Part shown: in pieces, positions 1 through 46,188 of the stretch
Layout: each line of letters begins with the position of its first letter
How positions within the stretch are numbered: position 1 is the stretch's first letter
Assembly (NCBI GenBank): GCA_035559535.1
Contig: DATMBG010000027.1
Span: 1 to 46,188, forward strand
Origin: Candidatus Limnocylindrales bacterium
Lineage (GTDB): Bacteria > Moduliflexota > Moduliflexia > Moduliflexales > JAUQPW01
Direction: 5' to 3'
DNA length: 46,188 bases
Notes under the pieces: generated by a model
What the model saw: only the letters and a program-made list of their open reading frames with translations
What the model was told of the DNA's origin: nothing
Databases searched by the model: none
Position numbers and translations under genes: made by a program

Positions 1-16
1 GGCCTCCCGCCCCTAC
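1..16. repeat. Truncated copy of the 28-bp palindromic repeat
   Basis: The window opens inside a palindrome: the visible right half reads GGCCTCCCGCCCCTAC, identical to the right half of the unit at 45380-45407. The left half lies outside the window. The following bases (about 17-60) are G-rich low-complexity DNA. Confidence 0.7.
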
Positions 17-156
17 ACAGGAGAGGGGGAACTGGGGGTGAGGGGAGAGGGGAGTTGGGGAGTGAAAGCAGCCCTATAAGGCCAAAATTAAGTAAACAGC
101 GTACTACATAAGGGGCAAACGATTAGCTGGATTCAGCTAAAAAATCGAATTTAGAT

Positions 157-510
157 CTAAACATGCCACAAGATCTGTCTTATTTCAAAGGGATCTACAG
201 GCTTAAGAAAATAATAATCAAACCCTGCTTCTTTTAATTTACGTTGGTCGTCTGCACTTCCATAGGTTATCAGGGCTATCAACAGAATCCTTGATACTAA
301 AGATTCTTGTCGCAATCGACAGGCTACTTCATAGCCACTTATTTCTGGCAGGTTAACATCTATCAAAGCTATTTGGGGTCGGTAGGTAAATGCAGCTTCC
401 AGAGCTGAAGGTCCATCATGAACCACTATGACTTCGTATCTCCAGAATTCCAACAATTCACCCAATGTTGTTGCGGCATCTACATAACCATCGGCTATAA
501 GCACAAGCAT
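157..510 (-). CDS. Orphan receiver-domain protein with degenerate acidic pocket
   Basis: A single CheY-like receiver domain of about 117 residues with no output domain. The phospho-acceptor Asp is present (in ALIDVNLPE), as is the conserved Lys (FLKPVDP). The N-terminal acidic pair that binds Mg2+ has become Ala-Asp (LIADGYVD), whereas the neighbouring paralogue at 810-1163 keeps Asp-Asp. Phosphorylation may therefore be impaired. I start it at the internal ATG matching the paralogue's start (MLVLIADG) rather than four codons upstream. The two proteins align over their full length, so they are a tandem duplication. No sensor kinase is visible nearby, so the pathway is unknown. Confidence 0.75.
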   Translation of the reverse strand: MLVLIADGYVDAATTLGELLEFWRYEVIVVHDGPSALEAAFTYRPQIALIDVNLPEISGYEVACRLRQESLVSRILLIALITYGSADDQRKLKEAGFDYYFLKPVDPFEIRQILWHV

Positions 511-809
511 AAATCGTCCCATTAATGGGATGCTATCCAGAACACGTTTGTATTCCTTTACACGAGTTGTATTTTTTTACATTCCAGGGAATTATTCAAC
601 AGGATAGTCATGCCATTCCGTTGTAAGGATACGGTCTCGGTATAACGGTACAAAAATTTTCTTTAAGGTAGAAGCGAATATCTGTTCATCTTTCTAACTA
701 AATCGAGACTTCTCCACGATTATTATTATCAAGTAGCCGGTTATCTTATATAAGGACGGGATGGGGAAGGAAAAGTTTAAATATAACCGTATAATTGAAA
801 AGAACGATT

Positions 810-1163
810 TCAAATCCCTGGTAAGAGTTGCTGGATCACAGATAAATTTAAAGGCTTGGTAAAGTGATAATTAAATCCGGCTTCTTTAGATTTACGTCTG
901 TCTTCCTCTTCTCCATACCCCGTGGCCGCTATCAACAACATTCCTTGCAGTGCGGGTTCTTGTCGAAGCCTTCGAGCCAGTTCATAGCCGTCTATGCCTG
1001 GCAAGCCGATATCAATAAAGGCCACCTTCGGTTGATGAATTAAAGCAGCTTCCAGGGCTGCATACCCGTCATAAACGACTATTACCTCATATCCCCAGAA
1101 CTCTAATAATTCACCCAATGTTACAGCCGAGTCGACATTATCATCTACAACAAGCACACGCAT
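810..1163 (-). CDS. Orphan receiver-domain (CheY-like) response regulator
   Basis: A 117-residue stand-alone receiver domain. It keeps the acidic pair (VVDDNVD), the phospho-acceptor Asp (FIDIGLPGIDGYE), the Ala-Thr-Gly switch region (IAATGYG) and the Lys-Pro (FTKPLN). It is probably phosphorylated by a kinase encoded elsewhere and acts through protein contacts, because no DNA-binding domain follows. It reads divergently from the enzyme gene at 1335. The paralogue downstream on the same strand is separated by a 287-bp gap in which I see no gene. Confidence 0.85.
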   Translation of the reverse strand: MRVLVVDDNVDSAVTLGELLEFWGYEVIVVYDGYAALEAALIHQPKVAFIDIGLPGIDGYELARRLRQEPALQGMLLIAATGYGEEEDRRKSKEAGFNYHFTKPLNLSVIQQLLPGI

Positions 1164-1334
1164 GGGATATTTCTTAAAAAAGAAACTGAATAAACTTATT
1201 TGAGCAGAATCCTGTCGATTAAAACGATCTTGCTACCATTCTTCTCTATAATATATATTTATCAAATTAAAGTGAAACAAAAAACTGCTCATATTGGTTA
1301 ATCGTGCGGAGGAAATAATTAAGGAGTGTTTATT

Positions 1335-2552
1335 ATGAAAATAACCGATCTTAAGACCTATGTGGTGGCGAATCCACCCCCCTATCATGGAGGGCCTTAT
1401 TTTATTTTCTTGAAACTGACTACGAACGACCAGATCGAAGGTTTCGGGGAAGTTTATGGGGTACCGTTTCGTCCTGACAAGGTCACTCAGCTTATTGAAG
1501 ATGTAGTCGAGCGGTATGTGATAGGTTGGGATCCGTTCAAGATAGAACGGCTATGGCGGATTATTTACTCCAGTGGGTACGCCCAACATCCGGATTTGAC
1601 CCTGGTAGGGATACTGAGTGGTATTGAGATTGCCTGCTGGGATATTATCGGTAAGGCGCTGAATCAGCCTATTTATAATCTCCTGGGCGGCCGGGTCCAT
1701 GAAAAGCTTCGTTCTTACACCTATCTTTATCCAGCTCCGGATGATACGGCCTCGAAGAGTGAAACCTCAGATGCTCTGGCGATAGCCGATATTTTCGGTG
1801 ACCCTGAGCTTGCTCCAAAGAGGGCGGCTCAATATGTTAAGCAAGGCTTTACGGCTTTGAAATTCGATCCGGTTATGCCCATGTCTGCCTTTGATCCCAG
1901 ACAGCTTTCCTTAGAAGCCCTGGATAATGCCGAACTGGTTACTAAGAACATACGGGAGGCGGTGGGCAGCAAGTGTGATTTACTGATCGGGACCCATGGT
2001 CAGATGACCACATCAAGTGCCATCCGTCTGGCCAGGCGGTTGGAACCCTATGACCCCCTATGGTTTGAGGAGCCAGTACCACCGGAGAATAAGAAGGAGA
2101 TGGGCCGTGTTGCTCAATTTACCCGTATTCCGGTTGCTTGCGGTGAACGTCTGGTCACTAAGTATGAATTTGCCGAACTGCTTGAGAAGCAGGCAGCAGC
2201 CATCCTTCAGCCCGCCCTTGCACGGGTTGGAGGGATCTTAGAAGCCAAGAAGATTGCCGGTATGGCCGAGGCTCACTATGCTCAGATAGCCCCGCATCTT
2301 TACTGTGGGCCCATAGAAGCAGCCGCCAATATCCAACTGGCTACCTGCAGTCCCAATTTCTTAATCCAGGAAAGTATCGAGACCTTTGGCGGTTTCTATG
2401 CCGAGCTCCTCAAGGAACCCATTAAATGGGAGGATGGTTATATTATCCCCCCCGACAAACCGGGTCTGGGAGTTGAATTGAATGAGGCTGTAGTGGCCAG
2501 TCACCCCTATACCGGAACCCTCTTCCCGGAAATGGTGGACAGACCTGTCTAG
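1335..2552 (+). CDS. Mandelate racemase/muconate lactonizing (enolase superfamily) enzyme, probable sugar-acid dehydratase
   Basis: A two-domain enolase-superfamily protein of 405 residues with an N-terminal capping domain and a TIM-type barrel. Visible barrel motifs are GTHGQ (His about 221), WFEEPVPP (Glu245-246), ACGER (Glu271) and APHLYCGP (His321). These are the metal-ligand and acid/base stations of the galactonate/gluconate dehydratase-like branch, so dehydration of an acid sugar is the likely reaction; the substrate cannot be read from sequence. The usual Asp-x-His at the first station is Gly-Thr-His here. I chose the ATG at 1335 because AAGGAG (1321-1326) sits eight bases upstream; an in-frame GTG at 1326 overlaps that site. 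It is convergent with the glycosyltransferase gene. Confidence 0.85.
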   Translation: MKITDLKTYVVANPPPYHGGPYFIFLKLTTNDQIEGFGEVYGVPFRPDKVTQLIEDVVERYVIGWDPFKIERLWRIIYSSGYAQHPDLTLVGILSGIEIACWDIIGKALNQPIYNLLGGRVHEKLRSYTYLYPAPDDTASKSETSDALAIADIFGDPELAPKRAAQYVKQGFTALKFDPVMPMSAFDPRQLSLEALDNAELVTKNIREAVGSKCDLLIGTHGQMTTSSAIRLARRLEPYDPLWFEEPVPPENKKEMGRVAQFTRIPVACGERLVTKYEFAELLEKQAAAILQPALARVGGILEAKKIAGMAEAHYAQIAPHLYCGPIEAAANIQLATCSPNFLIQESIETFGGFYAELLKEPIKWEDGYIIPPDKPGLGVELNEAVVASHPYTGTLFPEMVDRPV

Positions 2553-2599
2553 TCTTTCTCAACGACTCCTCCTTTTAAGCTTTCAAGAGTAGACTTTTT

Positions 2600-2708
2600 A
2601 ACCTGACCCTTTAACCTCCTTCCAGATACGGGAAGGGGAAACTCAGGGATAGCCTGAGTCCCTACTCTCCCCTTCCCTTCTGGAGAAGGGAATCGGAAGG
2701 GTCAGGTC
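2600..2708. repeat. Composite inverted repeat between convergent genes
   Basis: ACCTGACCCT (2601-2610) is complemented by AGGGTCAGGT (2698-2707). Inside lie further complementary blocks: CTCAGG/CCTGAG near 2642-2658, and GGGAAGGGGAA against TTCCC-rich DNA near 2668-2690. It fills the gap between two converging genes and could fold into a long hairpin acting as a bidirectional terminator. The flanking phrase CTTTCAAGAGTA recurs near 4998, so it is probably part of a dispersed element. Confidence 0.55.
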
Positions 2709-2754
2709 CAAAAAACCCACCCTTAGAAGCTCCTTTTAAGGAGAAGTAAGAAAT

Positions 2755-4596
2755 TCATAGAATCTTCTGAACCTCCAGAGCCTGGAAAGAAGTCTCTGGA
2801 TCAAATCGGTTTAATAACCCCTGCGTCATCTCACTTAACTCTGCCCGTTTAAAGATCATAATCTTAGGATGATCAAATAAGCGAAAGGTTAATTCGGCTC
2901 GATCATCCTTTAAGGTATAACCGAACAGGGAAGGATAGGTTTTAAAGGTTTTAAGGAGTCGATATCCCAGTCGACCTGAAAAGAGGTCTTGATAAAACTG
3001 ATTGAGCGTAGGGTAAGAGCTCTGCCGATGGGAATATTGCTCATAACACTCATCACTGAAGATGATAAAATCAACCTTCTCCAGACGCTCCTGTAAGTAA
3101 TGTTGCCACCAGCCGGGAGAATGTAGAGCCTGTCGTGAGTCCGTAATGAGATTGATAACCTTAATGGTAAAGTAGTCCTTTTTCACAAAGTGAAGGTGGG
3201 CTTCATCCACGATATAGGAAGTATAGAATTCCGGGTAAAAGAACATTGAACCTAGCAGGGGGGTGGAGGAAGATGTGTCAATGAGCACCGTAGACCCAGG
3301 AGGAATATGCTGATGAATCCAGCGAGAGGCCTGAATTCTGACATCTTCCTGGCGGTAAATATTCAGATAAGCCAGGGAATACAGCAAAGAAGTAATAATG
3401 ACCAAGGTTATAACAACCTTTACGGCCACACGCTCAATGTGGTGTCTGGTTATTTTGAGGAGGTCAAGCAGGAAGCGTGCACCGAGCAGACACAAGAAGG
3501 GAAGTAAAGGAATGGCATATCGGATAAATTTCATGTAACCACCGCCGATGAAATAAAAGTAAGGAAGGAGAAAAGACAAGAGCAACAGGTCTGGGATTTT
3601 TCGCTTCACAAAGGCCCAGATCATTCCAGCCATGCAAACAGCTTCTAATAAAGGGCCCATACCAAAATAAAGGAGGTTGGTGAACCAATACAGAAAGGTC
3701 GTGTCGGTAAACTGAAAAGTCCACTGAGGTTGATTGGTCCCCTTAACAAACTGGGCTGTTTTATGGGACATTTCCTGAAATTTCTCAAAATTAATAAGCA
3801 CAAAGGGATTTAGTAAGAGAAAGGTAATCCCCGCCAGGAAAATGGGGAATAACACGAACCCCCAAAATGAAATAGAGAAAAGGACTTTTTTATAAGCGGC
3901 CCACGAGCGTAGATGTTGGAATCTCTCGATGAGATAAGCTGTCAGGATCACTGGAAGTACCATAAGGGCCGTCTGCTTGGTAGCCATCCCCACTCCGGTA
4001 AAGATTCCAGCCAATACATAATATTTAAGCCTATGCTTTTCAATAAACCGGGCTGCAAAGAAAACGGTTAAGACTAAGAAGAAGGTGAAAGGTACATCGG
4101 GGAAGTAAAAATGAGAATCTCGGACGTGTAAGACGGAAAAAGCCAGAAACACGGCGGCTAATATTCCAACGGATTGGGTATATAACTGTTTTCCCAATAA
4201 ATAAACTGCAATCAAAGTGATCGAACCAAAACTGGCTGCTATACCTCGTCCCAGGAGATAATAGAGGGTTAAACTACGAGGATCTGTAAGGGAAAAAGAA
4301 TGAAAAAAAGAGGCCAACGTGATCAGGCTGATGAGCAGGTACATAAGAAAAGGAGGATAAAGAAAAAACCGAATCTCTTGATGGGTGAGTTGTTGGATAG
4401 ATTCGGCAGTTCTGAGTTTTTCTGTGAAGTAGGCTAAGATATGTTCATCACTATGAAAATGATAAGGTAATCCCCAGCTTAATCCGTAAAATCGCATCCC
4501 TATCCCGGTTAGAATAGCCAGGAGGAAAAGTAGAAACGTACTATTCCGGTTCTTCAGATTATAATAAATTGTCCGGATAGCCACAGGCTTTCTCAT
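2755..4596 (-). CDS. GT39-family (ArnT/PMT-like) membrane glycosyltransferase
   Basis: A polytopic membrane protein of about 613 residues, of the GT-C fold that moves sugars from polyprenyl-phosphate donors on the outer face of the membrane. The first membrane segment (FLLFLLAILTGIGMRFYG) is followed by HSDEHILAYF, the acidic Asp-Glu motif of the first periplasmic loop typical of GT39/ArnT. YFPDVPFTFFLVL is another family signature. Roughly ten hydrophobic segments occupy the first two thirds and a soluble domain the last 200 residues. I start it at the internal ATG (4596) because AGGGAGG lies just upstream. The longer ATG at 4617 lies within a palindromic repeat and would add only seven residues. 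Acceptor and sugar are unknown. Confidence 0.8.
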   Translation of the reverse strand: MRKPVAIRTIYYNLKNRNSTFLLFLLAILTGIGMRFYGLSWGLPYHFHSDEHILAYFTEKLRTAESIQQLTHQEIRFFLYPPFLMYLLISLITLASFFHSFSLTDPRSLTLYYLLGRGIAASFGSITLIAVYLLGKQLYTQSVGILAAVFLAFSVLHVRDSHFYFPDVPFTFFLVLTVFFAARFIEKHRLKYYVLAGIFTGVGMATKQTALMVLPVILTAYLIERFQHLRSWAAYKKVLFSISFWGFVLFPIFLAGITFLLLNPFVLINFEKFQEMSHKTAQFVKGTNQPQWTFQFTDTTFLYWFTNLLYFGMGPLLEAVCMAGMIWAFVKRKIPDLLLLSFLLPYFYFIGGGYMKFIRYAIPLLPFLCLLGARFLLDLLKITRHHIERVAVKVVITLVIITSLLYSLAYLNIYRQEDVRIQASRWIHQHIPPGSTVLIDTSSSTPLLGSMFFYPEFYTSYIVDEAHLHFVKKDYFTIKVINLITDSRQALHSPGWWQHYLQERLEKVDFIIFSDECYEQYSHRQSSYPTLNQFYQDLFSGRLGYRLLKTFKTYPSLFGYTLKDDRAELTFRLFDHPKIMIFKRAELSEMTQGLLNRFDPETSFQALEVQKIL

Positions 4597-4607
4597 AGGC
4601 CCTCCCT

Positions 4608-4636
4608 GTAGGGGCATAGCAAGCTACGTCCCTTAC
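4608..4636. repeat. Divergent copy of the palindromic repeat
   Basis: A GTAGGGG left end and a TCCCTTAC right end flank a GCATAGC/GCTACG middle. It lies immediately upstream of the glycosyltransferase start, and its bases would form extra N-terminal codons if the longer start were used. Confidence 0.5.
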
Positions 4637-5228
4637 TAAAGTGCAAGAACGATAGCCGGCAGCTCAAGCCCTGATCATCTCCTAGCTTCTGGTTCCCCGT
4701 AGGCCTTGAAACCAGGGTATGGAATGGACTCTTAAATGTTGGGCTGGGAACTAAATTTCCACACTCTCTTAGACGTTTTATTTTAAATTTTGTTCCTTTT
4801 TATCCTGAATGCTATAAAAACATAAGTAATAGCTTAATTATCAGCTTTATAACACTTTCAGTGTTGACGAATGATGAGCAGTACATAGTGAATAGTTATT
4901 CATTGGCTACTCTCCCTTTGTCGTTCACTTACCGTTAAAAATAGGTGAGGGGCCCTACATGGCCCTTGTGTAGGCAGCCCTACCCATCCTCCCTCAAGCT
5001 TTCAAGAGTATCTTTTTTGTACCTAACGCTTCTGACTCCCCTTCCCTCACAGGAAAGGAGAGAGTGGAAACCTAAGCCATTCCAGAGTACCCTCCTCCCC
5101 ATGAGGGCTATACATTATCTACATCTAAAAGCCTTCTTACCCTTGGTCTTAAAACAGAAGCCTTCTTGTCCTCATAACGATGGGAATTCCTGCCTGGCTT
5201 TGGATCTGCAAGTTTTTCTGCCTCACAT

Positions 5229-5387
5229 TCAATTTCCATAAGGATGAGGGTAAATCCCATTGCCTCTGAAAAGCCTTTCAACTTCATACTTTGAACCTGC
5301 AATTACCTCTGCTACCGGCATGGGGATTTTCCTTACCATACTCTCCCCATTGATCTGTCTTACTTTACCATGGGTTTTCCTTGTCAT
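5229..5387 (-). pseudogene. Possible remnant of a minus-strand gene
   Basis: A 52-codon frame with protein-like composition (for example KVRQINGESMVRKIPMPVAE and SKYEVERLF) that remains open upstream without a start. An overlapping 64-residue minus-strand frame also looks protein-like, as if a frameshift split one gene. I recognise no family. It may instead be a chance frame. Confidence 0.3.
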
Positions 5388-5471
5388 CGAGCGGTATCCG
5401 TTGCTTGTAGCGCCTCCTCTTTTAACGGCTAGTTATGGGAATTTGAAATGCTCTTTGGTTCAAAGTATGAA
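5283..5471. repeat. Widely spaced inverted repeat, 15-bp arms
   Basis: TTCATACTTTGAACC at 5283-5297 is the exact reverse complement of GGTTCAAAGTATGAA at 5457-5471. The right arm overlaps the shorter palindrome just upstream of the WYL promoter. It could be a pair of regulator sites or the ends of a small element. Confidence 0.6.
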
Positions 5472-5486
5472 CTCATTACTTCATAC
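5465..5486. promoter_or_regulatory. Operator-like inverted repeat upstream of the WYL gene
   Basis: GTATGAA, eight bases, then TTCATAC: perfect 7-bp arms ending 16 bases upstream of the -35 box. Position and symmetry suit a dimeric regulator, perhaps autoregulation by the WYL protein. That is inference. Confidence 0.5.
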
Positions 5487-5502
5487 CCCTTCAAGTTTTT
5501 AA

Positions 5503-5530
5503 TTGACGAGTTCATCGGTTAAAGTATAAT
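5503..5530 (+). promoter_or_regulatory. Sigma-70-type promoter for the WYL regulator
   Basis: TTGACG (5503-5508), 16-base spacer, TATAAT (5525-5530). The -10 box ends seven bases before the ATG at 5538, so transcription should begin at or next to the start codon. No ribosome-binding site fits, so the mRNA is probably leaderless. Confidence 0.7.
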
Positions 5531-5537
5531 AATTATT

Positions 5538-6497
5538 ATGTCCCATGAAAAACTTAAAAGCCGGATCCAGCGGTGTGTAGGTATTCTCACCACGATCTGG
5601 TCAAGAAAAGCCGTAAACCGGAACGTTCTGGCAAAGAGATATCACTGTTCAACCCGCATGATTTCTGAAGATCTGGCCTTACTTCGGGAAGTGGGATTTC
5701 CGATCAAGTATGAAAAAGGGGGCTATACGCTGTCCCTTGCAGAGCTTCAGATTCCACCCCTTCCACTTAGTGAAGAACAAATACTGGCCCTGTTCATAGG
5801 TTCCCAACTGATGGTCCTGTCTCCCCTGGAAGGTCACGCCGGCGAAGCGGTCAATACGCTGTTATCGGTATTTCCAGAGGAAACGCGCACCTACCTGCGC
5901 AACCTGACCGATCGCATCTGTATAGCTCCCGGAGCCGGGGTTGGGGATGCGGAGATTATTTTCAACTTATACCGGGCGGTATCTGAATGCCGTTCTATTC
6001 GAATAAAGTACCAGGCTTTGTCCACGCGTCAGGAGGAGATCCACGACGTGGATCCCTACGGGATTTATATCAAAGACAGGGCCAGTTCTTACATGGTAGG
6101 GTATTCGTACGGAGCCTATCAAACCCTTCGTCGGTTTAAGATTTGTCGGATTCAGGAGTTGGAGTTTCGAGGCCTTCGCTTTACCTATCCCAAAGACTTT
6201 TCCATCCGCAGAGAGATGGCCCATGGGTTTTGGAGCGGTGACCGGGAGTATCAGGTATTAATCCGATTTGCTCCCTCTATTGTCCAATTAGTCAAAGAAC
6301 GTGAACCGGCTGAGCGGATCGAAATGCAACCCGACGGGTCGGCGTATGTCCGTAAAACGGTCAAGAATCTGAAGGAGGTTTTATGGGATATTTTGAGGTA
6401 CGAAGCCGATGCGGAAGTGCTGGAACCGGAGGAATTACGGGAGATGGTCAAGGCGAGCATTGAAAGGATGAGAAGGGTGTATGCGAACGATGGGTAA
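5538..6497 (+). CDS. WYL-domain transcriptional regulator
   Basis: 319 residues. The N-terminal helix-turn-helix (about residues 25-65, RNVLAKRYHCSTRMISEDLA) has the DeoR/HTH_11 look. A WYL ligand-sensing domain covers about 145-215, and a WCX-type C-terminal extension ends in the typical VLEPEELREMVK. The signature triplet is degenerate: SYMVGYS replaces WYLVGY. WYL proteins commonly regulate CRISPR-Cas and other defence loci, sensing nucleic acid or nucleotide ligands. It precedes the type I/III-D operon by 302 bases on the same strand and is the natural candidate to control it. The start follows the -10 box so closely that a leaderless transcript is likely. A second, distinct WYL gene heads the type I-D locus at 32969. 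Confidence 0.88.
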   Translation: MSHEKLKSRIQRCVGILTTIWSRKAVNRNVLAKRYHCSTRMISEDLALLREVGFPIKYEKGGYTLSLAELQIPPLPLSEEQILALFIGSQLMVLSPLEGHAGEAVNTLLSVFPEETRTYLRNLTDRICIAPGAGVGDAEIIFNLYRAVSECRSIRIKYQALSTRQEEIHDVDPYGIYIKDRASSYMVGYSYGAYQTLRRFKICRIQELEFRGLRFTYPKDFSIRREMAHGFWSGDREYQVLIRFAPSIVQLVKEREPAERIEMQPDGSAYVRKTVKNLKEVLWDILRYEADAEVLEPEELREMVKASIERMRRVYANDG

Positions 6498-6559
6498 TAG
6501 GCGATAGACGATGGACCCTGGACGATGAAAGATGAAATAAGAATTAGGGGTCAGATAGG

Positions 6560-6579
6560 TTAACCGTCTCGGTTGATGG
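6560..6579 (+). promoter_or_regulatory. 20-bp palindromic motif shared with the cas1 upstream region
   Basis: TTAACCGTCTCGGTTGATGG contains the palindrome AACCG-TCT-CGGTT. The reverse complements of the two tandem units at 43612-43651 match it at 17 of 20 positions, and two of the three differences are symmetric and keep the palindrome. A weaker copy (15 of 20) is at 6727-6746. Either a regulator site or a flank of the adjacent repeat unit. Confidence 0.5.
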
Positions 6580-6606
6580 TAGGGGTGACCAGCCGGTCGC
6601 TCATAC
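6579..6606. repeat. 28-bp palindromic repeat unit
   Basis: Left end GTAGGGGTGACC, right end GGTCGCTCATAC; imperfect arms. Directly abuts the 20-bp motif at 6560-6579. Confidence 0.6.
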
Positions 6607-6639
6607 GTAGGTATTATTTCCTTAATTCCAAATTCCTAA

Positions 6640-6669
6640 GTAAGGGCATAGCGTCGCTGTGCCTCCCAC
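6640..6669. repeat. Divergent palindromic repeat unit
   Basis: GTAAGGGCATAGC against GCTGTGCCTCCCAC, a 30-base variant similar to the one at 4608-4636. Confidence 0.45.
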
Positions 6670-6749
6670 TTTGTGGTCTACGGTCCATCGCCGCAAGCCC
6701 AACGAGCTATAAGCCATGACCTTAGGTTAGCCGTCCCGGTTGAATTAAA

Positions 6750-6777
6750 GTAAGGGCGCACCGCCGTGCGCCCCTAC
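6750..6777. repeat. 28-bp palindromic repeat unit
   Basis: Arms GGGCGCA and TGCGCCC flank a CCGCCG centre, with outer GTA and CTAC. It ends 23 bases upstream of the first operon gene. Confidence 0.7.
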
Positions 6778-6799
6778 CACGGCTAAAGGCTCTACTTAA

Positions 6800-9211
6800 A
6801 TGATCTCAGGAAAACAGGAAACGAAAATCATTCGATTAGCTTCGTATGTGGCCCAGCAAATCCAAATGGGCCAGGAACCCGCCAAAACCCATGTAGATGA
6901 TCTCTGCCGAATTTACCAAAGTGGTAACGTGGAATCCGATTTACTCAAGGCCTCGCTCAAAAGTTTAGACGTCCCTCAACTGGAACGGCTTTTACGGAGA
7001 AGACAACCAGGTTCCCTTTCCTCCCCTATCCAGACTGATAAAGGAGAAGATGAAGTTCCTTCTGTTCCAGGCAGAGAGGTTACCCGGTATAAAACCACAT
7101 TACCCCGTGAAGCTCAGGCACGTGTGGCTGTGGATAGTTTAATCGCCCGTTACCTGAGCTGGCTGGCTCGCCATCCATCCCGCCGGGCTGTGGTCCTGGC
7201 GGAAAGCGATCGGCATGTGATTTTTTTTATCCCTGAAGGGAGTAAGTTTGATCCTGAAGAAGCCTGGAACGAATTCGTCCAGTTTGCCTTCTCTATCGAG
7301 GAATTAATACGCACGTTTGTGGCCATGCTGAACACAATTCACTTATCAGAGAGAGAAACCGGGGGATTCCAGGTTCCGAATTTTCCAGTGGTTAGCCCTG
7401 GTAGCCGATTGGTCATTCTGGCCTGGCTTTTGCGTGGATTAGAACAAAAACACGATGAACTTCAAAAGAGCCCAGAAAAGTTAAAGGAGTGGAATGAAGA
7501 AATCAGAGGCAAGATAGAAGCCTATTTGGAAAACCAGACCAAAATTTACCACGAAATTTCTCAGTTGAGGGAACAGTTAAAACGTGAATCTAATCCGAAA
7601 CGCCGAAATGGTCTTGAAAATAAAATTCAAGGGAAGAGTTACGGGTTAGACCTATCCCTGGCCCAGGTGGAGCACTGCAAAACCCTATTCCAGGAGGCCG
7701 ATGGCCACCCGTTTAAATTTCTGAAGCGTTATCAAGATGCCCATCCGGCGTTATTCGAACGGGTAAAAAAACTCTCCGAACTCTTCACCAGGAAGGCTGC
7801 CCAGCAGATTGGCTGGCGTAAGAACCGAATGGCCGATGCAATCATTGAAATTATTCGCCTTGTAAGCTGGTCTGAACTCAATCAGCAAGACAGAGAGGAT
7901 GCCCTTATAGGGGCCGTAAGGGCCAGGCCTTTTCGAGTGAAACCGTTGCTGTTGGAAGCCCCGGAAACCCTGGACCCTCGCCCCCCAGGGGACAATACCG
8001 ATAGAAGCAGGTTTTGCTACGTATGCGGCCGCCTGTTAAGGGCTGAGGACGAAGCAGAGATAAACCGGCTTATTTTTGAGTCTCCATCCCAGAGGCTCCA
8101 ATCGAGTGGAGGCGAAAAACGTCCGGCGGTTTGTCATAACTGTGTGGCTATAGCCCTGGCCTCTCCCCTCAAACCGAGCAAGCAAAGTGTTATCATCCGG
8201 CTTGAGCCTGTAGCTCAAGATGGTTTAGTACAGGGACGTTCGGCGGCCGTACTTGGCAGGCTGGAATCGTTCCTGCGAGGGCTTACCCTCTCGCAACTGG
8301 ATCTGGCAGCCGGTAACTACCTGATGCTCACAAGTAGTGAACGGGTTAAAGTCGGTGGGAAGTGGCGATATTTTGCCGACGTGGTAGGTACCAAAATTTA
8401 CACCCATCTTAGGCTGGCCGAACTTTTCGATCATCAGGTTTTCATGGAGTATAAGGCCTCTATGGCCATGGGGCTATCAGACCTTCAACTGGAATCCCAT
8501 CGATTAGCTTTTTTGAGCGTCCTGATAAGGGCGCTTCAGCTTAACCTGACCGAGGGGAGTGAGGTCAATCGCTCACTGGCTTCCGCCACTCGTTACGTGC
8601 TGGCTGATGAACCCATCCTTGCTATTTACGAGCTGGTCAGTCAGCCGAACATCGATCAAAGGCGTCGCCAGGAAAAGGTGCGCATGGAGATTGAAAAATC
8701 GTTGGAGGTATGGATCCACATGATAGGAGAAAATCGAGCCAAAGTCATAACCGACGTCGTCGCTATGGCCGGATTGCTGTATCCGTTCGTGGATCAGACC
8801 AAGCGGGAAGTCTGTAGGAAGAAGGAAAGCGATCCCGGTCTTGATCCTGATCGAGAGGCCTCCAAGCTGATAGAGGAGGTTGAGGAGGTGTTTAACTTCC
8901 TTTATCGTTTCGCCGATCATACGACTTACAGCACGGCCCGGCTTTATCGCAACCCAACCAACTGGTTTACCTATGAACAAACCAGATCTTTGATGGAGAA
9001 GTTAGGCATTCCTGTGAACGAACGGGAGAAGAGCGAAAACGACTCTCGGTTCCTTGAAATAACCACCAATGACGTCGAGGCCGCGTATAAGAAGTTCGCC
9101 GAGGAAGATTACAAAGCCGATGCAGATTGGCGGGCTTTCACGTATAGGTTGAAGCTGGCTCTTTACAGCCGATTTCCCGGTCTTGGCGTGAAAAAGGAAG
9201 GAATCGCATAA
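6800..9211 (+). CDS. Type I CRISPR effector large subunit (Cas8 or HD-less Cas10d-like)
   Basis: 803 residues, first gene of the long operon and 12 bases before a Cas7 gene. It has a four-cysteine zinc-binding pair (C406-x2-C409 and C445-x2-C448), as do Csc3/Cas10d and Cas8b large subunits. A charged helical stretch lies at about residues 215-300. Unlike the canonical Cas10d at 36800 it has no N-terminal HD motif, and there is no GGDD. In a type I Cascade this subunit would recognise the PAM and hold the non-target strand. The role rests mainly on position, since cas7, cas5 and an HD-helicase cas3 follow. I cannot decide between a Cas8b-like and a Csc3-derived origin. The ATG at 6800 lacks a good ribosome-binding site. 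Confidence 0.65.
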   Translation: MISGKQETKIIRLASYVAQQIQMGQEPAKTHVDDLCRIYQSGNVESDLLKASLKSLDVPQLERLLRRRQPGSLSSPIQTDKGEDEVPSVPGREVTRYKTTLPREAQARVAVDSLIARYLSWLARHPSRRAVVLAESDRHVIFFIPEGSKFDPEEAWNEFVQFAFSIEELIRTFVAMLNTIHLSERETGGFQVPNFPVVSPGSRLVILAWLLRGLEQKHDELQKSPEKLKEWNEEIRGKIEAYLENQTKIYHEISQLREQLKRESNPKRRNGLENKIQGKSYGLDLSLAQVEHCKTLFQEADGHPFKFLKRYQDAHPALFERVKKLSELFTRKAAQQIGWRKNRMADAIIEIIRLVSWSELNQQDREDALIGAVRARPFRVKPLLLEAPETLDPRPPGDNTDRSRFCYVCGRLLRAEDEAEINRLIFESPSQRLQSSGGEKRPAVCHNCVAIALASPLKPSKQSVIIRLEPVAQDGLVQGRSAAVLGRLESFLRGLTLSQLDLAAGNYLMLTSSERVKVGGKWRYFADVVGTKIYTHLRLAELFDHQVFMEYKASMAMGLSDLQLESHRLAFLSVLIRALQLNLTEGSEVNRSLASATRYVLADEPILAIYELVSQPNIDQRRRQEKVRMEIEKSLEVWIHMIGENRAKVITDVVAMAGLLYPFVDQTKREVCRKKESDPGLDPDREASKLIEEVEEVFNFLYRFADHTTYSTARLYRNPTNWFTYEQTRSLMEKLGIPVNEREKSENDSRFLEITTNDVEAAYKKFAEEDYKADADWRAFTYRLKLALYSRFPGLGVKKEGIA

Positions 9212-9223
9212 AAGGAGGCAAAA

Positions 9224-10108
9224 ATGTCCGGACTTCCACAGGCCAACGGCCAGCGTTACCATTTTGATATCTATGCAATCCTGGAAGGTTCCCAGGAGCT
9301 TTACTTCGGCCATGAAGTCATGATCAACGTGAACATGGTCGAAACCGTGAGACTCGTACTCCCAAACGGTGAGGGAATTGAAAAATGTTATCTATCCCCC
9401 ACCAAACGGCGGGGAATCGAACGGCGCTGCCTGCTTTGGGCCCCCTGTTCAAACGGGAAGATGCTGGGAGAGAAGTTAGATTGTCATATTCCCAAAACCT
9501 GCACGAAACCCGAATGCCCTGTTTGTGCCGTCTATGGCGGCTTAATAACCGGCAAACAAACCCTTATCGGTAGACTCACCCATGGTGGTGGTGTGGCCAT
9601 CCAGCCACTTCTTCCTGAGGAAAAGCAGCGAGCCATGCATCCTTCAGCCATTCTAAATGACCCCAACACCAATTCGCCAACGCCTTTCAAGCGCCAGTAT
9701 AACGAACCCGGTTTGTTATACCCGGTCTATAACCACTGTCTCAGTGTAACCGAGGACGAGTTTCAAGCCGTTGCCTATGCGTTCCTCGACAGCCTAGCAC
9801 GAATTGGCTCCGGTAACCCAAAAGGGGCCTCTCTCTATGAGGTGGATAATGCACCACTCCTTGTTGTAGATAAGTATCTGGTACCCCATGGGGCGCGTCC
9901 GGTTATCTCTCCTGGCGAAACCTCGGTAGAACGGGCTTTACAGATCTTTCAAGATAAAGCCAGAAGGGTTAATGGGGGTACAGGAAATGGGGAGCATATA
10001 ACCGTAAATAACGGCAACTTCGAGCGATGGATAGGATGGTCGGCGCATCAGAAACTCCAGAAATGGGCCGATACGTTCGTCAATCGCGTGTTAAAGGCTA
10101 ACGATTAA
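9224..10108 (+). CDS. cas7: Type I Cas7 backbone subunit, Csc2-like
   Basis: 294 residues with a strong ribosome-binding site (GGAGG) before the ATG. It contains C93, C98 and C101 in CTKPECPVCAVYGG. The CP-x-C-x2-YG signature is also present in the canonical Csc2 of this window (CPDCILYG at 40170), which supports a Cas7/Csc2-type fold with a zinc-stabilised insertion. Cas7 polymerises along the crRNA to form the effector backbone. The reading frame is complete with no repeat or frameshift. A palindromic repeat sits just after the stop. The protein is shorter than the 342-residue Csc2 of the type I-D locus and otherwise diverged, so the two effectors are separate complexes rather than a recent duplication. 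Confidence 0.75.
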   Translation: MSGLPQANGQRYHFDIYAILEGSQELYFGHEVMINVNMVETVRLVLPNGEGIEKCYLSPTKRRGIERRCLLWAPCSNGKMLGEKLDCHIPKTCTKPECPVCAVYGGLITGKQTLIGRLTHGGGVAIQPLLPEEKQRAMHPSAILNDPNTNSPTPFKRQYNEPGLLYPVYNHCLSVTEDEFQAVAYAFLDSLARIGSGNPKGASLYEVDNAPLLVVDKYLVPHGARPVISPGETSVERALQIFQDKARRVNGGTGNGEHITVNNGNFERWIGWSAHQKLQKWADTFVNRVLKAND

Positions 10109-10116
10109 CGACGAAG

Positions 10117-10144
10117 TATGGGCGACTGGCCAGTCGCCCCTGCT
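10117..10144. repeat. 28-bp palindromic repeat inside the operon
   Basis: GGGCGACTGG and CCAGTCGCCC are perfect arms meeting at GGCC (10120-10139). It lies in the 118-base gap between cas7 and cas5, the largest gap of the type I/III-D run, and could form a hairpin that tunes downstream expression. Confidence 0.8.
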
Positions 10145-10226
10145 ATCCGCCGAGCCAAATCGTGGTCCTGTACCCAGGACCAGGGGGGTTGAAATAATAA
10201 ATATAATTAACATAGCCATAACAGAA

Positions 10227-11102
10227 ATGTATTTGATGATATTTACTATCAGACCAACAGCCGGATTGACCTTTCGGGTTTTGCCAGGCTCGATCCTCGA
10301 TATCACGACCTATTCCTTTGTGCCGCCGACCACGCTTTCCGGATTTTTGCGTCGTCTGGCCATGATGCACGCAGGATTTGACTTCCCAAACACGGGACCC
10401 AACGATCAAGATACCCCGTTCTATGTGTTACCCCGTGAATTGATACCCCTGGGTGCCTATCCTGTCGGGGCCTGCTCCCGACCTGCTCACCGTACCTACC
10501 GAAAGGGTCCCCGTGATTTGGGTCATAGAGCTTTTTCTGATATGTATCGGGGTAAAGCAAGTGGACGTGAGAACATCCAATTACATACCTGGGAGTACTT
10601 GCTGACAGACGAACTCACAGGTTATGTGGTTTCCGAAAACGAAAAAGAACTTGCCCGGATGACTGGAATAGTCGGTTATGGTTCGAAGATGGGAAAAGAG
10701 GGATATGCTTTTGTTGAAAGGGTCTCTGGTCCGCTTCCACTTCAACGCACCGAACTGAAAGCCGTGCCTTCAACCCTTATTCCAGCTGATGACTTATTTG
10801 AGAAAAATCCCAGGGTCCCGGCGGATATATTCACCCTTTACAGTTTCGTCTGGCTCGAAACGGAAGAAGATCGGACTGAGTCGCAAAAAAAGCAAAGACG
10901 TGGGAAATCCACATCACTCCCGAAAATATACTCAACCAGTGCCTTTGACGAACATCCCAGTCCTGTTGTGAAATATAAACCCTTCCCTGCCGCCAGGGTC
11001 GATGGTCAAACCGGCGTGATGCTGGATTACCTGCACTACGAGGAGATTTTCATCCCAGTCTCGTTGATTGAAACCCTTCGAGGAGAAATAGTTTATGAAT
11101 AA
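10227..11102 (+). CDS. cas5: Type I Cas5-like RAMP subunit
   Basis: 291 residues. Cas5-like features are the N-terminal beta strand and VPPTTLSGFLRRLA (about residues 31-44, the position where Cas5 proteins carry PPpST-type sequence before a helix). A glycine-containing GYGSKMGKEGYAFVERV lies mid-protein. Cas5 caps the 5' handle of the crRNA. It lies between cas7 and cas3, and its last codons overlap the cas3 start by eight bases. No ribosome-binding site is evident before the ATG at 10227; a second ATG at 10236 is possible. It may descend from Csc1, but similarity to the Csc1 at 41207 is not obvious by eye. Confidence 0.7.
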   Translation: MYLMIFTIRPTAGLTFRVLPGSILDITTYSFVPPTTLSGFLRRLAMMHAGFDFPNTGPNDQDTPFYVLPRELIPLGAYPVGACSRPAHRTYRKGPRDLGHRAFSDMYRGKASGRENIQLHTWEYLLTDELTGYVVSENEKELARMTGIVGYGSKMGKEGYAFVERVSGPLPLQRTELKAVPSTLIPADDLFEKNPRVPADIFTLYSFVWLETEEDRTESQKKQRRGKSTSLPKIYSTSAFDEHPSPVVKYKPFPAARVDGQTGVMLDYLHYEEIFIPVSLIETLRGEIVYE

Positions 11103-13833
11103 CGTAATTGATATAGCCAGAGTCTTCTTTCATTATGAGAAAGAGGGAGACCCTCGCCTGCCCTCGAAGATCCTGTTACAACGACTGGAGAATCACACCG
11201 ACAATGTGGCTAAACTGGTTCAACTCTGGCAACGCGAGGCCTCCGACACCGATCTTGTACTTCACCCCGACACCGAACAAAAGGTCGTGGCCGCGGCCAG
11301 GCTCCATGATGTAGGAAAACCCCAACGGTTTACCCTACAGGCCAGGACACGTAAACAAAGGAAAAACGGCCGGGAAACGGAAATCTTTGAAGGGTATGAA
11401 TACTCCTTTCGGGGGCATCGGTTCCTTGCCGAGCACGAAGACCTTTACGTTCAGGAGCTCGCACAGGGCCATCACACCTATACGGTTCAAGATATTAATG
11501 AAGCCATAGTTCGGTTGCGGCAGAATGGTTATCCTACCAGTCGATTCGCCCGGGATCTTTACATCCTGGAAATGTGCGATCAGATCGAAGCGGAAATCGC
11601 CGTCCGCACGCTGGAGGGTGTTACAGAAGGTCGAACGTTCATGGAATTCACAGTTATCCCGGGGGACCCTTTAACCTACCATCTTGACCCCTACCCTTTT
11701 ATCCAGGAAGAGATTGACCTTACCCTGGAGTACTACGAACTGGTTTTATCCGAGGAACAAAAAGCAGAGCTACTAAACCTGAAGTTAGAAGAACCTGAAC
11801 GGATCGCTCAAGCCCTTGGAGAGTTCATCGTAAATTTCTTTAAAGAAATAAATCGTCCGGTTAAACAAACAATGATTCGCATAAAGCCTCTTATTCCTGA
11901 AATATCATCTCAGCCTGGTCGCTATGATTGTGAAACCTTTTACCTGGAAATCTGTGGTTTTACCCCCTACGAAATGCAACAGGTTCTTTTCAACCATCTG
12001 GCTACGGGCGAAGATGCTTTACTTTTGAGAGCCCCGACCGGATCTGGGAAGACCGAGGCCGTGCTGATTCCATCCCTGGCTTTGGGTAAGCGATTGATCC
12101 TCCCCCTTCCCACACGGAGTTTGATTGAGGATCATGAGCAGAGGATCCAGAAGTACCTTATGAAATTTTCAACCTTATCCCAAAACAAAGATCGTCCCAT
12201 AGCTTTGATCGTAGACACCGGTGAGACATCCCGTAGGTATGTGTTCCGGAATGGTGAAGCCGTTGAGTTCAGGTATGGTAGCCAGGTACTACCTTATGAA
12301 AAGCGCCATCTTTACAAGGCTGAGGTCATTTTAACGACCCTGGATAAGTTTCTTTATCGGTACTTCGGTTTTGGGGACGTCCATAAATCCTTCATTTATC
12401 CGCTTCGTATTCAGGATGGAGCCCGTACCCTCATCTGTTTCGATGAAGCCCATACGTATGACGGAGTATCCTTTATTAATTTCCGCCGGCTGGTTCGAGC
12501 GCTTTATGAGTCAGGGCAGGGTGTGGTGGTAATGACTGCAACCCTGCCAGAGGCCTACAAGAAGGAGATAGACTTCCTTAAAGAGCTCGATTATCTGGAG
12601 GTTTCAGAACCTCCGAAACGCAAACTCACCGTGGTGGAATCCAAACACAATGATCTATCAGACGCCCTGGTCGAACAAACCGAAAGGCTGTGGAGGCAGG
12701 GAATTCATAGAATCATCGTTGTGGCCGAGAGCGTCGGTTTTCAGGCCGAGATTCAAGACAGTCGGCGGCGAGCCCTTCGGGACGGAGTTTTCAACGTCTA
12801 TGAGAAACTAAAGGGGTTAGTGGTCCAAGAAAAACTACCGGACCTCATGGCCCGTAAGAACCTTCTGCTTTATCATGGAAGGATGGATGGTATCGAGCGG
12901 GCCCGGGTTTATGAGAAGCTCAAGAAGCTGGATGGGAACAAAGACGGCCGATACCTCCTTGTAACCACCAGTGCCATCGAAGTGGGTTGTGATCTGAATG
13001 CCCAGGCCTTGGTAACCGAGATTTGCAACCCCGAGCAGCTTATTCAACGGGTGGGTCGTTGCAATCGAAGGGCTGACTTTGAGGATGCTGAGGTTGTCGT
13101 GGTACTGCCGAAGGAGCTGTATTCTGACAGGGGTTGGATAAAACCCTACGTGCGTTCCCTGAGTATCGAAGAAGAAGCCTGTTATATAGAGTATTTGAAG
13201 CAGGTAAGTGGAAACCTGCTCGATCTTAAAACTTTAAGGGAAAAGATAGCCAGGCGTCCGGCCATAGACTATCGCGTAGAGACCCTCTTCGAGCTGCTGG
13301 CCGAGTATGTCTACGAAGCCCGTCTTGAAAACAAGCCCATCCACGATCGCGGGTTTGTCGTGACACGGAGTTGGGAGCCTACGCTGACCTTTGAGATTCC
13401 GTTTGATGGGGAAAAGCGTTATGTTTCGGTTCCCTTTAGTTTATGTGTTTGTTCCAAGGATGAGCAACCGGAACCGGCCGCGCTGATACAGGAAGTAGTT
13501 TACTCCCACGATACCAATCGGGAATTCAGGAAGAAACTCTCCGGGGGACCGGTTTATGGAAAGCAGGTTATCGTTACAATAACGGAAGGATTCGCTCAAA
13601 GCAATTTCAAATATGACCCTGAGTATGGTTTGGTAGATGTGCCAAAGGTCTTCACCTGTTGGCGCACTGATTATAAGGTACTTATGCAGGTGGCAGGTGA
13701 TGGGGCTTACAAACCTGTTATCTGGTATTTCCGGGATCTTCCCGATAACGGCTATTTTACCGGCTATCTCGAAGGAATGGTAACCGAGGAAGAGGTAGTC
13801 GAAGAAGAAACCGAGGAGGAGGAAAGGGAATGA
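11095..13833 (+). CDS. cas3: Cas3 nuclease-helicase (HD plus SF2 helicase)
   Basis: 912 residues. The N-terminal HD nuclease has ENHTDNV, H71-D72 in ARLHDVGK, FRGHRFLAEH, QGHHTY and a distal Asp (EMCDQIE). The SF2 helicase follows: Walker A APTGSGKTEA (313-322), DEAH (450-453), TATLP, and QRVGRCNR (651-658). Cas3 is recruited by Cascade to unwind and degrade target DNA. The fused HD is the arrangement of types I-B, I-C and I-E. Canonical I-D instead puts HD on Cas10d, as at 36800 in this window, so this system is not standard I-D although its Cas7 is Csc2-like. GAGGAG precedes the ATG. The last four bases overlap the CARF gene. The C-terminus is a Glu-rich tail. Confidence 0.92.
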   Translation: MNNVIDIARVFFHYEKEGDPRLPSKILLQRLENHTDNVAKLVQLWQREASDTDLVLHPDTEQKVVAAARLHDVGKPQRFTLQARTRKQRKNGRETEIFEGYEYSFRGHRFLAEHEDLYVQELAQGHHTYTVQDINEAIVRLRQNGYPTSRFARDLYILEMCDQIEAEIAVRTLEGVTEGRTFMEFTVIPGDPLTYHLDPYPFIQEEIDLTLEYYELVLSEEQKAELLNLKLEEPERIAQALGEFIVNFFKEINRPVKQTMIRIKPLIPEISSQPGRYDCETFYLEICGFTPYEMQQVLFNHLATGEDALLLRAPTGSGKTEAVLIPSLALGKRLILPLPTRSLIEDHEQRIQKYLMKFSTLSQNKDRPIALIVDTGETSRRYVFRNGEAVEFRYGSQVLPYEKRHLYKAEVILTTLDKFLYRYFGFGDVHKSFIYPLRIQDGARTLICFDEAHTYDGVSFINFRRLVRALYESGQGVVVMTATLPEAYKKEIDFLKELDYLEVSEPPKRKLTVVESKHNDLSDALVEQTERLWRQGIHRIIVVAESVGFQAEIQDSRRRALRDGVFNVYEKLKGLVVQEKLPDLMARKNLLLYHGRMDGIERARVYEKLKKLDGNKDGRYLLVTTSAIEVGCDLNAQALVTEICNPEQLIQRVGRCNRRADFEDAEVVVVLPKELYSDRGWIKPYVRSLSIEEEACYIEYLKQVSGNLLDLKTLREKIARRPAIDYRVETLFELLAEYVYEARLENKPIHDRGFVVTRSWEPTLTFEIPFDGEKRYVSVPFSLCVCSKDEQPEPAALIQEVVYSHDTNREFRKKLSGGPVYGKQVIVTITEGFAQSNFKYDPEYGLVDVPKVFTCWRTDYKVLMQVAGDGAYKPVIWYFRDLPDNGYFTGYLEGMVTEEEVVEEETEEEERE

Positions 13834-15086
13834 ATTCCCAGGCCTTACAATCTGCAAAGACCGGGCATTTGTTCCTTCTGGTCGGGGGTAACCCCCTGCC
13901 CAACGCGGTGGCAGGTAAGCTGCTTACCGCGCCAGGCGGAACGATTACCCTTATCCACTCAGGAGGTGCTGCGGGCACAGCCAAAGTCGCGCAAAGGCTA
14001 TGCAAGTGGTTGAAGGAACAAGGAGTTACCCAGTCTGTGGAGTTAAAGGAAGTCGGAGAATCCGACCCGACTTCCATTGTGGCTGGAGCACAGGAACGCC
14101 TCAAAGCCATCAAGGCTCAACGGGTAGGTCTCAACTATACAGGGGGTACAAAGGCCATAGCGGTGCATGCCTATCGCGCAGTGGAGCAGTGGACCAAAGA
14201 AAAAGGCATCACGCCGGTGTTCAGTTACCTGGATGCCCGCACCTTGCAGATGGTATTTGATCCCGCTGCCGGTGGTAACGAACAAAGGAAAAGGATCTAT
14301 ATCGGGCGAGCGTTGGAATTAAAGCTGACCGATTTGCTGGCCCTCCATGGGTGGACGCTTAAGCACGAGCCAACAGAGATCCCGCTGTTTCCTGCTACGG
14401 CTCATGCTTTGGCAAGAGTATGTGCGAACGACGGGGGATTCAAAGACTGGAAGCAGTGGATTGAGGAAGAATTTCGCCCCAAGTGCCGACGCCCGGATAA
14501 AGAGGATTGGAAAAACAAGACTCAATTGCAAGCTGTTTCTTTGATCCTGCCCACAAGCAGCTCTCTGAGCGAAGTTGTTCAATCGCTGCGCGCCGAGCTC
14601 AAAGTACCTCAAGGTGACCTGGGACTCGCCCATGGCGCTTTTGGAAACGAGCCAAAGCGGTTTTGTGAGTGGCTCTACGGTAAGTGGCTGGAACATTATG
14701 TTCTGGACATACTGAATCAGTTAGCAACTCAGCTCTGTCTGCACGAATGCGCACAGAATATCGTGCCTAATGAAGTAGAGTTTGACGTGGACGTGATGGC
14801 ACTGCGAGGTTATCAACTCTTTGCCTTCTCCTGTTCAACAGAAAGTAAGAAGAATTCGCTTAAATTGAAACTCTTCGAGGCCTACATACGCGCGCGACAA
14901 TTGGGCGGCGATGAAGCCCGTGTTGCGTTGGTCTGTTGCAGTGATGACCCGGATGGGTTGGAACACGAAATGCGACGCGATGTTGACCCTGAAGGACGCA
15001 TCCGTGTCTTTGGACGTAAGCACCTGCGTGATTTGACCGAACATATCAAGACCTGGATTCAGTCCCAAAGCGGAGAGGAGGGATAG
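13830..15086 (+). CDS. CARF-domain nuclease (Card1/Can2-like), ancillary type III effector
   Basis: 418 residues. The N-terminal half is a CARF domain: LVGGNPLP near the start and NYTGGTKAIA (N102-K108), the loop that binds cyclic oligoadenylate. The C-terminal half looks like a PD-(D/E)xK nuclease of the DUF1887/Card1 kind: WLEHYVLDIL, EVEFDVDV (E315 to D321), FAFSCST, then KLKLFEAYIRARQLGG. The usual Lys right after the last strand is not in the plainest position (SCSTESKK), so catalysis should be checked. In type III immunity Cas10 makes the ligand and such proteins then cut nucleic acid non-specifically. The ATG overlaps the cas3 stop (ATGA), physically joining the type I and type III modules; cas10 starts four bases after its stop. 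Confidence 0.8.
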   Translation: MNSQALQSAKTGHLFLLVGGNPLPNAVAGKLLTAPGGTITLIHSGGAAGTAKVAQRLCKWLKEQGVTQSVELKEVGESDPTSIVAGAQERLKAIKAQRVGLNYTGGTKAIAVHAYRAVEQWTKEKGITPVFSYLDARTLQMVFDPAAGGNEQRKRIYIGRALELKLTDLLALHGWTLKHEPTEIPLFPATAHALARVCANDGGFKDWKQWIEEEFRPKCRRPDKEDWKNKTQLQAVSLILPTSSSLSEVVQSLRAELKVPQGDLGLAHGAFGNEPKRFCEWLYGKWLEHYVLDILNQLATQLCLHECAQNIVPNEVEFDVDVMALRGYQLFAFSCSTESKKNSLKLKLFEAYIRARQLGGDEARVALVCCSDDPDGLEHEMRRDVDPEGRIRVFGRKHLRDLTEHIKTWIQSQSGEEG

Positions 15087-15090
15087 ACCC

Positions 15091-16764
15091 ATGTATCTGG
15101 TTATTGTAGATACCGCACAGATTCAACCCTACATCTTCGGAAGCAACCGGCTCCGGGAGAACATCGGAGCGTCCTATCTCGTTGCGCAGGCAACCGGGAA
15201 TTGGGCTAAAGAGGCCATACGGCAGGTTGCCCCAAGGAACAACATCAAAGTAGACGGAGAGTTAGATACTCAGAGATGCATAGAAAATCCGACCGACAAA
15301 CTGGATGCCGAGGTCTTTTATACGGGGGGAGGTAACTTTGTGGCGCTTTTTCAGACCCCCGAGGGAGCCAGAAATTTCACCCGTGTGCTATCACGGAAAG
15401 TATTGACCGAAGCCCCGAATCTGCAACTGGTTATTACCCAGGAGTTGTTGAATTGGAATGGGAGCGAGTCCCTTTCCGAAAAAATCAAGGCCGCCTTCAA
15501 GAAACTGGCGGCGGAGAAACGCGCCCGCACCTTGTCTGCTCCACTGCTGGGGCTGGGTGTGACGGTCATGTGCCGTTCCACAGGATTACCTGCTGTAGGT
15601 ATGGCACCGGCAATTGGCGATGACCCGGAGCGTCCGGCTTCTGCTGAGATCTTTGCCAGGCTTCGGGCTGTTGAGCAGGCTGACCAGCGGTTACGAACTC
15701 TGCTTCTACCTCCCGCCAACTACGATTATCCCAACCGGGCCGATCACCTGGGCGGCACCAAAGGTGAACACAATTTCATCGCCGTCGTCCATGCCGACGG
15801 AAACGGTCTGGGACAGCGTATCATGGACATCGGTAAAACTTACCCGAACCCGTCCCAGAACCGCGATTATATCAATGCCCTGCGTTCGTTTTCGGAGGCT
15901 GTTAACCGTGCCGCAACAGCCGCGCTCTGCGAAACCCTGGAGAAGTTATCGGCGAGGATTCAAGACGACAAAGGCAAAAAAGTTATCATCCATAAAAACG
16001 CGAGCGGTCAAGAACTGGTAAAGATCGAGCTTAAATCTCAAGGCGGTAACTGGCTGTTGCCCTTCCGTCCCCTTGTCTTTGGGGGAGATGATGTAACCTT
16101 CGTCAGCGAGGGTCGGTTAGGGTTATCTTTAGCCATCGAGTACCTGCAACAGCTTGAAAAGCATACTACCCATCTACCCGACGGAAAAGGTCGACTGACG
16201 GCCTGTGCCGGGATTGCCATTGTGAAAGCCCATTACCCCTTCGCGCGGGCGTACGCGCTGGCCGATGAGCTGTGCAAGAAGGCGAAAAAATACCGAAAAG
16301 AGATCCGAAACCTTCATCATGATTGGGATGATGGGTGCTTAGACTGGCACTTTGCATTAAGTGGATTATCCGGGGGGATTGAGGTTATTCGCGAACGTGA
16401 GTACAAAGTTAACGCCGGCTGGCTTACGCTCCGGCCTGTGACTTTGAACGCAAACCCGAAGGAATCAGGACGCTCATGGAGCGTGGTCAGAAAGGGAATC
16501 GAAGCATTCCAGGATTTACCGCCATCTACACAACCCGGCCAGGAACCTAAATGGTCCACACGGCGTAACAAACTCAAAGCCCTGCGCGATGCCCTGAGAG
16601 AAGGTCCTGATTCCATCAAGAACTTCCTCACGAAGTTTAATGAAGGGAGGCCCCTTCCCGATGTGGACCCCTCGTTGGTTGACTGGAAGAATGCCGGTTG
16701 GCAGGGCGGTTACTGTGGCCACTTCGACGCCCTCGAGCTGGCGGACTGGTTCATCCCCCTGTAA
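15091..16764 (+). CDS. cas10: Type III Cas10, cyclase-competent, lacking the HD domain
   Basis: 557 residues, short for Cas10. The first palm-like part starts directly at the N-terminus (MYLVIVDTAQIQPYIFGSNR, as in Cmr2) with a GGGN loop. HADGNGLG (D236) and FGGDD (G331-D334) mark the nucleotide-cyclase palm with intact metal-binding Asp residues. No HD nuclease domain and no CxxC zinc pair are visible. Known Cas10 proteins cut DNA with HD and make cyclic oligoadenylate with the GGDD palm, so this one should signal but not cut. That fits the CARF nuclease immediately upstream. GGAGGG precedes the ATG; cas7 follows after 12 bases. Confidence 0.88.
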   Translation: MYLVIVDTAQIQPYIFGSNRLRENIGASYLVAQATGNWAKEAIRQVAPRNNIKVDGELDTQRCIENPTDKLDAEVFYTGGGNFVALFQTPEGARNFTRVLSRKVLTEAPNLQLVITQELLNWNGSESLSEKIKAAFKKLAAEKRARTLSAPLLGLGVTVMCRSTGLPAVGMAPAIGDDPERPASAEIFARLRAVEQADQRLRTLLLPPANYDYPNRADHLGGTKGEHNFIAVVHADGNGLGQRIMDIGKTYPNPSQNRDYINALRSFSEAVNRAATAALCETLEKLSARIQDDKGKKVIIHKNASGQELVKIELKSQGGNWLLPFRPLVFGGDDVTFVSEGRLGLSLAIEYLQQLEKHTTHLPDGKGRLTACAGIAIVKAHYPFARAYALADELCKKAKKYRKEIRNLHHDWDDGCLDWHFALSGLSGGIEVIREREYKVNAGWLTLRPVTLNANPKESGRSWSVVRKGIEAFQDLPPSTQPGQEPKWSTRRNKLKALRDALREGPDSIKNFLTKFNEGRPLPDVDPSLVDWKNAGWQGGYCGHFDALELADWFIPL

Positions 16765-16776
16765 GGAGGTAGACCC

Positions 16777-17463
16777 ATGAGACTGGAAATTCATTTGAAA
16801 CTTAAAAGCGACGCAACCTTCGGGCGCGGGGATGGCGTGGCCGGACTGGTGGATGAGGAGGTGGAATACGATGTGGAGACCGGTTTGCCGTTCCTGCGCG
16901 GGCGTACGTTGAAAGGCCTATTAGCCGAAGAATGCGCCAACATTCTGTTTGCCCTGAATCGACAAAATTCCCCGGCATATGCCCGGTTTGAACAGGCGGC
17001 GAAGTTTCTCTTCGGGCAGGGGGGGAGTACCCTGGAAGACGATGCTTTGATGCACGTCGGCGCCGCCTTGTTGCCCCAAGAGCTGCGGGATGCCATCGAA
17101 GCAGATGTGAAGTCAGACCCGCCTCGTCTGAAGCCCGCCGAGGTTTTAGAGTCACTGACCGCCATTCGGCGTCAGACCGCCGTTGATGAAAAAACAGGCG
17201 CACCCGAGGAAGGAAGCCTGCGGTCAATGCGGGTTGTGCTGCGCGACACGCCGTTTATCGCGCGACTGGATTTTGATAGGGATCCCGATGACGTGACAAA
17301 GGCGTTACTTGCAGCCTGTGTCCTGTCTTTGCGGCGCGCGGGTACAGGGCGCAATCGTGGTCGCGGACGGCTGACTGCGCGGTTAAGGGATGAGCATGGT
17401 CACGACATCACGGATCATTGCTTTCAGGACTTTCAGCAACTCGTGAAAGGAGCGTCATCATGA
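16777..17463 (+). CDS. cas7: Type III Cas7 (Csm3-like RAMP)
   Basis: 228 residues. Typical Csm3-type elements are GRGDGVAGLVDEEVEYD near the N-terminus (with candidate catalytic Asp residues), PFLRGRTLKGLLAEE as the RAMP helix, and the C-terminal glycine-rich loop GRNRGRGRL. Csm3-like subunits form the backbone and cut target RNA at 6-nt steps. TAAGGAGGT precedes the ATG. The stop codon overlaps the start of csx10 (ATGA). It is one of several RAMP units in this III-D-like set, the others being carried in the double-RAMP and TIGR03986-type proteins. Confidence 0.8.
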   Translation: MRLEIHLKLKSDATFGRGDGVAGLVDEEVEYDVETGLPFLRGRTLKGLLAEECANILFALNRQNSPAYARFEQAAKFLFGQGGSTLEDDALMHVGAALLPQELRDAIEADVKSDPPRLKPAEVLESLTAIRRQTAVDEKTGAPEEGSLRSMRVVLRDTPFIARLDFDRDPDDVTKALLAACVLSLRRAGTGRNRGRGRLTARLRDEHGHDITDHCFQDFQQLVKGASS

Positions 17464-19115
17464 GAGTGATCACTTATCGTATAACCTTGCTGGAACCGAC
17501 CCTGGTCACGGCTCTGGAAGGCGATCCCAACGAAGCCGTAGCTTTTGATTATTTACCCGGCAGTGTCCTGCGGGGTGCGGTTATCAAACGATATCTCCGT
17601 GCAAGGAACTTAACCCAATTAGACGCCGTCGACACGGACGCACGGCGATTGTTCTTTGATGGAACCACCCGCTATCTCAACGGGTATCCGCTGGATCGCC
17701 TGGGCAGGCGTACTCTGCCTACTCCCCAGTCCTGGCAGCGCGAGAAGGGCAACGAAATGGATGTTTTCGACTTTGCCGTGGAGATGCGTGATGAGGACGA
17801 AAAGCAATGGCAGGGGGTCGACAAACCATTTTGCGCGTTGAGTAATGAAGGGGGACAAAAGGTTCATCTTGTCCAGCCGGACCGTCACATTACCGTCCAT
17901 ACCGCACGTACCCGCCGGTTCGGACGGGCGATGCCTGCTCACAAAATCGATCCCTCGAAGGATGATACCCAAGGAGCCGTCTACCGGTATGATGCCCTGG
18001 CTCCGAAACAGACCTTTGAAGCCGCAATTCTTTGTAATGATAGCGATGTAACCCCTCTCAAGTTGTGGCTCATGGGCGATGCCATACTGGGAGGCTCCCG
18101 TAGCGGAGGTTATGGGTTATCAAGGTTTGAGGTTTTAAAGGATGAAGCATTGGATACCTGGCGTGAGGCAAACAGTACGTTCATCCCAGATGTAGACGGT
18201 AAGCTGATCATCACCCTATTGAGCGATGCCTTGCTGCGGGATCACAATGGTCAGTTTGTCGTTGATCCACAGGTAGTCACACGGACGCTGTCAGAACGGA
18301 TGGGGATTTCTTTATCGCCTTACAAACATGCCGGCGAGGCGGCTCCTTCCAGATGGGCTTATCTTCGCGGAGAAACCGTTGGTGGTTTTAACCGCAAGTG
18401 GGGCTTGCCGTTACCACAGGCACTTGCGGTGAAAATGGGAAGTGTGTTCGTTTACGAAAAACCCCATATGGACGACCGGGAGTTAAAGGAGAGGTTACAG
18501 AAACTGGAGGTGGAGGGCATAGGTGAGCGTCGTGCCGAGGGCTTTGGACGGGTGGCCGTCAACTGGCAGATGGAAGCGGAGTTAAAGGTCGATCCCATCA
18601 GGCCAAGGCCAACCATCCAGGCCACCCCGATTTCGCCGGGATCGGATAGCGAGATACTGCTGAAACGCATGGCGGAACGGATGTTGCGTCAGCGGTTGGA
18701 CGAACGATTAATTACCAGGGTGAACACCCTTCATATCGATAAGGCACCCCACAATTCCCAACTATCGCGGTTACGCAACATCCTTCACGACGAGTTGAGG
18801 AAAGAACAGCCCAATCCGCAGCGTGTGCGTGATTTCCTTAAACAGGTTAAGGATCGCAATACTGCACGCAAGCAATTTGAGCGTGCACGGATTGACAGCA
18901 CGCCGTTGTTGGAATGGTTGGAGAACACCCTTCAGAAAACAGAAGAAAATGCCTGGAAGGCCATACTGGGTTTTCAGCCAGGAGATACACGCAAAGTGGG
19001 TGGCCTGACAGCGGCTCTAACCGATACGTTACGTATCGAATATGTTCTACGTTTCATGGATGCCGTGCTGGCTCGTGCTATAAAAAATCGGCAAAAGGAG
19101 GAAAAACAGCCATGA
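17460..19115 (+). CDS. csx10: Csx10-like RAMP (type III-D Cas5 group)
   Basis: 551 residues. The opening YRITLLEPTLVTALEGD followed by FDYLPGSVLRGAVIKRYL is characteristic of Csx10. A second RAMP-like part ends with the glycine-rich ERRAEGFGRVAVNW. Csx10 takes the Cas5 position, capping the crRNA handle in III-D complexes, and is the main reason for assigning the type III module to III-D. I start it at 17460, where ATG overlaps the previous TGA, rather than at an upstream in-frame codon lying inside cas7. The C-terminal 130 residues are charged and helical. The next gene overlaps its stop. Confidence 0.8.
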   Translation: MRVITYRITLLEPTLVTALEGDPNEAVAFDYLPGSVLRGAVIKRYLRARNLTQLDAVDTDARRLFFDGTTRYLNGYPLDRLGRRTLPTPQSWQREKGNEMDVFDFAVEMRDEDEKQWQGVDKPFCALSNEGGQKVHLVQPDRHITVHTARTRRFGRAMPAHKIDPSKDDTQGAVYRYDALAPKQTFEAAILCNDSDVTPLKLWLMGDAILGGSRSGGYGLSRFEVLKDEALDTWREANSTFIPDVDGKLIITLLSDALLRDHNGQFVVDPQVVTRTLSERMGISLSPYKHAGEAAPSRWAYLRGETVGGFNRKWGLPLPQALAVKMGSVFVYEKPHMDDRELKERLQKLEVEGIGERRAEGFGRVAVNWQMEAELKVDPIRPRPTIQATPISPGSDSEILLKRMAERMLRQRLDERLITRVNTLHIDKAPHNSQLSRLRNILHDELRKEQPNPQRVRDFLKQVKDRNTARKQFERARIDSTPLLEWLENTLQKTEENAWKAILGFQPGDTRKVGGLTAALTDTLRIEYVLRFMDAVLARAIKNRQKEEKQP

Positions 19116-20599
19116 CGAAATCATTCTGGTCACCTCAAACATCCCGGAAAATCATCTCTCGCATCGTCGTCGAGGGCGATTTGGTCCTTCAAACTCCGGC
19201 ACATTTCAGCAATGGGGATACCGATGAGCTAACCGATATGCCGCTTTTGGTTGATCCACTCGATGGCAAGACACCCTTACTTACGGGCGCTTCAGTCACC
19301 GGAGCGTTACGAAGTTATCTTCGCGAACGTGAACGGGGATATGGACAACCCGCCGATTCAAATTCAGCCAGTGTCCGGCTCTTCGGTAGTTTGAAACGAG
19401 ATGAGGAAGGTGAACAAAGCCCACTCATTGTAGAAGATGCGCTGGGTAAACCCGGAACGTTCGGTATTGAAATGAGGAACGGGGTCAGCATCGACCCTAA
19501 AAGTCGCACAGCCAGAGAGGACAGGTTATTCGACCTGCAACTGTGGCAGGCAGGTACGACCTTTCCATTACGATTCGAGCTGCTCATCCGAGAGGGTGAC
19601 AATGCTGATATTCTCAAACGTGGCCTGGCGACGGCGCTGGCCGGGTTTAATGACGGTAGCATCATGCTGGGTGCCCGCAAGCGACGCGGCTATGGACGAG
19701 TGAGCGTTTCAGGATGGCGGGTCAAAACTTATGATCTGACAAAACCTGATGGTTTGCTTGACTGGATTGAAAAGGGTGACGAACCCCTTTCAGCAGTAAC
19801 CCCAATCCAGGACATAGGTAAAGCCCTGGGTGTTACGAAGCTTGAGGACGATCGTCGTGAGTTTTTCCACATTAACGCCACCTTCGCACTAAATGGATCT
19901 CTGTTGATTCGCTCCGGCAGTGGTCAGGACGATCAAGGACCTGACATGGTACACCTGCATGCACGGCAAGCCGATGGCACCAGAAAGCCGATTTTATCTG
20001 GAACAAGTCTGGTCGGTGTACTGCGGGCACGGGCGTTGAAGATTGCCAACACGCTGGACACTCAAGACCGGGCACAAACGTTGATTGATGAAATGTTCGG
20101 AGCGGATATGGACGAAGTTCAGAAGCGCAGGCAACAGGGTAACCCCGATGCAACTCCGTTGGCCAGTCGTGTCATGGTCACCGAAATCGTTGTGCAAAAC
20201 GCCAGGACAGACCTTGTCCAAAATCGGGTCAGTATAGACCGCTTCACCGCTGGAGCGCGAGAGACGGCGCTATTCAACGAACAACCTGCCTTCGGAGGTC
20301 ATGACACGACCCTGACGGTGGATATACGATTGGTAAACCCAAAGGATTACGAAATTGGACTTCTCTTGCTGCTGCTCAAAGACCTGTGGACGGGTGACCT
20401 GCCCTTAGGCGGGGAGAGCAGTGTCGGACGGGGACGGTTGAAAGGTAACCGTGCGATTTTAACCTTCCAGGGCAGAGGTACATCCCAACGGTGGGAAATC
20501 GGGACCAACGGACAAGATCTGACCGTTATGGAAGATCGTGAAGCATTAGAAAAATTTGTTTCCGCATTGAGCTTGTATTTGAAGGGAGGGAGATCATGA
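19112..20599 (+). CDS. Double-RAMP Cas7 fusion of the type III-D complex
   Basis: 495 residues from the ATG overlapping the csx10 stop, with AAAGGAGG as ribosome-binding site. There are two tandem Cas7-like units. Unit one has LLVDPLDGKTPLLTGASVTG and ends in the Gly-rich ARKRRGYGRVSVSG (about residue 190). Unit two has KPILSGTSLVGVLRARAL and ends in GGESSVGRGRLKG (about residue 435). Such fused Cas7 subunits are usual in III-D and should fill two backbone positions on the crRNA. An in-frame extension upstream to 18914 lies inside csx10 and is not used. Confidence 0.78.
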   Translation: MTKSFWSPQTSRKIISRIVVEGDLVLQTPAHFSNGDTDELTDMPLLVDPLDGKTPLLTGASVTGALRSYLRERERGYGQPADSNSASVRLFGSLKRDEEGEQSPLIVEDALGKPGTFGIEMRNGVSIDPKSRTAREDRLFDLQLWQAGTTFPLRFELLIREGDNADILKRGLATALAGFNDGSIMLGARKRRGYGRVSVSGWRVKTYDLTKPDGLLDWIEKGDEPLSAVTPIQDIGKALGVTKLEDDRREFFHINATFALNGSLLIRSGSGQDDQGPDMVHLHARQADGTRKPILSGTSLVGVLRARALKIANTLDTQDRAQTLIDEMFGADMDEVQKRRQQGNPDATPLASRVMVTEIVVQNARTDLVQNRVSIDRFTAGARETALFNEQPAFGGHDTTLTVDIRLVNPKDYEIGLLLLLLKDLWTGDLPLGGESSVGRGRLKGNRAILTFQGRGTSQRWEIGTNGQDLTVMEDREALEKFVSALSLYLKGGRS

Positions 20600-21192
20600 A
20601 ACTGGAAATTAAATCCTACCCTGCTGTCGTTCAACCGATTCCAACGGATACCATCCAGGATGTGAAAGCATGGTTACAAACCCAGGCTGTCCAATACAAG
20701 TTAAAATGGTTACTGGCCCATGCCGACGATGGTGTGATCTGGGGTAAGATAAATGACAACGGGCAACTGGTCACATCCAACGGGGTGGCACCTGAAGTAT
20801 CTCCACCGCTCCGTGCAGAAACGTTACAACAGGCACGACTGTTTGCAGAACACGCCGAACTCCTGCTCTGGCGCGACGGCGACAATCGGTGGCATGCTCG
20901 CCTGATTCGCCAGCCTGTCAACGGAGAAACACCGATATTCACCGATGCCATTGATGAACCCCAGATGCTTTGGGGTACCCACGGGGAACATCGTAACGGC
21001 TTCACCTTGCTGCGAGACGGCGCGCAAGGACTGTGCCATGCTGTGCCGATGGAATTACCTTTGGGAAAGAACCGGGAGGCCAATCCGCCATACCTGTGGG
21101 TACGACACTACATCCAGGAAGACGACAGCGGTTTTGCCCGTATTGTCGCCAGTCGGCTGGTTAAACTGAAAAACGAGGAGGGACCAAAATGA
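20596..21192 (+). CDS. csx19: Csx19-like protein (TIGR03984 family)
   Basis: 198 residues. Matches my recollection of the Csx19/TIGR03984 family: a central DDGVIWGKI strand followed by a conserved Phe/Glu-rich turn (ARLFAEHAELLLWRDG) and a C-terminal RHYIQEDD segment. The family is found in type III-D operons, where it is a structural subunit of the effector. GGGAGG lies before the ATG, and the ATG and the stop both overlap neighbours by four bases, indicating translational coupling. No catalytic motif is visible. The identification is by short motifs and position only. Confidence 0.65.
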   Translation: MKLEIKSYPAVVQPIPTDTIQDVKAWLQTQAVQYKLKWLLAHADDGVIWGKINDNGQLVTSNGVAPEVSPPLRAETLQQARLFAEHAELLLWRDGDNRWHARLIRQPVNGETPIFTDAIDEPQMLWGTHGEHRNGFTLLRDGAQGLCHAVPMELPLGKNREANPPYLWVRHYIQEDDSGFARIVASRLVKLKNEEGPK

Positions 21193-23717
21193 GCAACCGT
21201 ACCATCTTGAATTTACCCAGGCACAAAAATCCCGTTAACCCAAATGGCAAGCTCAAACCTAATCGCACCGCCAGCGCGCCTTACAACTTTGTGCCGTTGC
21301 CGGAAGTTGTTGTAACAGCCGTAGACCACGCCAACGATCTTCCCGACCATGATCGCTATTATCCCGATCGGCATACGGGTTATTTTGAGGTTACACTCAT
21401 GACGAAGTCGCCGCTTTACGTACGGTGTCCGTTTACCTTGCCCGAATTCCTCCGGCAAGAGCGTGGCGAGGACAAAGACAGCTCCTATCTCCAGCAAGTA
21501 AAGAACACCCCGCACTTTTTCTACACCCGTGACCCCAACCAGCCTGTCATCCCCGGTAGCAGCCTGCGCGGCATGTTACGTAGTGTGCTGGAGATTGTGA
21601 GTTACGGCAAGGTGCAATGGGTGACAGATTCCCTCAAAATCTTTTACCGCGCCGTAGCAGCAGCAAAGGACGATCCTTTAGGTGAACCGTACAGAAAAAT
21701 CATAGGCAAATTTGGAAGTAACGTCCAGGCTGGATATTTGATTAAAAAAGGGGATGAATGGTATGTTAAACCGGCTAAAAAGCCAGCAGATATGGGATGG
21801 CCGGAGAAAGGAGCCTATCTCAAGGTCAAAGAGGATAGTATTCACGATAACGCCCTACCCGGTCTTATTCGTTTTAATTCACCCCATTATCGGCCTCAAT
21901 ATCATCCTGTCAGTTTCGACGTAGACATTCGTAAAGGCAAAAAGGGTAATTTCATTACCATAACTCGTATCGGTCCATCTGATGCCGGATACCCATACCG
22001 GGGCATTCTTGTCTGCTCCGGCAATATGCGTGAAGCTGGCAGCGAAGAGGTTGTTTCCCCTCGCAAAAGGCATGCCTTAGTGTTAGAGGCAATTGAGGGA
22101 AAGAAACTTCTCAAAATCAACAATCAAGCTGTAACCGACTATCTGGATGCGTTGACTCCCTTCCAAATTGAACCACCTTTTGACCGATATAGGGGGTGTC
22201 TACGGGATGGGTATCCAATTTTTTACGTTGAAGTAAGAGGTGAAGTCTTGTTTTTCGGTCATACCCCGAACTTCAGAGTGCCGGCCTTCATCGAGAACGA
22301 CAAACGTACCGCCACACCTCTAGATTTTGTTCCCAAAGCCTTACGCTATCCTGAACATATTGACTATGCCGAGGCCCTATTTGGGTTTGTACGCACACGA
22401 CCAGAACTGGACGATATGAAGCAGCGCGGGGTTATTCAGGAAATCCCAAAGCAAGGTGATAAACACCGGGCCTATGCCGGACGTGTCTTTGTCACCGATG
22501 CTATATTGGCAGAAGGGCAATCGGACATCTGGTTCTCTCAAAATCCTATAGTACCGAGTATTCTCGCCTCACCCAAGCCGACGGCGTTTCAACACTATCT
22601 CGTACAGACGAGTGACGACAAGAACACACTCCATCACTATGGTGATAAGACGCCTGAGGAGACCGTCATTCGTGGCCACAAGCTATACTGGCACCAGGGC
22701 GACCGTACCCGACAAGATATTGAAGATCCCAACGCTCCGGCCACAAGTACTCAGCACACTCAGTTCAGACCCGTTAAACCGGGAGTAACATTTACCTTTC
22801 GCATCTATTTCGAAAATCTCTCCGATCGTGAGTTGGGCGCGCTCTGCTGGGCACTACATCCGTTAGGAAATTCTACCAGGGAATATTGCCACCATCTCGG
22901 CATGGGCAAACCATTGGGCATGGGCGCGGTGAAGCTGGAGGCCGTCCTGTACCTGACCAACCGTCCAACACGTTACGGCTCGTTATTTAACGGCGACACC
23001 TGGCAGACAGGTACTTCAAGCAGCGGCGAATCCCTGTCTGACCGTACAACCTTAGAACGGCGTACCCACGAGTTTGAGCAGCATGTTTTAGAAGTACTCA
23101 ATCCTAACACCACCTGCCAGCACCTCTATGAACTGAAGCGTATCGGCATGCTGCTCAAAATGATGGAATGGCCGGGATTTAAGGCAGTACCGCCTGTTAA
23201 CGGTCAGGCTGCTCCTAATAACTGTGTCATCACTGAAAATGGCAGGCAGCGTCCCAACACCCGATATATGATGATCGAATTGCCAGGCGTGCAGGGCACA
23301 AAGAAAAATGAATACCGTGACCGTCCCGTATTGCCTGATCCCTGTGCTTTTGATCCCCACATTGCCGAGCCAATCTCAGATACTACAAAGGTGCCCGCCA
23401 GCAAGCTGACCACACCATCCCAGGATCTAGGTTCTACACCTGCAGCAAAATCGCTAATCAAAACTACTCCAAAGGTAAGCCCGAAGGTCCAGAAACCGAA
23501 ACAAGAAGAGGTTACAACGAAGAGGGAGTGGGTCACTCTAGTAGAAGATGTTAAGGGGGGCAAAGCAAAAGTCCAAACCGAGGGAGGTGAAATCGTTTCG
23601 TGTAGCAACTTCCCTCTCTATCCGATGGGAATGGGAACCGCCGGAATGCGTTGTCGTGCCGATGTCACGCGGCAGGATGGAAAAGTACAACGTGCGATTT
23701 TTAAAGGATGGGAGTAA
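21189..23717 (+). CDS. Large RAMP-superfamily subunit (TIGR03986-like)
   Basis: 842 residues. The N-terminal RAMP part has GYFEVTLMTKSPLYVR then PVIPGSSLRGMLRSVLEI (about residue 121), the RAMP helix. A glycine-rich loop HLGMGKPLGMGAVKLE near residue 570 closes a second unit. The last 150 residues are a Pro/Lys-rich linker and a small basic domain, perhaps OB-like. This is the architecture of the TIGR03986 family found with Csx10 and Csx19. It is the last recognisable cas gene of the operon; the zinc-finger gene starts 34 bases later. The large insert between the RAMP elements is unassigned. Confidence 0.75.
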   Translation: MSNRTILNLPRHKNPVNPNGKLKPNRTASAPYNFVPLPEVVVTAVDHANDLPDHDRYYPDRHTGYFEVTLMTKSPLYVRCPFTLPEFLRQERGEDKDSSYLQQVKNTPHFFYTRDPNQPVIPGSSLRGMLRSVLEIVSYGKVQWVTDSLKIFYRAVAAAKDDPLGEPYRKIIGKFGSNVQAGYLIKKGDEWYVKPAKKPADMGWPEKGAYLKVKEDSIHDNALPGLIRFNSPHYRPQYHPVSFDVDIRKGKKGNFITITRIGPSDAGYPYRGILVCSGNMREAGSEEVVSPRKRHALVLEAIEGKKLLKINNQAVTDYLDALTPFQIEPPFDRYRGCLRDGYPIFYVEVRGEVLFFGHTPNFRVPAFIENDKRTATPLDFVPKALRYPEHIDYAEALFGFVRTRPELDDMKQRGVIQEIPKQGDKHRAYAGRVFVTDAILAEGQSDIWFSQNPIVPSILASPKPTAFQHYLVQTSDDKNTLHHYGDKTPEETVIRGHKLYWHQGDRTRQDIEDPNAPATSTQHTQFRPVKPGVTFTFRIYFENLSDRELGALCWALHPLGNSTREYCHHLGMGKPLGMGAVKLEAVLYLTNRPTRYGSLFNGDTWQTGTSSSGESLSDRTTLERRTHEFEQHVLEVLNPNTTCQHLYELKRIGMLLKMMEWPGFKAVPPVNGQAAPNNCVITENGRQRPNTRYMMIELPGVQGTKKNEYRDRPVLPDPCAFDPHIAEPISDTTKVPASKLTTPSQDLGSTPAAKSLIKTTPKVSPKVQKPKQEEVTTKREWVTLVEDVKGGKAKVQTEGGEIVSCSNFPLYPMGMGTAGMRCRADVTRQDGKVQRAIFKGWE

Positions 23718-23751
23718 GTATATCTGTCACATCAGTGCCCAGTAATTCTCT

Positions 23752-26298
23752 ATGCGAATCTCTATAAAAATAGGTTTTCTGGAAGATCTTGCAAATTCAC
23801 AGCCCGACATTGGGCTTGAGTGTCAAAAGCTTCTAAGGTTACTCCAAAAAACCGATGTGAGCAAATTGCAGGGTCAGGCCCCCACATTCTCTGGCTGGCG
23901 TTTGTATAAGTTAAGGTATTTTCCCTTTATACTGTTTTCACACCCTGGAAATCTCGCAGTTCTAGCCAAACTCGAAGGAAATCTTGTTTCCATATACCAC
24001 ATTTTAATTTTAAGCGATAGCAGGTGGCAGCCGCTAAGCGCAGTAAAAAAGGCACAACATAAAGCGGAGGAAGAAGCTCAAAAGAGAATTGAAGAAGAAC
24101 AACGGCGGCTTGAGATGGAGCGAGTGCAACTTAACCAGGAACAACGAAAAGTCGAGGAAGCACGTCAAAGAGTAGAAGAAACACGCAGGCAATTGGAAGA
24201 AAAAGCACGACAACTTGATCAGGAACGACGAAAGGTCGAGGAAGCGCGCTGCGAGGTGGAGGAAATACGGAAACAATTAAAAGAAGAAATCCAGCGTAAA
24301 GCAGAAGAGGAAGCACAGCAAAGGATTGAAGAAGAACAGAAAATCGAAGAGAAACCCGAACAATTAAAGGGGGGAAGGTATACTCCACTTGATCATCGAC
24401 CTCCTAGAAGATATGCAAGCACGGAAGAACATCCTGAGAAACCAGTATTGCGAGAGCCAGGACTACGGCGTCCGAAACCCGAGATCATCTGTTTGAAAAG
24501 GGCACGCCAATGGATTCTGGCCGTGGAGATACCGGTAGATCTTCTTGAAAACCCCGGTTTGACGGTACTTCAAAATGAATCACCTCTCCCGCAAGATGAA
24601 TCAGATGAAAATTACCGGTGTCTTAAAGAATTTCATGGACAGGTCGTGATCCGTTGGGAGGAAGATGGGAGTACGAGGGAGCGGCATACTACCTTTGGTG
24701 AAGAAGGCTATCTACTATTTAAACTGAATAATCAAAATGAAGGACGCTACATCCGGTCTCCTTCATTTGGATCCTATCTGGCCGTGGTTCCGGATAGTTG
24801 GGAACGTGATTTTGAGCTTTCGGGACCGCCCCCCATAGCACCGGAGCCCGTTTCCTTAGAGGGCTATCAGGCTCATTTCTATATCCTTGAGAAAGGCGAT
24901 GGCAAAAAGATCGCTTTTCGCAGCCAGGAGGGCAAGTCGGTTATAATCCAGCCCAGAGCATCCCGATTCGAACTGGTTGGGAATCTTCTAAACGATGCGA
25001 ATGAAGCTATGGGTCCTTTATTTGGAGAGAAACCCCCCCGAATCCGCTCTTTAGACGACCGCCTCCAATGGAAAGATATTGGGACCATCGTTATTGGGGA
25101 GGAGGGAATCAGAAAATTAGGATGGACCAGGCTGTTGAGTCTCGACCCAGACACTCAGGAACAGGACCTGCCTTCTGAAGTTACAGAACGGGGCGATGGC
25201 TGGTATTTTATCAGGATTTACAATCTGAAGGATGAGCTTTTAGAGAGTTTAGACTTCAGATTTATCCCCGCCTTGAAGGCTATTAGAGTACCTCCACCCT
25301 CTCCGGTTCCTACTAAGGATGGACATGAGCCTACACGGGTTGAATTCCTTCACCAGCCGGGGTGCACAGTTCAACCGTCCCGTCAATTAGAAGAGCTCGT
25401 CCAGATCGAGCGTGGAGATAACAGGACGGTACTGACCCTTCCTGCCAATCCTAACTATGATAAAACCGATTGGTTTATAAGTTCTCGAGGCACGTGTCAG
25501 ATACAGGTTACCATTCTTGTGGAAAGACTCTGGTGGGCCATTGGAGAAGAAAGCCAAATACCCTCAGAATGGAAAGCTCAAAAACTTCCTCTTACCCGTG
25601 AAGATTTCCTGGCCACATCAAGGAAAACGTTGTGGCTGAGACTTCCAAAACCACGTTGGGCAGATAAAGCTTTTGTTGGATTTAAAGAAGCAACAGCCGT
25701 ACCTTGTCCTATAAAAGTTACAGAGAGAACCATCAGTATCCCGTTACGACAGTTCTGTGATGCACAGGAGATCCAAAATATTGGCACAATTTTATTTAAT
25801 TTTTGGATTCACCATAGGGGTACAAAGTATCAAATAACCACCTGCAAGCTTACACTCAAAGCTAATTGTAGACTCTGTGAATTCTCAATTTCTACAGAAG
25901 AAGATCTATGGGATCATATTAAATCCGATCACCTGGACGCATGCTTTCGACTTTTGACTTCCGAGGAAACCCATGAAAGAATACAGGATCAAGACTCTGC
26001 TCTTCCAAGAGAAATATATAAGTGTTCTCATTGTAATTTCTATGTTGAATCCGATGATCCGAGAAATCCAACCACTGTCATGGACCGACACAGCAAAGAG
26101 AAATCTCATAAAGCAGGAGCTCCTTTAGAAATTAAAATTCTTTCTAAACCAGATGAAATCCGAGAGGTTCTCTCCAAAAACCCCCCCCATCTTTATGAAT
26201 GCAAGTGGTGTCGTTATCTTTTACGTAACGCTATTCCAAGAGATAGGATAGGGCATTTGAGGGAAAACCATAAAAATATGCTTTACGTGTTTCAATAA
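23752..26298 (+). CDS. Coiled-coil protein with three C-terminal C2H2-like zinc fingers
   Basis: 848 residues; family not recognised. Order: a small N-terminal domain (1-95); a charged coiled coil (about 100-205) containing a 28-residue, four-heptad tandem repeat beginning QLNQEQRKVEEAR and QLDQERRKVEEAR; a beta-rich middle (about 240-700); then three zinc fingers. Finger 1 is C706/C709/H722/H727 with classical C-x2-C-x12-H-x4-H spacing. Finger 2 is C758/C761/H780/H786. Finger 3 is C817/C820/H835/H840. Tandem C2H2 fingers are rare in bacteria and suggest DNA binding or partner contact. The helicase gene starts 17 bases after the stop, so the two probably work together. It begins 34 bases after the last cas gene with no clear ribosome-binding site, so it may ride on the CRISPR transcript. 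Confidence 0.7.
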   Translation: MRISIKIGFLEDLANSQPDIGLECQKLLRLLQKTDVSKLQGQAPTFSGWRLYKLRYFPFILFSHPGNLAVLAKLEGNLVSIYHILILSDSRWQPLSAVKKAQHKAEEEAQKRIEEEQRRLEMERVQLNQEQRKVEEARQRVEETRRQLEEKARQLDQERRKVEEARCEVEEIRKQLKEEIQRKAEEEAQQRIEEEQKIEEKPEQLKGGRYTPLDHRPPRRYASTEEHPEKPVLREPGLRRPKPEIICLKRARQWILAVEIPVDLLENPGLTVLQNESPLPQDESDENYRCLKEFHGQVVIRWEEDGSTRERHTTFGEEGYLLFKLNNQNEGRYIRSPSFGSYLAVVPDSWERDFELSGPPPIAPEPVSLEGYQAHFYILEKGDGKKIAFRSQEGKSVIIQPRASRFELVGNLLNDANEAMGPLFGEKPPRIRSLDDRLQWKDIGTIVIGEEGIRKLGWTRLLSLDPDTQEQDLPSEVTERGDGWYFIRIYNLKDELLESLDFRFIPALKAIRVPPPSPVPTKDGHEPTRVEFLHQPGCTVQPSRQLEELVQIERGDNRTVLTLPANPNYDKTDWFISSRGTCQIQVTILVERLWWAIGEESQIPSEWKAQKLPLTREDFLATSRKTLWLRLPKPRWADKAFVGFKEATAVPCPIKVTERTISIPLRQFCDAQEIQNIGTILFNFWIHHRGTKYQITTCKLTLKANCRLCEFSISTEEDLWDHIKSDHLDACFRLLTSEETHERIQDQDSALPREIYKCSHCNFYVESDDPRNPTTVMDRHSKEKSHKAGAPLEIKILSKPDEIREVLSKNPPHLYECKWCRYLLRNAIPRDRIGHLRENHKNMLYVFQ

Positions 26299-26315
26299 AG
26301 GAGTGAGGATTTCTA

Positions 26316-29300
26316 ATGGATCTCATAACGTTATCCCAACGAATTGAAGAGAGATATCGGCATTATCTCAAAACCACCTTTTATTTTAAGGATCCAGATC
26401 TCCGGGCATCTTTTGAAGAAGCCCTTCAGTCAGGATATTTGAGCAAAGGGCCGTACCTTGAGGCTACTCCCGTTTTCCAGCGGGCCCAGAGGCCAAGAGA
26501 TCTGTTTCAGAACCTCCTTGGATTTGAGCCTGATGAAGCACTCTTGAGGGCCGTGCAGGGAGATAGACCCCTTTACCGACATCAAGAAGCCGCCATTCGA
26601 GGAGCCTTTGAAGGACGTAATATCATTGTGGCCACAGGAACAGGAAGTGGTAAGACCGAGTCTTTTCTTTATCCTGTCTTGCTTCACCTTTACCGAGAAT
26701 TTCAGTCCGGTCAATTGGGTCCGGGGGTGCGGGCTTTGATTCTCTATCCCATGAATGCTCTGGCAAATGATCAGCGGGAGCGTTTGGGTGAAATTTGCAA
26801 ACAGCTTGAATACGAGAAATCATCCTTCAGAGTTACCTTCGGACAGTATATCGGAGAAACACCGGAAGATGAAAACGACACCCGACGTCGTGCCGTCGAG
26901 CGCCTGGCAAATCGGCTACCCGGCGAGCTGGTTTTACGCTCTGAAATGCGAAGCCAACCTCCCCATATTCTGCTCACCAACTACTCCATGCTGGAATATC
27001 TACTGCTCAGGCCGGATGATAGTCCCCTCTTTGATCATGGACGTGCTCGATGGTGGACGTTCCTGATACTCGACGAAGCCCATCAATATCGAGGCTCGAA
27101 GGGTATTGAGATGGCCATGCTCCTGCGACGCCTCAAACAGAGACTCAGAGAGGGTGGGCGTCTGGAGCCTTTTCGGTGTATTGCAACGAGCGCCACGCTG
27201 GCTGAAGGAGAAAAGGATCGTGAGGCTGTGGCAAAGTTTGCCTCTAACCTGTTTGGTGAGGAATTTTGCACGAAAGACGTAATTCTTGGAGAGACTGAAC
27301 CCATCCCAGAGTCAGGGATAGAATATCTTCCCGCACATGTTTATGGACTTCTACGGGAAGCCCTGCAGGGACGAATTCCAGAAACCAGGAACCAGCTTGC
27401 CGGGTTGGCGAATAGACTGGAAATAGATCTCCCGGATAGCGAGGATTTATCCTATACGGTTGGAAGGATTCTGCAACACGATATTCGATCCACGAAGCTA
27501 CGTCGTCTTATTACAGGCAATCCTATGGAAGCTCGGGAAGTTGCCGAAGAGGTCTTTGCTGACCTGTCGGATACAGAACGCGTACCTGCCCTATCTGAAT
27601 TGATTGAGCTTCTCCTCCAGGCAAGAGATCCTGCTTCCCATGCCCCGCTCTTATCGGTACGCTACCATCTGTTCTTACGTTCGCTTGAAGGCGCATTTGT
27701 TTCCTACTGGCCGCAAAAGAAGGTCTTCCTGGATCGTAAAGGGAAGGATCAGGAGATTAAAGCTTTTGAAGTTGCACTGTGTCGGGAATGCGGTCAACAC
27801 TACTTTATAGGCCCAAAAAATCTCAAAGGTGGTAAACTGGAGGAAGCGATCCGCGACCCGGGTCAAATTGATTTTGGAGCTACTTTCTTACGCCCCCAAG
27901 AGGATCGTGAGGAAGATGACATAGAGGAGGATTATAGTGGGGTTGTCAACAGACAGATACTCCAGCTTTGCGTTCAGTGCGGCGAGATAGGACGAAGTAA
28001 ACCAGGATGTAACCATGACAATTTAATCCAGGTAGTCCAGGAAGAATCTCCAAAGGATGAAGATAGAGCCGATCAGGTAGCGAAGTGTGGCGCTTGCGGA
28101 TACAGTGCGGCCGGTCGTGATCCTGTGAGAGAAGTAATCCATGGAGCCGATGGCCCCAATGCGGTTATTGCTACAACTCTTTATCAGAGCCTTCCAGAGA
28201 AACGGAAAAAAATACTGGCATTTACCGATGGGCGTCAGGAAGCCGCCTTTTTTGCCTGGTATCTTGAAGATTCCTATAGAGACATTCTGAACCGCAACTT
28301 GATTTTGAGGGTGGTTCAGAGGCTGAGTCCCCATGTATCGGAAGGTCTGTCCCTGCGAGAACTGGCTACAAACCTACGAGATCTCTTTATAGAGAGAAGG
28401 ATTTTTCCTCCTACCACAGGTAGCTTAGACTTGAGCCGTGAGGCCTGGCTGAGACTTTATCGGGAGTTTCTCACCGATGAATCGAGAATTTCCTTAGAGG
28501 GCGTGGGTCTGGTTCGGTGGCTGGTAAAATGGCCAGTCTGGTTCCAGATTCCTGAGATTCTCAGGAATCCCCCCTGGTCGTTAACCGAACAAGAAGCCTG
28601 GGATTTACTATTTATTCTCCTGGATTTTATGAGGGCCGAAAGGGCCCTTGAACTTCGAACTGAGCCGGGTATTTCCGTAAATTGGAGTGATCTTAAACTC
28701 CAAGGAGGGCAAACTCGGGTTCGAATCGGTGAACCTAAAAAGCAAAAGGATGTACGGAGCTGGGATGGAAAAACGGGACGGCGTGCCCAGTTTTTGACCA
28801 GGCTTCTGATAAGGAACCATCTTTCCATAGATCAGGCAATCCCTTGGGCTATTGAAACTCTGAGAGCAATCTGGGAAACTCTTAAAGAATTTGATCAGTC
28901 AGCTTCTCCCCAAGACCGTTTACTTCTTCCTGTTGAAGATGCCCGGAGGCTTAATCCCGATTGGTGGAGAGTGCATCTCGTTACCCAGCATCATAAAATT
29001 TTCCGATGTGACAGGTGTGGGCGTCTTCAGACCGTATCGGTTCGTAGAGTCTGCCCAAGGCCTCGTTGCCTGGGCACGCTTAATGGGATACAACCGGATA
29101 ACCTTGAGCCTAATCACTACCGTTGGTTATATGAAGAGGATCTAGCCGGTCCTATGCGCGTGGAAGAGCACACCGCACAATTGGACCATGGGAAAGCACG
29201 GGAATTTCAGGATGAGTTCAAAGAAGGTAGAATCCATGTTCTGAGCTGTTCTACAACCTTTGAAGTGGGTGTAGACTTAGGGGATCTCGACACCATCTTT

Positions 29301-30977
29301 CTCCGCAATGTACCGCCGGAGGCCTTTAACTATGTACAGCGGGTGGGTCGGTCGGGACGCCGGAGTGGGTCTCCTGGATTTGCTATTACCTATTGTCGTC
29401 GCGGACCCCACGACCTTTATCACTTTGCTGAACCCAGGCGCATACTGAGTGGTAAGGTTCGACCTCCTGTGTTGAGTCTACGAAATGAAAAGATAATTAC
29501 TCGCCATATCACGGCAACCGCCTTATCTTATTTCTTTCGAAACTTTAAGGATAAGTTCAAGACCGTTGAAAATTTTTTCAATGACCTAAGTCATCCTTCG
29601 GGTGTTGCCGACTTTAAAACTTTCTTAAATGAGCAGGAAGCTAACCTTAAGAAATCTTTACAGGCTATTGTTCCACCCGAAATAGCGGGCCGGGTTGGCT
29701 TAGAGAACAAAGATTGGATGGCAAAGGTTGCCGGAGAGAAAAGTAGACTGTTTCTTGCTGAAGCGGAGGTTTCCAGTGATTATCAAAACGTGATTGAGCT
29801 TGAAAAGAGTGCAAGGGAAAACAGAAATTATCGAACTGCCGAATGGGCCCGGAAGCGAGCCGATACCATTGCTAAAGAGGAGTTTCTTTCGTTTCTTTCC
29901 CGTAAGGCCGTGATCCCCAAGTATGGCTTTCCGGTAGATGTGGTGGAACTAGATACACAAAGTATTCAGCATGGCGAAGCGAAGGAAATTTCCCTCCAGA
30001 GGGACTTAGCCATTGCCGTTTCTGAGTTTGCCCCAACGAGCAAGCTGATTGCCAACAAAAAGATATGGACTTCCTACGGGTTAAAGCGGGTTGCCGGGCA
30101 GGAATGGGATCGCTGGTGGTATGCCCGGTGCCCCATCCATAACCGTTTTGAACGTAAACCCTGGCGGGATGAAAAACGGCTGCCATCTTTTAATAAATGC
30201 TGTGCGCATATGTTTCCCGCACAGTACCTCGATCCGAGATTTGGCTTTGTGACCAATCGAGAGAAACCGGAAGAGCCTAAAAGGCGACCCGATAAGGTCT
30301 TTACCACGCGGCCCTACTTTGCAGGTTTTAAAGACAAGGAAGGCAACCCGATTAACTTTGGAAGTATTCGTTTAACGACGGCCACCCCCGGTTATCTGGT
30401 GGTGCTTTGCGAAGGCCGCCGTGGGAGAGGGTTCTACATCTGTGAAAGATGTGGTGCTGGATTTCAACAACCCAAAAAGAAACATGAGACCTCCTACGGG
30501 AGTGAATGTTCCGGAACGCTGGTACAGGTTTCTCTGGGGCATGAGTTTGTCACGGATGTACTTCAGCTTCAGTTTCATGCCAAAACTGAAGAGGCTACAC
30601 AGCCCGTCTGGTTCGCATACTCATTGGCTTATGCCCTGGTCGAAGGGGCTGCCTCAGAAGTCTTAGAGGTACCCTCTACGGATCTTAACGCAACCGTAGC
30701 CTATAGTAGTCAGACAGATTCTCTACCTCCCATTATCCTCTACGATAATGTACCGGGTGGAGCAGGCCTTGTCGCCCAACTGGAGAAAAAAGAAATGCTT
30801 CAAGCCTGTCTGGAAGCTGCCTGGAAAAGGGTTAGTGGGAACTGTGGCTGCGATGAGGGTACGAGTTGTTATGGATGTTTGAGAAGCTACCGAAATCAGT
30901 TCGCCCATCCCTATCTTCAACGGGGTCCTGTCCTGCGTTACTTGAAAACTATGCTCTTGGAGTGGGAAAGTGATTAA
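26316..30977 (+). CDS. Giant SF2 helicase with DUF1998/MrfA-type C-terminal cysteine cluster
   Basis: 1553 residues. The helicase core has Walker A ATGTGSGKTES (A106 onward), DEAH (253-256), SATLAEG and QRVGRSGRRSG (from 1008). The C-terminus has ILYDNVPGGAGL followed by C1510-x-C1512-x5-C1518-x2-C1521, the four-cysteine motif of DUF1998/MrfA-like helicases. More CxxC pairs lie between the helicase halves (CRECG, CVQCG, CGACG, CDRCG, CERCG). DUF1998 helicases occur in DISARM, Druantia and Dpd systems and in MrfA DNA repair; this length and the zinc-finger partner match none of these cleanly. It probably translocates on DNA. AAAGGAG precedes the ATG. A broken fragment of a close relative lies at 32007-32112. 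Confidence 0.85.
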   Translation: MDLITLSQRIEERYRHYLKTTFYFKDPDLRASFEEALQSGYLSKGPYLEATPVFQRAQRPRDLFQNLLGFEPDEALLRAVQGDRPLYRHQEAAIRGAFEGRNIIVATGTGSGKTESFLYPVLLHLYREFQSGQLGPGVRALILYPMNALANDQRERLGEICKQLEYEKSSFRVTFGQYIGETPEDENDTRRRAVERLANRLPGELVLRSEMRSQPPHILLTNYSMLEYLLLRPDDSPLFDHGRARWWTFLILDEAHQYRGSKGIEMAMLLRRLKQRLREGGRLEPFRCIATSATLAEGEKDREAVAKFASNLFGEEFCTKDVILGETEPIPESGIEYLPAHVYGLLREALQGRIPETRNQLAGLANRLEIDLPDSEDLSYTVGRILQHDIRSTKLRRLITGNPMEAREVAEEVFADLSDTERVPALSELIELLLQARDPASHAPLLSVRYHLFLRSLEGAFVSYWPQKKVFLDRKGKDQEIKAFEVALCRECGQHYFIGPKNLKGGKLEEAIRDPGQIDFGATFLRPQEDREEDDIEEDYSGVVNRQILQLCVQCGEIGRSKPGCNHDNLIQVVQEESPKDEDRADQVAKCGACGYSAAGRDPVREVIHGADGPNAVIATTLYQSLPEKRKKILAFTDGRQEAAFFAWYLEDSYRDILNRNLILRVVQRLSPHVSEGLSLRELATNLRDLFIERRIFPPTTGSLDLSREAWLRLYREFLTDESRISLEGVGLVRWLVKWPVWFQIPEILRNPPWSLTEQEAWDLLFILLDFMRAERALELRTEPGISVNWSDLKLQGGQTRVRIGEPKKQKDVRSWDGKTGRRAQFLTRLLIRNHLSIDQAIPWAIETLRAIWETLKEFDQSASPQDRLLLPVEDARRLNPDWWRVHLVTQHHKIFRCDRCGRLQTVSVRRVCPRPRCLGTLNGIQPDNLEPNHYRWLYEEDLAGPMRVEEHTAQLDHGKAREFQDEFKEGRIHVLSCSTTFEVGVDLGDLDTIFLRNVPPEAFNYVQRVGRSGRRSGSPGFAITYCRRGPHDLYHFAEPRRILSGKVRPPVLSLRNEKIITRHITATALSYFFRNFKDKFKTVENFFNDLSHPSGVADFKTFLNEQEANLKKSLQAIVPPEIAGRVGLENKDWMAKVAGEKSRLFLAEAEVSSDYQNVIELEKSARENRNYRTAEWARKRADTIAKEEFLSFLSRKAVIPKYGFPVDVVELDTQSIQHGEAKEISLQRDLAIAVSEFAPTSKLIANKKIWTSYGLKRVAGQEWDRWWYARCPIHNRFERKPWRDEKRLPSFNKCCAHMFPAQYLDPRFGFVTNREKPEEPKRRPDKVFTTRPYFAGFKDKEGNPINFGSIRLTTATPGYLVVLCEGRRGRGFYICERCGAGFQQPKKKHETSYGSECSGTLVQVSLGHEFVTDVLQLQFHAKTEEATQPVWFAYSLAYALVEGAASEVLEVPSTDLNATVAYSSQTDSLPPIILYDNVPGGAGLVAQLEKKEMLQACLEAAWKRVSGNCGCDEGTSCYGCLRSYRNQFAHPYLQRGPVLRYLKTMLLEWESD

Positions 30978-31055
30978 ATGGCCTTCTATAACTTAAGGAC
31001 ATATGAATTTTGTCTTTTAACTTAACCTTTTTGTAAAAATCGGCACGAACTGGAA

Positions 31056-31292
31056 TTAGGTTGACGCTGGAGTGAATTCCCGAACGTGCAGAATCTCTTG
31101 ACCGCTCATGGGTCGAATATCCGCTCGACTGAGCGTCAGGAGCGCCACGGTTTTACCCTCTGCTGTGACAAACTCGACCTCGAAGGCTTCGCCGTCCCTG
31201 TAGCGATGCACTACGGCTCCTACATCACCTTGTTTCAGGCCGTGCTCTTCAATGTCATGGGTGAGAACGACCGTATCTAATTCTTGAATCAT
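31056..31292 (-). CDS. DUF4926-domain small protein
   Basis: 78 residues: opens IQELDTVVLTHDIEEHGLKQGDVGAVVH and continues with VEFVTAEGKTVALLTL, a small SH3-like beta barrel typical of DUF4926. AGGAGG lies before the ATG. It follows the DUF6883 gene by 66 bases on the same strand; these two families are often neighbours and are suspected to form a toxin-antitoxin-like pair. No catalytic residues are evident and the activity is unknown. It points toward, and converges with, the helicase gene. Confidence 0.75.
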   Translation of the reverse strand: MIQELDTVVLTHDIEEHGLKQGDVGAVVHRYRDGEAFEVEFVTAEGKTVALLTLSRADIRPMSGQEILHVREFTPAST

Positions 31293-31358
31293 ATTATCCT
31301 CCTCTTAACAGTTATTGATGAACAGTGAACAGACAGTCATTGGTTCATTTCAACCCAC

Positions 31359-31691
31359 TCATATTGGATACGCGGTTACGAAGCGAGGACGGTTTTGACC
31401 TGCGTCAATGATCCAGACTGTTTGTATCCGTACGGTGCCCCCTCCCGGGGTTTGGAGTGCTCCTTCAAGGATATATTTTATGCCGTGTGGTGACGAAGTT
31501 GCTTCTTTAACATCTTCGGAACGAGCAATGGCTATTAGGCCTTGCTCCAATATGTTTATATTTGTTTCATCGAAGCCAAGGGTACGGAAGAACCTGGCTT
31601 TCGATCTACCAACAGGGTGTGTTTCCGATAATAGATAATCTCTCAATTTTGACGGCGAAATGTAAGCACTTTCCCGATTAGGGAGCTTCAT
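31359..31691 (-). CDS. DUF6883-domain small protein
   Basis: 110 residues with the DUF6883 pattern: AYISPSKLRDYLLSETHPVGRSKARFF at the N-terminus, GIKYILEGALQTPGG in the middle, and VRIQTVWIIDAG ending VTAYP. The fold is thought to be toxin-like in several databases, but no activity can be read here. It is first of a two-gene minus-strand unit with DUF4926. The start codon has only a weak purine-rich upstream sequence. Such cassettes are common in mobile defence islands, consistent with its position between the helicase pair and the type I-D locus. Confidence 0.75.
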   Translation of the reverse strand: MKLPNRESAYISPSKLRDYLLSETHPVGRSKARFFRTLGFDETNINILEQGLIAIARSEDVKEATSSPHGIKYILEGALQTPGGGTVRIQTVWIIDAGQNRPRFVTAYPI

Positions 31692-32006
31692 GTCGGGCTC
31701 TCACTGTAGTAGAACCATAAAAATAAAGTACACTGGTTGGTTTGCCTAAACCTGATCAAACCTTCCAGGGAACTGAAAAAACCCAGTTCCTTATGTCTAA
31801 GCTTCTCAAGCCGGTCATGAGCTTCAGTCATGAGCTTATCGAAAGGGCACGATCTCAAATTCGCTGCAAGAGAACCGGGTCAGGAGAAGGTTCGGGTTTC
31901 TCCCTAAGTTCTAAGAACAAGGTTTAACTTATCCCTTGTTACCTTTATGAGGAAATTATAACACGATAAATTGAGGGCGTCAAGTTCGGACAAAATCGGG
32001 TAATTA

Positions 32007-32112
32007 CGACTAATGCCATGCTGGCCGAGAGAGAAAAGGACCATGAGATCGTGGCAAGGCTTGCCTCTGACCTGTTGGTGAGGAATTTTGCACGAAAGAT
32101 GTAATCCTTGAG
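32007..32112 (+). pseudogene. Broken fragment of a DUF1998-type helicase gene
   Basis: About 106 bases closely match 27184-27290 inside the intact helicase (the SATLAEGEKDREAVAKFASNLFGEEFCTKDV region). A perfect shared run of about 19 bases, GGTGAGGAATTTTGCACGA, lies in the second half. The copy has a one-base deletion (CCTGTTGG for CCTGTTTGG) and several substitutions, so it cannot encode protein. It shows that a second copy, or a homologue, once stood here. Confidence 0.8.
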
Positions 32113-32289
32113 CGGTATTTCAAGACCTCTTGAGGTATGCGAAACCATGTCCCAGATTATCATTAACCCTCAGTTAAAATTAAGTAAATAATTGGTACAA
32201 CCTTTTGTTGAGGTTTGTGTCCAACTTTACAAACATCTGGTACAAACCTGTAACAGGCTGAGGAACTCTAAAGGGGATTCGACCTTCCG

Positions 32290-32333
32290 CCCCTCAACTT
32301 CCCATTCCTGTGGACAGGGAAAGGATTGAGGGG
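32290..32333. repeat. C/G-rich inverted repeat
   Basis: CCCCTCAA (32290-32297) pairs with TTGAGGGG (32326-32333), with further partial pairing inside. It resembles the pyrimidine/purine palindromes at 37689 and 43489 that lie within coding sequence. Confidence 0.5.
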
Positions 32334-32623
32334 TGGGGATGGGGAGGGATCACTTGTAGTATTTGCAGGCTATGTTTATGTTGACCTCCTAGGGTATCAG
32401 GGGAGTTGGGTCTGATTCATGAATAGAAACTAAGGATTGATCCGTCCTCCTTTTTTACCTATCCCTTCCGCCTGAAATTTGCGTTATTTCGGCGGACCTA
32501 TTTGACTTTTATCTCTTGAATCGTCTTACCGGAAGTTAAAGGAAAACCCTTCATATTTTTACGAAGGAAAAGATTGTAAAGAGGAATTAGCACCCTGATG
32601 TTAATCCGATAACCATCTCGACT

Positions 32624-32804
32624 CTGTTAAATTACGTTTTAGCCTTAAAAGCTCCGTAGGAGCCATCGGTTTGTAGCCATGTCTTATCGAATACCAGGCT
32701 TCGTGGGGGGTGGCTTGTGAAACACGGAACTAAAGGATCCTGGGGTGAGACGCCAGGATTTCCACACAGGTCGCCCTGCCGGAGCTTTTTCGGTAATTTA
32801 ACAG
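32624..32804. repeat. 181-bp palindromic element with internal hairpins
   Basis: The left end CTGTTAAATTAC ... AAAAGCTCCG (32624-32656) is complemented by CGGAGCTTTTT ... GTAATTTAACAG (32780-32804). Inside are further hairpins: GCTCC-GTA-GGAGC (32651-32663) and ATCCTGG/CCAGGAT around 32737-32759. It has no coding frame. The structure suits a miniature inverted-repeat element, or a structured RNA with a closing stem. I match it to no known riboswitch or ncRNA. Confidence 0.6.
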
Positions 32805-32856
32805 GGTCGCGTTATAATCCAAACAGAAAATTCTATCTAAGTTCACCCTGGGGTTT

Positions 32857-32876
32857 ACTGTGAACTGTTTCACAGT
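32857..32876. promoter_or_regulatory. 20-bp operator-like palindrome upstream of the type I-D WYL gene
   Basis: ACTGTGAA, CTGT, TTCACAGT: perfect 8-bp arms with a 4-base spacer, ending 92 bases before the GTG start at 32969. The size and symmetry suit a dimeric repressor. Control by the adjacent WYL protein is inference. Confidence 0.55.
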
Positions 32877-32968
32877 TGATTCTCCCCCTTATCGTCTTTT
32901 ATCTTAACTTTAATTACTAGTGGGGCCAGGGGAATCCAAAGATTTCTCAAGGCCCTTCAAGGAGTATT

Positions 32969-33970
32969 GTGGAAGGTCGGAATCGTTTTCTCAGACTCTT
33001 CGAGCTTATGACCGAAATTCGGGGAAACCCGCGTCAAACCCCTGAGCAGATTGCCAGGTATTTCGGTATCTCGAAAACCCAATTCTATAAAGATAAGGCG
33101 GAACTGGAGAAATTAAATTTTCAATTTAAATACAATCGCTTAACCCGTTCCTTTGAAATAGAAAAAGATCCTTTTATTCCTACAGGTCATCTCACTCTGA
33201 CCGAGATTTCAGCGTTGATTATGAGTGTTCGTCAACTCTTTGATATGAGCGATTACATCATTACCTATCGGGCCATTAAAGCCATTAAAAAGATTGTGGC
33301 CAATTACCCGGACACCCTAGTGCGTCATAAACTCGAAAGGGTTTTGGAAGACGCCATTTATAATGAAGGCTATGGCTGTAAGGAAACGATCCTGAACGCC
33401 CTGGAATACGCCATGGAGCATCGCAAAATTGTAAAAATTATCTACATTTCTCCCTATGATGACTTTCAAAAGATCACCCATGACATCGATGTCTACATGA
33501 TTTTCTTTAGAAGGCGTTCTCTATATATGGATGCTTATTGTAGAACTACTGGAGACATCCGTACCTATCGACTCAGCCGGGTATTAAAGATTGAACCCTG
33601 GCCCGAACCCAATCGGTTTGAAGTTCGGGAAGATTATTCATTTAGAAATCGTCACAGAGATAGCTTTTCGGTATTTACGGGAGAGCGAAAGACCAGGGTG
33701 AAGATTCGATTCAACAAAGAGAAGGCTTTTTATATCCAAGAGGTTAAATGGCATCCCTCGGAGAGAATTGAAGCTTTGAAGGATGGGGGGATTCTCTACG
33801 AAGTCGAAGTTGCCGAACCGAGGGAAGTCATCTGGTGGGTTCGTCAATGGGGACCCGATGCAGAAGTATTAGAACCTGAGGAGATGCGGCAGTATATGCT
33901 GAACATGGCGAGAAGGGAGGTGGAGATGTACGGGCAGAATCCAGAAGACGGAGATAAAAATTTAAGATAA
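32969..33970 (+). CDS. WYL-domain transcriptional regulator of the type I-D locus
   Basis: 333 residues, GTG start with AAGGAG four bases upstream (a tight spacing). The N-terminal helix-turn-helix is about residues 20-65 (TPEQIARYFGISKTQFYKD). The WYL-like core is around 155-215, with RRRSLYMDAYCRTTGDIRTYRLSRV in place of a WYL triplet. The C-terminal WCX extension ends in WGPDAEVLEPEEMRQYM. WYL regulators are commonly encoded next to CRISPR-Cas. It is followed after 34 bases by an unknown gene and then the cas genes on the same strand. It is clearly diverged from the regulator at 5538, so the two CRISPR loci may be controlled separately. Confidence 0.85.
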   Translation: MEGRNRFLRLFELMTEIRGNPRQTPEQIARYFGISKTQFYKDKAELEKLNFQFKYNRLTRSFEIEKDPFIPTGHLTLTEISALIMSVRQLFDMSDYIITYRAIKAIKKIVANYPDTLVRHKLERVLEDAIYNEGYGCKETILNALEYAMEHRKIVKIIYISPYDDFQKITHDIDVYMIFFRRRSLYMDAYCRTTGDIRTYRLSRVLKIEPWPEPNRFEVREDYSFRNRHRDSFSVFTGERKTRVKIRFNKEKAFYIQEVKWHPSERIEALKDGGILYEVEVAEPREVIWWVRQWGPDAEVLEPEEMRQYMLNMARREVEMYGQNPEDGDKNLR

Positions 33971-34004
33971 GTAACCTGTGAGGACATAAAGTGAGGTAAG
34001 AAAA

Positions 34005-34496
34005 ATGAGAAAACCAAGAAGTCAACATTATATCTTTGCACATAAAATTTTACCATCCTTATTTCATGCCGACCCGGTAAAGTTTATCACAGCCTTGAGT
34101 AGTCATAGAAATGACCTTTTACATTTGTTGTGGGCACATGCAGGCACAAATATGGAAGAGTCAGACCTAGTAGCTGCAGACAACTTAGATTATGAGATCA
34201 GAAAATTGGATGAAGGAACGATCATAGTACTTATTACACTCCCGACTCCCCAAGCTGTTGCAGAGGCGTATTTTGTTGCAATGATTTATCGATCTTGGAA
34301 GAAAGAAATTTTCTGTACCCAGGAAGCTGTTACCCGTTTTATTACTTTGGAATACAGCTTCAATTTGCTAAATGATCTCCCAGGAACAGTTCTCGGTGAA
34401 TGGACAGTTGACGGTACACATATAAACTTTGGTACAGGTCCCGAACCTATTTTAGAAGACTTCTTTGAAACGGTTTGGGGTTTAATGACCGAATAA
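34005..34496 (+). CDS. Hypothetical protein between the WYL regulator and cas3'
   Basis: 163 residues, family not recognised. It has an acceptable ribosome-binding site (AGGTAAG) and is co-directional with 34- and 60-base gaps to its neighbours, so it is probably a member of the type I-D operon. The sequence mixes helices and strands (TIIVLITLPTPQAVAEAYFVAMIY; GEWTVDGTHINFGTGPEPILEDFFETVW) with two Cys that do not form a zinc pair. There is no signal peptide and no membrane segment. It could be an accessory factor or a passenger. Confidence 0.6.
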   Translation: MRKPRSQHYIFAHKILPSLFHADPVKFITALSSHRNDLLHLLWAHAGTNMEESDLVAADNLDYEIRKLDEGTIIVLITLPTPQAVAEAYFVAMIYRSWKKEIFCTQEAVTRFITLEYSFNLLNDLPGTVLGEWTVDGTHINFGTGPEPILEDFFETVWGLMTE

Positions 34497-34556
34497 AGCT
34501 TTGATTTCATTTTATCCACTTGCTTTATTAAGTAAAAACATCAGGATTAACTGACC

Positions 34557-36713
34557 GTGGCTCAAATTACCATTAAAGAAACCTGGTTAAAATTAAGTGA
34601 GCAACCTGAGCAGTTTTTTGTTCAGGCCAGAATTCAGCCTTATGAACACCAGGTACAAACGTTCAAATGGCTGATGGATTCCAACGTGGACGTGATTTTT
34701 AATGGAGTAATAACGGGAGGAGGGAAATCACTGGCGGCATTTTCCAGGGCTCTTTTATCTCGTCCACCCATGCCGACTCTGGCCCTTTATCCCACAAACG
34801 AACTGGGGCGGGATCAGCAGAGTCAGCTCAAGGATTATGTCTCCCGGTTTCGCCTGTCTCTTCAACCCCGGGTTTGTCGAATCTCGGCAGATTTGCTGGC
34901 AGCGATGGCAGAAACGGCAGGGATAACCAAACAAACAGAACTCCTGACCCGATTCCAGGAAAGTGAAATTATTCTGACCAATCCGGATATTTATCACTAC
35001 ATATTTAATCTTTATTACCTTCGCCCCCTGGATAACCGGGATAAAGTTTTTGCAAGATTGGTCAATAACTTTGATCTGGTGGTCTTCGATGAGTTTCATC
35101 TTTTCGGTACCCCTCAGGCCGTCAGTGCCATAAATGCCATCTTCCTGACCCGGCATATCTCGGGACCCGGTCGTAAGAAATTCCTCTTCCTCTCAGCTAC
35201 ACCTTCTCCTTTACTCCGGGGATTCCTGGAAAAAGCCGGGGTGAATTACCAGGTAGTGGAAAGTAAATATTGTCACCTACGCCGTGAAGAGAGTAAAGCC
35301 GGGGACGAGGGATTTCGCAAAAAATGGCGGAGGACTTCCCATGAGGTAACTTTGAACCTGGTGGTCCCAGAAAACGGCACCGAGCGATGGATTATGGAAA
35401 ATGTAGAACCGGTTATTGTTCAATTCTTCCGCAACCATCCAGGATCTAAAGGTGCTATAATCTTAAATTCCGTTGCGGCTGCAAAGCGTCTCACAAGGGC
35501 ACTGAAAGGACAGTTGACTTCCCAAGGTATTACCGTTGGAGAGAATACAGGTTTCAGTACAGAAAGTGAGAAATCAGCTTCTTACAAGGCAGATCTATTA
35601 ATCGGAACCTCAACAGTGGATGTAGGAGTAGATTTTAAAATTAACCTTTTAATTTTCGAAGCGGTGGATGCCAGCTCCTTTATCCAGCGATTCGGACGGC
35701 TCGGGCGCCATGATGGATATACAAATGAAGAAGGTATTCCTATTCAATTCCACACATTCTATGCTTATGCCCTGATCCCCCGATTTATTTACGAAAGGTT
35801 GCTGATAAAGAAAGAAGGGCAGAGTGATCAGGCTTTGCTTATAGACGGGATGGCTTATAGTCGGGAGGAGCTCCGGGATGCCGTAAACCAGGTTTATCCG
35901 CCGGTCACCGATTTTCGTTACTACCCTTCGCGTTGGGGCATCCTGCAATCGGCTTATGTCTACTATGCCCTCAGTCAGAAGGAAATTAAAGGGGTTTATG
36001 AAACCATCCGTGAAGGGTTCAAGGAAGATATCCGACAGGCCTTTGGAATCCGAAATTTTAGAGCAAAGGTCGGTAAGGTTTGTGGCTATCTCAAAAAGAG
36101 AGAGGGCTATGCACCGGAGATCCTTGAAGTAGCTCGTAGTTTTCGTGGTGGAAATGGGCTTGAGTGTGGAGTTATAGACCTGACCGTGGAAGACCCCAGG
36201 GAACAATTTAAAACCTATGATCTTCCCCGCCTTCTATCCAACTGGCGGGTTTCAGGGGTTCTGGACCGGCAAGAGTTTCTACAAAAGGTTGAAGCGGTCG
36301 GAGTTTCCACGAAACCTTTTGATTATGCCGCGCTTTTCATTGAGGTAAACAGTTTCCTGGATCGTCCCAGTCGGTGGAGATTTTATCTGGATTGTGATTT
36401 GTCGGAGTTGGATCTCTCCAGGGTTTTGGTCCTGAAAGGGTTTAACCTCCTTAATATAGAATCGGATTATCAAAACAGGCTCAACGCCAAGCTTCGACAA
36501 CAGCGGTTGGTCTGTTACATTCTCGAAATGAACCGGCTCGATGTAAAGTTCCGTCGGGCACTACCCCTGCTTTTTCCTGTTTATTCCCTGGCCGACAAGT
36601 ACTCCATGTCCGATCCAAATCCACCGTACTCCATTGCCTTTGGTCAAGAAGCCCTGATGCTGGAATCGCTGTATTTCTTTAATAAGACCCCATCAAAGGG
36701 GTGGATTGCATAA
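34557..36713 (+). CDS. cas3: Type I-D Cas3' helicase
   Basis: 718 residues, GTG start. SF2 helicase without an HD domain: T53-GGGKS58 (Walker A within GVITGGGKSLAAF), D178-EFH181 (motif II as in I-D Cas3'), FLFLSATPSPLL (motif III) and QRFGRLGRHDG (from 377). DEFH and the GGGKS loop are usual in I-D Cas3'. It unwinds target DNA while the HD nuclease sits on Cas10d, the next gene. An 86-base gap with a hairpin separates the two. Four bases of purine-rich sequence (AGGA) eleven bases upstream are the only ribosome-binding candidate. Confidence 0.9.
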   Translation: MAQITIKETWLKLSEQPEQFFVQARIQPYEHQVQTFKWLMDSNVDVIFNGVITGGGKSLAAFSRALLSRPPMPTLALYPTNELGRDQQSQLKDYVSRFRLSLQPRVCRISADLLAAMAETAGITKQTELLTRFQESEIILTNPDIYHYIFNLYYLRPLDNRDKVFARLVNNFDLVVFDEFHLFGTPQAVSAINAIFLTRHISGPGRKKFLFLSATPSPLLRGFLEKAGVNYQVVESKYCHLRREESKAGDEGFRKKWRRTSHEVTLNLVVPENGTERWIMENVEPVIVQFFRNHPGSKGAIILNSVAAAKRLTRALKGQLTSQGITVGENTGFSTESEKSASYKADLLIGTSTVDVGVDFKINLLIFEAVDASSFIQRFGRLGRHDGYTNEEGIPIQFHTFYAYALIPRFIYERLLIKKEGQSDQALLIDGMAYSREELRDAVNQVYPPVTDFRYYPSRWGILQSAYVYYALSQKEIKGVYETIREGFKEDIRQAFGIRNFRAKVGKVCGYLKKREGYAPEILEVARSFRGGNGLECGVIDLTVEDPREQFKTYDLPRLLSNWRVSGVLDRQEFLQKVEAVGVSTKPFDYAALFIEVNSFLDRPSRWRFYLDCDLSELDLSRVLVLKGFNLLNIESDYQNRLNAKLRQQRLVCYILEMNRLDVKFRRALPLLFPVYSLADKYSMSDPNPPYSIAFGQEALMLESLYFFNKTPSKGWIA

Positions 36714-36736
36714 GTTATGAAGGGGTGAGTAAGGGG

Positions 36737-36773
36737 TAAGAACCTCCTCCTCCCTGTGAGCGGAAGGTTCTTA
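36737..36773 (+). terminator. Hairpin between cas3' and cas10d
   Basis: TAAGAACCT (36737-36745) is the exact complement of AGGTTCTTA (36765-36773), with a pyrimidine-rich loop. No T-run follows, so it is more likely an attenuating or processing stem than a strong terminator. Confidence 0.5.
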
Positions 36774-36799
36774 TCCAGGACTCTGGACCTCTACTTTTT

Positions 36800-39700
36800 A
36801 TGGATAACTCTTCAATCTTAACCGTAAGAATTCTTCAAAAGGCAATAGAATTTGAAAATCCGGACAATTCGGTTTTCAAAGACTTTTCTACGGACGTTGT
36901 CCCCCGGCTTTTTGCCGAACTGGCAGGCTGTACGGCTAAAGGTGGGACCTGGGTCGAACAGAAGCGCCAGGAGATGTTGGCCGCAGGAAAACCGATGAAG
37001 TCGGAACGCGCCCTTGGAGATCAATCTATTACCGCCCATCTTCTTAATGGATTATTTCCCGTTGCTACCCTTGTAAGAAAACTCCGTCAAATGGATACCA
37101 GCATAGCCCGTTACCTGGATGAGCGATCCTATCGATTGTTTATCGCAGGGTATGTATTACATGATTGGGAGAAGTTTCCAGGGGTTGAAGAGAGAATTAA
37201 AGAACGGTTTGGAGCTGGATTTAAACCGGATTTTCTTAGATACAGGGAATTTGTCGAACCTATTTTGAAAAGTTGGATAGCGAGGCTTGGACTTGATAAC
37301 TTTCTTAAGGCCGGAGGTTTAAACCCTGAAGATCAGATTGACACTCTGGCTTATCTGGCCCATAATACCCAGGAAAAATATGAAACCCATCACCCTACCA
37401 TAGGTTTCAAACTCACAATCTCAGATAAGGTTTGTGAGTTGACGGCGCGGCTGACCCGACTTGCCGATCTACTTTCTTCTGAAGTCAAACACCCGGCTGA
37501 TATTCTGACCGAAAATCTCTGTCATCTGATTTATCAATTGAGCAATGGACAATATCAATTTACCTTTCATACGATTTCAGAAAATCGAGGCGTTCTTACC
37601 AATATCCTGAACAATGCTCTCCTCGATCTCTACCGTTCGGCAGGTTATCAGCCACTGCTTTACTTCCCAAATGGTGTGGTTTATCTGACCCCTCCTCTTC
37701 CCCCTGCAAACGAAGGGGTGGAGAGGAGGTTGCCTCCCATCGATACAGCATCTATTCCAGAGAGGGTTATCGCGAAAATCCGTAAGTTATGTGCGCATCA
37801 AATCGAAAAGCGCCTGGTTGGACTGGACCGTGATGGCAAAGGGCTTAAGTTTGCCGATTATTACTGGCTTTTCTTTTCACCGGAGGAATTAGTGGTAAAA
37901 ATAGCTCTCCAGGGAGCTCTTCAGAAGATTGTTGGGAAATCGGCCTCTGCTCCTAAGCGTGCCGAAAAGCTTAGAGAGGTTCAATCTAAAGTCACGGAAC
38001 TCTCTCATATTTCCTTCGACTTCTCTGATGATCTTCGTATTGATCGGCTCGCCGAGTTTTGTGATCTCATAGAACGGAAAATCTGGGGTGAGTTTTGTCA
38101 AAAGCGATTTTCAGAGGGAAGTAAACGGCTGGATGTGGCTCGAGAACTACTTCAACTCCTGAATGTTAACGATCTGCAGGAGGTCTTTAATCTTCTCAAA
38201 ACAAAATCGGAAGCCACCCGTGCATCCGGTGGAGTTCCCCTTGGCTGGTATTACGTGGCTGCCGAATATTTGAAACGGAACCCCGGGTTTGGGCCGGATG
38301 ATTTTCCAGATTTATTGACTGATTTGGCTCAAACCATCGCCCAAAAAATCTCTTTGGCTCTGCAAGGAGTTAAAATCCAGGATGGTTGGAGAGATCTAAG
38401 GAATTACGTACTTACCACCATTGGTATTGGGACAGGGCAAGATGAGGACCAGGAGCGAGGGGAAAGATCTGGCCCTGAAGCTTTACAGGGTTTTCTGAAT
38501 GAGTTGAATCGATATAATGGGTTTAAACGTTCTCATGCTCGTATCCGACCCTGCTCACTTTGTAGTAGCCCCTTTGAAGCATCTCAACAGGAAGAAGCCG
38601 GAGTCCTTTTTCAACCCCAAGTCTATACCAACAAGCAGCCTCTTTATGGTTCTCAGGCCATACGAAATATTTGTCCTATTTGTTCTCTCGAGATGATGCT
38701 AAGACAAATCCTTATGAACCGTACGAAACAGAGTGGCAAAGACTTTGAGGAGAGAAAGTATCGGTATCTTTATCTTTACCCAACCTATTACTTCACAGCC
38801 GAAACTGTAACCTTTTTACGAAAGGCTTACACCAACTTCTATCGAACAAATTTCAGAACCGATATTCGGGATCATCTGATTCCCTCTTGGGAGACGGGGA
38901 AAGTGGATTTTTCCCTGGCCCGGTTCCAGAGCTTGGATACTTTTCTCATGAGTGAGGAATCGGTAGAAGAAAACAACCGGGTTTTCAAGCTGGATTATCC
39001 CAATGATGAACCTATTACCTTCTTTTTTGCTGCAATCCCTCCGGGGCGTGACGCAACAGATACCGAATCCTGGGTTATGCCGGCTTTTCTCACTTTACTT
39101 TTCCCGTTGCTGTTTGATGTCAAGGTTGTTGCTTCCGAATCTGCCGTACCCATTTATACTAGCGGTGCTGATTTTGAAGAGACGGTGATGTTCGATGCAC
39201 CCCATGATTTTGTGGCACATCTTTTAAGTCGTTGTGAACAGGGTAGAGAGGAAAAACACTTACGCCTCAGGTTGGATGAGATTCCTGCCGTATTATCCTG
39301 TTTCACGGCGGCTTATATCATTCATCTGGATGCCAACGCCCGGCAATCTCAAGGGGGTTACGATGCCAATTGGGGTCGGCTTGCCGAGTTGGCCCGTGAC
39401 CTGAGTGAAACTCCCTTATATGTTTTTCATTATTTAAACAACTGGATTCGTAAAGCCCAGCTCGAATCTCCACCACCTAACAAGATTCGACTCTATGGTG
39501 AGCTTTACAAATTTATTGATCCCAAGGAGGAGGCTATGAATCATCCTAGAAGACTAGTCGAACTTTATCGACGATTTTATCGTGCCAAGCGAGCTTCGGC
39601 CAAGGCCAATGCCATTCTCAAACCGATAGATGTAGCGGCAGACGTGTTACTCAAAGCCGATAAAGATTTATTTGGCGATGCAGTGGTGGATCTGGTCGCG

Positions 39701-40027
39701 GCCGCGGTGATGTCCCTGATGCAACGGGTCCATAGTGGACAGGCCGAAGGAAAACCGACCTTTAATCTGGTGGAGGGTAAGTGGAAGTTGGCCCTTACCC
39801 CAGAGGAAGAACGTCAAGCCGTTTGGGACTTTGCCGAATATTTTGTTAAGGAGATTTTTGAAAAGTCCCTTCGAGGGGACCGTGCGCGTCTTGTCGGGGT
39901 CCAATTAAACCTGTTTCGGGATACCTGCGAATTCATTTACCGCAAAATAGAAGACGAGGAGCGTCGTCAGCGTGGGGTTGAAATCCCAGAAGAAGTCGAA
40001 GAAGTTGAAGTATCGGCTTCCGTTTGA
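36800..40027 (+). CDS. cas10d: Type I-D large subunit Cas10d (Csc3) with HD nuclease
   Basis: 1075 residues. The HD nuclease at the N-terminus has SITAHLLNGLFP, then H121-D122 in YVLHDWEKFPG. A zinc-binding pair follows later: C585-x2-C588 (PCSLCSSPF) and C625-x2-C628 (ICPICSLEMM). The diverged palm has no GGDD, as expected for Cas10d, so no second messenger is made. In I-D this subunit is both the Cascade large subunit and the DNA nuclease. An in-frame insertion derived from a palindromic repeat seems to lie at residues about 297-311. The last residues are Glu/Val-rich. csc2 follows after 142 bases. Confidence 0.92.
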   Translation: MDNSSILTVRILQKAIEFENPDNSVFKDFSTDVVPRLFAELAGCTAKGGTWVEQKRQEMLAAGKPMKSERALGDQSITAHLLNGLFPVATLVRKLRQMDTSIARYLDERSYRLFIAGYVLHDWEKFPGVEERIKERFGAGFKPDFLRYREFVEPILKSWIARLGLDNFLKAGGLNPEDQIDTLAYLAHNTQEKYETHHPTIGFKLTISDKVCELTARLTRLADLLSSEVKHPADILTENLCHLIYQLSNGQYQFTFHTISENRGVLTNILNNALLDLYRSAGYQPLLYFPNGVVYLTPPLPPANEGVERRLPPIDTASIPERVIAKIRKLCAHQIEKRLVGLDRDGKGLKFADYYWLFFSPEELVVKIALQGALQKIVGKSASAPKRAEKLREVQSKVTELSHISFDFSDDLRIDRLAEFCDLIERKIWGEFCQKRFSEGSKRLDVARELLQLLNVNDLQEVFNLLKTKSEATRASGGVPLGWYYVAAEYLKRNPGFGPDDFPDLLTDLAQTIAQKISLALQGVKIQDGWRDLRNYVLTTIGIGTGQDEDQERGERSGPEALQGFLNELNRYNGFKRSHARIRPCSLCSSPFEASQQEEAGVLFQPQVYTNKQPLYGSQAIRNICPICSLEMMLRQILMNRTKQSGKDFEERKYRYLYLYPTYYFTAETVTFLRKAYTNFYRTNFRTDIRDHLIPSWETGKVDFSLARFQSLDTFLMSEESVEENNRVFKLDYPNDEPITFFFAAIPPGRDATDTESWVMPAFLTLLFPLLFDVKVVASESAVPIYTSGADFEETVMFDAPHDFVAHLLSRCEQGREEKHLRLRLDEIPAVLSCFTAAYIIHLDANARQSQGGYDANWGRLAELARDLSETPLYVFHYLNNWIRKAQLESPPPNKIRLYGELYKFIDPKEEAMNHPRRLVELYRRFYRAKRASAKANAILKPIDVAADVLLKADKDLFGDAVVDLVAAAVMSLMQRVHSGQAEGKPTFNLVEGKWKLALTPEEERQAVWDFAEYFVKEIFEKSLRGDRARLVGVQLNLFRDTCEFIYRKIEDEERRQRGVEIPEEVEEVEVSASV
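37689..37731. repeat. Pyrimidine/purine palindrome within cas10d
   Basis: CCTCCTCTTCCCC near the left pairs imperfectly with GGGGTGGAGAGGAGG on the right. It is read in frame as the low-complexity TPPLPPANEGVERRLPPI. Confidence 0.5.
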
Positions 40028-40169
40028 AGCCGAAAAAAAGTGTCGGATCTTCCGAAGGGAGAGTCCTCCGGGTTTGATAAGTTTTATGGAGAAAGGTGAA
40101 ACAACCGATTCTCGACAGAGAGACGTAAGGGTTTGATTTAGGGAAATTTTCGATCAAGGAGGAAAAAAT

Positions 40170-41198
40170 ATGTTTCTAAAAAGTTTAGATGAAAGACTTT
40201 TCTTAGGGGCTATTCCATCGAAACCGAGTGGTAACTATGTGCATTTAGCCGTTCTCCGGGTTACGGAATCCCACAGTCTTTTCCAGACCGATGGAGCACT
40301 CAATACAGCCCGGGTACAGGCTGGGGTAGAAGATCGGGGTTTAATGACACGTATCCTTATGTTCAAACGGAAACAATCCACACCTGAAAGATTAACCGGA
40401 AGGGAACTGCTTCGAAAGTATGGCATTTACGATGCAATAGCCAGACAAAGGCTGGAAGCGGCCAAAGGGACGGGGCGAGAGAAGCTGGAGAACCAATTCC
40501 GAATGTACCATGCCTGTGATTACAATGTGAGTTTTTGCATGCGCTGTCCGGATTGCATTCTCTATGGTTTCGCTATTGGCGAAAGTGGTTCAGAGAAGTC
40601 TAAAGTTTTAGTAGATACAGCCTTCTCCATCACAGCCTATGAAGATTCCCATGAAGTACTGACCCTCAATGCCCCTTTTGAGGATGGCACCATGTCCCGT
40701 GCAGGAGAAACCACCTCGCGTATAAATACGCAAGACCATGTAAAGCCTGAGGTCTTCTTCCCAAGTATTGTGACCTTGAAAGATCCTACCGAAGCGGGAT
40801 TTCTTTATGTATTGAATAACATCCTTCGGACCAAACATTATGGAGCTCAAACAACCCGAACGGGCAAAATGCGGAATATGGTATTGGCTGTTGTACCGGC
40901 CGATGGAGAGATTACCAGCAACCTGCGTCTGACCCAAAGAACCTATGATTTGCTTAAGGATAAGTTGAGACCTCCTGATCCGCTTCTGGAAGAGGATGTC
41001 AAACAAGCCATGAAAAAGGCCTTGACGGAGTTGCTGCAGGGGGATGGAGTTCGTTATCAAATAATTCAGGGAGATCATCTCAAAAACGTTCTTGCAGAAG
41101 CGGATACTGTTCTATCTGAAGAAGTTATCGGCCGGTTTCTGGAGCAAGCCTTTCGAGAGTCCAAAGCTTATTTTGATACCTTTATTGGGGTAAAGTGA
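40170..41198 (+). CDS. csc2: Type I-D Cas7 (Csc2)
   Basis: 342 residues with AAGGAGG before the ATG. Csc2 features: HLAVLRVTESHSLFQTDGALNTARV at the N-terminus, the zinc-type FCMRCPDCILYGFAIG (about residues 122-137), TMSRAGETTSRINTQDHVKPEVFFPSIVTL, and the TTRTGKMRNMVLAVVP strand. It forms the backbone of the I-D Cascade along the crRNA. It overlaps the 5' end of the csc1 frame by four bases if a GTG start is used there, but the favoured csc1 ATG is 8 bases after its stop. Confidence 0.92.
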   Translation: MFLKSLDERLFLGAIPSKPSGNYVHLAVLRVTESHSLFQTDGALNTARVQAGVEDRGLMTRILMFKRKQSTPERLTGRELLRKYGIYDAIARQRLEAAKGTGREKLENQFRMYHACDYNVSFCMRCPDCILYGFAIGESGSEKSKVLVDTAFSITAYEDSHEVLTLNAPFEDGTMSRAGETTSRINTQDHVKPEVFFPSIVTLKDPTEAGFLYVLNNILRTKHYGAQTTRTGKMRNMVLAVVPADGEITSNLRLTQRTYDLLKDKLRPPDPLLEEDVKQAMKKALTELLQGDGVRYQIIQGDHLKNVLAEADTVLSEEVIGRFLEQAFRESKAYFDTFIGVK

Positions 41199-41206
41199 GG
41201 GAGATT

Positions 41207-41905
41207 ATGCGAATACTGGAATGCGAATTAGAGTTTCACGATTTCGTATACTTTGCTACCAGGGAGGTTGGTCGGCTATATGAAACCGAGGCATTGATCC
41301 ATAATTATGCTTTATGTTATGCCCTAGGTCTTGTGGTAAGTCCCTATTTTGTACGGCAACAGATACCGCAATATCGAGAAGATCTAAGTGATCTCAATCA
41401 GCGAGGGATTTACGTAACTCCGGCCGTTTCTATTCGCCACTCCTTTTCCCTGCACACGTGGAAGTATGCCATTAACTGGTATCATGTGGATATGGAAAAG
41501 CTCAAACGAGACCTGTGGGGAAAAAATGTTCCTGGTTTTGGACGTGCCAAGGAACTGGCTCCCGAAAGTCTCTTTCGGTTTTTTATATTCGATCAAACGG
41601 ACCGTTATAAACCTCCTCCCTGGATTCGACTTGGGAAATGGTTAGCGAAAGCACATTTAGATTGGCATGAATGTCGGATTAAATCAGAAAGGAGTGGCTC
41701 TTATGTGGCTACTCATCCCCTCAATCCACTGGACGTTTTACCTATGAGTAGATTGAGGTTATGTGATTATATCAACATGCCTCCCATTAGCTTAATCAAC
41801 AATGCACATCTTGAGGGAAATTATCTTATTGTCGAAGGTCCGGGGGGATCTTTCTGCTTCCCTGCCGGTATGCAATTTAATTTTACAGGTGATCGGCAAT
41901 CTTAA
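41207..41905 (+). CDS. csc1: Type I-D Cas5 (Csc1)
   Basis: 232 residues. ILECELEFHDFVYFATREVGRLYETEALIHNYALCYAL is the characteristic Csc1 opening. Later come FSLHTWKYAINWYH and a C-terminal GPGGSFCFPAGMQF strand. It binds the 5' end of the crRNA and anchors the large subunit. I start it at the ATG at 41207, which has GAGGGAG just upstream; an earlier in-frame GTG at 41195 would overlap the csc2 stop. cas6 begins 36 bases after it. Confidence 0.9.
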   Translation: MRILECELEFHDFVYFATREVGRLYETEALIHNYALCYALGLVVSPYFVRQQIPQYREDLSDLNQRGIYVTPAVSIRHSFSLHTWKYAINWYHVDMEKLKRDLWGKNVPGFGRAKELAPESLFRFFIFDQTDRYKPPPWIRLGKWLAKAHLDWHECRIKSERSGSYVATHPLNPLDVLPMSRLRLCDYINMPPISLINNAHLEGNYLIVEGPGGSFCFPAGMQFNFTGDRQS

Positions 41906-41941
41906 ACATTCAGGATTGAGAATTCAATAGGGAGCAAAGGT

Positions 41942-42871
41942 ATGCCTTATTCTATTGTCTTAAAAATTTTTCCGAAATCACAGTTTAATCTTCGTGAAGC
42001 TACCGGGGCCAGACTTCAAGGGATGTTCCTGGAGCTCATGCGGCAGGTTGATCCGGAGCTGGCCACCGAATTACACGACAGACCGGATTTGGACGAGCCG
42101 ACAGCTCTCAGGCATTATGCGGTATCGCCATTATTTATAGACAAGGGGGTTGAGAGGGCAAGGAACAGGACCGGTTCTAATCATAAGGTTCTGACCTCGG
42201 GAGGCACCCTATACTGGTTACACCTTGCAGCTTTGGATGACCGGGTTTATCCGGCTTTATTAAGTTATCTGCTGGGGCTCAGCGGAGTAAAGAAGGAAGG
42301 TGAGAGTCCTTTTCCTGTCTTGATTATTGATAAAACCCAATTTCAGATTGTCGAGGTATTGGCTTCTGGGTTTAGCCGACATCCATGGGCAGGATATAGC
42401 GAGGTGGAGGATCTTATTATCCGGGCTTCGGTGGATGAGCGGGTGATTACGTTTGAGTTTAAATCACCAACCGTATTTGAACGCCTGGACCGACAGATAC
42501 CTTTACCGGAGCCCCGTCTTGTTTGGAAGAGTTTGGCCGATCGTTGGAACGATGCTTTTGGAGCAACCTATCCTATTTCCCCTGAGTTTGTGGATGCCGT
42601 AGAGAATCATCTTGTTGTTGTTTGCTATCATATCCATACCCAACCTTTTCGACAGGATAGTGAAATCACGCTTACCGGATTTGTTGGACAGGTGACATTT
42701 CGTATTATTGGTCCTGTTTCGCCGGAGTTTATCAAGATCACCAATTTATTAGCTGATTTTGCCTTATTCAGTGGGATTGGTAAGAAGACGACTCGGGGGA
42801 TGGGAATGGCCAGGCGGATTTCAGACGGAGAATCTTCTAAGATCCTGGAGAGGAGTGGGAGAATTTTATGA
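41942..42871 (+). CDS. cas6: Cas6 crRNA-processing endoribonuclease
   Basis: 309 residues, a double ferredoxin (RAMP) protein. It begins with SIVLKIFPKSQFN, has a His-containing segment ELHDRPDLDEPTALRHYAVSPLF around residues 40-65 where the general base is expected, and ends with the glycine-rich loop SGIGKKTTRGMGMARRI typical of Cas6. It cuts precursor crRNA within the repeats. This is the only cas6 in the window, so the effectors at 6800-23717 probably use it. GGAGCAAAGG precedes the ATG; cas4 overlaps its last four bases. Confidence 0.88.
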   Translation: MPYSIVLKIFPKSQFNLREATGARLQGMFLELMRQVDPELATELHDRPDLDEPTALRHYAVSPLFIDKGVERARNRTGSNHKVLTSGGTLYWLHLAALDDRVYPALLSYLLGLSGVKKEGESPFPVLIIDKTQFQIVEVLASGFSRHPWAGYSEVEDLIIRASVDERVITFEFKSPTVFERLDRQIPLPEPRLVWKSLADRWNDAFGATYPISPEFVDAVENHLVVVCYHIHTQPFRQDSEITLTGFVGQVTFRIIGPVSPEFIKITNLLADFALFSGIGKKTTRGMGMARRISDGESSKILERSGRIL

Positions 42872-43548
42872 AGACTGAGGAAGACCACATTTTAATTTCA
42901 GCCCTGAATCAATTTGATTATTGTCCCAGGCGTTGTTATCTCATTTATTGTGAGGGGCAATTTTTACAAAACGAACATACAGTTGAAGGTTCCATTCTTC
43001 ATGCTCGTACGGATATTCCGGTTGAAGTCCGGCGCGGGGACACCAGGCAATTTCGTTCTGTCTGGCTTTATTCAGAGAAATACCGGCTTCATGGGCGGGC
43101 GGATGTGATTGAGGAAAAGGACGGTAAAATCTATCCTGTAGAGATTAAAAAGGGTCGTCGGGGTGATTGGAAGAACGATCAACTACAGCTTTGTGCCCAA
43201 GCCCTATGTCTGGAGGAGATGTTAGATTGTGGAGAGATCGAGATAGGGTATATCTACTATGCCGCTACAGGGAGGCGGCAAGGAGTGAGGCTTGATACTC
43301 GAATTCGGCAGCAGACAATACAGACTATTGAGAAGGTCAGGCAATTGCTCTCGAAATGTGAGAAACCCCCCTCGATCTATAGTCCACGGTGTCGTGGCTG
43401 TTCTCTTTATCCCGTTTGTTTGCCTCGTGAGACGGCGAAACTTAGTACGGGCGCAAGGCCTTGTGCCCCTACGTTCAATAAAGGTCCCACCCCTCCTCTC
43501 CCTGCGTGCGGGGAGGGAAAGGGAGGGGCTATGAAGAAAACAGATTAG
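42868..43548 (+). CDS. cas4: Cas4 exonuclease (RecB-like, Fe-S) with repeat-derived tail
   Basis: 226 residues. The first cluster Cys is in QFDYCPRRCYLI, and three more lie in SPRCRGCSLYPVCLP, completing the iron-sulphur set. RecB-like nuclease residues are HGRADVI and YPVEIKKG with the QLQLCAQALCLEEM helix. Cas4 trims prespacers and selects PAM-flanked ends for Cas1-Cas2. Most Cas4 proteins end just after the last Cys. Here about 35 extra residues follow, encoded by a 28-bp palindromic repeat (43445-43472) and a pyrimidine/purine palindrome (43489-43528). The ATG overlaps the cas6 stop. Confidence 0.9.
   Translation: MKTEEDHILISALNQFDYCPRRCYLIYCEGQFLQNEHTVEGSILHARTDIPVEVRRGDTRQFRSVWLYSEKYRLHGRADVIEEKDGKIYPVEIKKGRRGDWKNDQLQLCAQALCLEEMLDCGEIEIGYIYYAATGRRQGVRLDTRIRQQTIQTIEKVRQLLSKCEKPPSIYSPRCRGCSLYPVCLPRETAKLSTGARPCAPTFNKGPTPPLPACGEGKGGAMKKTD
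43445..43472. repeat. 28-bp palindromic repeat translated within cas4
   Basis: Outer ends GTAC and CTAC, arms GGGCGCAAGG and CCTTGTGCCC meeting at GGCC. It is read in frame as TGARPCAPT near the Cas4 C-terminus. Except for two outer and one inner base it matches the unit at 45125-45152. Confidence 0.85.
43489..43528. repeat. Pyrimidine/purine palindrome in the 3' end of cas4
   Basis: CCCCTCCTCTCCC pairs with GGGAGGGAAAGGGAGGGG across a TGCGTGC centre; read in frame as TPPLPACGEGKGG. It has the same character as the element inside cas10d. Confidence 0.7.
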
Positions 43549-43587
43549 CAGGAATAAACTTTCCGGTATTCGTGCAACCGGGGACGG

Positions 43588-43615
43588 GTACGGGTGACCG
43601 GCCGGTCACCCCTAT
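43588..43615. repeat. 28-bp palindromic repeat between cas4 and cas1
   Basis: A perfect 20-base palindrome GGGTGACCGG/CCGGTCACCC (43592-43611) within GTAC/CTAT ends. It abuts the tandem repeat below. Confidence 0.8.
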
Positions 43616-43651
43616 CAAACGAGACGTTTAACTATCAAACGAGACGTTTAA
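43612..43651 (-). repeat. Tandem 20-bp repeat upstream of cas1
   Basis: CTATCAAACGAGACGTTTAA occurs twice head to tail with no mismatch. Each unit holds AAACG-AGA-CGTTT. The reverse complement matches the motif at 6560-6579 at 17 of 20 positions. It lies 28-67 bases before the cas1 ATG, where a regulator could act. Confidence 0.8.
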
Positions 43652-43678
43652 CCTACTAGATCTTATTTTTTGATTCTT

Positions 43679-44698
43679 ATGGCAACTTTATATATTACAA
43701 CGGAAGATTCTGTACTTCGCAAGGTAGATGAGCGTTTAAAGGTTACAAAGGAAAAGCAGACGCTCATTGATGTCCCAATGTTAAAGGTTTCTTCGGTGGT
43801 TTTACTGGGTCGTGTGGCAGTAACTGCTGCGACAGTGGAAGCCCTGTTGGAGCATGGGATTTCACTTTGTTATTTGAGTCGTGGGGGTCGGTATCGGGGT
43901 CACATTCAACCTCCCTTAAACAGGAATGTGATTTTACGTCGAGCCCAGTATCGAGCTGCTGATGACGAAGGAGTTATCAAACGCATTGCACGGGCGGTCG
44001 TAGCTGGTAAGCTAGCCAATATGCGGACGCTTTTAGTTCGCAGTCGTCGTTCGGAGGAAGACGAGTCAAGCAGTCGTTTTATAGCATTGGATAATGCCAT
44101 AGAACGCATCAAACAAGCAGAGGAGGCCTTACCCTATGCACAGACGTTGGACGAGATACGTGGGCATGAGGGGGAAGCCAGTGCAGCTTATTTTAGTGTA
44201 TTTGGAGTCCTAATTAAAGCGGAGGGGTTTCAATTTGAAAAGAGGATCAAGCATCCTCCCCGGGATCCTGTGAATGCTATGCTTTCATTTGGTTATACCC
44301 TGCTCACGTACGATCTTATTGCAGCAATTAACATTGTTGGTTTGGATCCTTACGTGGGGTTTCTCCATGCTGACCGTCATGGCAAACCCAGTTTAGCATT
44401 GGATTTGATGGAGGAGTTTCGTCCGATCGTAGTGGATTCGGTGGTATTAACGTTGATAAACAAGCGGATGATAGGACCTGCTGAATTCGAGCAGCAGCTA
44501 GGGGGAGTAATTTTGATGGAAGAAGGGGCACGGAAGACCTTTTTAAAGCAGTATGAGGAACGCAAAATGACCGAGTTTCGGCATCCAGTTTTCGGTTATA
44601 AAGTAAGTTATCTTCGGGCATTTGAGTTACAGGCTCGGATTTTAGCCAAGGTTTTAACTGGAGAGTTACAGGAATATGTTCCCTTACTGGTGAAATAG
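43679..44698 (+). CDS. cas1: Cas1 integrase
   Basis: 339 residues from the ATG at 43679; a TTG three codons upstream is less likely. Opens MATLYITTEDSVLRKVDERL, the N-terminal beta domain. Catalytic residues: E166 in HEGEASAAYFSVFG, H230 in FLHADRHGKPSLALDLMEEF, and E245/E246 just after. Cas1-Cas2 inserts new spacers at the leader end of an array. No ribosome-binding site is evident, and the ATG follows the tandem repeat by 27 bases. cas2 begins two bases after its stop. Confidence 0.95.
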   Translation: MATLYITTEDSVLRKVDERLKVTKEKQTLIDVPMLKVSSVVLLGRVAVTAATVEALLEHGISLCYLSRGGRYRGHIQPPLNRNVILRRAQYRAADDEGVIKRIARAVVAGKLANMRTLLVRSRRSEEDESSSRFIALDNAIERIKQAEEALPYAQTLDEIRGHEGEASAAYFSVFGVLIKAEGFQFEKRIKHPPRDPVNAMLSFGYTLLTYDLIAAINIVGLDPYVGFLHADRHGKPSLALDLMEEFRPIVVDSVVLTLINKRMIGPAEFEQQLGGVILMEEGARKTFLKQYEERKMTEFRHPVFGYKVSYLRAFELQARILAKVLTGELQEYVPLLVK

Positions 44699-44700
44699 GA

Positions 44701-44976
44701 ATGTTTATTATTGTTTCCTACGATGTTAGAGAAAACAAGCGACGTACTCAGATTCATAAAGTTTTGAAGTCTTATGGGGAGTGGGTCCAATACAGTGTGT
44801 TTGAATGTCAGTTGGAAAAAAAGGATTATTTACGGTTACGGGACCGATTAGACAGGCTGATTGATAAGGAGAAAGGCGATAACATACGCTTTTATTTTTT
44901 ATGTGACCGATGTACCGGCCAGGTAGAACGTATTGGAGGTCGGATGCCATTGGAGGATGGAGCAGTTTTTGTTTAA
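44701..44976 (+). CDS. cas2: Cas2 adaptation protein
   Basis: 91 residues, a ferredoxin-fold dimer partner of Cas1. FIIVSYDVRENKRRTQIHKVLKSYG contains the conserved Asp after the first strand (residue 8) and the basic helix; FECQLEKKDYLRLRDRL is the second typical element. It scaffolds the integrase complex. It starts two bases after the cas1 stop. An array commonly follows cas2, but none is seen in the remaining 1.2 kb. Confidence 0.95.
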   Translation: MFIIVSYDVRENKRRTQIHKVLKSYGEWVQYSVFECQLEKKDYLRLRDRLDRLIDKEKGDNIRFYFLCDRCTGQVERIGGRMPLEDGAVFV

Positions 44977-45124
44977 GGGACAGCTCCGAAGAATGAGTGA
45001 GGAAGTACAACAGTAACGGGAGATTCGGACGAGATTAGAAAAAATTCTTCGCATCCCGGTGAAGCTTGAATGAACAAAGAGGAGCGGGAAGAACGAGGTC
45101 AACGTCCGAGGGCTGCTGCAGACC

Positions 45125-45152
45125 GTAGGGGCGCAAGGCCTTGCGCCCGTAC
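45125..45152. repeat. 28-bp palindromic repeat
   Basis: GTAGGGGCGCAAGG and CCTTGCGCCCGTAC. This and the copy at 45230 are identical over 27 bases. Confidence 0.9.
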
Positions 45153-45229
45153 ATGGAGATAGCCTGAATAATTTTCTGAGTTTCTTAGATAACCATTATT
45201 TGCAGGAATTGAGGCGGAAGATGATCAAC

Positions 45230-45256
45230 GTAGGGGCGCAAGGCCTTGCGCCCGTA
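45230..45256. repeat. 28-bp palindromic repeat (27 bases matched)
   Basis: Same sequence as 45125-45152 except that the last C is replaced. Confidence 0.9.
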
Positions 45257-45379
45257 AGTTAGATAGGTATAGGCTGCTAGGCAAGTACGTGATGATCGGG
45301 GTGGATGGGACGCGCACCGTGAGTTTTAGACAGCACCACTGCTTAGAGTGCTTAACTCAGAAGTTGACCTAAGGACGGA

Positions 45380-45407
45380 GTACGGGCGGGAGGCCTCCCG
45401 CCCCTAC
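45380..45407. repeat. 28-bp palindromic repeat inside the transposase remnant
   Basis: GTACGGGCGGGAGG and CCTCCCGCCCCTAC; stem sequence differs from the 45125 type but both arms changed together. Confidence 0.9.
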
Positions 45408-45632
45408 TTCTACGGTGCTGGAAGCTAAGATCCTCTATTCCAATGGGATGTCGATAGGGACGGAGTTTATAGGGGAGCCCCCCTTTCCCCTATATCCCCC
45501 CCCTTCAAGCCCAGAACAACTTTTACCTATTGATGCAGATCGGACGCCTGATTAACCAGTTGGTGGAGAAGGGGAGTTTAGTGAGGGAGGTGTTTAAGGG
45601 GAATATCCTGAGCCTGAAGACCTTTATTGAAC

Positions 45633-45660
45633 GTAGGGGCGCAAGGCCTTGCACCCGTAC
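45633..45660. repeat. 28-bp palindromic repeat
   Basis: As the 45125 unit with one arm mismatch (GCACCC for GCGCCC). It interrupts the end of the transposase remnant. Confidence 0.85.
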
Positions 45661-45746
45661 TTGGTTTCGCAGGTGAAGAGTGCTTGGATGTCCTGGGAGA
45701 GGTGGAGTCGGCAAGATGCGAGCAGGTTCCAAATCCGGTTAGATAC

Positions 45747-45774
45747 GTACGAGCGGGGGGCCCCCCGCTCGTAC
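45747..45774. repeat. 28-bp palindromic repeat, perfect
   Basis: GTACGAGCGGGGGG and CCCCCCGCTCGTAC: a perfect palindrome over all 28 bases, with a stem unlike the others. Confidence 0.85.
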
Positions 45775-45817
45775 ACCCAGGGATCCCCCTCAGTTGAGAA
45801 AGTGGAAATGAGGTTGA

Positions 45818-45845
45818 ATAGGGGTGGGAGGCCTCCCGCCCGTAC
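45818..45845. repeat. 28-bp palindromic repeat
   Basis: Left half ATAGGGGTGGGAGG, right half CCTCCCGCCCGTAC. Last copy before the right edge. Confidence 0.8.
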
Positions 45846-46070
45846 TTGCTGTAATAGTCTCCGTTTAATGCTTAGAAATATTTTTAATTGAAGGCCTTGT
45901 TTGGTTTTAGAGGTTGCCTTTTGTTCATTGGTTTTGGGATTGCTTGCAATACGTGTTATCTTTTATTTATTCGTCGCTGCTGTTTAAGGGAGAAATTTCT
46001 TGACAGTTTTTAACCGAATTGGTAAGGAAGCGGACATTGAGTAGGGGATTACTGATCTTTGCATAAATAT

Positions 46071-46187
46071 CTAATAAAATCCAAGCTGTTTAATACAACC
46101 TTGGATCACATGAATTTTATGTCGTAAACGTTCCTTAGCCTTACGAAGTTCATACCGTAACTGACAAAGATGTTGACAACTCAAATT
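46071..46187 (-). CDS. C-terminal end of an unidentified protein (runs off the window)
   Basis: 38 codons to a TAG at 46071, open to the right edge. The peptide is basic and helical (LRYELRKAKERLRHKIHVIQ, ending in QLGFY). It faintly recalls the helical stretch of IS110-type transposases, but too little is visible to assign it, and a chance frame is possible. Confidence 0.3.
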   Translation of the reverse strand, partial: NLSCQHLCQLRYELRKAKERLRHKIHVIQGCIKQLGFY

Positions 46188-46188
46188 C

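Follow-up and report, generated by a model that had tools for sequence, protein, structure and literature searches.

A Druantia-lineage helicase and its modular zinc-finger partner, a candidate two-component antiphage system located in a CRISPR island

Two adjacent genes on one whole contig of 46,188 nt, which is called the window throughout, probably encode a two-component antiphage system of the Druantia kind, and we put the probability of this reading at roughly 60%. Judged from sequence comparison, the product of gene 1 would act as sensor or specificity partner of the helicase encoded by gene 2, and a system of this type was absent from the literature searched. The phylum of the source organism is represented by four genomes in our collection. 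The original prediction had placed two genes 17 bases apart at this position; both open reading frames were confirmed (Table 1), and the gap contains an AAGGAG-type ribosome site.

Table 1. Features of the two genes, with positions counted in the window.
Feature	Position	Strand	Description and evidence
Gene 1	23752..26298	+	848 aa, modular protein, sensor/specificity candidate; ORF
N-terminal part, residues 1-96	23752..24039	+	alpha-alpha-beta-beta-beta-beta; AF2 secondary structure, pLDDT 30-49
Long coiled coil, residues 95-194	24034..24333	+	single continuous AF2 helix; tandem repeat, 84-nt period
Beta-rich core (suggested Ig-like tandem), residues 239-700	24466..25851	+	conservation, AF2, Foldseek
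Core domain 1, residues 239-405	24466..24966	+	AF2 pLDDT 93.3, pTM 0.88
Hypervariable C-terminal module	25670..26250	+	sliding window: 55-69% DNA identity to sister
Zinc finger 1, start residue 706	25867..25932	+	C-x2-C-x12-H-x4-H
Zinc finger 2, start residue 758	26023..26109	+	C-x2-C-x18-H-x5-H; C2HC in homologues
Zinc finger 3, start residue 817	26200..26271	+	C-x2-C-x14-H-x4-H; BED-like in L037 homologue
Gene 2	26316..30977	+	1553 aa, Druantia-lineage YprA-family SF2 helicase; ORF, PADLOC, Pfam, tree
RecA1 / DEAD domain	26577..27206	+	PF00270; motifs ATGTGSGKTE, DEAH
RecA2 / Helicase_C core	29151..29363	+	PF00271; motif VI QRVGRSGR
MrfA Zn-binding / DUF1998 module	30636..30881	+	four-cysteine cluster CGCDEGTSCYGC; PF09369, motif

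We aligned four gene 1 homologues and scanned 84,980 species genomes with this alignment, which gave seven loci: one in a sister species and the other six in as many lineages (Thermodesulfobacteriota, Chloroflexota, WOR-3, Omnitrophota, an unclassified groundwater bacterium and an Eubacteriales MAG). The two genes are adjacent in five lineages: in the sister and at L036, L038, L040 and L041, a helicase 50-88% identical to gene 2 lies at most 20 bases downstream of gene 1 or overlaps it. Gene 1 of L036 is cut or truncated at the contig end. The Chloroflexota contig (L037) stops just past gene 1, and no helicase of the clade was found in the rest of that genome; in Omnitrophota (L039) gene 1 is not followed by a helicase, and none was found in the whole genome. 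Separate searches of 385 genomes with the two proteins placed the clade helicase in four genomes and full-length gene 1 in exactly those four, and the pair was absent from two relatives of the source in the same order. The loci number about eight in all, mostly in MAGs and some on short contigs. The search of plasmid and phage collections for gene 1 gave no match, and neither did the helicase, the gene 1 alignment or the phage-like domain described below in the viral contigs scanned. Initial matches to the gene 1 coiled coil in distant genomes were dropped as low-complexity chance.

The protein encoded by gene 2 had been described as a 1553-residue SF2 helicase with a C-terminal four-cysteine cluster, and this was confirmed. 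Pfam gave DEAD (PF00270), Helicase_C (PF00271) and the MrfA Zn-binding domain MZB/DUF1998 (PF09369), and helicase motifs I, II (DEAH) and VI are all intact. The protein ends about 30 aa past the cluster CGCDEGTSCYGC and thus carries no fused C-terminal nuclease. Twenty-four cysteines are invariant across five homologues. The helicase pieces showed a dN/dS of about 0.15 against the sister species, indicating purifying selection. The sister helicase contains two frameshifts, which are likely an assembly error, since the contig name gives a coverage of about 1.5x.

Among the PADLOC models for DruE, gene 2 scored highest on DruE1 (E=6.6e-185, 616 bits) and reached 479 bits on DruE2. In calibration, a true type I DruE scored 2332 bits on DruE1 and a true type III DruE 2181 bits on DruE3, and both scored roughly 330-650 bits on the models of other types, so the maximum of gene 2 is at the between-type level. 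Of the solved relatives, the nearest is a helicase chain of 2108 aa (251 bits), and the repair helicase YprA reached 79 bits. In a maximum-likelihood tree of 28 helicases, rooted at midpoint and sampled from the Druantia I and III, ARMADA and cyanobacterial groups, the window clade formed a separate group (100/100) within the Druantia side. The cyanobacterial, type I and type III groups made up its sister side (89/95), the type III and III-B-like helicases formed one 100/100 group with the window clade outside, and ARMADA-type proteins split off apart (100/99). The helicase had been likened to those of DISARM, Druantia and Dpd; the shared DUF1998/MZB module stands, but from the PADLOC scores and the tree the protein is assigned specifically to the Druantia/ARMADA lineage of YprA helicases.

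Gene 1 had no Pfam or NCBIfam family above cut-off, and its sole PADLOC match (E=0.0011) lies inside the coiled coil and is a chance match. No nuclease family and no CARF or SAVED model of PADLOC matched it. The predicted long coiled coil was recovered as one AF2 helix, and the three C2H2-like fingers, one of them with classical spacing, were also confirmed: three fingers did not arise in any of 20,000 shuffles of the residues of the window protein, and four further homologues, namely the sister, L036, L037 and L041, have fingers at the same three positions (in L041 the middle one is read from the alignment). Both features had been used to name the candidate pair. They are present here, but the fingers are replaced in other homologues, and the coiled coil, like residues 1-96 (dN/dS 0.12), is confined to the window genus. 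The predicted topology of residues 1-96 had prompted a RelE-like reading, which was rejected because the confidence was too low and Pfam was blank.

Going by its conservation, the part that defines the family is the core, the large middle that had been left unassigned, and not the zinc fingers. This core is kept in eight homologues, with the motifs V.GEEG and GW.F.R.Y...L..S.DFRF invariant together with the charged residues E365, H375, E450, E451, R488, D501 and R503, and its AF2 pLDDT is about 80-90. The full gene 1 model matched tandem Ig and complement macroglobulin structures in Foldseek (E down to 1.8e-6). The TM-score of these matches is only about 0.1, so their domain arrangement differs from that of the core, and the model suggests an Ig-like core at low TM-scores. 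Structure search with core domain 1 alone found no confident known fold.

The ends of gene 1 are variable. At the front, the L037 homologue has an Mrr_N winged helix (E=1e-12), and those of L038 and L041 have hydrophobic helices resembling membrane anchors. At the back, zf-BED was scored in L037 and fell just under the cut-off in L036, and the L039 and L040 homologues end in unrelated tails. In WOR-3 a ribosomal-S9 domain (L038:11408-11767, E=6.9e-17) is fused C-terminally in place of the zinc fingers. Gene 1 as a whole is under purifying selection against the sister species (dN/dS 0.31), and it outpaced its helicase in divergence in 10 of 10 pairwise comparisons. The finger module has a dS of 1.12, compared with about 0.3-0.5 in the remainder of gene 1, and its flanks (the rest of gene 1 minus the coiled coil, and the helicase start) are mostly 80-94% identical to the sister. 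We read this divergence as the mark of module replacement or of very rapid change.

The setting had been described as a CRISPR island, and cas genes of types I-B, III-D and I-D indeed lie on both sides of the pair. Gene 1 begins 35 bases behind the final RAMP gene of the III-D block and is encoded on the same strand; in the sister species the island recurs with identical gene order. However, no CRISPR array was found in the window, and no cas gene was noticed within 9-21 kb of the pair in L036, L038, L040 and L041. Since other lineages show no cas genes beside the pair, the island is its local setting only and not part of the two-gene system. Known defence genes lie beside the pair in the window genus (cas) and in WOR-3, where a GmrSD-type restriction gene adjoins the pair, but no clear defence neighbour was seen beside it in L036, L040 and L041.

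Other elements were recorded in the window. WYL regulators lie upstream of the I-B and I-D blocks, a CARF-PDDEXK (Card1/Csx1-like) effector gene precedes cas10 of the III-D block (13830-15086), and a lone DUF6883 protein is encoded between the gene pair and the I-D block (31359-31691, minus strand). Seven copies of a palindromic GTAGGGGCGCAAGGCCTTGCGCCC-type repeat lie between genes (45121-45849, and also 6746 and 43441). Downstream of the pair lies a degenerate helicase-gene remnant (32015-32110, 84.5% over 97 nt), and the same intergenic region of the sister contig holds a different helicase remnant, inverted; from these distinct remnants, copies may have come and gone there.

Phage recognition by Druantia-type helicases is a subject of ongoing work. 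DruE engages 3'-tailed and ssDNA-containing replication intermediates, and its likely sensor is DruH (PMC13192584; see also PMC13316683), a protein with three Ig-like domains which diverges faster than DruE; DruH dimers nick DNA even though no nuclease domain can be recognised in them (PMC13192584). From the kinship of gene 2 with DruE, we take gene 2 as an ATP-driven DNA-translocating helicase and gene 1 as its dedicated sensor or specificity partner. The Ig-like beta-rich core of gene 1 would dock on the helicase. The swappable ends of gene 1, be they zinc fingers, an Mrr-type winged helix, an S9-like domain or a membrane anchor, would serve to recognise nucleic acid of the phage or to position the complex. 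Upon infection, gene 1 would set the helicase on replicating phage DNA, by loading or by release, and this DNA would be unwound, stalled or passed to host nucleases. Host nucleases, or a cryptic activity in the core, are invoked because neither protein has a recognisable nuclease. The physical complex, the defence function, the DNA target and this order of events are what we infer. With the same kind of helicase but a wholly different modular partner, the pair would allow sensing to be probed by swapping domains among homologues, and it would add a bacterial defence use of C2H2-type fingers.

The 385 genomes also yielded core domain 1 as a stand-alone protein of 178 aa (L062:9000-9536, G259:C23); over 158 residues it shares 47% identity with the L040 protein. 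Its contig is phage-like, with Erf-like annealing, exonuclease and RuvC-like genes, and the genome has no clade helicase. This protein may serve as a decoy inhibitor, or it may be a fragment that was captured; it is a candidate inhibitor of the system. We might speculate further on an immunity with exchangeable sensors, in which one Ig-like adaptor connects the helicase, which stays fixed, with exchangeable modules at the front and back that set recognition, and phages counter with a decoy of adaptor domain 1; this scheme is possible but doubtful.

The pair could instead be a strongly diverged Druantia III, in which gene 1 is a DruH changed past sequence recognition and the mode of action is exactly that of DruH and DruE. 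The gene order and tight spacing are the same, Ig-like domains are reported or suggested in both partners, the partner diverges faster, and most III-like helicases also have no nuclease (PMC12458937). We consider it improbable: hhalign of the gene 1 family against seven DruH proteins gave a probability of 0.1%, the PADLOC DruH models miss gene 1 but still match a divergent III-B-like DruH at 1e-20, and the helicase clade falls outside the type III group, to which a nuclease-free III-like member belongs. Equally improbable is an enzymatic role of gene 1, such as a cryptic nuclease seated in its beta-rich core, with the helicase only delivering DNA; the invariant charged core residues and the nicking by DruH (PMC13192584) are in its favour, but no nuclease family was matched.

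Explanations that take the pair out of Druantia-type immunity fit less. The position directly behind the III-D block, kept in the sister, would agree with the pair being the last part of the III-D operon and serving crRNA-guided or cyclic-nucleotide-triggered immunity, and a DruE-type pair at L067 is also near apparent type III genes (by eye). The four loci where no cas gene was noticed and the CARF/SAVED models that miss gene 1 make such an accessory role quite unlikely. A DNA-repair helicase of the MrfA/YprA kind with a zinc-finger loading factor, without a role in immunity, would account for the MZB module common to gene 2 and MrfA and for the missing nuclease. But gene 2 resembles DruE-type proteins far more than YprA proteins, the pair has a sparse occurrence (4 of 385 genomes, not in the two same-order relatives) scattered across unrelated phyla, and the partner is mosaic and fast-evolving, so we hold this reading to be very unlikely.

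We therefore return to the two-component system of the Druantia kind and compare it with described systems. The pair was not described in the literature searched; its clade may sit unlabelled in the supplementary tables of PMC12458937, a catalogue of YprA-family systems in which C2H2 fingers are unmentioned. With DISARM, Dpd and MrfAB it has the DUF1998/MZB module in common, but here helicase and DUF1998 are in one protein, and no methyltransferase/PLD, deazaguanine genes or MrfB lie beside the pair. No genes of TALON or BRIGADE (TPR-CSD, TBP, NERD, deazaguanine) were recognised there either. ARMADA types I and II use a YprA-family helicase of the same larger lineage; in contrast to them, the pair, judged from its neighbours in the window and at L036, L038, L040 and L041 and from the helicase length, has no BrxHII-like helicase, PglX-like methyltransferase partner or C-terminal Vsr nuclease, and the helicases branch apart.

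In Druantia I, the true DruE far exceeds the window helicase on the DruE1 model, even though this is the best model for gene 2. The DruA-D and DruM/F/G models matched neither gene 1 nor its homologues, and DruA-DruD found nothing among the ORFs beside the window pair. Two cyanobacterial plasmids (L006:4364-14240, L007:3513-14351) carry another, unassigned Druantia-lineage helicase clade with 898-aa and 310-aa partners, which match no PADLOC model; kinship of gene 1 with the 898-aa partner was rejected after a negative hhalign. The Druantia III-like or III-B systems (PMC12458937) resemble the pair in a DruE without C-terminal nuclease. One such example is a nuclease-free type III-like Druantia with a divergent DruH, beside apparent type III CRISPR genes (L067:3675-11450, G384, by eye); its helicase groups with type III (100/100) and its DruH is recognisable, neither of which holds for the window pair.

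Druantia III is the closest in plan: two adjacent genes, a large partner of non-enzymatic appearance followed by a DruE-lineage helicase, and a partner that is Ig-like (suggested here, reported for DruH) and evolves faster than the helicase. The window helicase differs in having no C-terminal PLD nuclease pair (which is optional in III-like members) and in forming a separate clade, and gene 1 differs in its zinc fingers and swappable ends and in lacking homology to DruH by profile, with no PADLOC DruH match in its homologues. The novelty claimed for the pair is accordingly narrower than proposed: the conserved, scattered unit with a partner not recognised by PADLOC stands, but the helicase is recognised as DruE. 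Because of this recognition we regard the pair as a new branch of the Druantia kind and not an unrelated system; on present comparisons the pair is Druantia-like in its helicase and new in its partner.
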